Below, one piece after another: positions 1 to 48,447 of a stretch of DNA of 48,447 bases. Under the pieces are notes generated by a model. It did not search any database. It was not told the DNA's origin and saw only the letters and a list, made by a program, of their open reading frames with translations. Position 1 is the stretch's first letter. Each line of letters opens with the position of its first letter. Source of the stretch: Rhodothermus sp. (GTDB lineage: Bacteria; Bacteroidota; Rhodothermia; Rhodothermales; Rhodothermaceae); the NCBI GenBank assembly GCA_015487635.1, contig WFPM01000052.1, positions 1 through 48,447 on the forward strand, given 5' to 3'. Position numbers and translations under genes: made by a program.

Positions 1-2
1 AA

Positions 3-74
3 CGGGAGGACTTGAAGGACAGCAGACGCTGGGTCCGCCAGATTCGCGCCGTCGAATGGGGCACATCGCAATGA
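3..74 (+). CDS. C-terminal fragment of a probable VapB-type antitoxin (5' end outside window)
   Basis: Only the last 23 codons are visible, reading REDLKDSRRWVRQIRAVEWG and ending with TGA at 72-74. The stop overlaps the ATG of the downstream PIN-domain gene in an ATGA arrangement, which is typical of translationally coupled antitoxin-toxin pairs. The identification as antitoxin rests on that position and not on a recognised DNA-binding domain, because the N-terminal half lies outside the window. The fragment is charged and Arg/Trp-rich, as the toxin-wrapping tail of such antitoxins often is. Confidence 0.5.
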   Translation, partial: REDLKDSRRWVRQIRAVEWGTSQ

Positions 75-458
75 GTCCGGTTGTTCTGATCGACACGGAC
101 GTTTTGATTGATGCCGGCCGTGGCGACAAACACGCGATTGCTTTACTGGAAACATGGGAGCGGAAAAATGTACGGCTGGCCGTCAGTGTGGTGACTATTG
201 GTAGGTTGTCGGAATAAGCGGGAGCAGCGGATTGTTGAACGCTTCTTGCGGCGTTTTGAAGTAGTACGACTTGATGAACTGATTTCCGATCAGGCTGTTG
301 CCCTGTTGAAGCAGTATCGACTGAGCCATGGCCTACTGATCGCCGATGCACTCATAGCGGCTACCGCTATGGTATACGATCTTCCGCTGGTGTCGAAGAA
401 TCAACGGGATTACCGCTTCATCGAAGGGTTGCGTTTACAACCTTACTTGCATAAATGA
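71..458 (+). pseudogene. Frameshifted VapC-like PIN-domain ribonuclease toxin
   Basis: The gene starts at ATG 71 with MSPVVLIDTDVLIDAGRG, the N-terminal PIN strand carrying acidic residues Asp8 and Asp10. This frame stops at TAA 215-217 after VVTIGRLSE. The rest of the PIN fold continues in another frame from 198 (VGCRNKREQR...) and includes the C-terminal acidic motif IADALIAATA and the VSKNQRDY strand, ending at 458. Intact relatives commonly read ...VTIMELVVGCRNKR; a loss of about 5 bases at 197-200 would explain both the frame change and the missing Met-Glu, the Glu being a metal ligand of the nuclease site. In VapBC systems the toxin cleaves RNA and the antitoxin blocks it. The product here should be inactive. 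A sequencing error is the alternative. Confidence 0.8.
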
Positions 459-492
459 GGGGCTGCCCGTCGCGGGCAGCCCCTCGCCTTTT
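457..492. terminator. Strong intrinsic terminator between vapC remnant and secG, possibly bidirectional
   Basis: A perfect 13-bp stem (457-469 with 473-485) closes a 3-base loop and is followed by a short T tract at 489-492. It sits between two convergent genes. An A/T-rich flank on the left (ATAAATGAG) could also let it end secG transcription on the minus strand. Confidence 0.85.
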
Positions 493-510
493 GCTGCCGA
501 AGAAGTCCGG

Positions 511-867
511 TCAATTCTGCTGGTTCTGCTGCGGGCCCTCCGACGGCGTGGGCGCGGGGACCGGTTGCTCGGTCGGCGGTACGGTCGGTTGTACCTGCTC
601 CTGCTGCGCCCGCTGCTGAATAATGCTCTCGCGGCGCTCGGTCGTGTCGATCGTGAAGTTCGTCAGGATGCACAGCACGATGAAGATGACGGCCAGCGTC
701 CACGTGGTCTTTTCCAGAATGTCGGGGGCCTGACGAGCTCCCAGCACCTGCTGGGCACCGCCCGCGGCAATGCCGGCCAGGCCGCCGCCGCGTCCGCTCT
801 GCAGCAGCACCACCAGCACCAGCAGAATCGCAATCAGCGTAATCAGAATGATCAGAAACGTAAACAT
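511..867 (-). CDS. secG: Preprotein translocase subunit SecG
   Basis: SecG is the small accessory subunit of the SecYEG channel in the inner membrane and assists SecA-driven export. The 118-residue product has two transmembrane helices (about residues 2-22 and 55-74) joined by the characteristic loop LQSGRGGGLAGIAAGGAQQ, which is the family signature. Beyond residue 75 there is a Gln/Pro-rich tail ending GPQQNQQN that is not part of the conserved core and is probably disordered. It is the last gene of a minus-strand run (BamA-like, rsmE, YbjQ-family, Nudix) but has a plausible promoter of its own in the end of the Nudix gene, and a strong terminator follows it. Confidence 0.95.
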   Translation of the reverse strand: MFTFLIILITLIAILLVLVVLLQSGRGGGLAGIAAGGAQQVLGARQAPDILEKTTWTLAVIFIVLCILTNFTIDTTERRESIIQQRAQQEQVQPTVPPTEQPVPAPTPSEGPQQNQQN

Positions 868-906
868 GAGCGTCCGCGCATGTTAAGGTCGTGACAATCG
901 TTCTTA

Positions 907-938
907 CAAAGATACGGCGGGAGTCCGCGTTTATCCAA
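907..938 (-). promoter_or_regulatory. Candidate Bacteroidota-type promoter for secG
   Basis: On the minus strand TTGG (935-938) is followed after 20 bases by TATCTTTG (907-914), about 40 bases upstream of the secG start. This resembles the TTTG/TTG - N17-23 - TAnnTTTG consensus known for Bacteroidota primary sigma factor promoters. The upstream box lies in the last codons of the Nudix gene. No transcript evidence is available. Confidence 0.4.
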
Positions 939-1485
939 CGTCCTTGCCGTTTTTTTGAAGAAAGGCTTCGGCCAGCAGCAGGGCGGCCGTCGATTTCATG
1001 TCGGCGATTTCACCGCGCCGGGCTTTGGCGAAGGCTTCTTCCAGCGGCATGCGGACCACGTCGAGCCATTCCCCTTCGGCCAACTGCTGACGGCCTGCCT
1101 CCAGATCACGGGCCAGGTAGAAATGGATAATCTCGTTGCTGTAGCCGATGCAAGGATAAAGCGAGGCCAGGTGAATCAGCGTGCGGGCACGCCAGCCGGT
1201 TTCTTCCTCCAACTCGCGTCGCGCTACGGTTTCGGGATCTTCGCCGGGACGGTCCAGTTTGCCGGCCGGAACCTCCAGAAAAAAGCGGCGGGGCGGATAG
1301 CGAAACTGCCGCACCAGCACCGTGGTGCCGTCCGAAAACAGCGGCACCACGGCCGAGGCACCCGGATGATCGATCCACTCGCGCACCGAATGGCGGCCGT
1401 CCGGCAATGCCACCTCGTCTCGATACACCTTGAGCAGGCGTCCGTCGAAGACCTGCTCGGACTTGAGCGTCCGTTCTTCGGCCAT
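931..1485 (-). CDS. Nudix hydrolase, probable ADP-ribose pyrophosphatase
   Basis: The protein has 184 residues from the ATG at 1485; codons upstream of it run into intergenic sequence, and the family begins close to this Met. The Nudix box reads GKLDRPGEDPETVARRELEE followed by ETGW. The REL-EE-TG part, which binds the catalytic metals, is perfect, but the spacing from the first Gly to the first Glu is one residue longer than the classical GX5E. The preceding strand VRQFRYPPRRFFLEVPAGKL is typical of NudF/ADP-ribose pyrophosphatases, which hydrolyse ADP-ribose to AMP and ribose 5-phosphate and limit toxic ADP-ribose. It lies in a minus-strand gene run with the YbjQ-family gene and rsmE. The exact substrate is inferred. 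Confidence 0.88.
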   Translation of the reverse strand: MAEERTLKSEQVFDGRLLKVYRDEVALPDGRHSVREWIDHPGASAVVPLFSDGTTVLVRQFRYPPRRFFLEVPAGKLDRPGEDPETVARRELEEETGWRARTLIHLASLYPCIGYSNEIIHFYLARDLEAGRQQLAEGEWLDVVRMPLEEAFAKARRGEIADMKSTAALLLAEAFLQKNGKDVG

Positions 1486-1581
1486 ACGTAACGTTCGGTT
1501 TGCCAGCGAATCGGCCCAAACTACGACGGACGGACCTCCATCGCGCAGCTCCCGGCAATTTTCTCTCAAAAATCGAAGCAC

Positions 1582-1908
1582 CTACGCCACGGTGACGGCC
1601 GTGCCGCTGACGCTGACCATGAGCATGTTGCCGCCGCCTCCGATCTGAATCGTCTCGTAGTCGATATCGATACCCACGATGGCATTGGCGCCGAGTTGGC
1701 GGGCTTCTTCTTCCATCTCGGCGAAGGCCAGCTCGCGCGCCTTGCGCAGTTCTTTTTCGTAGGCGGCCGAGCGTCCGCCGATGATGTCGCGGATGCCGGC
1801 AAAGAGATCCCGGAAAACATTGGCGCCCAGAATGGCCTCGCCGGTTACGATCCCATGGTACTTCGTGATGCGGCGTCCTTCGATGGAGGAGGTCGTGCTT
1901 TTGAGCAT
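1582..1908 (-). CDS. YbjQ/UPF0145 family heavy-metal-binding-domain protein
   Basis: This 108-residue protein matches the YbjQ family throughout. The N-terminal strand ends in [20 protein letters not shown], a central helix carries [18 protein letters not shown], then comes [16 protein letters not shown] and a C-terminal Gly-rich strand ending SVSGTAVTV. Family members are small cytoplasmic proteins that form oligomeric rings; their function is not established, although the fold is called heavy-metal-binding. A good ribosome-binding site (GGGAAGGA) precedes the ATG. The gene lies 18 bp downstream of rsmE and is probably cotranscribed with it. Confidence 0.9.
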
Positions 1909-1926
1909 GGTCCTTCCCGGTCTGGT

Positions 1927-2646
1927 TTATTGGTGGTCCTGACAGATCAGAAACGCACTGGCGGCTACCAGTGCGGCGGTTTCGGCGCGGAGGCGACGCG
2001 CGCCCAGCGACACCGTCTGGAAGCCGGCCGCTTCAGCCTGAAGGACTTCGTCGTTGGTGAAGCCGCCCTCGGGGCCGATGAGCACGAGCGCATCGCCGAT
2101 CGGTCGGCGAAGCAGTTCGTGTATGGGGTGGCGCGGGCGGTCGGGCTGCTCGTGGCAGAGCAGGCGAAGCGAGGCTGAATCGTGCAGCACGTCCGCAAAG
2201 GGCCGAGGGGCATGTAGTCGGGGCAGGCGGCTGCGGCCGCACTGCTTCATGGCGGCGACGAGGAGCCGCCGGGCGCGTTCCGGACGAAAATGCGTGCGCT
2301 CGGTGCGGGCCGTGATCAGCGGCACGATGGCTGCAACGCCCAGCTCGACGGCTTTTTCCAGGAAGGTCTCGAAGCGGGCCGTCTGCTTGAGCAGCGCCAG
2401 CCCGACGGTCAGTCGGTAGGGCGGCTCGCCAACTTCCCGGCGTGTTTCCAGCACGCGTCCCTGTACACGGCGGCGGTCTACCTGCTCCAGCCGCAGACGA
2501 TGCCAGCCGCCCACTCCGTCCACGACGATCACCTCGTCGCCCGGCCGGTGGCGCAGCACACGCGCGGCGTGGTGGGCCTCGTCGTCGGGCAGTCGGACCC
2601 ACCCGTCCCGAAAAGCTTCCGGAGGCGCGTAGAAGGTGGTGGTCAT
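1927..2646 (-). CDS. rsmE: 16S rRNA (uracil(1498)-N(3))-methyltransferase RsmE
   Basis: RsmE methylates N3 of U1498 in the decoding region of 16S rRNA using S-adenosylmethionine. The 239-residue length is normal. The N-terminal PUA-like domain includes DDEAHHAARVLRHRPGD, which matches the usual H-x-x-x-VLR-x-x-x-GD pattern. The C-terminal SPOUT trefoil-knot domain contains the SAM-binding signatures LIGPEGGFTNDEV and LGARRLRAETAAL, both close to the family consensus. It starts 2 bp after the stop of the BamA-like gene and is therefore almost certainly cotranscribed with it. Confidence 0.96.
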   Translation of the reverse strand: MTTTFYAPPEAFRDGWVRLPDDEAHHAARVLRHRPGDEVIVVDGVGGWHRLRLEQVDRRRVQGRVLETRREVGEPPYRLTVGLALLKQTARFETFLEKAVELGVAAIVPLITARTERTHFRPERARRLLVAAMKQCGRSRLPRLHAPRPFADVLHDSASLRLLCHEQPDRPRHPIHELLRRPIGDALVLIGPEGGFTNDEVLQAEAAGFQTVSLGARRLRAETAALVAASAFLICQDHQ

Positions 2647-2648
2647 GA

Positions 2649-4235
2649 TTAGAGCGCAAAAAACAGTTGCAAATGAATCCGGCCGTCCAGCAGCGGCTCG
2701 TCCGGGTTCAGCGCGTAGCTCAGGTTGAGCAATCCCGCACCGGTCTGCAATTGGATCCCAAGCCCGTAGCCCGGATGCCAGGCAGCCCGGGGATCGGTGC
2801 CAGGCAGCGATGGGGTGGCCACGTAGCCCAGATCCAGAAATCCAAAGATAAAAGTCGGCGGTGTCAACAGGTAACGAATTTCGGCCAGCAGGCGGGCGGT
2901 CCGGTGGCCGGCAAACTGCTCTTCGTTATAGCCGCGCAGCGAACGGGCGCCACCCAGGCGATAGAGATCCGCCGCGTCGTACCGGTCGGCGCGCAGCAGG
3001 GCCAGCTCGCCGCCGCCGACGAACACCAGCCGGTCGGTCAGTGGCCCGTAGAGGCGCAGGGTGGCTTCAAGGCGATCTTGGCGGAAGCGTTCGCGTACCC
3101 GGAGCGTATCGCCATCGCTCACCTGGCGGGTGCTCCGGGCTTTGCGGCCGCGTTCGGCCTGGACCGTCAGCGACAGCCCCCGACGCGGTGCGAGCGGATG
3201 ATCCAGTTGCTCCCAGCGCAGCCCAACCCCGAGCAGCGTGGCCGTCCCCCGGGCGATGCGCTGCCGCCTGCCTTCCAGGCGCAGGCCGGCGGGACCGGGG
3301 CGAGTGGCCTCGCGTCGCCAGGAAACCGTTAGCTGCAGGCCGGATGGAAAGCGGTAGCCCAGCGCCAGCCGGAAATCCTGACGGTTGTAGGTGGAATCCT
3401 GCTGGCGTCCGGCAAAACCCAGGCGAAGTGAGAACGACGTACTCAGTAGGAACGGATCGGCAGCTTCCAGTCGGAAGCGGCTGATGCGGCCGGGCAGCCG
3501 CTCCAGCTGCACGTCCAGTTCTCGGCCGGCGCCGAAAAGGTGGCGAAGTTGCAGATGGCCACTGCCCACCACGCCACCGGCACCTGCGCCGGGTGGCTGG
3601 TAGCCCAGCAGCAGGTCGAACGATCCGGGCGGGGCTTCTTCCAGCGAAAAGACCAGCGCGGCGGTAGAGTCGCCGGTCAGGTACAGCTCCGGCGGATCGA
3701 CGCGGCGAAACAGGCCCGTGGTGGCCAGTCGTTCGGCCATGCGCTCCGGGTTGAAAGCTTTTAGGGCGCGGCCCGGTCGCAGGTCCAACAGCCGCTCCAC
3801 AAAGGCAGGGCGGGTGCGGCGGGCACCCCGGAGCACAATGCGATTCAGGTACAGGCGAGGGCCGGGTTCCACGGCAAGGGCCAGCAGCAACCGATCGGGA
3901 TGGGCGGGATCCTGGTCGAGCTGGCGAATGATGACGCGGGCCAGCGGGTAGCCCGCCTCGGCGTAGCGGCGAGCGATGGCTTCCAGTACGGCCTGCAGCC
4001 GTCCGGCGTCTAGGTGATCTCCCGGCCGAAACGGCAGCGCAGCCCGAACGACCTCGGCCGAAAGCGGACCACTCTTGAGAATACGAATCGTACCCAGCCT
4101 GAACGAAGCGGCAACGTGGGACACACTATCGGAAGGCGGGGAGGACTGGGCGTAAAGCAGACGGCTTGTGCCGAACCCGACCAGCAGGCCGACGTACACC
4201 AGGCACCTGCCTGCAAACCACCGGAGGTTGTCCAT
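2649..4235 (-). CDS. BamA/TamA-like outer-membrane beta-barrel protein with POTRA repeats
   Basis: The 528-residue protein starts with a signal peptide (hydrophobic CLVYVGLLVGFGTSRLLYA, cleavage near residue 30). About residues 45-195 hold two POTRA-like repeats, recognisable from EAIARRYAEAGYPLARVII and LRGARRTRPAFVERLLDLRPG. The remainder is a 16-strand-type barrel with the family element GGARSLRGYNEEQFAG, the RGY/F-type motif of the inward-folding loop of Omp85 proteins, and an aromatic C-terminus (LQLFFAL). Omp85 proteins insert or translocate outer-membrane proteins. With only about two POTRAs it resembles TamA or a patatin-less surface antigen more than the main BamA, which usually has five. 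Its start codon overlaps that of divergent mutY. Confidence 0.85.
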   Translation of the reverse strand: MDNLRWFAGRCLVYVGLLVGFGTSRLLYAQSSPPSDSVSHVAASFRLGTIRILKSGPLSAEVVRAALPFRPGDHLDAGRLQAVLEAIARRYAEAGYPLARVIIRQLDQDPAHPDRLLLALAVEPGPRLYLNRIVLRGARRTRPAFVERLLDLRPGRALKAFNPERMAERLATTGLFRRVDPPELYLTGDSTAALVFSLEEAPPGSFDLLLGYQPPGAGAGGVVGSGHLQLRHLFGAGRELDVQLERLPGRISRFRLEAADPFLLSTSFSLRLGFAGRQQDSTYNRQDFRLALGYRFPSGLQLTVSWRREATRPGPAGLRLEGRRQRIARGTATLLGVGLRWEQLDHPLAPRRGLSLTVQAERGRKARSTRQVSDGDTLRVRERFRQDRLEATLRLYGPLTDRLVFVGGGELALLRADRYDAADLYRLGGARSLRGYNEEQFAGHRTARLLAEIRYLLTPPTFIFGFLDLGYVATPSLPGTDPRAAWHPGYGLGIQLQTGAGLLNLSYALNPDEPLLDGRIHLQLFFAL

Positions 4236-5376
4236 GAGCCGCCGCGCTTCGTCCAGGTCGTATCTGGATCGTCTGACGCCCGCCCTTCGGGAGACGTTTC
4301 ACGGGCTGATCGACTGGTATCGCCGGCACGCACGCGATCTGCCCTGGCGACGTACGCGGGATCCCTACCGCATCTGGGTAGCGGAGGTTATGCTGCAGCA
4401 GACGCGCGTCGATCAGGCCGGTCCGTACTACAAACGTTTCCTCAAGGCCTTTCCAACCGTCGAAGCGCTGGCGGCCGCTTCGCTCGACGAAGTGCTGCGC
4501 TGCTGGGAAGGGCTGGGTTACTACGCGCGGGCCCGCAACCTGCACCGGGCGGCACGCCAGCTCGTCGCGGAGCATGGCGGTCGGTTGCCGACAAACTACG
4601 AGGCGTTGCGTCGGTTGCCCGGCGTCGGACCGTACACGGCGGCCGCCGTGGCTTCCATCGCCTTCGGTGAGCCTCGCGCTGTGCTCGACGGCAATGTGAT
4701 CCGAGTGCTGACGCGCGTGCTGGCTGTGGAAGACGACGTCCGAGCGTCGGCCACGCGTCGGGCGCTTCAGAAGGTAGCCGATGCACTAATTCCGGTCAAG
4801 GCGCCCGGAACGTTCAATCAGGCGCTGATGGAGTTAGGGGCCACCGTCTGCACGCCCGTGCAGCCACGTTGCAGCGCCTGTCCGCTCCGCAAGGCGTGTC
4901 GGGCGCGAGCCCTGGGCGATCCGACGGCCTTTCCGGTGCAGGCGCCCCGGACACCGGTGCCGCACTACGAAGTAGCCCTGGGGCTTCTCTTCAACGAAGA
5001 GGGCGCAGTGCTCATTCAGCGCCGGCCGGAAGACGGACTGCTGGGCGGCCTCTGGGAGTTTCCGGGAGGTAAACGCGAACCGGGCGAATCGCTTGAAGCT
5101 GCCTGCGCACGCGAGCTGCACGAAGAACTGGGCGTGCGCGTGGCGGTGGGTCCCTGTCTGGCCACGGTGCGCCATGCCTATACCCACTTCCGGGTAACAC
5201 TGTATGCATTTCACTGCACACTTCAGGAAGGGGTACCGCGCTCGCGGGCCGGATTGCCGCTACGCTGGGTTCCGCTGGACGAACTGGATCGCTACGCGTT
5301 TCCACGCGCCAACCGACGCCTGATCGAACTGCTCAAGCAGCGCCGCCTTCAGCCCGGCCTCTTTGATGGAGTGTAG
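4234..5376 (+). CDS. mutY: A/G-specific adenine DNA glycosylase MutY
   Basis: MutY removes adenine mispaired with 8-oxoguanine during base-excision repair. The 380-residue product has the normal layout. The HhH-GPD domain carries catalytic Glu51 in VAEVMLQQT and Asp152 in the LDGNV motif after the hairpin LPGVGPYTAAAVA. The 4Fe-4S loop is formed by Cys206, Cys213, Cys216 and Cys222 (C-x6-C-x2-C-x5-C). A C-terminal Nudix-like 8-oxoG recognition domain begins near residue 245 with VALGLLFNEEGAVLIQRR. The start at 4234 is chosen because CCGGAGG lies 7 bases upstream and the family begins here; it overlaps the divergent start of the BamA-like gene by two bases. Confidence 0.97.
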   Translation: MSRRASSRSYLDRLTPALRETFHGLIDWYRRHARDLPWRRTRDPYRIWVAEVMLQQTRVDQAGPYYKRFLKAFPTVEALAAASLDEVLRCWEGLGYYARARNLHRAARQLVAEHGGRLPTNYEALRRLPGVGPYTAAAVASIAFGEPRAVLDGNVIRVLTRVLAVEDDVRASATRRALQKVADALIPVKAPGTFNQALMELGATVCTPVQPRCSACPLRKACRARALGDPTAFPVQAPRTPVPHYEVALGLLFNEEGAVLIQRRPEDGLLGGLWEFPGGKREPGESLEAACARELHEELGVRVAVGPCLATVRHAYTHFRVTLYAFHCTLQEGVPRSRAGLPLRWVPLDELDRYAFPRANRRLIELLKQRRLQPGLFDGV

Positions 5377-5516
5377 TACGATTTCCTCAAGGCGATCGGC
5401 CAGGCAAAAAGCGTTGCCTGCACCGGTTATCCGAAAGACAGAGAAAGGCCAGCAGGTCATGCAACTATTGCCGATAGATTTAGTATGTCCTGTTACGGGG
5501 CAATTGAGGCAACACG

Positions 5517-6011
5517 ATGGATCTGCTGGAAATCATTCTGTTGATTGTTATTACGTACGGCCTGCTTGCTGCCGGTCGGAAAAAGACCCGCGCAAAAAAG
5601 CAGCCGTCCCGGACGGCTTCGCCGCCAGATCCGGCGCTGGAGGAGGCGTTGCGTGAGATCCGCGAAGCCCTGCGCTGGCCGGAGCCCGAAACGAAGCGGG
5701 AGACGCGGGCGCCTGCGGACGAGGAGTTTCACAGCCTGGAGCAGACGCGCACGCTGGAAAGTCGGACGCCCGAGTTTCGCAGCTTGGAGGCGGCTCCGCT
5801 GGAGACTTCGTTTCGTAGCATGCCGGAACCCGACGAAAGGCCCCTGTCGGACTCCGAACCCGCCCGGAGTCAGGAACGGGCACGTTTCTGGCTCGGACGC
5901 CTGCGGCAGCGCGAAAGCATTCGCGAGGCCATCGTGCTGGCCGAACTGCTGGGGCCGCCCCGGGCGCGGCGTCCCTGGCGGCCCCGCATCGGCTCAGATT
6001 ACATCGGATGA
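5517..6011 (+). CDS. Hypothetical membrane-anchored protein
   Basis: No family was recognised. The 164-residue product has one N-terminal hydrophobic helix (LLEIILLIVITYGLLAA, residues 3-19) followed by a basic stop-transfer segment GRKKTRAKK, so the bulk should face the cytoplasm. Residues 35-125 are charged and low in hydrophobic content, probably disordered. The last 40 residues form a more ordered segment, RARFWLGRLRQRESIREAIV, that ends in a proline/arginine-rich tail. The final segment SIREAIVLAELLGPPRA resembles a short conserved tail seen on otherwise variable Bacteroidota proteins, but that is only an impression. Its 3' end overlaps the convergent next gene by 18 bp. Confidence 0.7.
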   Translation: MDLLEIILLIVITYGLLAAGRKKTRAKKQPSRTASPPDPALEEALREIREALRWPEPETKRETRAPADEEFHSLEQTRTLESRTPEFRSLEAAPLETSFRSMPEPDERPLSDSEPARSQERARFWLGRLRQRESIREAIVLAELLGPPRARRPWRPRIGSDYIG

Positions 6012-6488
6012 AGCGGAAGTATCCTCCTCGGCGGGCCCCTTCTTAAAGGTGGCCGCACCGATCACTCCGCCGATAAGGCCGATCAGGCCGCCGATCACCG
6101 CACCAATCAGCAGGCCAATCGGTCCGGTAAACATACGAGTAATGCGAAGGGCCATTTCCGCCTGCTCGGGCGGCATCTGGCTCAGCTGTCCGCTGGCCTC
6201 CATGGCGGCGATCGGGTCGGGCAGTACTCCGAGCTGGATGAGCAAAATGGCCAGTACGCCGCTTACCAGGGCGGCCACGATGCCGGCCAGGAGACCCATC
6301 ACGGCGCCCTGGCCACCGGGAAGCGTCACCTGGTAGCTGTTCGTGTAGTGCCAGACGGCCAGCATCCCGGCGCCGATGTAAAGCAGGCAGGCCAGGCAGC
6401 CGCCGACGACTGGGATTTGGGAAACCAGCACATTGGCGACACCCACCACCGCGCCGCCCAGCAGGATGGAGGGTAGCTTTTCCTTCAT
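5994..6488 (-). CDS. Hypothetical multi-pass membrane protein
   Basis: The 164-residue protein has about four transmembrane segments: residues 7-27, 29-47, 62-90 and 120-147. The last is extremely glycine-rich (IGAVIGGLIGLIGGVIGAA), a packing motif often found in small oligomeric membrane proteins. A polar loop with PDPIAAMEASGQLSQMPPEQ separates the third and fourth segments. It resembles DUF4199-like uncharacterised proteins in overall shape, but no assignment is made. The next gene on the same strand (DUF2085 family) also encodes a membrane protein and ends 44 bp upstream, so the two may be cotranscribed. Confidence 0.72.
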   Translation of the reverse strand: MKEKLPSILLGGAVVGVANVLVSQIPVVGGCLACLLYIGAGMLAVWHYTNSYQVTLPGGQGAVMGLLAGIVAALVSGVLAILLIQLGVLPDPIAAMEASGQLSQMPPEQAEMALRITRMFTGPIGLLIGAVIGGLIGLIGGVIGAATFKKGPAEEDTSASSDVI

Positions 6489-6532
6489 AATCCGTTATTG
6501 CATTAGTTGGTGAATTGTATAATCGGGTGAAG

Positions 6533-7000
6533 TCAGGCCGGTTGGGGTTGCAGGTTGCGTGGTGTACGACAGAGCGTTGTGGTGAGGAGCAAGCCGGCCC
6601 CCAGACCAAACCAAAGGCCGGTGAGCGTGCGACTGAACGGTGTGTTATGCCACAGGTGAACGAGCTGAAGACCCCAGTCCAGCGCCGGAGGCAAGAGCGC
6701 CACGCTCAGTACCAGGGGCGCCTTCCGGTAAATCCACTGCGCTCCGGCGCCAAGTAGCGGAAGCAGCAGTGATCCCAGGAAAAGGCCGGTATAGATCCCG
6801 TAGCAGCGCTGGCAGACGGCCAGTTGAACCCCGTCGATCCAGAACGAGCGGTCGGGTAGCTGATGACATACCGGCGCAAAGGCCGCCATGAGCAACGCCC
6901 GCACCGAGGGCGACACGAACGGCGGCAGCGAGACCAGCAGCAGAAGCAGACCGGTAACGCCGAGCGGCAGCAGCCACGTTCGGGATGATTGTAACGCCAT
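6533..7000 (-). CDS. DUF2085 family membrane protein
   Basis: The 155-residue product is recognised as DUF2085 from its signature: VCHQLPDRSFWIDGVQLAVC followed by QRCYGIYTGL, with the conserved Cys-His and Cys-x-x-Cys pattern (VCQRC). There are four or five hydrophobic segments. The function of the family is unknown. The conserved Cys/His pairs suggest metal or heme binding near the membrane, which is inference. The ATG at 7000 is preferred because it begins MALQSSRTW directly before the first hydrophobic helix; a GTG at 7024 in the same frame is an alternative. The gene diverges from groES. Confidence 0.85.
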   Translation of the reverse strand: MALQSSRTWLLPLGVTGLLLLLVSLPPFVSPSVRALLMAAFAPVCHQLPDRSFWIDGVQLAVCQRCYGIYTGLFLGSLLLPLLGAGAQWIYRKAPLVLSVALLPPALDWGLQLVHLWHNTPFSRTLTGLWFGLGAGLLLTTTLCRTPRNLQPQPA

Positions 7001-7126
7001 GGTTATAAATGAATACCTGAACACTACGCCCTTTAAAACTACACATTCTGGCCGTTTTATGCCAGTTTGTTTTGAGATTTCTTCACCGACGCTCGGAACT
7101 CGTCCGAAAAACGAGCGGTTGAAGGC

Positions 7127-7153
7127 TTAGCACTCTAAAGAGGAGAGTGCTAA
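7127..7153 (+). promoter_or_regulatory. CIRCE operator (HrcA-binding site) of groESL
   Basis: TTAGCACTC, nine bases, GAGTGCTAA: a perfect match to the CIRCE inverted repeat bound by the heat-shock repressor HrcA. It lies 80 bp upstream of the groES start. It implies that hrcA exists elsewhere in the genome and that groESL is derepressed on heat shock. The operator also lies in the shared upstream region of the divergent DUF2085 gene, which might be influenced by it. Confidence 0.97.
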
Positions 7154-7232
7154 CAAATCTTAATCAATCCTTGAAAATCTGATCGGGGTTGCTTCATCCA
7201 CCAACTGTAAAAAAACCATGGAGGTGCGCGAT

Positions 7233-7535
7233 ATGGCAAAGGTTAAAATCAAGCCGCTGAGCGACCGGGTGGTGATCAAGCCGGAGCCACCGGAGGAGAA
7301 GACCGAAAGCGGTCTGTACATTCCGGACACGGCCAAGGAGAAGCCGCAGCGAGGTACAGTGATCGCCGTCGGGCCCGGTCGTGTGGAGAACGGGACCAAG
7401 ATCGAGATGAGCGTGAAGGAGGGGGATAAGGTGCTCTACGGCAAGTATGCCGGCACCGAGATCACGATCGACGGCGAGGAGTACCTTATTATGCGGGAGA
7501 CGGACATCCTGGGCATCATCGAAGAGGAGAAGTAA
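7233..7535 (+). CDS. groES: Co-chaperonin GroES
   Basis: GroES is the heptameric lid of the GroEL folding chamber. The 100-residue protein begins [17 protein letters not shown] and has the mobile loop [19 protein letters not shown] that contacts GroEL, followed by [19 protein letters not shown] and the end DILGIIEEE. The ATG at 7233 is chosen because GGAGGTG lies 6 bases upstream; an earlier in-frame ATG at 7218 sits on top of that ribosome-binding site and would add five unconserved residues. Transcription is controlled by the upstream CIRCE element. Confidence 0.98.
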
Positions 7536-7566
7536 GCGCTGCGAGTCGTTCGTGGCGCTTTTTTCG
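7534..7566 (+). terminator. Terminator-like hairpin between groES and groEL (possible attenuator)
   Basis: Starting inside the groES stop codon, AAGCGCTGCGA (7534-7544) pairs with TCGTGGCGCTT (7550-7560) across a 5-base loop. This gives an 11-bp stem with two G-U wobbles, followed by a run of six T counted from 7559. It has the form of a rho-independent terminator. Because groEL follows with only a ribosome-binding site before it, the element may reduce read-through or protect a processed groES end. Confidence 0.5.
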
Positions 7567-7591
7567 TGACCCGTGGTCCGGAAACCGGTGA

Positions 7592-9241
<1,650 letters not shown>

Positions 9242-9271
9242 GCGCGCCCTGACACACCCCCGCAACCCCGA

Positions 9272-9305
9272 AGCGGGGCTGCCACATCGGCAGCCCCGCT
9301 TTTTT
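9272..9305 (+). terminator. Intrinsic terminator of groESL
   Basis: AGCGGGGCTGCC (9272-9283) pairs perfectly with GGCAGCCCCGCT (9289-9300) over a 5-base loop, and the transcript continues with six T. This is a strong rho-independent terminator placed 31 bp after the groEL stop. Confidence 0.92.
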
Positions 9306-9445
9306 GTTGCGAATCATGCCCGGCTCAACATGTCGTCGGGCAAACTGCTCGCGTCTGTGGTCAGGCGCAAAGTGCAGGCAAAGTGTCTGCGTAACGCCAC
9401 TTTGGCCGACGCCCCTGTAGCGCACTACAAACCCGTACTCGTAAT

Positions 9446-9467
9446 AAGGCACGAAGCGAAGTGCCTT
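9446..9467 (-). other. Small hairpin 3' of dnaE
   Basis: AAGGCAC (9446-9452) pairs with GTGCCTT (9461-9467) across an 8-base loop, 15 bp downstream of the dnaE stop on the minus strand. There is no clear T run, so it is at best a weak terminator or an RNA 3'-end stabiliser. The stretch from 9306 to 9481 otherwise holds nothing I recognise. Confidence 0.3.
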
Positions 9468-9481
9468 GCAGGGACCACGAT

Positions 9482-12400
9482 TCACGAGCGCACCGGAGCC
9501 GACAGGCGGCGGCTTTCCAGGCGAACCGCTTCGGCGCCGAAGAGGCGCAACGTCTGCTGCATCAGCGTATCGTTGAGTTCGACCAGGCAGCGCCGGCTAA
9601 GCAGGCGCTGGCGGCCGCCCGGTAGCTCAGGGCTGTGCAGGTCGAAGTACAGTTTGCAGCGGCCCGCGTGCTCTCGACAGAGCGCGTGGAAGCGATCGAG
9701 CTGCTCGGGCCGTACCTGCTCCAGATCGAGCTGCACCACCAGCGCATCGACCAGCTCGTCGCGCACCTTCCACATGGGCCACAGCTCGTCCACCAGCATC
9801 TTGACGCTCCCGCCGCGCACTTCCACCTGGCCTTCGACCAGCACGACGGCGTCCACTTCCAGGTAGGGCATGACGCGCTCGAGCACCGAGGAGAAAATAA
9901 CCAGCTCGCCCTGACCGGTAAAGTCTTCGATCGAGGCAAAGGCAAGCGGACGGCCGTTGCGTCCGATCCGCCGCTGCACCTCGGTGATGATGCCGCAGAT
10001 GCGGTGGCGTGGGCGCGCGGGACGGTACGCATGGCCGTTCGCCGTACCGTTTGCGTGTCCGTTGGCCGATCCGTTGCGGGGCGCGTCCGTTTCTTCCAGC
10101 GTACGCGACAGCTCGGCCAGCGTGGTGGTGGCAAAGGCGTTGACTTCGGCACGGTAGGCTTCGAGCGGGTGCCCCGTCACGTAAAAGCCGATCAGCTCAC
10201 GTTCTTCCTTCAGGCAGCGGGCGCGCGACCAGGGCTCCACCACCGGCAAATTGGGCGGCGGCAGGGCCGTGCGCGTCCCGCTTTCGCCGAAGAGCGAGGC
10301 CTGCCCGGCCATCCGGTCGGCCTGTACCTTCTGGGCGTACTGCACGGCCAGGTCGATCGCTTCGACGAGTTGGGCCCGGTGTCCCTCCAGTTCGTCGAGC
10401 GCACCGGCACGGGCCAGCGACTCGAGCACCTTTTTGTTGACGACGCGCAGGTCCAGGTGGCGCACCAGATCGAAAATGGTCTGAAACGGGCCGTGCTTTT
10501 CGCGGGCCTTGAGAATGGCCTCGATGGCGCCCAGCCCCACGCCCTTGATGGCACCCAGGCCGAAGCGAATGCGGCCGTCTTCGACGGTGAAGTGCGCCTG
10601 ACTTCGGTTGATCGACGGCGGCAACAGCTCCAGCCCCATCCGGCGTGCTTCGTCGAGCACCACGGCCAGCTTTTTCGTATCGCCCATTTCGCTGGTCATC
10701 GCCGCCGCCATGAACTCGGCCGGGTAGTTGGCCTTCAGATAGGCCGTCTGGTAGGCTACGATGGAGTAGGCCGCCGAGTGCGACTTGTTGAACCCGTACC
10801 CGGCGAACTTCTCCATCATGTCGAAAATCTCGTCGGCTTTTTCGGTAGAAATGCCGTGCAGACGCGCCGCCCCTTCGCGGAAGATTTCACGCTGACGCTT
10901 CATTTCTTCCACCTTCTTTTTACCCATCGCACGCCTGAGCAGATCGGCCTGGCCAAGGGTGTAGCCGGCGATGACGCGGGCCATTTCCATGACCTGTTCC
11001 TGGTAGACCGGAATGCCGTAGGTGTTTTTCAGGACGGGTTCGAGCAGGGGATGGGGGTACTCGACGGGCTCGAGGCCGTGCTTGCGGGCGATGTAGTTGG
11101 GGATCAGATCCATGGGGCCCGGCCGGTAGAGCGCGTTCATCGCGATCAGGTCGTCGATCGAGGTGGGCTTGAGCTTGCGCAGCCACTCGCGCATGCCCTC
11201 GGATTCAAACTGGAAGATGGCGACCGTCTCGCCCCGCTGGAACAGCTCGAACGTCTTCGGATCGTCGAGCGGGATTTGATCCAGGTCGATCTCGACACCG
11301 TGGTTCTCTTTGATGAGCTGGAGCGCGTCGTTCAGGATGGTGAGCGTCTTCAGCCCGAGGAAGTCCATTTTAAGGAGCCCGAACTCCTCGATCCACTTGC
11401 CGTCGTACTGAGTGGTAACCGTGTCGTTGTCTTTGCCTTTGGCGACGGCCACGGGCACGTAGTCGCTCACGCGGCCGGGTGCGATGATGACGCCGGCCGC
11501 GTGTACGCCGGTGTGGCGCACCGAGCCTTCGAGCACCTCGGCGTAGTGGAGCAGCTTGCGGATCTGCGGATCGTTGCTTTCCTTGAGGGCGCGGAGTTCG
11601 GGCACCTCTTCGTAGGCCTGGGCCAGCGTCACTTTCGGACCGTCGGGGATGAGCTTGGCGATGCGATCGGCTTCGGCCAGGGGGATGCCCAGCACGCGGG
11701 CCACGTCGCGAATGGCCATCTTGGCGCCCATCGTGCCGAAGGTAATGATCTGACAGACGTTCTCCCGGCCGTACTTCTGCACCACGTAGTCGATGACCTT
11801 GCCACGACCCCGGTCGTCGAAGTCGATGTCGATGTCGGGCATCGAGACGCGCTCGGGGTTCAGGAAGCGCTCGAAGAGCAGGTCGTACTTGAGCGGATCG
11901 ATGTTCGTGATACCCAGGCAGTAGGCCACGGCGCTTCCGGCTGCCGAGCCGCGGCCGGGACCGACGCGCACGCCGAGCCGACGGGCAGCCGTGGTGAAGT
12001 CCTGCACGATCAGAAAGTAGCCGGCATAGCCCATTTTTCTGATGATGGCCAGCTCATGCTCCAGCCGCTCGGCCACTTCGTGCGGGAGCGGATCGCCGTA
12101 ACGCCGGCGGGCCCCTTCGAAGACCAGATCCCGCAGATAGGCGTCCATGTCGCCGTTGTATTCGGGCGGGATCGGGTAGTGCGGCATGAGCAGCTTGCCC
12201 GTGGGAAGCTGGAAGCGGCATTTGTCAGCCACTTCGCCGGTGTTGGCCATCATCTCATCGACCAGGTGCGGCTCGATGTCGGCCAGAAGCGCCTGGCGCA
12301 TTTCGGCCGGACTTTTCAGGTAGAACTGGTCGTTGTCGAAGCGCAGCCGGCTCGGATCCGACATGTCCTTGCCCGTCTGCAGACAGAGCAGTACGTCGTG

Positions 12401-13039
12401 TGGCTCGGCATCGGCGCGATCGACGTAGTGCACGTCGTTCGTAGCGATCACCTTGACGCCGTACTCTCGGGCCCACCGGAGCAGAATGGCATTAACCTTC
12501 TTCTGATCAGGAAGCCCGTGATCCTGGATTTCGATGTAATAATCCTCGCCGAACAGTTCCAGATACCACTCGAAAAGCTTGCGGGCGGCTTCTTCGCCCT
12601 TGTGCAGAATGGTCTGCGGAATCTCTCCCTGCAGGCAGCAGGTGGTGGCGATCAGCCCTTCGTGATACTGGGTGAGCAACTCGTGGTCGATGCGGGGCTT
12701 GTAGTAGTAACCTTCCAGGTAGGAGAGCGAGGAGAGTTTGATCAGGTTACGGTAGCCGGTTTCGTTTTTGGCCAGCAGCACCTGGTGGTAGCGGGTGCGC
12801 TCGCTACGGTCGTGGCGACTGGCGGGCGTCAGGTAAAACTCGCAGCCGATAATCGGCTGGACGCCGATTTTTTCGGCGGTGTGGTAAAATTCCGGCACGC
12901 CGAACAGATTGCCGTGGTCGGTGATGGCCACAGCTTCGATCTCGTATTCGGCCGCCCGTTCCAGCAGCGTCTGAATACGGGCTGCGCCGTCAAGGAGCGA
13001 GTACTGGGTGTGGCAGTGCAGATGGCTGAAGCGATGCAT
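9482..13039 (-). CDS. dnaE: DNA polymerase III subunit alpha
   Basis: DnaE is the catalytic subunit of the replicative polymerase. The 1185-residue protein starts MHRFSHLHCHTQYSLLDGAA, the PHP domain with its metal-binding histidines, followed by ITDHGNLFGV. The polymerase active site PDIDIDFDDRGRGKVIDYV lies near residue 400. The fingers region contains GYGFNKSHSAAYSIVAYQTA. A tandem HhH region precedes an OB-fold (ICGIITEVQRRIGRNG ... FTGQGELVIFSS). Between these two lies an unusual linker, about residues 985-1000, built from Asn-Gly-x-Ala repeats (NGHANGTANGHA). Codons upstream of 13039 in this frame cover the divergent next gene and are not part of the protein. Confidence 0.97.
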   Translation of the reverse strand: MHRFSHLHCHTQYSLLDGAARIQTLLERAAEYEIEAVAITDHGNLFGVPEFYHTAEKIGVQPIIGCEFYLTPASRHDRSERTRYHQVLLAKNETGYRNLIKLSSLSYLEGYYYKPRIDHELLTQYHEGLIATTCCLQGEIPQTILHKGEEAARKLFEWYLELFGEDYYIEIQDHGLPDQKKVNAILLRWAREYGVKVIATNDVHYVDRADAEPHDVLLCLQTGKDMSDPSRLRFDNDQFYLKSPAEMRQALLADIEPHLVDEMMANTGEVADKCRFQLPTGKLLMPHYPIPPEYNGDMDAYLRDLVFEGARRRYGDPLPHEVAERLEHELAIIRKMGYAGYFLIVQDFTTAARRLGVRVGPGRGSAAGSAVAYCLGITNIDPLKYDLLFERFLNPERVSMPDIDIDFDDRGRGKVIDYVVQKYGRENVCQIITFGTMGAKMAIRDVARVLGIPLAEADRIAKLIPDGPKVTLAQAYEEVPELRALKESNDPQIRKLLHYAEVLEGSVRHTGVHAAGVIIAPGRVSDYVPVAVAKGKDNDTVTTQYDGKWIEEFGLLKMDFLGLKTLTILNDALQLIKENHGVEIDLDQIPLDDPKTFELFQRGETVAIFQFESEGMREWLRKLKPTSIDDLIAMNALYRPGPMDLIPNYIARKHGLEPVEYPHPLLEPVLKNTYGIPVYQEQVMEMARVIAGYTLGQADLLRRAMGKKKVEEMKRQREIFREGAARLHGISTEKADEIFDMMEKFAGYGFNKSHSAAYSIVAYQTAYLKANYPAEFMAAAMTSEMGDTKKLAVVLDEARRMGLELLPPSINRSQAHFTVEDGRIRFGLGAIKGVGLGAIEAILKAREKHGPFQTIFDLVRHLDLRVVNKKVLESLARAGALDELEGHRAQLVEAIDLAVQYAQKVQADRMAGQASLFGESGTRTALPPPNLPVVEPWSRARCLKEERELIGFYVTGHPLEAYRAEVNAFATTTLAELSRTLEETDAPRNGSANGHANGTANGHAYRPARPRHRICGIITEVQRRIGRNGRPLAFASIEDFTGQGELVIFSSVLERVMPYLEVDAVVLVEGQVEVRGGSVKMLVDELWPMWKVRDELVDALVVQLDLEQVRPEQLDRFHALCREHAGRCKLYFDLHSPELPGGRQRLLSRRCLVELNDTLMQQTLRLFGAEAVRLESRRLSAPVRS

Positions 13040-13174
13040 GGGAAGCTTACGTGAACAGGTTGGCTGACCACCGGCTGCTGTAAGGAACGAAGTTGGGTGA
13101 TCTGATTCAAGAGCTAACCGGAGAATCTTCAGGATAAATGGAGGCGTTAGGAGAAAACCCAAACTGGATCGATC

Positions 13175-13816
13175 ATGCGCACAGGCATTCTCTACCTGGA
13201 CGACCGGCACCTGGAAGATCTGCTGCTGGTGCAGCGATTGGCGCGGGTGCTGAAGCAACTCCCCGCGCCGATGGTGCTGGTGCACGGCAGCGGCGGCCGG
13301 GCCGAGCAGCTTCTGGAAGCCGAAGGCTACGTGCCCGAGCGCCGGAACGGGGTAGTCGTGGCCCGGAGCGATCACGAGCGGACGCTCATCGAGCGCGGCA
13401 TTCGGGAGACCAACCAGCGGCTGGTGGCCGGTCTGAACGAACTGCTGATTCCGGCTGTGGGCATTCAGGGGAGCGATCGCGGGTTGCTCCGGCGCACGGC
13501 CACTGGCACGTTGCAGGTGGGACGCGCGGCGTGGCTGGTGCAGCTGCTCCGGCAGGGTGTCTGGCCCGTCGTGTCCACGCTGGTGGCAACGGAAACCGAG
13601 CAGATCGTCGAGGCCCCGGCGGCCGAGGTGCTGGAAGCGCTTATTTCGATATGGACATCAGAAGTCGTGATCGCACTACTGAGCGAGGAGTTCAGGGATA
13701 TTATGCATGAAGTTGTTAAAAAACAAAAGGTTGATTTGTGGGTGGGGAAACTGGAAGAACTTCCGGAAGCGGTGAAACAGGGAGTTTTTCAGGGGAGTAA
13801 TGCGCTTTCTTCTTGA
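13175..13816 (+). CDS. Acetylglutamate-kinase-like amino acid kinase fold protein, probably degenerate
   Basis: The 213-residue product resembles ArgB-type amino acid kinases in its middle: APMVLVHGSGGRAEQLLEAE matches the VHGGG loop, RETNQRLVAGLNELLIPAVG matches the ...N-x-x-LV-x-x-LN segment, and LQVGRAAWLVQLLRQGVWPVV matches the acetylglutamate-site strand. However, the N-terminal strand with the catalytic lysine (usually KxGG) is replaced by LYLDDRHLED, and the protein is some 50-80 residues shorter than ArgB. Arginine-pathway activity is therefore doubtful. The C-terminal 50 residues (HEVVKKQKVDLWVGKLEEL) look unlike the family. It diverges from dnaE. Confidence 0.72.
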   Translation: MRTGILYLDDRHLEDLLLVQRLARVLKQLPAPMVLVHGSGGRAEQLLEAEGYVPERRNGVVVARSDHERTLIERGIRETNQRLVAGLNELLIPAVGIQGSDRGLLRRTATGTLQVGRAAWLVQLLRQGVWPVVSTLVATETEQIVEAPAAEVLEALISIWTSEVVIALLSEEFRDIMHEVVKKQKVDLWVGKLEELPEAVKQGVFQGSNALSS

Positions 13817-13841
13817 CACAATTCGGGCTGTGTGTTAAGTT
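13813..13841 (+). promoter_or_regulatory. Candidate sigma70-type promoter for the histone H1-like gene
   Basis: A consensus TTGACA (13813-13818) is followed after 17 bases by TAAGTT (13836-13841), a weak -10 box. The start codon of the H1-like gene is 75 bp further on, giving an untranslated leader of roughly 65-70 bases. The -35 box overlaps the stop codon of the upstream kinase-like gene. Confidence 0.4.
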
Positions 13842-13916
13842 GGAGCACAAATAGCAGCGCATCCATGTACACATGGGTGCCCGTTCCCTGAAACCAAAAA
13901 CCGAAGGAGGTCCCCT

Positions 13917-14093
13917 ATGAACCGCTTCGAACAACTCCGCGATCTCGTCTTAGGCCTGGAGCAGGATTTCAAAAAGTTCTACGAGAAGGGTAACAAGGCC
14001 GCCGGTACACGCATCCGTAAGGCCATGCAGGAGCTGAAAAAGCTGGCGCAGGAGATCCGGGTAGAAATTCAGGAGAAAAAGAAGGCCATGTAA
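13917..14093 (+). CDS. Histone H1-like protein (Hc1-like, Bacteroidota type)
   Basis: A short 58-residue lysine-rich protein beginning MNRFEQLRDLVLGLEQDF and containing FYEKGNKAAGTRIRKAMQEL, then KKLAQEIRVEIQEKKKAM. This pattern is the small histone H1-like family found across Bacteroidota and related to chlamydial Hc1; such proteins bind DNA through the KGNKAAGTR-type segment and basic helices. AAGGAGG lies 7 bases upstream of the ATG. The gene stands alone with a candidate promoter before it and a strong terminator behind it, which fits an abundantly expressed nucleoid protein. DNA binding is inferred from the family. Confidence 0.87.
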   Translation: MNRFEQLRDLVLGLEQDFKKFYEKGNKAAGTRIRKAMQELKKLAQEIRVEIQEKKKAM

Positions 14094-14130
14094 CGGGTGC
14101 GCTTTTCTTTCTGTACTGCTGCTTCGTAAA

Positions 14131-14159
14131 AAGGCTATGCTTCAGGCATAGCCTTTTTT
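14131..14159 (+). terminator. Intrinsic terminator of the histone H1-like gene
   Basis: AAGGCTATGC (14131-14140) pairs with GCATAGCCTT (14146-14155) over a 5-base loop, followed by further T to 14159. The A run before the stem extends the pairing, so it could also work on the other strand. Confidence 0.87.
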
Positions 14160-14191
14160 GTTGGATACAGGTGCAGGAGGTGCTTGGGGAT

Positions 14192-15070
14192 ATGTTTCCT
14201 AAAAACAAGTGGATAGTTTTTCTTATTGTCGGACTGATCTCAGGGAATGTGCTGGCTCAGGAGGCCGATACGACGCGGGTTGTCTGGAAGAAAAGCCTGA
14301 GTACGCGCCTTTCGGCCACGCAGGCTTCATTCAGTAACTGGGCCGAAGGTGGCCTGAACACGCTGGCCCTTTCGGGCGCCGTCAACGGTACGTTCGAGCG
14401 CATCTCGCCATCCTGGCGGCAGCTCTACGACGTGCGGTTGACGCTGGGGGTGGTCAAGCAGGATACGCTGGAGGTGCGCAAGGCCGAAGACCGCATCCGG
14501 CTGGCCGCTTCGCTCCAGTACCGGGGCGATGGCTTCTTCAGCCTGTTCAATCCGACGATGTCGGCCGATCTGCGCACGCAGTTCGCTCCGGGCTACAATT
14601 ACACTAAGAACCCGTTTGGCGACGGGCGGAAGCCGCCGGTCAAGGTGTCTGATCTGCTCTCACCGGCCATTCTCAATCAGGCGCTGGGGCTCACCTACCA
14701 GCCGGACGGCTGGTTTCGGCAACGACTGGGCGTGGGCGCCAAGGAAACGATCGTGCTGATCGAGCGACTGCGCACGCTCTATGGGCTGACGCCGGATCAG
14801 GCCGTGCGCTTCGAGATGGGCTTCGAGTCGCGCACGGAGCTGGACCGGGAGCTGTTCGAGAACGTGCGTCTGAAGTCGCGGCTGGGGCTTTTTGCTGCCT
14901 TCAACAAGCCGGATCTGCCCGATATGCTCTGGGAAAATCTGCTGGAGATGCAGGTCAATAGCTGGCTGGGCACCAGCCTGGAAGTGGTGGCGCTCTACGA
15001 TCGTGATGTGAGCAGCGAAGTCCAGCTCAAAGAGGTGTTCTCGCTGGGAATCACGATCAAGTTGCTTTGA
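14192..15070 (+). CDS. DUF3078 domain-containing exported protein
   Basis: The 292-residue product begins with a signal peptide (WIVFLIVGLISGNVLAQEAD, cleavage after LAQ). The mature part has alternating hydrophobic strands, with the DUF3078 signatures ASFSNWAEGGLNTLALSGA near the N-terminus and a closing segment EVQLKEVFSLGITIKLL. The repeated amphipathic strands and the aromatic/hydrophobic C-terminus suggest an outer-membrane barrel, although the family has no established function. The ATG at 14192 is preferred over an upstream GTG at 14171 because the signal peptide starts there and CAGGAGG lies 11 bases before it. It is followed 16 bp later by the membrane peptidase gene. Confidence 0.85.
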   Translation: MFPKNKWIVFLIVGLISGNVLAQEADTTRVVWKKSLSTRLSATQASFSNWAEGGLNTLALSGAVNGTFERISPSWRQLYDVRLTLGVVKQDTLEVRKAEDRIRLAASLQYRGDGFFSLFNPTMSADLRTQFAPGYNYTKNPFGDGRKPPVKVSDLLSPAILNQALGLTYQPDGWFRQRLGVGAKETIVLIERLRTLYGLTPDQAVRFEMGFESRTELDRELFENVRLKSRLGLFAAFNKPDLPDMLWENLLEMQVNSWLGTSLEVVALYDRDVSSEVQLKEVFSLGITIKLL

Positions 15071-15086
15071 GCGGACCTACATGTAA

Positions 15087-17249
15087 ATGCCGCGCGAGCG
15101 AACGCCGGGGATTGCAGGCTGCGGACTTGTCTACGCCGGGCTGAGTCTGGCGCTCTGGCCGGTGCCTGTGGTGGGGCTGCTGCACGTGGAGTCGGCCGCA
15201 CTGGTGGCGCTGACGGCCTTTTTCGTGGCAGGCTGGTGGGCGTGGGGACATTTCAGGCGGGGTGGCCGTCTGGCAGACGCATTGCGCCGACAACTCCTGC
15301 TGCTCTTCATCCCCTGGGCCCTGCTCACGCTGACGATGCTCTGGCGGCCCAACTGCGACTACCTTCGCGGTCTGGTATTTTTCCTGCTGTTTCCGCCCGC
15401 AAGCGTTGTGCTGGCCGTGGCGCTGGCCGAGGCGCTGCACGGTGCGGGGGTGCGGCACGGCCGCCGCTGGCTGATAGGAATCGGGCTGGGCCTGTGCACG
15501 TTGCCGGTCGCCTACGATCTGCTACTTCATCCGCAGCTCTACACGTACAACCACGTCTTCGGAGGGGTGCTGGGGCCGCTTTACGACGAAGATCCGGCGC
15601 TGCGTCCGGGGCTATTGAGCTTTCGGATGCTGACGTTGCTCTGGGCGCTGTGGCTGGCGCTGGTGGCCCGTTTTCACCGGTCGCCCCGGTTGCTCTGGCC
15701 CGGGTGGTGGCCGGCTCTGGGTGGCGTTACGTTGTTGCTGGGCGCCTTTTACGTGCTGGCCGTGCCGCTGGGGTTCAACACGTCCACGGCCGCGTTGAAG
15801 CGCGCGCTGCCCGGTCGGGTCGTGCAGGGGGTGATAACGTTGCACTACGATCCCCGGTGGCTGACGCTGGAGGAAGCGAAGCTGCGGGCGCTTCGGGCCG
15901 CCTACGACTACGAGCGACTGGCCCGACGCCTGGGTATTGCGGAGCCTGAGCCTGTGCAGGTGTTCGTCTTTGGCGATCCGGAACGGCGCGCGCAGCTGAC
16001 CGGGGCGCGTTACACGAGCGTAGCGCTGGTCTGGCTGGCAAGGCCGCAGGTGCATCTGCTACTGGATCGCTTCGATCGGAGCATTGCCCACGAACTGGCG
16101 CATGTGCTCGTGCGCGGCTGGGGCATCCCTAGGCTGGGCATTTCCCCGCGGATCGGGCTGGTCGAGGGGTTGGCGGTGGCCGTGGAGCCGCCGGACGGAC
16201 GCCCGACGCCGCACGAGCAGGCGGCCGTGGCCGCCACGCTGGCCCGGGATCGCAACGCATCGCTTACCGAGCAGGTGGCAGCAATGCTCGGTCCCCGCGG
16301 GTTCTGGACGAGCCGCAGCGCCGTGGCCTACACGCTGACCGGCTCGTTCGTGCGCTATCTGATCGATCGCTACGGGCCGGCGCCGCTGCGTCAGGTGTAC
16401 GGGGGGCGGTCGTTTCGGGCAGCTTACGGTCGCACGCGCGACAGCCTGCTGGCCGACTGGGAACGGTTGCTTTTCCGCATACCCTATGTGGACCGCAGCG
16501 CCTACGCGTTTATGAAACGGCGCTTTGGCGTGCCGTCGCTGTTCGAACGGCGCTGCCCGCACTACGTGCCGCCTTATGCGCGCCGCTACGAGGCGGCCCG
16601 GTGGGCGCTCGTGCGGGGCGACACGCTCCGGGCCGAGGCGTTGCTGATGCAGGCGCTTCGTCAGAAGCCTGGCTTTCTCCCGGCGCTGGAGCGCTGGGCG
16701 CATCTGCAACTGCTCCGGGGCCATGCCGATACGGTCCGGGCGCGGCTGGCCGGGGCCGACACGACACAGGCGCTACGACTTCGGCTGCATGGGGCCGACG
16801 CGCTGGCGCTTACCGGGGCGGCCGATTCGGCGCGGACGTTGTACCGAGCGCTCTACCGCGCTTGGCCGTCGTACGATCTGAGCGGACGTGGTGCCCTTGC
16901 GCTGCGCTACGCGGTGGCTGTCCGGCCGGATTCGCTTTGGCGCCTGCTGCGCCGGCTCGAAAATCCCCGCGAGCGCTGCAACATCGGCGTGCTGAACGTA
17001 TCTTGGGCACAGACGCTACCGCCGGGCTGGGATGCGACGCTCCGCTGGGCGGTGCAGTGGTGGCGACTGGGGTGCGTGGAAGATTCTCTGAACGCAATCG
17101 CAGACGGTCGGGCGCTGGTCTCTTCTTTACGGCAAGCCGGTGCTTTCAATGCTGCCGCCTGCGTGCAGGAGACGATCGCATGGCTTACATGGCTGCGCAA
17201 CGCATATCCGGAGCACCGCTCGGTCTGCTGTGCCTACTGTGCTTGGTGA
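15087..17249 (+). CDS. Multi-pass membrane protein with gluzincin-type zinc peptidase motif and helical C-terminus
   Basis: The 720-residue protein starts with about seven hydrophobic segments within residues 1-240. These are followed by a soluble region in which IAHELAHVLV gives a canonical HExxH (His335, Glu336, His339) and GLVEGLAVAVE supplies a Glu360 twenty residues later, the arrangement of gluzincin metallopeptidases where the Glu is the third zinc ligand. The part beyond residue 490 (RRYEAARWALVRGDTLRAEA, LRGHADTVRARLAG) looks like TPR-type helical repeats. I do not know a named family with this combination. It lies between a DUF3078 gene and the T9SS plug gene, and its end overlaps the latter by 70 bp, which suggests coupled expression. 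Peptidase activity is inferred from the motif only. Confidence 0.75.
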   Translation: MPRERTPGIAGCGLVYAGLSLALWPVPVVGLLHVESAALVALTAFFVAGWWAWGHFRRGGRLADALRRQLLLLFIPWALLTLTMLWRPNCDYLRGLVFFLLFPPASVVLAVALAEALHGAGVRHGRRWLIGIGLGLCTLPVAYDLLLHPQLYTYNHVFGGVLGPLYDEDPALRPGLLSFRMLTLLWALWLALVARFHRSPRLLWPGWWPALGGVTLLLGAFYVLAVPLGFNTSTAALKRALPGRVVQGVITLHYDPRWLTLEEAKLRALRAAYDYERLARRLGIAEPEPVQVFVFGDPERRAQLTGARYTSVALVWLARPQVHLLLDRFDRSIAHELAHVLVRGWGIPRLGISPRIGLVEGLAVAVEPPDGRPTPHEQAAVAATLARDRNASLTEQVAAMLGPRGFWTSRSAVAYTLTGSFVRYLIDRYGPAPLRQVYGGRSFRAAYGRTRDSLLADWERLLFRIPYVDRSAYAFMKRRFGVPSLFERRCPHYVPPYARRYEAARWALVRGDTLRAEALLMQALRQKPGFLPALERWAHLQLLRGHADTVRARLAGADTTQALRLRLHGADALALTGAADSARTLYRALYRAWPSYDLSGRGALALRYAVAVRPDSLWRLLRRLENPRERCNIGVLNVSWAQTLPPGWDATLRWAVQWWRLGCVEDSLNAIADGRALVSSLRQAGAFNAAACVQETIAWLTWLRNAYPEHRSVCCAYCAW

Positions 17250-18496
17250 TGGCCTGTGCGGGCGCTCGCGAGAGTGGTCGGCAGCGGTCGCGTGTCGTAC
17301 AGCGCCCGGCGCCGACGGTCTCGACGGTGGGGCCCGAGCTGCAACCCGACGCCGAAGTGGTGGGGCAGGTCCAACTCTACCGGGGCGACGACGAGCGGCA
17401 ATGGCCGATTCTGCTGTTGGGCGGCCGTGACGTCCTGACGCTCCGGTTCGATCTGCTGAGTGAACAGGGACGGCCGCTTTCGATCTACTTCTACCATGCT
17501 GATCACGCGTGGCGGCGTGATCTGATGCCCATTGAGTACCTCGATGCGTTTGCGCGGGACGATCTGACCGATTATGCGCCGTCGGAGCGCACAGCCATTC
17601 CCTACCAGCATTACATCTATCGCTTTCCCAACGAAAACATCCGCTTTCGGTTGAGCGGCAACTACATCCTGCGCGTCACCGAACAGGGACAGGAGGAAGC
17701 TGTGCTGTTCGAGCGTCCTTTTTTTGTGGTGGAGGGACGGACGCGGGTAGAGGTCAGTCCGGCAAATTTCCCGGGCGCGCAGGCTTTCCCGTCGGTGCAG
17801 TTGATGGCCCGCTTTCGGCCGCCGGACGAGCTTGCCGGGGCCGTGTTCGACTACGTGGTCTGCTTTGCCCGCAACGGCGCTTTCGAGGCGATGCGCTGCA
17901 GTCGCCGGACGTTGCTGGACGAGCAGCCAATGCTGAGCTTTCTCCTGGAGGAGCCGTTTCCGCCGGAGCCGGCCGACTACTTTCTGGATCTGAGTGCGCT
18001 CCGGCCGGGCGGGCAGCTCGAACGGGTGGATCGTGCGACGGTGCCGCCGGAGGTCTGGCTGGCGCCCGACTACGTGCGCTTTGGTGGGAGCGACACCGAT
18101 CCGTTGCTGGCGGGCCAGTCGGTGATTGGCGCGGTCGTACGCGATGCACCGGGCGATCCGCACCGGACGGCCGAGTACGTGCGCGTGCATTTCCGACTGG
18201 AGCCGGAGCGACCCTGGCGGCAGCCGCTGTGGCTGGTGGGAAGCTTTTCCGGGTGGTTTCGGCGCCCTTCCTACCAGATGCGCTGGAATCCGGATCGGCG
18301 GCGCTACGAAGGCGAAGCGCTCGTCAAGCAGGGATGGCATGCCTATCGATACGTGCTGGACGGTGCGCAACCGGCGCGGGCCAATGCCGAGGCCCTGCCG
18401 CGGTCCGAGAACATCTATACGGCGTTCGTCTACTACCGCGATGCAAGCCGGGGGAGCGATCGGTTGCTGGGCGTCGGGCATCAGACCGGCCGGTAG
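17180..18496 (+). CDS. Type IX secretion system plug-like lipoprotein (DUF5103)
   Basis: The 438-residue protein starts with a lipoprotein signal, LLCLLCLVMAC, with lipobox Cys26. The region from about residue 55 (VGQVQLYRGDDERQWPILLL) through SIYFYHADHAWRRDLMPIEY and NENIRFRLSGNYILRV matches the DUF5103 family, the type IX secretion plug. In Flavobacterium this protein closes the periplasmic mouth of the SprA translocon when no cargo is present. The ATG at 17180 is chosen because it starts the lipoprotein signal and has GCAGGAGA upstream; it lies inside the end of the upstream gene. The sprA gene itself is not in this window. A glycogen-binding-like segment, PLWLVGSFSGWFRR, lies in the second half, as in relatives. 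Confidence 0.87.
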   Translation: MAYMAAQRISGAPLGLLCLLCLVMACAGARESGRQRSRVVQRPAPTVSTVGPELQPDAEVVGQVQLYRGDDERQWPILLLGGRDVLTLRFDLLSEQGRPLSIYFYHADHAWRRDLMPIEYLDAFARDDLTDYAPSERTAIPYQHYIYRFPNENIRFRLSGNYILRVTEQGQEEAVLFERPFFVVEGRTRVEVSPANFPGAQAFPSVQLMARFRPPDELAGAVFDYVVCFARNGAFEAMRCSRRTLLDEQPMLSFLLEEPFPPEPADYFLDLSALRPGGQLERVDRATVPPEVWLAPDYVRFGGSDTDPLLAGQSVIGAVVRDAPGDPHRTAEYVRVHFRLEPERPWRQPLWLVGSFSGWFRRPSYQMRWNPDRRRYEGEALVKQGWHAYRYVLDGAQPARANAEALPRSENIYTAFVYYRDASRGSDRLLGVGHQTGR

Positions 18497-18497
18497 C

Positions 18498-18547
18498 GCA
18501 CAGCACGGCTTTCCGGTCTGTTCTTTAGGACAGGTGTTCGGCTGTGC
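18498..18547 (+). other. Nested hairpin after the T9SS plug gene
   Basis: GCACAGC (18498-18504) pairs with GCTGTGC (18541-18547), enclosing an inner hairpin CTGTTC (18518-18523) with GGACAG (18528-18533). There is no T tract, so it may be a factor-dependent 3' end or a processing structure. The remaining bases to 18691 hold nothing recognised. Confidence 0.3.
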
Positions 18548-18691
18548 TTGCTCTATGCCCGGTAAGGGCGCGCGCACCTGCTTGTAGTCTGCCTCGTATC
18601 TCAGCGAAGTCCTGAACCGGACGGCCGGTTGCTGACGCTTCGTGCCGGGCGATGGAGCGTTTGCAGCTTTGTCGGACGTATGGGGCTCGTA

Positions 18692-19438
18692 TTATAGATC
18701 ATAGCGGCCCAGTTCTTCGCCCAGTTCGGTCGCGGCAAAGTGCCGGCGGGCCGGCTCAAGGTCCGCGTCGGTGATCCGGGGCGGCAGGTGGACCAGCAGC
18801 AGTCGTCGGGCTCCGGCCCGGGCTGCCTGACGGGCGGCGTCTTCGGGTGAAGTGTGCCCCGGACCTTCGCCGGTGGCTTCGTGAATCAGGATATCAGCGT
18901 TGCGGCCGAGTTCGACGACGGCGTCGGTCGGCTCCGTGTCGCAGGAGTAGGCGATCACGCGGCCCGTGGGCAGGTGCTCGAAGCGCAATCCTACTGTGGG
19001 AACCGGATGCACAACGGGCCAGGCGCGGACGCGCCAGCGGTCGTTTTCCAGCACGAGTGCGCCGGGTTCGTAGGGCACCTCGTGCCAGTCGCGGGTGGGC
19101 AGGCCCTGCCAGGTCGAGGTGTTGTACGTGTCGAAGCAGCGTCGGGCCTGGTCGATGGCCGGATGGATGCCGTAGATCGGGATGGGCTCGCGGCGGCCCA
19201 GCAGCCAGATGCGCTCCATGAAGAGCGGAAAGCCGCCGGTGTGGTCCGGGTGTTCGTGGGTCAGGATCAGCGCGGTCAGTTTCACCGGGTCCAGTCCGGC
19301 GGCCAGCAGGCGCTGGACGACGTCGCCGCCGCAGTCGATTACGATCAGCGAGGCTTCGTCGGCCACGGCCAGCATGGTTGTGGTGCGGTGCGGATCGCTC
19401 ACGGCCGCGCCGGTTCCCAGCAGGTAGAGCGAAGGCAT
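18692..19438 (-). CDS. Metallo-beta-lactamase-fold hydrolase
   Basis: The 248-residue protein is a full-length MBL-fold hydrolase. The zinc site motif is LTHEHPDHTGG (about residues 58-68); His128-like WPVVHPVPTVG, Asp in YSCDTEPT and the C-terminal His in LLLVHLPPR supply the remaining ligands. This arrangement is closest to the RNase Z/arylsulfatase (AtsA/ElaC) branch, which hydrolyses phosphodiesters or sulfate esters. It lacks the exosite arm of tRNase Z, so a tRNA-processing role is unlikely. It is downstream of the polyprenyl synthase gene on the same strand, about 100 bp apart. Substrate unknown. Confidence 0.9.
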   Translation of the reverse strand: MPSLYLLGTGAAVSDPHRTTTMLAVADEASLIVIDCGGDVVQRLLAAGLDPVKLTALILTHEHPDHTGGFPLFMERIWLLGRREPIPIYGIHPAIDQARRCFDTYNTSTWQGLPTRDWHEVPYEPGALVLENDRWRVRAWPVVHPVPTVGLRFEHLPTGRVIAYSCDTEPTDAVVELGRNADILIHEATGEGPGHTSPEDAARQAARAGARRLLLVHLPPRITDADLEPARRHFAATELGEELGRYDL

Positions 19439-19539
19439 GGCGTCTCCGACGGATGGGTTGGTTGCAGCAGACCCGTCGGCTTCAATTTAGCGCAGGACGG
19501 CCTTTTTTTGCCCGGACCGCCCTGAACTTTTCAAGCACG

Positions 19540-20544
19540 TTACCGATTGCGCGTGACGGTGTAGTCCACCAGGTCGAGGAGCGCGTCGCGGGCGTCGCCA
19601 GGCGGGTAGCGTTCGAGAATGGCCCGCGCTTCGCTGGCCAGCGCTTCCATACGTTCACGGGCATAGGCCATACCGCCATACGCCTCGGCAAAGTCGGCCA
19701 CCGTCTGAACGTCGTCGCGCGACTTTTTCTTTTTGCGCACAATCCGGAGGATGCGGCGGCGCTCGGAGGACGGTGCCACCCGGAGCGCATAGATGAGCGG
19801 CAACGTCAGCTTTTTCTCCTTCAGGTCGTTCCCGATGGGTTTGCCGGCCTCTTCGCCGTAGTCGAATAGATCGTCGCGGATCTGGAAGGCGAGGCCCAAC
19901 TTTTCACCCATCTGATACATTTCGTCGATCACCCGGGGATCGTCGGTTGCGCTGAGGGCTCCGCATTTGGTACAGGCGGCAATCAACGAGGCGGTTTTGT
20001 CGGAGATGATGCGGAAGTAGGTGGCTTCGTCGATGTCCAGGTGGCGCGACTTTTCTATCTGCAGCAGTTCGCCTTCGCTCATGCGGCGCACGGCGTCCGA
20101 TAGCGCATGCAGCGTATCGTAGTCCCGGTGGTCCAGTGCCAGCAGCAGGCCCCGGCTGAGCAGGAAGTCGCCGAAGAGCACGGCTACTTTGTTTTTCCAG
20201 ATGGCGTTGATGGAAAACATGCCGCGGCGTTTTTCGGCGCCGTCCACTACATCGTCGTGCACCAGTGTGGCCGAGTGCAGCAGTTCCACCAGGGCCGCGG
20301 CCCGGTAGGTGGCTTCCGTGATGCCGCCGCACAGTTTGGCCGTCAGCAGGACCAGCAGCGGGCGGATGCGCTTCCCTTTCTGGCGAAGCAGGTAGCGGGC
20401 GACATGATCGAGCAGTGGCACCGAGGTGCGCATGGCCTCGCGGAAATAGCGCTGGAAGTGCTTCAGCTCTTCCGCGACGGGGCGCTGGATGTCTTTCAGG
20501 GAGATGACACGCGGTTGATCCGGGGGGGTAGCACGCACGGCCAT
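19540..20544 (-). CDS. Long-chain polyprenyl diphosphate synthase
   Basis: All-trans polyprenyl synthases condense isopentenyl diphosphate onto an allylic primer; long-chain products make the quinone side chain. The 334-residue protein has GKRIRPLLVLLTAKLCGG at the start of the catalytic core, the first aspartate-rich motif HDDVVDGAEKRRG and the second one IRDDLFDYGEEAGKPIGNDL, with conserved lysine and arginine around them. No large residue blocks the position five before the first motif, where short-chain enzymes carry an aromatic side chain, so a long product is likely (menaquinone chain). The ATG at 20544 is preferred; a GTG at 20568 would add eight residues. Confidence 0.93.
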   Translation of the reverse strand: MAVRATPPDQPRVISLKDIQRPVAEELKHFQRYFREAMRTSVPLLDHVARYLLRQKGKRIRPLLVLLTAKLCGGITEATYRAAALVELLHSATLVHDDVVDGAEKRRGMFSINAIWKNKVAVLFGDFLLSRGLLLALDHRDYDTLHALSDAVRRMSEGELLQIEKSRHLDIDEATYFRIISDKTASLIAACTKCGALSATDDPRVIDEMYQMGEKLGLAFQIRDDLFDYGEEAGKPIGNDLKEKKLTLPLIYALRVAPSSERRRILRIVRKKKKSRDDVQTVADFAEAYGGMAYARERMEALASEARAILERYPPGDARDALLDLVDYTVTRNR

Positions 20545-20700
20545 GCCGGTGGTGGTTACGGGTGACACATCTGCTCGCTGAAACGATCACGGCCGATAGA
20601 AGTTTGGCCGTGGCCCTGCAGAAAGTGCGGCCGGTACTCGCACCTTGTGTCGAAAGCTTGTATTTTTGTGCGCGAACATTGACGGAAGTTTCGTTCGGCC

Positions 20701-22209
20701 ATGCAGGAAACGCGACAGCATTTCTCTTCGCGGCTGGGGTTGCTGCTGAGCGTGCTGGGGATTGCGGTGGGGACGGGCAACATCTGGCGTTTTCCCCGCA
20801 TTGCCGCTCAGAACGGTGGCGACCTGGGAGCCGGGGCCTTTCTGCTGGTGTGGGTGGTGTTCCTGTTTCTCTGGAGCGTGCCGCTGATCGTGGCCGAGTA
20901 TGCGCTGGGGCAGAAAGGCCGCATGGGGGTGATCGGGACGTTCGCTCGCGTGGGCGGGCGCTCGATGGCCTGGCTGGGCGCGTTCGTGGCGCTGGTCTCG
21001 ACGGCCATCATGTTCTACTATGCGGTCGTGACGGGCTGGTGCCTTTACTATGCGGGGGGGCTGCTGTTGCGTCCACTTCCGAGTTCGACAGAAGCGGCGC
21101 AGCAGTTCTGGGATGGGTTTCAGGGGAGTCTCTGGCCGGTGGTGTTTCAGGCGCTGGCGCTCGGGTTGGCCGTGGCGGTGATCTGGACGGGCGTGCGGGC
21201 CATCGAACGGGCCAACCGGGTGCTGATTCCGTCGCTGCTGGTGATCTTGCTCATCGCGCTGGTGCGGGCACTGACGCTGGACGGGGCCTTTGAAGGCGTG
21301 CGCTATCTGTTCACGCCGCAGTGGAGTGATCTGGCACGGCCGCGCCTGTGGCTGGAGGCGCTCACGCAGAACGCCTGGGACACGGGGGCAGGGTGGGGAT
21401 TGATTCTGACCTACGCGGCCTACATGCGGCGCGAGCACGGGGTGGTGCAGAATGCATTTCTGACAGGGATCGGCAACAACACGGTGTCGCTACTGGCGGC
21501 GCTGACGATCTTCGGGACGGTGTTTGCCGTGCTGGGGGCGGAACTGTCGCGGGCCGAGGTGCTGGAGGTGATGCGCACCAGTGGGCCGGCTTCGACGGGG
21601 TTAACGTTCATCTGGTTGCCGCAGCTTTTTGCCAGAATGCCGATGGGGCGGGTGCTGGCCGTACTGTTTTTTGTGGGGTTGACGTTTGCGGCTTTCAGTT
21701 CGCTGATTGCGATGGTAGAGCTGGCCACACGCATATTGATGGACCTGGGTGTGCGGCGTGCGCAGGCGCTGGTAGGGGTGGGCGTGGTGGCCTGGCTGCT
21801 GGGACTGCCTTCGGCACTGAACCTGACGGTGTTCGGAAATCAGGATTTCGTGTGGGGCGTGGCGTTGATGCTTTCGGGAGCATTCGTGGCGCTGGCGGTG
21901 ATGCGCTACGGTCCGGCACGTTTGCGGGCGGAGACGATCGCGGTCAATCCATGGGACTGGCAACTGGGGCAGGGGTGGGATGTGCTGGTGCGATGGGTAG
22001 TGCCGCTGGAGGCGGTCGTGCTGCTGGGCTGGTGGCTCTATCAGGCAGGGGTGGTGTATGCGCCGGAACGGTGGTACGATCCGTTTGTGCCCTATTCGGT
22101 GATGACGTGTCTGGTGCAGTGGGGTGTGGCGCTGGTGGCCTGCTACCTGCTCAACGACTGGCTGGTGCGTCGGATGCAGCTTTCGATCACGGTGCACACA
22201 GAAGAATGA
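20701..22209 (+). CDS. Sodium-dependent NSS-family amino acid transporter
   Basis: The neurotransmitter:sodium symporter family (LeuT type) couples Na+ entry to amino acid or amine uptake across the inner membrane. The 502-residue protein has about twelve hydrophobic segments. TM1 carries the unwound substrate/sodium site GIAVGTGNIWRFPRIAAQNG, and TM6 the segment WDTGAGWGLILTYAAYM. The motif NNTVSLLAALTIFGTVFAVLG belongs to TM7. Beyond TM6, VNVHLIWLPQ-like segments (LTFIWLPQLFARMPMG) also match. Substrate cannot be told from sequence. The downstream M14 peptidase gene starts in an ATGA overlap, suggesting that peptide breakdown and amino acid uptake are coupled. Confidence 0.93.
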   Translation: MQETRQHFSSRLGLLLSVLGIAVGTGNIWRFPRIAAQNGGDLGAGAFLLVWVVFLFLWSVPLIVAEYALGQKGRMGVIGTFARVGGRSMAWLGAFVALVSTAIMFYYAVVTGWCLYYAGGLLLRPLPSSTEAAQQFWDGFQGSLWPVVFQALALGLAVAVIWTGVRAIERANRVLIPSLLVILLIALVRALTLDGAFEGVRYLFTPQWSDLARPRLWLEALTQNAWDTGAGWGLILTYAAYMRREHGVVQNAFLTGIGNNTVSLLAALTIFGTVFAVLGAELSRAEVLEVMRTSGPASTGLTFIWLPQLFARMPMGRVLAVLFFVGLTFAAFSSLIAMVELATRILMDLGVRRAQALVGVGVVAWLLGLPSALNLTVFGNQDFVWGVALMLSGAFVALAVMRYGPARLRAETIAVNPWDWQLGQGWDVLVRWVVPLEAVVLLGWWLYQAGVVYAPERWYDPFVPYSVMTCLVQWGVALVACYLLNDWLVRRMQLSITVHTEE

Positions 22210-23792
22210 TCATGCGTGGCGGCTGCCTTTTGCTGATGCTGTTGCTGACCCGGATGGCTTTTGGGCAGGGCGTGGATCTGGCCTTTCTGCAGACGCGGGC
22301 CGAGGCCACGGGTTTTGCCGAAACGACGCGCTACGACGAGGTCATGGCGTTTCTGGACGTGCTGGAGGCCAGTTCTCACCGGATTCAGGTTACACGCTTC
22401 GGATATACGACAGAAGGCCGCGCGCTACCGCTGGTGATCTACGGGAACGTAGTGAATGCAACGGGCGACGGCGTGCGGGCTGCGTCGGCGCCGCTGCGCG
22501 TATTGATTCTGGCCAATATCCATGGCGGCGAAGTGGCCGGCAAGGAAGCGGCCCTGATGCTGCTGCGTGCGCTGGCCGCCGGGATGTATGCCGAGTGGGC
22601 CGACTCGCTCGTGTTGCTGGTGGCACCCATCTACAACGCCGATGGCAACGAGCGCATCAGTCTCTACAACCGTCCATTGCAGAACGGACCCATCGGGGGC
22701 ATGGGCCAGCGGGCCAATGCGCAGGGGTACGATCTAAACCGGGATTTTATGAAAGCCGATGCGCCCGAGACGCGCTCGTTGCTCCGGTTACTGCGGGAGT
22801 ACGATCCGCACGTTTTCATCGATCTGCACACGACGGACGGCACCTACCACGCCTACCCGCTCACCTACGCGCCACCGTTGCATCCGTCCACACCGAAACC
22901 GCTGGTAGACTACCTGCGCCGGGTCTGGCTTCCGGCTGTCAACGATACGATCTGGACGAAGCATCGATGGAAGTTCTTCTACTACGGCAACCTGCCCTGG
23001 ACGGGGAGCGACCGACCGCCTGGCTGGTACACCTTTGACCATCGACCCCGCTTCGGCACGAACTACGTCGGGCTCCGGGGCATGCTGGGGCTGCTCAGCG
23101 AGGCCTACGCGTACGCGACGTTCGAGGAGCGCATCGAAGCGACGTATGCCTTTCTGGAAGCGGTGCTTTCGTTTGCGGCCGCCCGGGCTTCCAAGATCCG
23201 CGCGTTGATTGAAGAGGTACGCCAGGCTTCGCCGGTGGGCGAGCCGATCGCTCTGCGGGCCCGCATCGACCGGGCCCCGGAGATGGCGCTCATTCTGCTG
23301 AGTTCGGTTGATTCCCTGCGGCATCCTTATACCGGGCGGCTCCTGTTGCAACGCCGCCACGAGGTGCTTCCGGAGATGTTGCCGCTCTACGATCGCTTTG
23401 CGCCGACCGAGACGATCCCCATTCCCCGGGGCTATCTGATTCCGGCCGGTCTCGACCATGTGCGGGATCTGCTTGAGGTACACGGCATCCCCTGCGTTCC
23501 GGTAGAAACCGGTCTTCAACTGGAAGTCGAGCGCTTCTGGATCGATTCGGTGGCCGTGGCCGATCGGCCCTATCAGGGACACCGGGGCCAAGAAGTGTGG
23601 GGCGCTTACGAGCGTCAGACGCTACAAGCCCCCTCTGGCAGTTGTCTGGTCTCCGTCGACGGGCACACGGGGCGGCTGGCCGCATTGCTGCTGGAGCCCC
23701 GCTCCGACGACGGACTGGTGGCCTGGGGCCTGCTGGAAGATCGGCTGGCACCGGGACGTTTCTACCCCATCCTACGTGTGCTCGCCCGCTGA
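22206..23792 (+). CDS. Exported M14-family zinc carboxypeptidase
   Basis: The 528-residue product has a signal peptide (GGCLLLMLLLTRMAFG, cleavage near residue 20). The carboxypeptidase domain shows the zinc ligands in ANIHGGEVAGKEAA (His and Glu of HxxE) and FIDLHTTDGTYHAYP (third ligand His). LSEAYAYATFEERIEATYAFL supplies the catalytic Glu region. The conserved GYDLNRDFMKADAPETRSLL is the Arg/Asn substrate-carboxylate site. A C-terminal domain of about 200 residues follows, with no recognised family. M14 enzymes remove C-terminal amino acids from peptides outside the cytoplasm. It is translationally coupled to the transporter before it (ATG at 22206 overlaps TGA 22207-22209). Confidence 0.9.
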   Translation: MIMRGGCLLLMLLLTRMAFGQGVDLAFLQTRAEATGFAETTRYDEVMAFLDVLEASSHRIQVTRFGYTTEGRALPLVIYGNVVNATGDGVRAASAPLRVLILANIHGGEVAGKEAALMLLRALAAGMYAEWADSLVLLVAPIYNADGNERISLYNRPLQNGPIGGMGQRANAQGYDLNRDFMKADAPETRSLLRLLREYDPHVFIDLHTTDGTYHAYPLTYAPPLHPSTPKPLVDYLRRVWLPAVNDTIWTKHRWKFFYYGNLPWTGSDRPPGWYTFDHRPRFGTNYVGLRGMLGLLSEAYAYATFEERIEATYAFLEAVLSFAAARASKIRALIEEVRQASPVGEPIALRARIDRAPEMALILLSSVDSLRHPYTGRLLLQRRHEVLPEMLPLYDRFAPTETIPIPRGYLIPAGLDHVRDLLEVHGIPCVPVETGLQLEVERFWIDSVAVADRPYQGHRGQEVWGAYERQTLQAPSGSCLVSVDGHTGRLAALLLEPRSDDGLVAWGLLEDRLAPGRFYPILRVLAR

Positions 23793-23976
23793 GAAACCCT
23801 TCCGTCGGTCTTTTGTACCAGCGCGCAGGACGTTCAGGCCTGCCACGGTGCAGTTGCAAGCCATGCACAGGCCGACCATTCCGGAAAAGGGTACAGGTCC
23901 GTTTGGCCAGAAGTTTGCAGCTCAACCGCGAAGTGACGCTATGAACCTGTGCAGGGTACACCTGCTTCATGGAACG

Positions 23977-24561
23977 ATGAGACATCTCCTCACCATTGCA
24001 CTGAGCTGGTTGCTCGCATTGCCCGGATGGGCACAGTTGCCACTGGCCGACCGGCCGATGCCTTCGACCGACGGGCAACAGGTAACGCTCGCGCAACTTC
24101 GGGGTGCGCGTGGGCTGGTGATCGTGTTCTGGAGCAATCGCTGCCCCTGGGTCGATCGCTACGAAGCCCGGCTAAAGGAACTGGCCGAGGCTTACGAAGC
24201 GCAGGGCATTGCCTTTGTGCTGGTGAATGCCAACGATCCGGAGGCCTTCCCGCAGGAGTCGCTGGAGGCCAGCCGGCAGCAGGCGCAGCGCAAAAACTAC
24301 ACAATGCCTTACCTGAAGGACGAAGGGGCGGCGCTGGCCCGGGCGCTTGGGGCTTCCCGCACGCCGGAGGTGTTTGTCTTCGATGCCCGCAATCGGCTCG
24401 TCTACCGGGGGGCGATCGACGACAGCCCGGGCGATGCGTCCAACGTCCAGCAGGCCTATCTGAAAGCGGCGCTGGAAACACTGCTTCAGGGCAAAGCGCC
24501 GGAGACGACCGAAACGGGCGCTTTTGGATGCCTGATCCGCTTTCCACAGGATGGACCGTGA
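23977..24561 (+). CDS. Exported redoxin (thioredoxin/peroxiredoxin-like)
   Basis: The 194-residue protein has a signal peptide (RHLLTIALSWLLALPGWAQ). The mature part follows the redoxin pattern: LADRPMPSTDGQQVTLAQL, then LVIVFWSNRCPWVDRYEARL with a single peroxidatic-type Cys56 in the context C-P-W, then GIAFVLVNANDPEAFPQ and GASRTPEVFVFDARNRLVYR. A second Cys in the C-terminal GAFGCLIRFPQ corresponds to the GC-I-K/R-W/F element of this subfamily and may be the resolving residue. Such proteins are extracytoplasmic thiol oxidoreductases of unknown partner. The ATG at 23977 is preferred because it starts the signal peptide; an in-frame ATG at 23941 exists. Bases 23793-23976 contain nothing else recognised. 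Confidence 0.84.
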   Translation: MRHLLTIALSWLLALPGWAQLPLADRPMPSTDGQQVTLAQLRGARGLVIVFWSNRCPWVDRYEARLKELAEAYEAQGIAFVLVNANDPEAFPQESLEASRQQAQRKNYTMPYLKDEGAALARALGASRTPEVFVFDARNRLVYRGAIDDSPGDASNVQQAYLKAALETLLQGKAPETTETGAFGCLIRFPQDGP

Positions 24562-25609
24562 CGGAGTGACGTCTGCGCGCGTGCAGCAGTTGCTCAAGCT
24601 GGTCTGGCAGTGGCGCGAGCCGTCGTGGCCGGAACGCCAGGAAGCCGTCACGCGGGCGCTGGCCGCTTCGGACTTTCTGACCGAGGAAGCCGCGGCGTTT
24701 GCGCTGAACCAGCAGATGCACACGCTCACGGAGTCGGCGCTGCGTCGTTTTGTGGAAAGCCTGCCCCCGACTTCGGGACGCACCGTGCTGCTCTGGCAGA
24801 CCGACCGTGCGCCGCTGGCCGGCTGGCAGGAGGCGCTGCTGCTCTGGCTGAGCGTGCACCGGGGGACGCTGGTGCTCGCTGAACCGGCCGCCACGCTGGT
24901 TGGAGCCCTGCTGGAGGCGCTGGCGGTCGATACGATCCGGCTCGATACCGAGCCGCAACTGGAAACCCGTCTGGAAGAAGCGGACGTGCTGGTGGCGGTC
25001 GGGGACGAAGCGGTGCATCGGGAGGTGCAGGATACGCTGCTGCGGGTCCGGCGCTCACCCGAGCGAGTGCGTTTGCTTCCGATACGTTACGGCGTGGCCG
25101 TGCTGGACGGTCGGGAGGCGCCGGACGAGCTGGAGGGGCTGGCCGAAGATGCGCTGCTTTTTGAGGGATTCGGTAGCCGGAGTGTGCGGCTGATCTGGGC
25201 GCCCGAGGCGCTGCCGCCGGACGCGTTGCTCGAGGCACTGTCGCTCTTTCGCGGGGTGTTTCCGGCACATACGGCCACGCCCGGCCGCCTGAAGATGCCG
25301 CAGGCATGGCTGAAGGCGGCCGGCATTCCCCACGCCTACGGGGAAGGTCTGGAATTTCTCGTCAGCAAGGGCGCGCCTGAAGTGCAGACGCCGGGCCACC
25401 TGCGCTGGGTGCCCTATCGCGACCTTGCGGAGGTGGTGGAATGGCTGCAGACGCATGCGGCCGAAGTGTCGGTTGTTGTCGCTCGGCCTGAGCTTCTGCG
25501 GCAACTACCGCAGCTGCCCGGACGGACGGCGCCCGGCCAAGCGCACCGGCCGCCGTTTCCCGATCCGGTCGGAACGGCCGTCGAGGCGCTGCGCGAACTG
25601 CTGGGATAG
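24551..25609 (+). CDS. LuxC-like acyl-CoA reductase with Ser at the expected nucleophile position
   Basis: The 352-residue protein resembles the short acyl-CoA reductases of Bacteroidota, distant relatives of LuxC that reduce acyl-CoA or acyl-thioesters to aldehydes with NAD(P)H. Matching stretches are RTVLLWQTDRAPLAGWQE early, LLPIRYGVAVLDGREAPDEL, and AEDALLFEGFGSRSVRLIWA. In relatives I know the last segment reads ...YFGLGCRNV..., where the Cys is the acyl-accepting nucleophile; here it is Ser (GFGSRSV). This would abolish or alter the usual chemistry. Length and layout otherwise fit the family. It overlaps the redoxin gene by 11 bp and is presumably cotranscribed. The family assignment is from memory of motifs. 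Confidence 0.7.
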   Translation: MDRDGVTSARVQQLLKLVWQWREPSWPERQEAVTRALAASDFLTEEAAAFALNQQMHTLTESALRRFVESLPPTSGRTVLLWQTDRAPLAGWQEALLLWLSVHRGTLVLAEPAATLVGALLEALAVDTIRLDTEPQLETRLEEADVLVAVGDEAVHREVQDTLLRVRRSPERVRLLPIRYGVAVLDGREAPDELEGLAEDALLFEGFGSRSVRLIWAPEALPPDALLEALSLFRGVFPAHTATPGRLKMPQAWLKAAGIPHAYGEGLEFLVSKGAPEVQTPGHLRWVPYRDLAEVVEWLQTHAAEVSVVVARPELLRQLPQLPGRTAPGQAHRPPFPDPVGTAVEALRELLG

Positions 25610-25614
25610 CCCGC

Positions 25615-25923
25615 TCAGCTTCTGAAGCGGTCGGCCAGATATGTGCGCAGCACTTCCATCACCGACGCTTCGAGGGCATCCCAGGGAACGTACGGCCGCT
25701 TGGTCACGGTGACGAACTCCGGCAGGATCAGCACGTCGCAGACTCCTTCGATGGCAAACAGCGCGGCCGCCAGGGGATGCGCGGCGGCTTCCTCGGCCGA
25801 ACGAAAACTCAACAGGCCTTTGTCGATAAAAGTCCGTCCGGGCGCCGTAAATTTGAGACTGTTGGGATTGGGCGTGGGCTGCGATTGCAGGCCCGACGCT
25901 GACGCTTTTTTCCAGAAGCGCAT
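25615..25923 (-). CDS. Stand-alone Nfu/NifU N-terminal domain protein
   Basis: The 102-residue protein consists only of an Nfu N domain: QPTPNPNSLKFTAPGRTFID is the classic P-T-P-N-P-x-x-x-KF opening, HPLAAALFAIEGVCDVLILP the central helix-strand, and EFVTVTKRPYVPWDALEASV the closing element. Most Nfu proteins carry a C-terminal NifU domain with a CxxC that holds a transferable Fe-S cluster; that domain is absent here. The protein may modulate or dock Fe-S proteins, which is inferred. It is convergent with the LuxC-like gene, with 5 bp between the stops. Confidence 0.86.
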   Translation of the reverse strand: MRFWKKASASGLQSQPTPNPNSLKFTAPGRTFIDKGLLSFRSAEEAAAHPLAAALFAIEGVCDVLILPEFVTVTKRPYVPWDALEASVMEVLRTYLADRFRS

Positions 25924-25929
25924 GATCGG

Positions 25930-25980
25930 GTAGTTTTTTTCTGAAAAACGCTACACGAAAAGCCCGGCGTCGAGCCGGGT
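25930..25980 (-). promoter_or_regulatory. Structured leader of the Nfu-domain gene (two hairpins)
   Basis: Read on the minus strand, CCCGGC pairs with GCCGGG (within 25961-25978) over a short loop and is followed by TTTT. Next comes a second hairpin, GTAG...CTAC with an inner TTTTT/AAAAA pairing (25930-25953), ending 7 bases before the ATG. The first has a terminator-like form. Possible attenuator or mRNA stabiliser. Confidence 0.35.
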
Positions 25981-25994
25981 TCCACTGAACAACG

Positions 25995-26384
25995 ATGGTT
26001 ATGCATACACCGCCGAAAACCGAGATGCCTTCGCAGCACCTGCAGCGTCTGCGTCGGCAGATGCAGGAGCTAGTAGAAGACCTGCGTGCCTGGGTGGAGC
26101 TTCGGTTGACGCTCACCCAGCTGGAAATCGAAGAGCGGATTGAAGCCCGTATCCGCCAGTTGCTACTGCGCCTGCTGGTGGGCGTGCTGGCCGGGCTGGC
26201 CGTCGTGTTTGCGCTGGTGGCCGCTGCGTTGGGGCTGGGAAGCTGGCTCGGACATCCGGGCTGGGGCTTTCTGGTGGTGGCGCTGGGACTGTCCGTCGTG
26301 GCGGCAATTGTCCACTTTGTCAGGAGGACGCTTGCTACACGACCTGCATCAACAAATGCAGCATCGGATACAGCCGCTGCTTAA
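25995..26384 (+). CDS. Holin-X-like (phage holin family, PF07332 type) membrane protein
   Basis: The 129-residue product has an N-terminal amphipathic helical part (LQRLRRQMQELVEDLRAWVE, then LRLTLTQLEIEERIEARI) followed by two close transmembrane helices (LLLRLLVGVLAGLAVVFALVAA and WGFLVVALGLSVVAAIVHFV). This organisation matches the putative holin-X / phage holin family common on bacterial chromosomes, which is named for similarity and is usually not part of a prophage. Its function is unknown. There are no other phage genes nearby. ATGs at 25995 and 26001 are both possible. It heads a plus-strand group of three unrecognised genes. Confidence 0.8.
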   Translation: MVMHTPPKTEMPSQHLQRLRRQMQELVEDLRAWVELRLTLTQLEIEERIEARIRQLLLRLLVGVLAGLAVVFALVAAALGLGSWLGHPGWGFLVVALGLSVVAAIVHFVRRTLATRPASTNAASDTAAA

Positions 26385-26456
26385 TCTCAAGGCCACGGGG
26401 TCGATTATTACGAAAGAAGGGCGTGGATCGACCCCGGACTGCGTAGAGGTGCCACC

Positions 26457-27470
26457 ATGACGACCTATGAGCTGACGCAGCATCTGCACACGCTGCTTCG
26501 TGCGACGGACAAGGACCGGCATTTCGTGCGCTACATCTTCGTGCTGGCGCGCGCCTACGACCGGCTCGGGATCGAATTGATGGAAGGGCTGACGAGCCGG
26601 AACCGAACGCTGTTTTCCCGGAAGCATCACGCCGTTCGCGATGCCCTCTACGAAGTGCGCCGCCAGAGCGAGACGTTTCCGGTCGGGCAGATCTTTCATG
26701 AGCTGATCCGGCTTCGGGAGGAAGTACGCCAGCTGACAGCCCATTTCGAAGGAGTCGGGACCGAGCAGGAGGCGCTGCAGGGATTTGCGACCGATCTGCA
26801 TGGCTTTTACGAGGCTTTCGAGCAGTTTGTGCGTTCGGCCAGCGACGAGGCGTTTGGTGCGTTGATGCGGACGGCACATCACCTGCATCTCCGGCTGCAG
26901 ATGTTGCGCCAGGTGCTCCGGCTGATCTGTACGGCGCTGGATGGCTCGACGACGCCCCGTGAAGGTTGTCAGACGCTGACGCTGCTGTTCGAGGCCGGAG
27001 ACGACTATGCGCGGGTGCTGGCGCGTCTGCAAGTGGTGGAAGCAGCCTATCGCGAGCTGGTGGAACTGACGGGCATCACGGAACCCGCACTGGCCGTACA
27101 GCGGCTGGAGGTCGATCGGCGCATGCGGCTCAGCGTGGAGGGCGAGGCGCGATTGATCGAAGTGCTGACCGGTCTGCTTGAACGCTACGTGCTGGTTCGG
27201 GCGCATCTGGATGGCTCGGCTGACGATCAGGTAGGCTATCGTGTGGGAGCCACCCAGTCGCTGATCAACCTGGTCGATGCGTTGAAACAGGCCGGTTTGA
27301 CCGAGATGCTGGACGACGAGCCGCGCCTGAAAAGCTGTGCGCTGGAGTTATACCGTGCGCTGGAGTCACTGGTGAGCGACGGTGCGTTGCTCCAGATCAA
27401 CGAGCGGCACCTGGGCGGTTCGGCGGCGTATACCTCGGCCGGCCAGACAACCCGGGCCCTGGTGGCCTGA
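26457..27470 (+). CDS. Unrecognised alpha-helical protein, 337 aa
   Basis: No family was recognised. The protein has no signal peptide or membrane helix and is predicted from residue patterns to be almost entirely helical, with long amphipathic stretches such as FHELIRLREEVRQLTAHFEG, FVRSASDEAFGALMRTAHHL and LIEVLTGLLERYVLVRAHLD. Such a composition fits a helical-bundle scaffold or a chemoreceptor-like regulatory protein, but nothing in the sequence decides this. The ATG at 26457 follows GAGGTG by 5 bases. The next gene starts 10 bp after its stop, so the two are almost certainly cotranscribed. Confidence 0.75.
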   Translation: MTTYELTQHLHTLLRATDKDRHFVRYIFVLARAYDRLGIELMEGLTSRNRTLFSRKHHAVRDALYEVRRQSETFPVGQIFHELIRLREEVRQLTAHFEGVGTEQEALQGFATDLHGFYEAFEQFVRSASDEAFGALMRTAHHLHLRLQMLRQVLRLICTALDGSTTPREGCQTLTLLFEAGDDYARVLARLQVVEAAYRELVELTGITEPALAVQRLEVDRRMRLSVEGEARLIEVLTGLLERYVLVRAHLDGSADDQVGYRVGATQSLINLVDALKQAGLTEMLDDEPRLKSCALELYRALESLVSDGALLQINERHLGGSAAYTSAGQTTRALVA

Positions 27471-27480
27471 AGGAACACCC

Positions 27481-27921
27481 ATGCCTGCACCGTCCTCACT
27501 GCGACGCATCCGGCTGGAGCAGGCGCGTGTTCGTATTGAGCACCGAGCGGCGCTGGCGACGCTGATCGAGCGGCTGTTTCTGCGGCGATCTTTTCTATAC
27601 CTGACACCGGCTGATCAGCAGTGGCAACGCCCGGAACTGGTCCAGTTGCTACGCCGGCATAGCCGGCTTTATCGGACGATCAGCACGCCTTTTGACGGTC
27701 CGTTGTTCTTCGCGCTGGGCTATTTCCGGGTGAGTGAGGACGAACTGGAGCCGATCGCCGAGGCCATCCCGGTGGAGGATCCCAAACAGTTCGCCTGGTT
27801 GCTCAGCGAATTTTTGGAGCCCGGCGCCTGTCTGTGGGTCGAGATGGATGAAGGATGGCAGGGGTGGCAGATCGTTGGAGAAGGTCAGCTCCGGTCGCTT
27901 TCGGAGGTGCCCGAGAAATAA
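27481..27921 (+). CDS. Unrecognised soluble protein, 146 aa
   Basis: No family was recognised. The N-terminal 50 residues are basic and helical (RRIRLEQARVRIEHRAALAT, LIERLFLRRSF). The second half mixes short strands and acidic loops (LFFALGYFRVSEDELEPIAE, CLWVEMDEGWQGWQIVG), giving the look of a small regulatory domain. The ATG at 27481 follows AAGGA by 7 bases, and the gene lies 10 bp after the 337-residue helical gene. Its last 37 bp overlap the convergent next gene. Confidence 0.72.
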   Translation: MPAPSSLRRIRLEQARVRIEHRAALATLIERLFLRRSFLYLTPADQQWQRPELVQLLRRHSRLYRTISTPFDGPLFFALGYFRVSEDELEPIAEAIPVEDPKQFAWLLSEFLEPGACLWVEMDEGWQGWQIVGEGQLRSLSEVPEK

Positions 27922-28532
27922 GCGCGCAGCACCTGGAGTGCGGTTTCCGGGGGCATTTCGGATGAAGGTTTTTGATCCGGTAGGAAAACAACAGCCGTCT
28001 GTCGGCGACCGGCCGGGGTCAGGTGGTCGAGCAATCGCAGGGCCGGCGCTTGTCCCCGATAGAACAGCAGGGCGGTGGCCTGGTGGGGACGTCGGGGGTA
28101 GGGTTCGTCGGCAGGTAGCAGGCTGCGGAGGCGGTCGAGCGCCCGGTGCAGGGCGTCCGGCAGCGGGTCGGCCAGCGTCATGAACAGATCCACCGTGTAG
28201 TCGCGCCTGAAATCGATCTCGACGCGGCTGTAATGCGGCGCATCGGGTTGCCAGTTCAACCGGAGGTGGCCGCAGCCGTGGGTGATCCGGGCGATGGCTT
28301 CCGACAGTTCCCGGAAGCGCGTCTCCAGTTCGTCCTGCAACCGCTGGTAGACGGCGTTCAGGGCCGTGGGGTCAGATTGTGCGGCAGCTTCCATGGCCGC
28401 CTGAAAGGCCGCTTCCTGCAGCCATTGCTGCAGCTCCGGGTCGGCATTGATCAGTTCTTCCACCTGGCGCAGCGGTTGCTGGAGCGCGGGCGCAAGCAGC
28501 GCCAGCCACTCGTCCACAGTGCGGTGCTTCAT
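27885..28532 (-). CDS. Unrecognised soluble protein, 215 aa
   Basis: No family was recognised. The N-terminal 80 residues are helical and acidic (MKHRTVDEWLALLAPALQQP; LQQWLQEAAFQAAMEAAAQ). The C-terminal part carries strands such as HLRLNWQPDAPHYSRVEID and HQATALLFYRGQAPALRLL. There is no signal peptide or membrane segment. It is 3 bp downstream of the TlpA-like lipoprotein gene and on the same strand, hence likely cotranscribed with TlpA and YtxJ, but no redox motif is visible. Confidence 0.7.
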   Translation of the reverse strand: MKHRTVDEWLALLAPALQQPLRQVEELINADPELQQWLQEAAFQAAMEAAAQSDPTALNAVYQRLQDELETRFRELSEAIARITHGCGHLRLNWQPDAPHYSRVEIDFRRDYTVDLFMTLADPLPDALHRALDRLRSLLPADEPYPRRPHQATALLFYRGQAPALRLLDHLTPAGRRQTAVVFLPDQKPSSEMPPETALQVLRAYFSGTSESDRS

Positions 28533-28535
28533 GGC

Positions 28536-29099
28536 TCAGGAAGCCGATTCGTCGAGTAGGGCTTCCAGCCAAGGACGCATTTCCTTCGTTGGGAAGATGC
28601 CGATGACCTCGTAGCGGATGCGACCGGCCCGATCGATGATCACCGTGGTGGGCAGGGCCCAGATGCCTCCGTAGGCCTCGGAGACCGAGCCGTCGTCCAG
28701 AACGACAGGGTAGTTGATCTGGAAGTTTTCGGCAAAGGGAGCCACGACTTCGGCCCCGCCTTCGTCGGTCGAGACGCCTATCACCAGCAGCCCCCGGTCA
28801 CCCAACTCTCGCTGCAGAGCAACGAGGTCTGGAATCTCCGTGCGACAGGGCGGACACCAGGTGGCCCAGAAGTTCAGCAGGATCACCGAGCCCCGGTGGG
28901 CGCTCAGTCGAAACGGTGCGCCGTCCAGAGTCGGCGCCTCGAAGTCCGGTGCGGGCCGGGGCGGCTTGATTTCTTTGACCCCGGGCAGCAGCACCTGCTC
29001 CGAGGCGGCCGCCTGCTCGGGGGCCTTTGGCCGGCATCCGGCCAGCAACAGGCTACCCAGCAGCAGAACCGGCGCGGTCCAGTTGATCCAGCGTCTCAT
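28536..29099 (-). CDS. TlpA-like thiol-disulfide oxidoreductase lipoprotein
   Basis: The 187-residue protein has a lipoprotein signal (APVLLLGSLLLAGC, lipobox Cys22) and a thioredoxin-like domain of the TlpA/ResA type. It starts PDFEAPTLDGAPFRLSAHRG, continues with LLNFWATWCPPCRTEIPDL holding the redox pair Cys82 and Cys85, and has the cis-proline element WALPTTVIIDRAGRI. Such proteins keep cysteines reduced outside the inner membrane, for example in cytochrome c maturation. Two in-frame upstream ATGs (29108, 29135) exist, but 29099 gives a normal signal length. Its start lies inside the end of the ytxJ gene (47-bp overlap), so the two are translated from one message. Confidence 0.9.
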   Translation of the reverse strand: MRRWINWTAPVLLLGSLLLAGCRPKAPEQAAASEQVLLPGVKEIKPPRPAPDFEAPTLDGAPFRLSAHRGSVILLNFWATWCPPCRTEIPDLVALQRELGDRGLLVIGVSTDEGGAEVVAPFAENFQINYPVVLDDGSVSEAYGGIWALPTTVIIDRAGRIRYEVIGIFPTKEMRPWLEALLDESAS

Positions 29100-29433
29100 G
29101 AATCGCATCGGGCGTAATGGCATAGTGGGAAGCATGAAAAACGACCTGACCCTGATAAATTACGAAAGTCTGGGGAGTCTCGTGGCGAATGCCCAGGCGG
29201 CGAGCAATGGCATCGGAGATCGGACGGGCCGCCTGAACCACCACCTCGTAGACCGGCACCGATCGCGCGGCGGCCACCTGCAGCACCTTTTCGCGCACCC
29301 GGTGGCTGATGCCACACCACCGGCTGTGTTTGAACAGCAGGATCGGCTCCCGGTAGGAGTGAGCCAGGGCTACGTCCAGCCCTGCTTCATCCGTCAGCGG
29401 AGTAGGCGAAAGGTCCGGTACTTCCTGTCGCAT
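29053..29433 (-). CDS. ytxJ: YtxJ-family (bacillithiol-associated) monothiol protein
   Basis: The 126-residue product matches YtxJ proteins: ILLFKHSRWCGISHRVREKV contains the monothiol Cys40-Gly-Ile-Ser43 motif, and the rest keeps the thioredoxin-like plan with ETPQTFVIYQGQVVFHASHY. YtxJ proteins occur in organisms that make bacillithiol and are thought to act as bacilliredoxin-like redox factors, resolving protein-bacillithiol mixed disulfides. The gene overlaps the TlpA-like lipoprotein gene, and together they form a thiol-handling pair. No bacillithiol synthesis gene is in the window, so the thiol is an inference. Confidence 0.87.
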   Translation of the reverse strand: MRQEVPDLSPTPLTDEAGLDVALAHSYREPILLFKHSRWCGISHRVREKVLQVAAARSVPVYEVVVQAARPISDAIARRLGIRHETPQTFVIYQGQVVFHASHYAITPDAIHETLDQLDRAGSAAG

Positions 29434-29591
29434 CGGGCAAAATGTTGCAAGCTTTAATGGTAAAAAGAGAATAAAAGGCGTGGGTCCCTATCGGATCTTG
29501 ATCATGCAACCCTTCGTTGCGGTGCGGCGTGAGACGTTTCTTGAGCGCATTCGTTTCGTGCAACAGGGGATTTCAAACAGAGACAAGTCGT

Positions 29592-31397
29592 ATGCAGACC
29601 GGAGCCGAGAACGTTCGCTGGGATCTGACCGATCTGTACCCCGATGAGGCTACGCTGAAGCAGGATCTGGAACAGGCGCTGGCCGAGGCCGAATCGTTTG
29701 CCCGGACCTATCACGGCCGGATCGGCTCGCTGGAGGCCGAGGAGCTGGCCGAAGCGCTGCGTCGCTACGAGGCGATTCTGGACCGACTGGGCCGCGCTTA
29801 CACCTACGCTTACCTGCACTGGAGCACCAACACCGAAGATCCGGCCCGTGGCGCGCTCTTGCAGCACGTTCGGGAGCGCTACACGCAGGCCTCGCAGCAA
29901 CTGCTGTTTCTGGAGCTGGAATGGGCGGCCGTCGAGCCGGAGCGCGCCCGCCAGCTCATGGAGGCCGAGGTGCTGCGGCCCTATCGGCACTATCTGGAGC
30001 TACAACAGCGGTTGCGCCCGCACCTGCTTAGCGAACCGGAAGAAAAGATTCTCGCCGAAAAGCGCATAACCGGTCGGGACGCCTGGACTCGATTCTTCGA
30101 CGAGCTGCTCGGCAGCCTGCGCTTTGAACTGGACGGACACCTGCTTACCGAGCAAGAAGTGCTGGCCAAGCTCTACGATCCGGACCGTGAGGTGCGGCGA
30201 CAGGCGGCGCTGGCCTTCACAGAAGGACTCAAGCCGCGCATTCGAGAGCTGACCTATATCTTCAACACGATGCTGGCCGACAAGGCCTCCGACGACCGTC
30301 TGCGCGGCTACCGGACCTGGATCGAAAGCCGCAACCTGGCCAACGAGGTCAGCGACGAGATGGTCGAGGCGCTGATCCGGTCGGTGACCGAACGCTACGA
30401 CCTGGTGGCCCGTTTTTACGAACTCAAGCGACGGTTGCTGGGCCTCGACGAACTGTACGACTACGACCGTTACGCGCCACTGAAGGAGGCCAGCACGCGC
30501 TATCGCTGGGAGGAAGCCCGTCAGCTGGTTGAGGAGGCCTACCGGGCCTTTCATCCGCGCATGGGCGAGATTGCGGCGCAGTTCTTCGAACGGCGCTGGA
30601 TCGATGCGGCCATGACGCCGGGCAAGCGCAGCGGTGCGTTCAGCCACGGGGCCGTCCCCAGCGCTCATCCGTACATCCTGCTCAACTACACCGGTACGAT
30701 CCGCGACGTGCAGACGCTGGCGCACGAACTCGGCCACGGCGTGCACCAGTACCTGTCGCGCAAGCAGGGTATCCTTCAGGCCGACACGCCGCTCACCACG
30801 GCCGAGACGGCTTCCGTCTTTGGCGAGATGCTGGTCTTCGAGCGGTTGCTGGCGGCCGAGGCCGATTCTTCCAACCGGTTGGCCATGCTGATGGGTAAAA
30901 TCGACGATACGATGGCCACGGTTTTCCGGCAGGTGGCCATGAATCGCTTTGAAGACCGCATGCATAACGCCCGGCGCCAGCGGGGCGAGCTTCCCACGGA
31001 GGCGTTCTGCGATTTCTGGATCGAGACGCAGCAGGACATGTTTCGCGGGAGCGTCGTCCTCGGCGAACACTATCGTTACTGGTGGAGCTACATTCCACAC
31101 TTTATTCATACGCCGGGCTACGTGTATGCCTATGCGTTCGGCGAACTGCTGGTGCTGGCCCTTTTTGCCCGCTACCGGCAGGAAGGTCCCGACTTTGCCG
31201 AGCGCTATCTCCAATTACTGGAGGCTGGTGGCTCGGACTGGCCGCACGTGTTGGTGGGACGACTGGGCGTTGACCTGACCGACCCGCAGTTCTGGCACGA
31301 AGGATTACAGGCGATCGAAGCGCTGATCGCACAGGCCGAGGCGCTGGCCGCACAGATGACGCAGGCTTCGCAGCCGATGCCCGCCCGCTCGGGGTAG
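29592..31397 (+). CDS. pepF: Oligoendopeptidase F (M3 family)
   Basis: PepF is a cytoplasmic zinc endopeptidase that cuts short peptides. The 601-residue protein has the full family length. The active site reads TLAHELGHGVHQYLS, with HExxH and the following helix. The third zinc ligand comes from TTAETASVFGEMLVFERLL, where the Glu after T-A-E is conserved. The N-terminal MQTGAENVRWDLTDLYP is the usual start of the family, so ATG 29592 is chosen; codons upstream encode unconserved residues. It stands alone, diverging from ytxJ-tlpA, with no clear terminator before the next gene 42 bp further on. Confidence 0.96.
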   Translation: MQTGAENVRWDLTDLYPDEATLKQDLEQALAEAESFARTYHGRIGSLEAEELAEALRRYEAILDRLGRAYTYAYLHWSTNTEDPARGALLQHVRERYTQASQQLLFLELEWAAVEPERARQLMEAEVLRPYRHYLELQQRLRPHLLSEPEEKILAEKRITGRDAWTRFFDELLGSLRFELDGHLLTEQEVLAKLYDPDREVRRQAALAFTEGLKPRIRELTYIFNTMLADKASDDRLRGYRTWIESRNLANEVSDEMVEALIRSVTERYDLVARFYELKRRLLGLDELYDYDRYAPLKEASTRYRWEEARQLVEEAYRAFHPRMGEIAAQFFERRWIDAAMTPGKRSGAFSHGAVPSAHPYILLNYTGTIRDVQTLAHELGHGVHQYLSRKQGILQADTPLTTAETASVFGEMLVFERLLAAEADSSNRLAMLMGKIDDTMATVFRQVAMNRFEDRMHNARRQRGELPTEAFCDFWIETQQDMFRGSVVLGEHYRYWWSYIPHFIHTPGYVYAYAFGELLVLALFARYRQEGPDFAERYLQLLEAGGSDWPHVLVGRLGVDLTDPQFWHEGLQAIEALIAQAEALAAQMTQASQPMPARSG

Positions 31398-31439
31398 GCA
31401 GCGGTGCTTTTTTCTATCATCAATCACAAGGAGGGAATC

Positions 31440-32378
31440 ATGAACGCTCGCTACAACGGGCGGGTCGGGCTGGTCCTGCTCTGCCTCATGCTGGCTGCCG
31501 GGAGCGTCCATGCGCAATTGCTTACCGGCTTCGAAGTGGTCGCTTCGGAACCGACTGCGGGGGCTACCGGCGTACCGTCGGAAACGACCGTATCGTTCAC
31601 GTTCTCGGTGCCGCTTCCGGATTCGCTCCTGGAGGCCGGCCTGGATTCGTTGCTGGATCTCGGGATCGGCGTGCATCCCTGCGATCAGATCTTGGTGGGC
31701 GGCAGCTCGCCCTGCGAGCAGGTGACCGGCGGAACGCTCAGCCAGGACGGCCGCACTCTGTCGTTTCAGGTCACGCATCTGGCGCAAACCACCTATACCT
31801 GGACGGTGCCGGAGCTGGTCGTGTCGGAGACTGAGATTGCCCTTCGCGGCTTTTTCCTGCAATATGCCACGGGAGAAACGCTCGGCGGGGCGACGGTGGA
31901 AGGAACGGTCATGCTGGAATCGATGGGTGAAGGTGAACTGTCGCCGGCAAGGCCCGAAGCAGTTGCCCTGGCCGGCTGGATGGAGCCGCTTCGGAGGTTG
32001 ACGCAACCTCGCGTGCCCGGATGGTCGCAAGCCATGCCGTCGCTCCTGGACCCCGTCGTGCAGGCCGTGCGGCAACCGACTCCGGATAAGCGTGGCACTT
32101 CGGCAACGCAGCAGATGAGTCCGGCGGGGATGGTCGTGACGCTTTCGGACCGCTACGGCAATCCGGCCGGTGGCGCTGTGGTGGCAGCCGACGGGACGTT
32201 CCGCATGAGCAACGTGGTGGACGGCTGGTATCGGCTGGAAGGCTTTCTGGTACATTACGATCGGGTGCTCGGCCGGCTGCGCATTGCTTTTGCCATGCTG
32301 GATGAAGATATGGACGGCGAGGCCGATTCGATCCAGATCAGCGGCCAGGATATTTCAGGCGTGATGCTGACGGGCTAG
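31440..32378 (+). CDS. Exported Ig-like protein, N-terminal part of an amber-interrupted T9SS cargo gene
   Basis: The 312-residue reading frame begins with a signal peptide (VGLVLLCLMLAAGSVHAQ) and an Ig-like segment (FEVVASEPTAGATGVPSETT, VSFTFSVPLPDSLLEAG) of the bacterial Ig-like SbsA type. It stops at TAG 32376-32378 after ISGVMLTG, but the same frame continues without any shift as GFELDRITATQQVTAAGQ and so on to 33269, where a T9SS sorting domain ends the protein. The intact product would be 609 residues. The A-A-G-G-A-G-G-G ribosome-binding site at 31429-31437 and ATG 31440 are strong. Without the C-terminal domain this part would be exported to the periplasm but not across the outer membrane. 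Confidence 0.8.
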   Translation: MNARYNGRVGLVLLCLMLAAGSVHAQLLTGFEVVASEPTAGATGVPSETTVSFTFSVPLPDSLLEAGLDSLLDLGIGVHPCDQILVGGSSPCEQVTGGTLSQDGRTLSFQVTHLAQTTYTWTVPELVVSETEIALRGFFLQYATGETLGGATVEGTVMLESMGEGELSPARPEAVALAGWMEPLRRLTQPRVPGWSQAMPSLLDPVVQAVRQPTPDKRGTSATQQMSPAGMVVTLSDRYGNPAGGAVVAADGTFRMSNVVDGWYRLEGFLVHYDRVLGRLRIAFAMLDEDMDGEADSIQISGQDISGVMLTG

Positions 32379-33269
32379 GGCTTCGAGCTGGATCGGATTA
32401 CCGCCACGCAGCAGGTGACGGCAGCCGGACAGATGGCCGGCTTTATGCTGGGCGGCACAGCCAACCTCGTCGGCATCGCCTCGGCTTCGCTGCCGCTGAT
32501 TGAAGGGGGCCCCGACGGTAAAGCGCTGCTGTGGCTGTACTTCTTCACCGATAACGAAGCGGATCCCCAGCTTCTGTTGCTGGTGCAGGGGTCTTCGGGA
32601 ACGCTGCTGCCGTTGCCGCTCGGGACGGCTTCGGACCTGGACATAGCGGGACCGTTTCCGGCCCTGCCGGGATCGTTTGTGGATACCGACGTGGCCGTGG
32701 GGGCTGCCGAAGCCGGAGGAGGTGCCGACTTCCGGACGGCTGCCAACGACGAGGTCCTGATCGTTGTGCTGGCCGGGCTGTTTGCTCCCTTGAGTGCGGT
32801 GGCGGAGTTCGTCTACGACGATCCGGCTACGCCGGTATGGGTGGTGGCCTACCTGCACCTGGGCTATCTCGACGAGACGGCCTCGGCCAAACAAGAAGTG
32901 GAGATTGGCCGCGTGTTCTACGTCGACATGCAGGACGGTACGCTACTGGGCAGTCGGTCCATGGTGCGCACGACGGCCGTCGAGCCGGTAGCCGGGGAGG
33001 CGCCCCGACTGTTTGCGCTGGGGCCCAACTATCCCAACCCGTTCCGACAGGAGACCGCGGTGCCGTTTGCGCTGGCGCAGAGTGGGCCGGTCGTCGTGGA
33101 GGTTTTCAACCTGCTCGGTCAGCGGGTGGCCACGCTTGTCGACGCCGTACTGCCGGCCGGGCGTTACGTGGTACGGTGGCAGGCCGAAGGACAGCCTTCC
33201 GGTCTGTATGTCGTACGCTTGCGGGCAGGCGGCCACCAGCTCAGCCGGGTAATTCTGCATCAACGCTGA
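32379..33269 (+). pseudogene. C-terminal part of the interrupted T9SS cargo gene, with type A sorting domain
   Basis: In the same frame as the preceding gene and directly after its TAG stop, this stretch encodes 296 more residues. They end in a type IX secretion sorting domain: FALGPNYPNPFRQETAVPFA, VEVFNLLGQRVATLVDAVLP and GRYVVRWQAEGQPSGLYVVR. The opening P-N-Y-P-N-P-F and the GLYVVRL strand are the hallmarks of this domain, which directs proteins across the outer membrane via the T9SS and is removed afterwards. The middle part resembles nothing I recognise. It has no good start codon and ribosome-binding site of its own (a GTG at 32415 is the nearest), so independent translation is unlikely. 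A strong terminator follows. Confidence 0.8.
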
Positions 33270-33301
33270 GGAAAAAGCAGAGCAAATCATGGCACCTTTC
33301 G

Positions 33302-33342
33302 GGCTCCGGCCGCGTATTTCCGGCCGGAGCCTTAATTTTTTT
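33302..33342 (+). terminator. Intrinsic terminator after the T9SS cargo gene
   Basis: GGCTCCGGCCG (33302-33312) pairs perfectly with CGGCCGGAGCC (33321-33331) over an 8-base loop, followed by TTAATTTTTTT. It ends 6 bp before the mntA start and separates the two units. Confidence 0.9.
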
Positions 33343-33347
33343 GACGC

Positions 33348-33815
33348 ATGGATCCACTCCTGTCCGATCCTGAAGCGCTCATGGCCAAGCTCCGGTCGGT
33401 GCTGGAGGCCCGGCCGGAGACGGTGTTTGCGCTGCTGTTCGGTTCGGTCGCGCGGGGACAGGCTACGCCGCTCAGCGACGTAGACGTGGGGATCTTCACG
33501 GAACGACCGATGGAGCTGCTGGAGCTGGGCGGGCTGGTGAGTGAACTGGAGCAGGCCGTGGGGCGGCCGGTGGACGTGGTGGAGCTGCACAAAGCGCTGC
33601 AGCGACGGCCGGCCCTGGCCTACGAGGCGGTGGCGCACGGTAAGTTGATCTTCTGTCGGGATGAAGACCGCTGGGTGGATTTCAAATGCAGAACGTTCCT
33701 GGCCTACTTCGACACGGAACCCCTGCGTCGCATAGTGCACGACGCTTTTTTGGAACGCTTGAAGAAAGGTCAACTTGGAGAAAGACGATATGCAGGAATA
33801 CCTCCATCGTCTTGA
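33348..33815 (+). CDS. mntA: MntA-like nucleotidyltransferase antitoxin (HepT/MntA system)
   Basis: The 155-residue protein is a minimal nucleotidyltransferase. LLFGSVARGQATPLSDVDVG contains the GSX10DXD signature exactly, which binds metal and ATP, and VVELHKALQRRPALAYEAVA follows as in the family. MntA antitoxins transfer AMP groups to a tyrosine near the HepT ribonuclease motif and so inactivate the toxin. The HepT gene starts inside its last codons (26-bp overlap), the usual order. The C-terminal end (KKGQLGERRYAGIPPSS) is untypical but the active core is complete. It looks functional, although its partner is disrupted. Confidence 0.9.
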   Translation: MDPLLSDPEALMAKLRSVLEARPETVFALLFGSVARGQATPLSDVDVGIFTERPMELLELGGLVSELEQAVGRPVDVVELHKALQRRPALAYEAVAHGKLIFCRDEDRWVDFKCRTFLAYFDTEPLRRIVHDAFLERLKKGQLGERRYAGIPPSS

Positions 33816-34186
33816 GGACGCGCTGGCCGAACTGAGGTGATTGCGAGATCAGTATACGCTGGAAGATCTAAAACGAGATCGTCTCCTGGAATGGGCGCTT
33901 CGCTATGGGCTGCTCGAAAGCATACAGATCATCATCGATATCAGTTGTCATCTGGTCAGCCGTAATAATTTGGGTACGCCTTCTTCCTACAGTGAGTGTA
34001 TTGCTTTACTGGCACGTGGAGGCTATCTGTCTGAAGAACTGGCACGCAAGCTCCAGTTATATGGTAGGGTTGCGTAATCTGCTGGTGTATGAGTATACCA
34101 CTATCGACGTGGAGAAGCTGTACCGGTATCTCGATCAGCTTCCTGATTTTATTCAGTTCATCGAATCGGTACAGCCCTACCTTTAG
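33790..34186 (+). pseudogene. hepT: Decayed HepT-type (HEPN) ribonuclease toxin
   Basis: The gene begins at ATG 33790 (MQEYLHRLEDALAELR) and meets an in-frame TGA at 33838-33840. The same frame resumes with LRDQYTLEDLKRDRLLEWAL, the conserved HEPN helix, and reaches LVSRNNLGTPSSYSEC before a second stop at 34077. The remaining conserved part, MVGLRNLLVYEYTTIDVEKL, is in the next frame up to 34186. HepT toxins cut RNA with an Rx4H motif, usually R-N-x-L-V-H-x-Y; here the His is Tyr (RNLLVYEY). Three independent lesions (stop, frameshift, lost His) make it a clear pseudogene. Its last bases overlap the stop of convergent mtaB. Confidence 0.88.
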
Positions 34187-35508
34187 CAGGAAATGGGAAT
34201 AAACGCCGGGTCTTCGGCCACGAGCGTGCCGTCCGGTGCAAAGTCGCCCAGGCGTACCGGCTCGATCTGTCCCACGCGTTCGGGATCGAAGGGCCGCTGC
34301 ACCCGGATGTAATTGTCGGTGTAGCCGTACATGCGGCCGTGTTTTTCGGTGCTTTCCCAGAGGACGGGGCGCACCTGCCCCTGATGGGCCTGGTAGAACG
34401 CATGGCGCTTTTTGTGGGAGAGCACCTGGAGCATTCGGTTGCGGCGGGAGCGCTCAGGTTTGGGCACGGGCCGGCCGCCCATGCGGTCGAGCTGCTCGAC
34501 GGCCGCCGTGCCGGGCCGCTCCGAATAGGTGAACACGTGCAGGTAGGAGACCGGCAATTCGTTCAGGAAGCGATAGGTGTTCTCGAAGCGTTCGGGCGTT
34601 TCGGCCGGGAAGCCCACGATCACATCGACGCCGATGGCGGCATCGGGCAACAGCTCTCGGATGCGGGCCACGCGCTCGGCATACAGCTCGCGCCGGTAGC
34701 GCCGCCGCATCTTGCCCAGCACAAAGTTGTCTCCGCTCTGCAACGGCATGTGAAAGTGCGGCATAAAGGCACGCGACTCGGCCACGAAAGCGATGAGCTC
34801 GTCGGTGAGCAGGTTGGGTTCGATCGACGAAATGCGGTAGCGCTCGACGCCTTCCACCCGGTCCAGCTCCCGGAGCAAATCGAGCAGCGTCGCACCGAAC
34901 TCCTGGCCGTAGAGGCCGATGTTGACGCCGGTCAGCACGATCTCTTTGAAGCCCATCTCGGCCAGTTGCCGCGCCTGGGCTACCGTAGCCTCGATGGGCT
35001 GTGAGCGGCTGCGACCGCGGGCTTTGGGAATCGTGCAGAACGAGCAGACGTAGTCGCACCCGTCCTGAATCTTCAGAAAGGCACGTGTGCGCTCGGTGGA
35101 GGAGAAGGCGGGGCCGAATTCCTGCAGTTCGTCGATGCAGGAGACCGCCACCTGGGTCTGCTCCTTTTTCTGGAAGCTTTCGATCAGCTCGAAAAGGTGA
35201 AACTTCTCGCGGGCGCCCAGCACGACGTCGACGCCTTCGATCCGGGCGATCTCCTCAGGGCGAAGCTGAGCGTAGCAACCCGTGACGATGATGAAAGCGT
35301 TCGGATTCTGGCGGATCGCCCGGCGGATGATCTGGCGGCACTGGCGCTCGGCTTCGGCCGTAACCGTGCAGGTGTTGATGACGGTCACATCGGCCGGCTC
35401 ACCGAAAGGCACCACTTCGTAGTGGCGCGCGAGAAAGTCGCGCTCCAGCGTGCTGGTTTCCGCAAAATTCAGTTTGCAGCCGAGCGTGTAGAACGAAACG
35501 CGTGGCAT
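34183..35508 (-). CDS. mtaB: tRNA t6A37 methylthiotransferase MtaB
   Basis: MtaB converts N6-threonylcarbamoyladenosine at tRNA position 37 to its 2-methylthio form, using two 4Fe-4S clusters and radical SAM chemistry. The 441-residue product has the N-terminal UPF0004 domain (FYTLGCKLNFAETSTLERD, INTCTVTAEAERQCRQ, IVTGCYAQ with three cluster cysteines). The radical SAM motif is KIQDGCDYVCSFCTIPKARG, C-x3-C-x2-C, followed by EIVLTGVNIGLYG. A C-terminal TRAM-like domain closes it. The GCKxN opening points to MtaB rather than MiaB. It is convergent with the hepT remnant and divergent from psd. Confidence 0.93.
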   Translation of the reverse strand: MPRVSFYTLGCKLNFAETSTLERDFLARHYEVVPFGEPADVTVINTCTVTAEAERQCRQIIRRAIRQNPNAFIIVTGCYAQLRPEEIARIEGVDVVLGAREKFHLFELIESFQKKEQTQVAVSCIDELQEFGPAFSSTERTRAFLKIQDGCDYVCSFCTIPKARGRSRSQPIEATVAQARQLAEMGFKEIVLTGVNIGLYGQEFGATLLDLLRELDRVEGVERYRISSIEPNLLTDELIAFVAESRAFMPHFHMPLQSGDNFVLGKMRRRYRRELYAERVARIRELLPDAAIGVDVIVGFPAETPERFENTYRFLNELPVSYLHVFTYSERPGTAAVEQLDRMGGRPVPKPERSRRNRMLQVLSHKKRHAFYQAHQGQVRPVLWESTEKHGRMYGYTDNYIRVQRPFDPERVGQIEPVRLGDFAPDGTLVAEDPAFIPISC

Positions 35509-35592
35509 CGACGTTTAGGCAACCCTGATCCCCGGTGGCGACGGAGCGAACGCGAGCCGGGGCGGGGAGTTTCGGAAGCAGTCAGAGCGCTT

Positions 35593-36300
35593 ATGCTGGC
35601 CCCTGAAGGATATCCGATCATCGGTGGAACGGTGCTGGTGGCCGTGCTCCTGGCCGTCGGCGCCTACTACTGGTTGCCGGGAGCCTGGCGCGTGGTGGGC
35701 CTGCTGCTGGCGGTGCTGTTGCTGGGCTTCGTGCTGTATTTCTTCCGCGATCCGGAGCGGCACCCGCCGGAAGGCGCCGGGGTGCTGCTGCTGGCACCAG
35801 CCGACGGTAAGGTGGTGGAGATCGTCGACGTGGACTACGAGCCGGTCTATCTGAAAGGACCGGCGCGTCGGCTGTCGATCTTTCTTTCGCCGCTGGACGT
35901 GCACGTCAACCGGGTGCCGGCCGACGGCGTGGTCGAGCTGGTCCGCTACATTCCCGGCGACTATCTGGTGGCCTGGCACCCGAAGGCCAGCGAAAAGAAC
36001 GAACGCTCGGAGATCGGACTGCGTCATCCGAGCGGTGATCGCATTCTTTTCAAGCAGATTGCCGGCGTGCTGGCCCGGCGTATCGTGTTCCATTTAAAGG
36101 AAGGGGATACGGTACGGGCCGGCCAGCGCTTCGGAATTGTCAGGTTCGGCTCCCGTATGGACGTACTCGTGCCGCCGCACATCCGGTTCGAGGTAAAGGT
36201 GGGCGATCGCGTGCGGGCCGGCGAGACGGTACTGGGCCGCCTGGTGACACGGCCGCCCGAGCGGGAAGCCGTTGTGCCGGGACGTTTGCACAACAATTAA
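35593..36300 (+). CDS. psd: Phosphatidylserine decarboxylase (archaeal/PSD-A type)
   Basis: The enzyme decarboxylates phosphatidylserine to phosphatidylethanolamine. The 235-residue protein has one or two N-terminal membrane helices (GGTVLVAVLLAVGAYYWL, VVGLLLAVLLLGFVLYFF) and then FRDPERHPPEGAGVLLLAPA. The substrate region is IFLSPLDVHVNRVPADG. The self-cleavage site is RFGSRMDV at residues 184-191, where Ser187 becomes the pyruvoyl prosthetic group after cleavage between Gly186 and Ser187. The ATG at 35593 starts shortly before the first helix; codons upstream of it cover intergenic DNA. pssA, which makes the substrate, starts 16 bp after its stop. Confidence 0.95.
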   Translation: MLAPEGYPIIGGTVLVAVLLAVGAYYWLPGAWRVVGLLLAVLLLGFVLYFFRDPERHPPEGAGVLLLAPADGKVVEIVDVDYEPVYLKGPARRLSIFLSPLDVHVNRVPADGVVELVRYIPGDYLVAWHPKASEKNERSEIGLRHPSGDRILFKQIAGVLARRIVFHLKEGDTVRAGQRFGIVRFGSRMDVLVPPHIRFEVKVGDRVRAGETVLGRLVTRPPEREAVVPGRLHNN

Positions 36301-36316
36301 ACAGAGCAGGCAGGGC

Positions 36317-37195
36317 ATGTTGCGGGCACGCCGGGGATATGATCGGCACGGCCAGAAACAGCGCCACTTTCGGGCGCGGCTGCGCGCTTACCGATCCCAG
36401 CGTCGTCGGCATCTGCGCCGGCCCATTCCACGGACCGCCGTTCCGTCGTTTTTCACCCTGATGAACCTGTTCAGCGGCTTTCTGGCCATCACACAGATCC
36501 ATGAGGGGCGCTTCGACTACGCCTGCTGGCTGATCGTGCTGGCGGGCTTTTTCGATATGCTCGACGGTATGCTGGCCCGGTTGACGAACGGCACCAGCCT
36601 GTTCGGGGTCGAGCTCGACTCGCTCAGCGACGTGGTATCGTTCGGCGTGGCGCCGGCCTACCTGGTCTATGCCTTCAACCTGCAGGCCTACGGCACGCTG
36701 GGGTTGATCATCGCGTCGCTGCCGGCCGTCTGCGGGGCCGTCCGGCTGGCCCGTTTCAACGTCCAGTTTGACGGCGAAAAGCGGGAGTACTTCCTGGGGC
36801 TTCCCATTCCGGCGCAGGCGGCGGCGCTGGTGGCGTTGGTCCTGAATGCCGAAGGCGTCGATCTGTTGGAGCGGCTGACGCCCGGGGACTTTCCGGTGCT
36901 GATTCCCGTTGTGTTCGTGCTTTCTGCCCTCATGGTCACGAATATTCCGTTCGACGCAATTCCGCGTCCCAGCCTGGCCTACCTGCGGCGCCATCCCTGG
37001 AAGTCAGGCGCCTACGGGTTGGCGCTGTTGCTGATTATCTTTTTGCAGCAGATTGGCTTGCTTCTGGTGCTGGCCGCGTATATCCTGCACGGCATCGGTC
37101 GCGCCATTTTTAACCTGGTGCAGGCCATCCTGAATACCCCGCTGGAACCCGTTTCGGAAACGTCCAACCCCCAACCGGAAAACCGCGATGTTTAA
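36317..37195 (+). CDS. pssA: CDP-diacylglycerol--serine O-phosphatidyltransferase
   Basis: PssA makes phosphatidylserine from CDP-diacylglycerol and L-serine. The 292-residue protein carries the CDP-alcohol phosphotransferase signature without any deviation: DGMLARLTNGTSLFGVELDS then LSD, i.e. DG-x2-AR-x8-G-x3-D-x3-D. It has about seven hydrophobic segments and a basic N-terminal tail of some 45 residues rich in Arg/His (RARLRAYRSQRRRHLRR), longer than usual. Together with psd upstream it forms the two-step route to phosphatidylethanolamine. Its last codons overlap purS by 8 bp. Confidence 0.94.
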   Translation: MLRARRGYDRHGQKQRHFRARLRAYRSQRRRHLRRPIPRTAVPSFFTLMNLFSGFLAITQIHEGRFDYACWLIVLAGFFDMLDGMLARLTNGTSLFGVELDSLSDVVSFGVAPAYLVYAFNLQAYGTLGLIIASLPAVCGAVRLARFNVQFDGEKREYFLGLPIPAQAAALVALVLNAEGVDLLERLTPGDFPVLIPVVFVLSALMVTNIPFDAIPRPSLAYLRRHPWKSGAYGLALLLIIFLQQIGLLLVLAAYILHGIGRAIFNLVQAILNTPLEPVSETSNPQPENRDV

Positions 37196-37457
37196 AGCTA
37201 CGGTAACCGTTCGGCTGCGGCCCTCCATCCTGGATCCCCAGGGGAAAGCCGTGCATCATGCACTGCAGAACCTGGGCTACAAGGCGGTGACGCAGGTGCG
37301 CATTGGCAAAGTGATCGATCTGTGGATCCAGGCCGACACGGCCGACGAAGCCGAGCGCATCGCCCGTGAGGCGGCCGAGAAACTTCTGGCCAATCCGGTC
37401 ATGGAAGACTTCGATGTGACGGTCACTCCCGTGGAGACGCCTGCTGCTGCCGGATAA
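37188..37457 (+). CDS. purS: Phosphoribosylformylglycinamidine synthase subunit PurS
   Basis: PurS is the small structural subunit that joins PurL and PurQ in the ATP-dependent FGAM synthase of purine synthesis. The 89-residue protein follows the family closely: FKATVTVRLRPSILDPQGKA, then LQNLGYKAVTQVRIGKVIDL, and a C-terminal helix AERIAREAAEKLLANPVMED. It starts inside the end of pssA (8-bp overlap) and is followed by clpS after 18 bp. purL and purQ are not in the window. Confidence 0.96.
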   Translation: MFKATVTVRLRPSILDPQGKAVHHALQNLGYKAVTQVRIGKVIDLWIQADTADEAERIAREAAEKLLANPVMEDFDVTVTPVETPAAAG

Positions 37458-37475
37458 AACCTGTCACGACGAGCC

Positions 37476-37790
37476 ATGGGACAGCCGAACTTGCTGGCCG
37501 AGACGAAGCCGGTCGGTCCGGCGCCTGAGGTGGACGTCGAAGACGCCGAGGAAACGCGACTGGACGCCCCCTGGCGCGTGATCCTCTACAACGACGACAT
37601 TCACACGTTCGACGAGGTTATCTTTCAACTCATGAAGGCCACGGGCTGCTCGCTGCCTGAGGCTGAGGCCCTGACCTGGAAAGTGCACACCGAGGGCAAG
37701 GCGGCCGTCTATGAGGGCTCGTTCGAAGAATGCTTCCGCGTGCAGGGTGTGCTCCGCGAAATTCAGCTCATCACGGAGATTCAGGGGTGA
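37476..37790 (+). CDS. clpS: ATP-dependent Clp protease adaptor ClpS
   Basis: ClpS delivers N-degron substrates to ClpA(C)P. The 104-residue protein has a variable acidic N-terminal 30 residues and then the conserved core. WRVILYNDDIHTFDEVIFQL includes the N-degron pocket residues Asn-Asp-Asp, followed by SLPEAEALTWKVHTEGKAAV with the T-x-x-VHTEGKA motif, and EECFRVQGVLREIQL. No clpA neighbour is present. It is the last gene of the psd-pssA-purS-clpS run and ends 3 bp before the convergent DUF5916 gene, with no terminator between. Confidence 0.93.
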   Translation: MGQPNLLAETKPVGPAPEVDVEDAEETRLDAPWRVILYNDDIHTFDEVIFQLMKATGCSLPEAEALTWKVHTEGKAAVYEGSFEECFRVQGVLREIQLITEIQG

Positions 37791-37793
37791 GCC

Positions 37794-40319
37794 CTATGAG
37801 AAGATCAGGTAGGTCAGTTTGACCGTAAAGGCGTTGTTGGGAAACAGCCGGAACGTGTCGCGGAGCTGCTCCGGGAACGTCAGCCCCTGATACCATGAAT
37901 TCGGCTGGAAGGGATCGGCGCGGTTGTAAGCGTCCCGGTCGTGGGTCCAGACCAGGTAGAGCACCGAGCCGGGGTGGTATTCCCAGCGGAGCACTACGTT
38001 GAGGCGGAAGCTGTTGAGTACGAACTCATGCCGCTTGGGGTAGTCGGGGAAGGGGAGCAGCGTGTCTTTATTGAGGCGGAGCGAGGGGTCGGTGTAGCGG
38101 CCGCGCGCCAGCAAAAGCTGGGCGAAGCTCTGTACCGAGAGCATCGGGGAGAACGTGAGCGTGCTGCGGAGGGAAAACTCCAGCGAGCGCGTGTCGCGGC
38201 GACCGAAGACGGCCACGTAGTACCGATCGGAGAAGCCGTTGTATGGATCGTATCGGGCGGCCAGCTCGTTCAGGGGACCTGCTGCCGGAAGCAGGCGGTA
38301 GTCTTCCTTGGTCAGGCGGTCAGGCGAGGCGCTGCGCGTCCCGATGGCCCATCCGTCTGGCAGCAGGGCAAAGCTTTCGTTGGAGGCCCACCGCAGCAGG
38401 TTGTGCTCCTGTTCGAGGGACAACGCGGTCCGCAGGTCCAGCCAGTCCAGCGCGCTCCATTCCAGCTGCAAGCCGGTATTGAGCCGTTGCCCGCCTTCTT
38501 CATCCAGTTCCAGCTCAAAGGAGGGGCGCAGACGCAGGCTCCGGCGCGTGTCTGTGCCGTATGCTCCTGCAATGAGAAGCTGACGGGGTTGATAGATGGG
38601 GCCCATACCCCGGGCTTCGTACAGGTCGTAGCCGCCCCAGAGGTAGTCGCCCCGGAGGCGCAGCTCCAGTTCGGCAAAGCCACGTGTGAGGGCACTTGCC
38701 CGCATGAAGAAGCCGCTGCCCATGTACACGCCTTCGCGGTAGGAGCGTTGATGCCAGGAGAAGAGAAACGCGTCGGCCCGCTGGAAGGGACCGAACGGCC
38801 GGTTGTTGTTGAACTGGTGGCCCAGACGCATCCAGAAGCGAACCAGGTTATTGCGCCGGAGCTGGCCCACGTCGTTGACGTTGAAGCGGTCGTCGAAGCC
38901 GTCCAGGCCGGCGCCGTAGGTCCAGATGCCGCGCACGCGCTCCAGACGCAGGGCCGTGGCCAGCCCGGTCGAGGCCTCCCGGCCGTTCACCTGGCGATGG
39001 GAAAAGCTCAGGTGGCCGCCGAAGCGAAACGTGTTGCCGACGAAGCGCAGGTCCCAGTCGGCTCCCCCGGCCAGGCTGTAACGGAGCTCGTTGTTGCTCG
39101 GCCGTTGGCGAAACAATCCGGTGAGCATGCCGCCGACGGTCGAGTACGTACCCAGCTCCTGCCGGAGGCGGCCGACGAGATAGTGGCGTTCTGGTTGAAA
39201 GTCATTGCCGGTCGTGGCACCCAGGAAACCCAGGGAAAGGCCTCCTTCGGTGCGTCCCGACAGTTTGGCCGCGCCGATGATGGGCGCGGCGGCCCCGATG
39301 CGCCGACTGTAGAAAAGGCGGCCTTCGCGGCCATAGGAAAAATTGAAAATCTGGACGCCTTCTGTGAAAAACGGTCGCCGCTCTTCAAAGACCGTTTCGA
39401 AGGCGGTCAGGTTGAGGACGGCCGGGTCCACTTCAACCTGTCCGAAGTCCGGGTTGACCGTCAGGTCCAGGATGATATTGGAGGTCAATCCCAGCTTCAG
39501 ATCCAGCCCCGTGTTAGCATCCAACTCAGCGTTGATCCGGCCGTTACTCTGCTGAAGCCGAGTGCCATTAGAGACCACGTAAGGAGTGATCTGCACATTG
39601 CGACCAGGGCGCAGTCCCCGCAGGTTTTCGAGGCGCGCAAAATAGGCGACTACGCCTGAGGACCGAATATTACGCGGAATGAACGGCCACTCGTCCACTT
39701 CGCTCAGGCGGGCAATGTCGCGTCGGAACAGGATACCCCAGGTCTGCACTTCGGCCCGGGGAAAGCGCAGCATGGCGTAGGGGATGCGCATTTCGACCGA
39801 CCAGCCCGAATCGACCACGGCGACAGCCGCTTCCCAGACGGCATCCCAGGAAAGATCGGGGCCACCGCCGCGCATCCGTGGCCCTCCTCCGGTGCTGAGA
39901 ATGCCGTCGGCCAGTACGCCGGCAGCATTGACGGCAAAGACGTAGGCCGTCTTGCGGTCGAAATAGGAATCGATGGCGACGCTGAACCAGTCGGCCTGAT
40001 TGAACTGATCCCGTCGGCTGAGCAACCGTCGAATTCGGTGCGGCTCGGGGTCGTAGAGCATGGCCCCGATGTAGAGCGCATCCGGTCCGTAGAGCACGCG
40101 CACCGCGGTGGGAAACGTAGGGGCCTCACCCTCAACGGGCTCGGTCTGGCGAAAGTCGGTGGCAGCAGGGGCCTGTTGCCAGGCTGGTTCGGTCAGCCGA
40201 CCGTCAAGGCGTACGCCGTGGTTGAGTGGCACGGCCTGCAGGGATGGCGTGAGAAGGGTATCGGCCTGCGGCCGGGCCGGTATAGCGGTAAGCAGTAGCG
40301 TCAGCAACAACCAGTACAT
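37794..40319 (-). CDS. Exported DUF5916 / carbohydrate-binding-like outer-membrane protein
   Basis: The 841-residue product has a signal peptide (YWLLLTLLLTAIPARPQAD). Residues about 25-200 form a CBM9-like sandwich (VRLDGRLTEPAWQQAPAATD, ALYIGAMLYDPEPHRIRRLL, VEMRIPYAMLRFP). The rest is the DUF5916 domain, a large beta-rich region with many amphipathic strands (GLDLKLGLTSNIILDLTVNP, TVNPDFGQVEVDPAVLNLTA) and an outer-membrane-type C-terminus ending VKLTYLIFS. Proteins of this kind are common in Bacteroidota and are thought to be outer-membrane barrels with a sugar-binding head; the function is unknown. It shares the minus strand with the two exported-protein genes before it. Confidence 0.9.
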   Translation of the reverse strand: MYWLLLTLLLTAIPARPQADTLLTPSLQAVPLNHGVRLDGRLTEPAWQQAPAATDFRQTEPVEGEAPTFPTAVRVLYGPDALYIGAMLYDPEPHRIRRLLSRRDQFNQADWFSVAIDSYFDRKTAYVFAVNAAGVLADGILSTGGGPRMRGGGPDLSWDAVWEAAVAVVDSGWSVEMRIPYAMLRFPRAEVQTWGILFRRDIARLSEVDEWPFIPRNIRSSGVVAYFARLENLRGLRPGRNVQITPYVVSNGTRLQQSNGRINAELDANTGLDLKLGLTSNIILDLTVNPDFGQVEVDPAVLNLTAFETVFEERRPFFTEGVQIFNFSYGREGRLFYSRRIGAAAPIIGAAKLSGRTEGGLSLGFLGATTGNDFQPERHYLVGRLRQELGTYSTVGGMLTGLFRQRPSNNELRYSLAGGADWDLRFVGNTFRFGGHLSFSHRQVNGREASTGLATALRLERVRGIWTYGAGLDGFDDRFNVNDVGQLRRNNLVRFWMRLGHQFNNNRPFGPFQRADAFLFSWHQRSYREGVYMGSGFFMRASALTRGFAELELRLRGDYLWGGYDLYEARGMGPIYQPRQLLIAGAYGTDTRRSLRLRPSFELELDEEGGQRLNTGLQLEWSALDWLDLRTALSLEQEHNLLRWASNESFALLPDGWAIGTRSASPDRLTKEDYRLLPAAGPLNELAARYDPYNGFSDRYYVAVFGRRDTRSLEFSLRSTLTFSPMLSVQSFAQLLLARGRYTDPSLRLNKDTLLPFPDYPKRHEFVLNSFRLNVVLRWEYHPGSVLYLVWTHDRDAYNRADPFQPNSWYQGLTFPEQLRDTFRLFPNNAFTVKLTYLIFS

Positions 40320-40336
40320 CCTGCAAAAAAGCGTTT

Positions 40337-40939
40337 TCAGTACCCGATGCGTACGAATCGCTCGGACGATTCGTTGCTTGGCCTGATAATTTCAGGAGGA
40401 TTCAAGCGGCAGCTTGTGGTTGCTTGATAGATCCGGTCGCCGAACTCCGAAGCATCATCGTTGGCAGCATTGGCGACGGCATGCAGCACGACGCGGGCGG
40501 TCGTGTCCGGTGGCACCCAGCGAAGCCTCCAGACGGCTTTTCCAGGCGCCGTCAGTTCGGTTCCGGCCAGGCTGTGGAAGGCATACCAGACGCCCCGCAG
40601 TGTGTCGAACCATACGCGGTCGTCCAGGGGTTCCAGTTGGCCCGCCTGGCGACCGCTGTCGGCATAGCGCATGGCCAGTTCAAATCCGGCCCGCCGCATC
40701 TCAGGGTGCTGCAACGTAACGCGCAACGTGTAGCCCGTGTCTGAACGGCAGGTGTCGGGCAGGCCCCGGATCGTCAGCCGGCCGCCGGGCTCGTTCGGGA
40801 GATACTCGAAATGGCATCGCCGACAGGTTGGCTCGCCAAAACCGCCCGTGTGGGCCAGCGGAGGGTGATCGACGTAACGGCCGTGCCATCCCAGGACGGC
40901 CGCCAGCAGCAGCGTCGGCACAACCAGGCGGCGCATCAC
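40337..40939 (-). CDS. Exported CxxCH protein of choice-of-anchor V type
   Basis: The 200-residue protein has a short hydrophobic signal (LVVPTLLLAAVLGWHG) and near its start GFGEPTCRRCHFEYLPNEPG. The CRRCH motif is a single c-type heme attachment or metal site. The remainder is a beta-sandwich (GGRLTIRGLPDTCRSDTGYT, YTLRVTLQHPEMRRAGFELA) as in the reeler-like, choice-of-anchor V proteins of Bacteroidota. Here no C-terminal T9SS sorting tail follows, so it probably stays in the periplasm. It overlaps the propeller gene by an ATGA junction, implying coupled translation. Confidence 0.8.
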   Translation of the reverse strand: MMRRLVVPTLLLAAVLGWHGRYVDHPPLAHTGGFGEPTCRRCHFEYLPNEPGGRLTIRGLPDTCRSDTGYTLRVTLQHPEMRRAGFELAMRYADSGRQAGQLEPLDDRVWFDTLRGVWYAFHSLAGTELTAPGKAVWRLRWVPPDTTARVVLHAVANAANDDASEFGDRIYQATTSCRLNPPEIIRPSNESSERFVRIGY

Positions 40940-41916
40940 TCCGGCAGCCGGGCGCGGGCGATTGTGTTGGCGTCGGTGCCGAACCAGAGCGTGCGCGTGG
41001 GCGCGTGAAAGAACATATGCCGGACGGCCCCGCCGCCACTCGGAATCTCTGTGATGCTGAAGAATTCGCCTCGCTTCGGGTCGAAGCCCACCAGCCGATT
41101 GGGATCGGGGCCCGTCTCGACAAACCAGAGCCGATCCCGGTCATCGACGGCCATGCCGTAGGGGCGGGCGTCTTCGCCGCCGGGCACCGGCCATTCCTGC
41201 ACGTTGCCGCTGGCCGGATCGTAGCGGCCCAGATAGCCTCCGGCATAATCCACGTACCAGATGACCCCGTCCGAGGTGCGCGCTAGCCGACGCGGCCGCG
41301 CCTCGGCGCGGGGCAGCGTGATTTCTTCCAGTTTCATTGTAGCCGGATCGACCGTCAGCAGCTTGTTTGTACCAAAGGCCGTGGCCCAGGGGCGCCCTGA
41401 GGGATCCACGATGATGCCGTAGGGTCGCGCCCGGGGTGTGGGCACCTTGAGCAGCCGAATGGAGCCATCGGCCGGATTGAAGTGCCCTACGAAGTTGCTG
41501 CCCTGCACCGTGAACCAGATGGTGCCGTCCGGCGCAAAAACCAGCGTGTGGGGATCGCGGGCGGCCGGATCGGGCATCGGATAGCGCTTTACCTCGCCCG
41601 TGCGGGGATCCAGTCGGCCGATGTAGGCCGCCCGGTTGCCGGCGATCCAGACAAGTCCGCTGTCGTCCACGATCAGATTGTGGGGACCGGTGCCTTCCGG
41701 CAGGTCGAAGCGCGTAAACTTTCCGGTGGCCGGATCCAGGTAGGCCGCGTAGTCGCCGCGCTGACCGACGAACCAGACGCGGCCTTCGTGGTCCACGTAT
41801 GGATCGCGCGGCCGCGTATTCGGCCAGGGGACTTCCCATTCGGTGATTTCCACGGGCGGCCACAACACCGCAGCGATCAACAGCAATCCGCTGAAGAGGT
41901 AGGAGGCAGGGCGCAT
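40936..41916 (-). CDS. Streptogramin-lyase-like (Vgb) beta-propeller protein
   Basis: The 326-residue protein begins with a signal-like helix (ASYLFSGLLLIAAVLWPPV) and then repeats a Vgb blade about seven times, each ending in a W-F/I/V strand and an Asp-rich turn: DPYVDHEGRVWFVGQRGDYA, PHNLIVDDSGLVWIAGNRAA, DPHTLVFAPDGTIWFTVQGS, RPYGIIVDPSGRPWATAFGT. Relatives include virginiamycin B lyase, but the catalytic His residues of that enzyme are not evident, so a lyase role is doubtful. The downstream CxxCH protein gene overlaps its stop, suggesting that the two act together outside the cytoplasm, perhaps in electron transfer or ligand sensing. Confidence 0.86.
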   Translation of the reverse strand: MRPASYLFSGLLLIAAVLWPPVEITEWEVPWPNTRPRDPYVDHEGRVWFVGQRGDYAAYLDPATGKFTRFDLPEGTGPHNLIVDDSGLVWIAGNRAAYIGRLDPRTGEVKRYPMPDPAARDPHTLVFAPDGTIWFTVQGSNFVGHFNPADGSIRLLKVPTPRARPYGIIVDPSGRPWATAFGTNKLLTVDPATMKLEEITLPRAEARPRRLARTSDGVIWYVDYAGGYLGRYDPASGNVQEWPVPGGEDARPYGMAVDDRDRLWFVETGPDPNRLVGFDPKRGEFFSITEIPSGGGAVRHMFFHAPTRTLWFGTDANTIARARLPE

Positions 41917-42012
41917 GGCTTGTAGATCCTGGTTTGACAGGCATAGCTTTCAGAAACTAAATGATTCGCCTCAGGGTAGGGAAGGCCCTGTTACGAACTG
42001 CACGCGGCTGTT

Positions 42013-42651
42013 ATGAACGGTAGCAGCGACGATACATATCGGGTAGTGGCCGGCACGGCACGGGCCGAGTTGCGCGAGAAGGGTTCCCGATTCATCGCCG
42101 AAGTCTTTCCGGTGGAGACCGAGGAGGAGGCCGTAGCAGCCATCGAAGCGGTGCGCCGTCGTGAGCACGCCGCCACGCACCACTGCACGGCCTACCGGCT
42201 GGGACCGGAAGGCGAGCTGTTCCGCGTCAACGACGATGGCGAACCCTCAGGCACGGCCGGTCTACCTATCCTGCGCCAGATCGACGCCCGTGGGTTGACC
42301 AACACGCTGGTGGTGGTAACGCGCTACTTCGGCGGGACCAAACTGGGGCGTGGTGGGCTGAGCCGCGCCTACAGCGAGGCCGCCGCGCGGGCGCTGGACC
42401 AGGCGCCCGTGACCGAATGCATCGTCACGGTGCCGTTCCGGCTGCGCTTTGCCTATGCCGACACGGCGCCCGTCATGCGATTGATCGAGCGCACGGGCGC
42501 CCGCATCCGAGCAACCCGCTATGATGCCGAAACCGAGCTGCTCGTCGAGGTGCCCCGCTCGCAGGCCGCTGCCTTTGCAGAAGCCTTTGTCGAAATGCTG
42601 GCCGGGCGCGGGCAGTGCACGCCTCAGGAAGCGTTGCCCCGTAGCACCTGA
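42013..42651 (+). CDS. YigZ/IMPACT family protein
   Basis: The 212-residue protein is a complete member of the YigZ (UPF0029/IMPACT) family. GSRFIAEVFPVETEEEAVAA and THHCTAYRLGPEGELFRVND are followed by the invariant DDGEPSGTAGLPILRQIDAR and VVVTRYFGGTKLGRGGLSRA. A C-terminal ferredoxin-like domain ends it. The eukaryotic IMPACT protein modulates translation control through Gcn1; the bacterial function is not settled. A TTGACA-like box at 41934-41939, with a poor -10 (CTAAAT) after 17 bases, lies upstream. Its 3' end overlaps the convergent next gene by 28 bp. Confidence 0.92.
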   Translation: MNGSSDDTYRVVAGTARAELREKGSRFIAEVFPVETEEEAVAAIEAVRRREHAATHHCTAYRLGPEGELFRVNDDGEPSGTAGLPILRQIDARGLTNTLVVVTRYFGGTKLGRGGLSRAYSEAAARALDQAPVTECIVTVPFRLRFAYADTAPVMRLIERTGARIRATRYDAETELLVEVPRSQAAAFAEAFVEMLAGRGQCTPQEALPRST

Positions 42652-43376
42652 TCGATCAGCCGCTGCATCCGGGCGTGATGCGACCCTTCCCAGTAAACGC
42701 GGCCGCAGGCGGGGCAGCGGTAGAACTCGGTGTAATGGGCCCAGATACCCGACGGTAGCTGCGCGGCCACGGCTTCGGCTTCTACGGGCTCCAGGGGCAC
42801 GTTGCAGCACATGCAGCGACTGAAAGGATCGACGAATTCATGCAGCTCGAAGCGATCCAGCACTTCGGCCAGCTGTTCCCGGGGCGAGGTGGCGCGCACG
42901 AAGTAGCCGTAGCGCACGGCCTTGCGGGCCAGCAGGCGGCGATCGCGCGTCAGCAGGATGCGGCCGTCGTCGCCTGCCCGACGGGCCAGGGCCGCATCGC
43001 CGGGATCGGGATCCGACAGATGCTCGGCGTCGAAGCCCAGCATGCGCAGGTAGCGGGCCAGTCGCCCCAGGTGCGTGTCGAGCAGAAAACGCGGCGGGCG
43101 CTCTGGCGGTAGCGTGTGCAGCGGCTCGGCCGGCAGCAGGTGGTAGAAGATCGGATAGAAGCTCAGACGCTCGCCTTCTGCCGGGCGGTAGTCGAAATCG
43201 ACCGGACGGCCATCGGCCAGAATCAGTGCGACCTCAGGCGGGGGCACGTTGAGCTGCACGAGGATTTCCCGGACCGTGGGCCGCCCCAGAAAGCCCAGCT
43301 TGAACGTGCGCTGCTTCCAGCGTGCAGGCAGAAAGTCGTTCAGGCCGGCATAAAAGCGGAGCCAGAGCGTGCGCAT
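42624..43376 (-). CDS. Mut7-C RNase domain protein with N-terminal ubiquitin-like domain
   Basis: The 250-residue protein has two parts. Residues 1-85 form a beta-grasp, ubiquitin-like Mut7-C domain (FLGRPTVREILVQLNVPPPE, ALILADGRPVDFDYRPAEGE). Residues from 95 form the Mut7-C PIN-like RNase domain: RFLLDTHLGRLARYLRMLGF with its first Asp, and GRILLTRDRRLLARKAVRYG. It closes with a zinc ribbon of two CxxC pairs (CMCCNVP and CPACG). Such proteins are predicted RNases; cellular substrates are unknown. It is 3 bp upstream of... rnhA on the same strand, so an RNA-processing pair is plausible. Confidence 0.92.
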   Translation of the reverse strand: MRTLWLRFYAGLNDFLPARWKQRTFKLGFLGRPTVREILVQLNVPPPEVALILADGRPVDFDYRPAEGERLSFYPIFYHLLPAEPLHTLPPERPPRFLLDTHLGRLARYLRMLGFDAEHLSDPDPGDAALARRAGDDGRILLTRDRRLLARKAVRYGYFVRATSPREQLAEVLDRFELHEFVDPFSRCMCCNVPLEPVEAEAVAAQLPSGIWAHYTEFYRCPACGRVYWEGSHHARMQRLIDQVLRGNAS

Positions 43377-43379
43377 CAG

Positions 43380-43868
43380 CTAATCGTTCAACGCCGAAAC
43401 CGGCGAGTCCGGAGCTTCGGTCTGTCCGCGGCGCATGGCCTCGACGGCCAGCCGATCGACCCGGTTGTTCAGGGCGTCGTCGGCATGGCCTTTTACTTTC
43501 AGAAAACGCACGTCGTGTCGACGGGTGAGTTCCAGCAGCGCCCGCCACAGATCCTGATTTTCGACGGGTTTCTTGCTGGCCGTGCGCCAGCCGTTGCGTT
43601 GCCAGCGATCCACCCAGCCTTCCTGAAAGGCGCGCACGATGTAGTTGCTGTCGGTGTAGACGTCCACGCGGCAGGGCTCCTTCAGCGCCCGGAGCGCCTC
43701 GATGACGGCCGTCAGCTCCATGCGGTTGTTCGTCGTGTGTGGTGCAGAGCCCGTCAGCACTTTTTCGTGCTGGTTGTAACGCAGAATGGCTGCCCATCCG
43801 CCGGGGCCGGGGTTGCCGCTGCAGGCCCCGTCGGTATAGATGACGACGTGTTTGCGCGGGGTACTCAT
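43380..43868 (-). CDS. rnhA: Ribonuclease HI
   Basis: RNase HI cleaves the RNA strand of RNA-DNA hybrids and removes primers and R-loops. The 162-residue protein has the normal length and the catalytic carboxylates in YTDGACSGNPGPGGW (Asp13), NNRMELTAVIEAL (Glu51) and VYTDSNYIVRA (Asp73), and a fourth in NNRVDRLAVEA. The basic protrusion VDRWQRNGWRTASKKPVEN, which helps hold the hybrid, is present. The ATG at 43868 is the start of the family; codons upstream lie in the region divergent to obgE. Downstream, the Mut7-C gene starts 3 bp after its stop. Confidence 0.97.
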   Translation of the reverse strand: MSTPRKHVVIYTDGACSGNPGPGGWAAILRYNQHEKVLTGSAPHTTNNRMELTAVIEALRALKEPCRVDVYTDSNYIVRAFQEGWVDRWQRNGWRTASKKPVENQDLWRALLELTRRHDVRFLKVKGHADDALNNRVDRLAVEAMRRGQTEAPDSPVSALND

Positions 43869-43961
43869 ACCCGTCGTCCAACGAAACCGAAGCGGCGCGG
43901 TTCGGCAAAACTTCGGCGGAGGCCGGGCGTTCAGAAGGCGCAAACCGATGAGGGGAAGGCG

Positions 43962-44984
43962 ATGAAGTTTGTCGATTACGTAACGATCACGGTGCGCAGC
44001 GGAAAGGGTGGGGCCGGCGCCGTCGCGTTCCGGCGGGAGAAGTACGTCCCGAAGGGCGGACCGGCCGGCGGTGACGGCGGCGACGGTGGGTCGGTCTATC
44101 TGGAAGGCGATCCGAACCTGTACACGCTGCTGGACCTGCGCTACAACCGCCACCATTTTGCCGAAGATGGAAAGCCGGGCTCCGGCAAGAACAAAAAGGG
44201 CCGCGATGGCCGCGACGTGATCATCCGGGTGCCGCTCGGCACGGTGGCGAAGATCACAGAGACCGGCGAGGTGATTGGCGAGGTGCTCCGGCCCGGTCAG
44301 CGGCTGCTGCTGGCGAAAGGAGGGCGGGGCGGCCGGGGCAATGCCTTTTTCAAGTCGCCCACGAATCAGGCGCCGCGCTATGCGCAACCCGGCGAGCCCG
44401 GCGAGGAGAAAAACATCACGCTGGAGCTGAAGCTGCTGGCCGACGTGGGACTGGTGGGCTTCCCGAACGCCGGCAAGAGTACGCTGATTGCTTCGATTTC
44501 GGCAGCCCGCCCGAAGATCGCCGACTATCCGTTCACGACGCTGGAGCCCGCGCTGGGCATGGTGTATGTGGGCGAATTTCGTTCGTTTGTGATGGCCGAT
44601 CTGCCCGGAATCATCGAGGGCGCGCACGAGGGACGCGGGCTGGGCATTCGCTTTCTGAAACACATCGAGCGCAACGCCATCCTGCTGTTCGTTATCCCGA
44701 TCGTCGAAGCAGAGCCCGGACGGGTCTATCGGACGCTGCTGGGTGAGCTGGAGGCGTTCAATCCAGCCCTGATCGAAAAGCCCCGCGCCGTTGCGTTGAG
44801 CAAACTGGACCTGGTGCCGGAGGACGAACGCGAGGCTCGGGTGGCGGCCGTGAAGGCCGAACTCCCCGACGACATGCCGATCTATCCGATCAGCGCCGTG
44901 GCCCGGATCGGACTGGAGACGCTGAAGGAAGGGCTCTGGCACCAGCTACAGGAATTGCGGGCGGCGGCCGAGGCCACCACGTAA
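43962..44984 (+). CDS. obgE: GTPase Obg/CgtA
   Basis: Obg is an essential GTPase acting in 50S ribosome maturation and stress control. The 340-residue protein has the glycine-rich Obg fold (KGGAGAVAFRREKYVPKGGP, GGDGGDGGSVYLEG) and then the G domain with GFPNAGKSTLIASI (G1), FTTLEPALG (G2), ADLPGIIEGAHEG (G3) and LSKLDL (G4). There is no long C-terminal extension, as in the short Obg type. The ATG at 43962 follows GAGGGGAAGG; earlier codons in the frame are antisense to rnhA. It diverges from rnhA, and dprA follows 40 bp later. Confidence 0.97.
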   Translation: MKFVDYVTITVRSGKGGAGAVAFRREKYVPKGGPAGGDGGDGGSVYLEGDPNLYTLLDLRYNRHHFAEDGKPGSGKNKKGRDGRDVIIRVPLGTVAKITETGEVIGEVLRPGQRLLLAKGGRGGRGNAFFKSPTNQAPRYAQPGEPGEEKNITLELKLLADVGLVGFPNAGKSTLIASISAARPKIADYPFTTLEPALGMVYVGEFRSFVMADLPGIIEGAHEGRGLGIRFLKHIERNAILLFVIPIVEAEPGRVYRTLLGELEAFNPALIEKPRAVALSKLDLVPEDEREARVAAVKAELPDDMPIYPISAVARIGLETLKEGLWHQLQELRAAAEATT

Positions 44985-45024
44985 CAGATCGGGCCGCGCG
45001 GGGTCTTTATGCAAAAAGCCGATC

Positions 45025-46179
45025 GTGACAGCCGAGCCTTTCCTTTTCGATGAAGACGAAGGCGCGGCGTTCGGGGCCGCGCCCGACGATCCCGTCGAAG
45101 AACTCCGGGCGCTGGTGGCGCTGACGCTGGTACCGGGCGTGGGACCCGGCCGCATCCGGGCGTTGCTGGCCCGCTTCGGTTCGGCGCAGGCGGCCCTGCA
45201 CGCGCCGGTGGCCGCGCTTGTGCAGGTGCCGGGTATCGGCATGCAGACGGCCCGCCGAATCGTGGCCTTCGACGACTGGGACACCGTGGACGCGCAGTTC
45301 GAGCGGGCCGAGCGGGTCGGCGCCATGCTGATTCCGGCCTGGGACGAGCGTTTCCCACCGCTGCTTCGCCAGATCTACGACCCACCGGCGCTGCTCTGGG
45401 TGCGCGGGGAGCTGACGCCCGCCGACAACAACGCCGTGGCCATCGTAGGCACGCGGCGTCCGACGGATTACGGGCTGCGCACGGCGCGTCAGTTCGCCGC
45501 CGCACTGGCCAGGGAAGGGGTGACCGTGGTCAGCGGGCTGGCCTACGGCATCGACGCGGCCGCCCACCGGGGGGCTCTGGAAACCGGCGGGCGGACGCTG
45601 GCCGTGTTGGGCTCCGGCGTTGATCGTATCTACCCGTCGCGGCACGAGCGGCTGGCGCGGGCCATTGTGGCGCAGGGCGCGCTGCTGTCCGAATTTCCGC
45701 TGGGGGCGGCGCCCGACGCACCCAACTTTCCCCGACGCAATCGGCTGATCAGCGGGCTGGCCCGGGCCGTGCTCATCGTCGAGGCCTACAAGACCGGTGG
45801 GGCGCTCATCACCGCCCGCCTGGCGCTAGAGCAGAATCGCGAGGTGCTGGCTATTCCGGGCGCGCTGCACAATCCGGCCAGCGCCGGAACTAACCGGCTC
45901 ATCCGCGACAGCCTGGCCCGGCTCGTCTGTTCACCCGAAGACGTGCTGGAAGCGCTGGGCCTGGGCAGGGCGTCGGCGGCTCCGGAGCCGCCGCCACCGC
46001 CGCCGCTGAGCGGGCTGGAACGGCAGCTTTACGATGCCCTGGAGCCCGAGCCTGTCCACATTGACGTGCTGTGCGAACGTACCGGACTGGACCCCTCGAC
46101 GGCGCTGGTCTATCTGCTGCAGCTCGAATTCAAAGGCCTGGTGCGCCAACTGGCTGGCAAACAGTTTTATCGGCTCTGA
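45025..46179 (+). CDS. dprA: DNA-processing protein DprA
   Basis: DprA protects incoming single-stranded DNA during natural transformation and loads RecA on it. The 384-residue protein has a helix-hairpin-helix SAM-like start (LTLVPGVGPGRIRALLARFG), a Rossmann-type core (VAIVGTRRPTDYGLRTARQF, VVSGLAYGIDAAAHRGALET, FPRRNRLISGLARAVLIVEA), a Pro-rich linker (EPPPPPPLSG) and a C-terminal winged helix (DVLCERTGLDPSTALVYLLQ). The start is the GTG at 45025, just upstream of the acidic N-terminus; there is no ATG in frame nearby. The gene suggests competence for DNA uptake. Confidence 0.93.
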   Translation: MTAEPFLFDEDEGAAFGAAPDDPVEELRALVALTLVPGVGPGRIRALLARFGSAQAALHAPVAALVQVPGIGMQTARRIVAFDDWDTVDAQFERAERVGAMLIPAWDERFPPLLRQIYDPPALLWVRGELTPADNNAVAIVGTRRPTDYGLRTARQFAAALAREGVTVVSGLAYGIDAAAHRGALETGGRTLAVLGSGVDRIYPSRHERLARAIVAQGALLSEFPLGAAPDAPNFPRRNRLISGLARAVLIVEAYKTGGALITARLALEQNREVLAIPGALHNPASAGTNRLIRDSLARLVCSPEDVLEALGLGRASAAPEPPPPPPLSGLERQLYDALEPEPVHIDVLCERTGLDPSTALVYLLQLEFKGLVRQLAGKQFYRL

Positions 46180-46487
46180 AGGCGATCGAAATTTTCGCCC
46201 AGCCTGCGCGGAGCGCAGCGAAGTACGCCGCGAACGGTCTGTGCCAAGAGTGCGTCTGTGGCCTTATCGGCTGAGAAGAGGGAGGTACGCCGATTTTCGA
46301 AGCGCTCCGGGCGGATACAGAGGCCCTTCACCTGCAAGGGATGAAACGCCGACGGAAGGAAGCCCCATCATGTCTGTAGGGACGTATCGCTGTGTACGCC
46401 CTACCCTGAGGTGGATAAAGAAGACGGGCTTCTCGATACAGCCTGGAGGTTGGCGTGTGGCCTGTGTACCCGGCTGTTTTTCTCGCC
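46180..46487. other. Intergenic stretch, 308 bp, with small palindromes
   Basis: No gene is supported here. A short perfect hairpin CTGCGC/GCGCAG (46204-46218) lies 25 bp after dprA without a T run, and a second palindrome lies at 46376-46404 (described separately). A possible small reading frame from 46370 runs into the 3' end of the opposite coiled-coil gene and was not accepted. Confidence 0.5.
46376..46404. repeat. REP-like palindrome
   Basis: GTAGGGACGTA (46376-46386) and TACGCCCTAC (46395-46404) form an interrupted inverted repeat: GTAGGG pairs with CCCTAC and CGTA with TACG, with one bulged A, over an 8-base loop. Sequences of the type GTAGGG-CGTA...TACG-CCCTAC occur as dispersed short repeats in several genomes, so this could be one copy of a mobile or REP-like family. 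Only one copy was noticed in this window. Confidence 0.4.
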
Positions 46488-48447
46488 TCAGCGCCGGTTC
46501 TGCTGGCGTTGCAGGCGTTCGAGCAGTTCGAAGTAGCGTTTGATGAGCGCTTCGTAGTCGGGCGCGTAGCCGCTTTCGAGGGCGTCGATCAGGGCACGGC
46601 GCAGGCGGTCGAGCTCCTGCTGCGGTGTCAGTTCGGGCGGGCTTTCGCGCACGACGTCTTCGCCCGGACGGCTCTGGCGGCGGCGTTCCTGCTCCTGCTC
46701 ACGGATGGAGTGCTGGGCTTCGAGCAGGCGGATGAGGATTCGGCGCTGGCGCTCGATCGTCTCCCGGTTGATCTGGCCGCGCTGAAGTTCCTGGACGGTC
46801 TCTTCCATCTGGCGGGCGAGGGCGTCGAGGTCGCCCAGCAGGCGGCGCCGGGCTTCCCGGTCGCGGGCGAGCTGCTGGAGCTGGCGGCGGATGGCTTCCT
46901 GCTGGCGGGCAAGCTGGCGCATGCGCTCGAGCTGATCGGTGGCCAGCCGCGTCCCCTGAATGTCGTTGAGCAACTGCTGGATCTGGTCGTTGAGCTGTTG
47001 CTGCTGGCCGGCCATGCGCTGCAACTGCTCGATCATTTGCTCCAGCGACAGGCCGCCCATGGCCTGTTGGTTCTGCAGCTGAGCGAGCAGGTCGGCCAGC
47101 ATGCGGGCCAACTCGTTCAGGTGCATCATGGCGGCCGTCTGGTAGCTACCCGCCGTGCGGGCGCTGCCTTCGGTCAGCGCGCCGATCGCCTGGTCCATGG
47201 CCTGGAGCGCTTCGCCGGCTGTCTGCTGCACAGCCCGGTCCATCTGGGGAATGCGACGGGCAAGCTGGCGCAGTGAGTCGGTGACGGTGCGGGTGCCCTG
47301 CACCAGTTGTTCCTGACGGCGGGCCATCGGTGCTGCGGCCCGCTCTGTATGCAGCGCCTGGATTTCGTTGCGGAGCGCTTCCTGCGCTTCTGAAAGCAGC
47401 AGAATGTGCCGGAGGGCCTGACGCAGACCGGCCGCGTTGATCTGTCGCCGGGCGCTTCCCATCTGCTGCTCGAGCTGCTGCAGCCGGGCGGCCAGTCGCT
47501 CCAGCTGCTGCTCCATCTGCTGCTGCTCCCGGCGTGCCTCTGAGAAGTTGCCCTGACGGAGCTGCTGTGCGTTCTGCTGCATACGCTCCGGAAGCTGCTG
47601 GCGGCGCAGTGCCTGGCGGAGCGAGTCCATGGTCCGGCGTGGCATGCCGCGCAGCTCGTCCATCTGGCGACGCGTTTCTTCCAGCAGTTCTTCGAGCCGG
47701 TGAGCTTCCTGGCTGGCCTGTTCCTGCTGGCGGGCCAGCGCTTCGGGATCCACGTGGCCGGTGGAGTCGGACGCGGACGATTCGCCCGTTTCGCCGTGCT
47801 GCCGGCGTTCGAGTTCGGCGGTACGTTCGGCCATGCGTTCCTGCAGGCGGGCCAGTTCCTCGGCGCGGCGGGCCGCTTCTTCCAGTTGTTGCTGCGTACG
47901 TAGGCGCTTGAACAGTTCCAACGCACGCTCGATGCGCTCACGGAACTGGGCTTCGTTGAACTCCACCTCCTCCATGCTTTCCAGCAACCGGGGCAGGTCG
48001 AGCGCCCGCAGCGCTTCCTGGAGTTTTTCCAGCGCCTCGCGCAGCTCCGGCGACTGAATTTCCTCAACCACGCGCTGCAGCTCCCGGTACAGCTCGAGCG
48101 TTTCGTCGCTTACCAGCCGGTTGGTGGCCATTTCCCGGGTGATCTGTTCGAGCTGTCGGGTGAGCGATTCGACCTGCTCTTCGAGCGCTTCCTGCTGGCG
48201 GCGGAGTTGTTCGGCCTGTTGCTGCTCCTCCCAGCCGGCCTGCCGGGTGCGCTGGATCGTCTTGCGCAACTCCTGGAAGGTGGTACGAAGCTGCTCGGCC
48301 TGCTCACGTACCGACTCCAGCCCTTCGACCACATCGTCCTGGGCGGCGTCGAGCATCTCGTAGCGTTCGGCCAGCGAGGGAAGCCGGAGGTACTGCAACG
48401 GCGTGCGGCTCGACTTGGGGCCGGAGACGCGGTCGTTGTCCCACACC
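46488..48447 (-). CDS. DUF4175-like coiled-coil protein, C-terminal part (N-terminus outside window)
   Basis: About 652 residues are visible; the gene enters the window at its right edge and is incomplete at its 5' end. The visible part opens with WDNDRVSGPKSSRTPLQYLR, a motif of Bacteroidota proteins annotated DUF4175, where it follows a membrane-anchored, beta-rich N-terminal half. Nearly everything after it is a long Gln/Glu/Arg-rich coiled coil (QEALEEQVESLTRQLEQITR, ARRAEELARLQERMAERTAE, MAGQQQQLNDQIQQLLNDIQ), ending in a helix ALIKRYFELLERLQRQQNRR. Extremely high Gln content and low hydrophobicity suggest an extended rod, probably in the periplasm. Function is unknown. Confidence 0.8.
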   Translation of the reverse strand, partial: VWDNDRVSGPKSSRTPLQYLRLPSLAERYEMLDAAQDDVVEGLESVREQAEQLRTTFQELRKTIQRTRQAGWEEQQQAEQLRRQQEALEEQVESLTRQLEQITREMATNRLVSDETLELYRELQRVVEEIQSPELREALEKLQEALRALDLPRLLESMEEVEFNEAQFRERIERALELFKRLRTQQQLEEAARRAEELARLQERMAERTAELERRQHGETGESSASDSTGHVDPEALARQQEQASQEAHRLEELLEETRRQMDELRGMPRRTMDSLRQALRRQQLPERMQQNAQQLRQGNFSEARREQQQMEQQLERLAARLQQLEQQMGSARRQINAAGLRQALRHILLLSEAQEALRNEIQALHTERAAAPMARRQEQLVQGTRTVTDSLRQLARRIPQMDRAVQQTAGEALQAMDQAIGALTEGSARTAGSYQTAAMMHLNELARMLADLLAQLQNQQAMGGLSLEQMIEQLQRMAGQQQQLNDQIQQLLNDIQGTRLATDQLERMRQLARQQEAIRRQLQQLARDREARRRLLGDLDALARQMEETVQELQRGQINRETIERQRRILIRLLEAQHSIREQEQERRRQSRPGEDVVRESPPELTPQQELDRLRRALIDALESGYAPDYEALIKRYFELLERLQRQQNRR

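Follow-up and report, generated by a model that had tools for sequence, protein, structure and literature searches.

In bacteria of the order Rhodothermales, a gene for a membrane protein with an HExxH motif lies directly upstream of the gene for the plug of the type IX secretion system (T9SS), which raises the question whether this protein serves the T9SS or acts more generally in the cell envelope. The locus lies within the window, i.e., the whole stretch of 48,447 nucleotides analysed here (Rhodothermus sp., contig WFPM01000052.1). The accessible text of two papers describes the plug as sealing the SprA translocon (PMC10994853; PMC7463736), and in that of a third the binding of PorW/PorD is proposed to displace the plug (PMC8754138); a protease partner of the plug is not mentioned in the accessible text of these three papers. 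Relatives of DUF3078 (P. gingivalis PG1786), the product of the next gene upstream, and of the plug were predicted to be T9SS components by phyletic profile (PMC5053529). For the window, an earlier note had proposed a protease partner that could process T9SS cargo, remove the plug or monitor secretion.

The gene row and its conservation within Rhodothermales

The locus comprises the following genes:
9482 to 13375, minus strand: dnaE
13175 to 13816: kinase-like (AA_kinase) gene, PF00696, divergent from dnaE, in the syntenic block
13917 to 14093: 58-residue Hc1 histone H1-like gene, PF07432 (E 1.9e-26), immediately 5' of the DUF3078 gene
14171 to 15070, plus strand: DUF3078 outer-membrane-type gene, PF11276 (E 9e-17)
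15087 to 17249, plus strand: gene of the 720-residue membrane gluzincin-TPR protein, an open reading frame kept in 43 of 60 relatives of the order (model pLDDT 87.1)
17180 to 18496, plus strand: T9SS plug (DUF5103) gene, NF052315 (NCBIfam T9SS_plug equivalog, E 4e-50) and PF17116 (E 3e-27)

Open reading frames and domain matches agree with the row of DUF3078, 720-residue protein and plug that the earlier note had described, including the overlap of 70 bp. The DUF3078 gene probably starts at the ATG at 14192, its signal peptide being MFPKNKWIVFLIVGLISGNVLAQ, and the reading frame of the 720-residue protein starts 17 bp past the final DUF3078 base. The ATG of the plug gene at 17180 is preceded by AGGAG, a good ribosome-binding site, resulting in an overlap with the protease gene of exactly 70 bp. 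According to curated models the adjoining gene encodes a true plug of the Fjoh/PG2092 type. In Rhodothermales the gene of the 720-residue protein is probably co-transcribed with those of DUF3078 and the plug. Relatives of the small Hc1 gene were found in 18 of the 22 sequence sets compared.

The conservation of the row was followed in a sample of 60 relatives from the order, in which adjacency was judged manually from the gene coordinates. A homologue of the protease is encoded in 43 of these genomes and both protease and plug in 42; in 38 of the 42 the two genes are adjacent on the same strand with the protease first, and these genomes belong to 12 families (f1, f2, f4-f13). The exceptions are three f3 genomes and G043. 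Conservation of the pair beyond this species, which the earlier note had named as a test of its proposal, is therefore extensive. Since the conserved block is longer than the pair, reaching from dnaE on the other strand over the kinase-like gene and the 58-residue Hc1 gene to DUF3078, protease and plug, the adjacency is real but partly reflects a general conservation of gene order in Rhodothermales.

Six genomes encode the plug without the protease (G030, G039, G051, G047, G053 and G058), with SprA present in both of those tested. In three of them, G053, G047 and G058 (loci L038, L039 and L040), the DUF3078 gene and the plug gene are still adjacent. This favors DUF3078 as the partner linked to the T9SS and agrees with its earlier phyletic prediction as a T9SS component (PMC5053529). 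The reverse case of a protease without plug is limited in the 60 genomes to G027, in which the contig ends about 100 bp past the match. In family f14 (G019, G029, G038) SprA is present, and plug, DUF3078 and protease were not found; the order includes genomes in which the gene of a T9SS-type translocon occurs and a plug could not be detected. This co-absence was not counted as support because it is explained by a single block deletion.

Domain architecture and conserved residues

The following features were assigned to the 720-residue protein, all on the plus strand:
15111 to 15770: seven-helix membrane domain, residues 9-228 (AlphaFold2 helices; positive-inside loop charges in 133 homologues; N-terminus predicted inside, C-terminus outside)
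15354 to 15356: C90, in the predicted periplasmic loop joining helices 3 and 4 (putative disulfide with C490)
15528 to 15590: conserved, predicted periplasmic loop, residues 148-168, HPQLYTYNHVFGGVLGPLYDE (conservation among 133 homologues)
15792 to 16568: gluzincin (MA-clan) domain, residues 236-494 (model of the domain alone with pLDDT 95.8; weak gluzincin fold matches)
16089 to 16103: HExxH, H335-E336-L-A-H339 (133/133 homologues)
16164 to 16166: E360 in GLVEG, candidate third zinc ligand (133/133 homologues)
16329 to 16331: Y415, candidate catalytic tyrosine by analogy with other gluzincins (133/133 homologues)
16554 to 16556: C490, in the linker past the gluzincin domain (Cys in 131/133 homologues), candidate disulfide partner of C90
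16572 to 17204: TPR-like helical repeat tail, residues 496-706 (AlphaFold2 helices; TPR models match other members; the family profile matches PDB TPR chains)

The AlphaFold2 model (pLDDT 87.1, pTM 0.87) contains membrane-length helices at residues 9-22/26-29, 33-57, 62-85, 92-119, 125-147, 175-198 and 207-228, followed by a mixed alpha/beta gluzincin domain and the helical-repeat tail, in agreement with the seven helices, the HExxH...E motif and the TPR-like tail that the earlier note had read from the sequence. By Pfam, TPRs are detected in other members of the family and barely in the 720-residue protein itself (TPR_19, E 0.24). Averaged over 133 homologues, the number of lysine and arginine residues is high in loops 2, 4 and 6 (2.3, 2.5 and 3.1) and low in loops 1, 3 and 5 (0.3, 0.5 and 0.8; loop 5 is acidic), suggesting that the N-terminus is inside. 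By this charge rule the gluzincin domain and the TPR tail are predicted to be periplasmic.

H335, E336, H339 and E360, whose lack of conservation among homologues would, according to the earlier note, have refuted its proposal, are invariant in all 133 sequences, as is G306. The two features that mark MA-clan gluzincins, HExxH with a downstream glutamate and a gluzincin fold, are both present, the former in 133/133 homologues and the latter in the model of the domain (pLDDT 95.8). We infer that the protein would bind zinc and act as a peptidase.

Moreover, C90 and C490 are both cysteine in 126 of the 133 homologues. In L035, in which both sites are aligned, they were lost together, once; the other exceptions are in part due to truncation or local misalignment. 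This near-invariance and the joint loss suggest a disulfide between C90 and C490, both predicted on the periplasmic side, so that an interdomain disulfide is likely. Within the loop of residues 148-168, P149, N155, G159, G163, Y166 and D167 are each conserved in at least 92% of the 133 homologues, and the consensus in the wider family is PQxYFYNHxxGxFPGxIYDE.

Distribution and gene neighbourhoods beyond the order

In a profile search of 395 genomes of the phylum, full-length homologues were found in many Bacteroidota families. Comparing the searches for protease and plug outside the order, no adjacency of the two genes was seen among the matches listed (about 32 genomes), and none of 30 gene neighbourhoods from Bacteroidota families outside Rhodothermales, each spanning some 6 to 18 kb, contains a plug gene. 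In families f24, f40, f45, f46 and f54 the protease is present and no plug was detected by two models in the genomes tested; in f22, f25, f28, f30, f33 and f38 the plug is present and a family-level match of the protease was not obtained. SprA_N was detected in 40/40 Bacteroidota genomes tested, with or without protease or plug. In the genomes G131, G175, G182 and G185 (f40) as well as G063 and G138 (f24) SprA is present and neither of two models found a plug; either some lineages with SprA lack the plug, or it has diverged beyond detection there.

Beyond the phylum, a named genome scan with alignment A1 reached Desulfobacterota, Myxococcota (Pyxidicoccus), Dadabacteria and Ignavibacteria. Nine such genomes all encode a full-length homologue (9/9), and SprA_N was found in one of them, an Ignavibacteria genome (1/9); as some of the nine assemblies are drafts or derive from metagenomes, one missing gene carries little weight. 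The strongest SprA-less case is provided by two Pyxidicoccus genomes of 13.4-13.5 Mb. The family is hence not limited to T9SS organisms, its homologues occurring in SprA-less Pyxidicoccus, Desulfobacterota and Dadabacteria, nor is it found wherever plug and SprA occur together, as G053, G030, G158, G240 and G065 gave no family-level protease match. In an approximate, midpoint-rooted FastTree phylogeny of 114 sequences the Rhodothermales sequences group together beside Balneolales-type ones (L080 is f18), which suggests that the family was mostly inherited vertically.

Outside Rhodothermales, frequent neighbours are envelope and housekeeping genes such as murA, a GT9 glycosyltransferase and proline dehydrogenase. 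The murA gene lies upstream of the homologue in f23, f26, f29, f44, f46 and Ignavibacteria, and it is directly upstream in loci L101, L102, L103, L108, L109, L111, L113, L117, L118, L122 and L174. In five Desulfobacterota/Dadabacteria-type loci (L178, L182, L185, L186 and L187) lspA, encoding signal peptidase II, follows directly downstream; in the same five loci a riboflavin-synthase-like gene comes after lspA. The neighbours vary by lineage and do not converge on one pathway.

Role of the family and comparison with known proteases

As the main reading, a dedicated T9SS partner was rejected on this distribution, with plugs lacking the protease and proteases lacking plug or SprA. What stands of the earlier proposal is the conserved membrane gluzincin-like protein, kept between DUF3078 and plug across the order (38/42); a protease dedicated to plug or cargo is unlikely, given homologues in SprA-less phyla and the lack of adjacency outside the order among the matches listed. 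As the protein is absent from many lineages with plug and T9SS and present in phyla without SprA, its core function is unlikely to be owed to the T9SS, and its occurrence in bacteria without T9SS makes a general enzyme of the cell envelope probable. We therefore favor, with a probability of roughly 0.6, a broad family of membrane-anchored periplasmic gluzincins that likely cleave or clear envelope proteins, with a core role independent of the T9SS. Anchored in the inner membrane, the putative zinc metallopeptidase would cut or remove periplasmic or envelope proteins; its TPR tail might hold a substrate or partner, and the disulfide C90-C490 together with loop 148-168 may lock the catalytic domain in place relative to the membrane domain. 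This main task would probably not involve the T9SS; in Rhodothermales the gene lies in a conserved block beside two T9SS-linked genes, those of DUF3078 and the plug.

Counting against such a general function, the gene order in 12 families and the lack, in the 60 genomes, of a protease without plug except in G027 also fit a T9SS role in Rhodothermales. There, a general envelope protease might have been recruited for the turnover of plug, DUF3078 or stalled SprA, or for cargo before export, which would explain its place between two T9SS-linked genes in 38/42 genomes, both with relatives predicted as T9SS components (PMC5053529), and that it never occurs without plug in the 60 genomes, bar one contig end. 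However, the family is present in SprA-less genomes, the six genomes with plug and without protease retain SprA where tested (two of two), protease and plug lie apart in f3 and G043, and the synteny takes in unrelated genes, making a T9SS-specific recruitment rather unlikely. It is quite improbable that in Rhodothermales the protein has taken on housekeeping proteolysis for the T9SS translocon, cleaving or clearing plug, DUF3078 or stalled SprA, with relatives elsewhere serving other outer-membrane machines.

The neighbourhoods outside the order might instead point to an enzyme of lipoprotein or peptidoglycan maturation with a lipoprotein, a signal peptide or a cell-wall-linked protein as substrate. 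The five loci with lspA directly downstream, murA upstream in f23, f26, f29, f44, f46 and Ignavibacteria and an active site tethered to the membrane are in line with this; but neighbours that differ across lineages may be neutral, and neither lspA nor murA adjoins the protease in Rhodothermales, so that we regard this as quite unlikely, too. A sensor-type protein, with the seven-helix domain as receptor and a gluzincin domain used for signalling instead of bulk proteolysis, would account for the strong conservation of the membrane domain and its loop 148-168, which nearly equals that of the active site. With the protease predicted to be periplasmic and no recurrent regulator gene in the neighbourhoods examined, it is highly improbable. 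The general envelope protease preferred here corrects the inference that a gene adjoining the plug is a part of the T9SS; the lasting partner of the plug in this locus is DUF3078.

Compared to known proteases, this is apparently an undescribed family, i.e., a widespread membrane-tethered, predicted periplasmic gluzincin whose active site is invariant and which carries a TPR tail; a narrow literature search found no description of it, and phage records gave no match. No Pfam or NCBIfam model matched here spans the full architecture, and no M48 model matched. Peptidase_MA_2 (PF13485) covers the same active-site region and matches 14 of 34 members of the A2 alignment at E <=0.01 (best 3.8e-8), but stays below its cut-off of 32.4 bits for the 720-residue protein (18.3 bits) and for the domain alone (22.1 bits, E 1.5e-4), and the model leaves out both the seven-helix domain and the TPR tail. 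A PDB sequence search with the whole protein gave one chance match and with the profile of the protease domain none, while the family profile was topped by TPR and other helical-repeat proteins. In a fold search with the gluzincin domain alone, the 43 best matches were M9, M1, M30 and M61 peptidases, none below E 0.001, the best being an M9 collagenase with a TM-score of 0.59 by query length at a weak E of 2.4e-3. The solved gluzincins (M9 collagenase, M1 LTA4H/APN, M30 lugdulysin, M61) thus share the catalytic fold, HExxH...E and likely the catalytic tyrosine, whereas the fold similarity is weak and no sequence-level PDB match to the protease domain was obtained at E 5.

BepA of E. coli is an M48 protease with TPRs that functions in outer-membrane assembly and quality control. 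To our knowledge, no seven-helix membrane domain has been described for it. It is the top whole-chain fold match, with TPR-level profile matches, yet the TM-score is only 0.18/0.28, and BepA is absent from the 50 best fold matches of the protease domain alone. A true BepA relative was ruled out, since the whole-chain TM-score is very low and the domain alone resembles other gluzincins. By the charge-rule topology, the 720-residue protein shares with BepA the domain order, a periplasmic metalloprotease followed by TPRs. The resemblance is limited to this layout, and envelope protein quality control or turnover would by analogy be the most plausible role of the anchored protease and its TPR tail.
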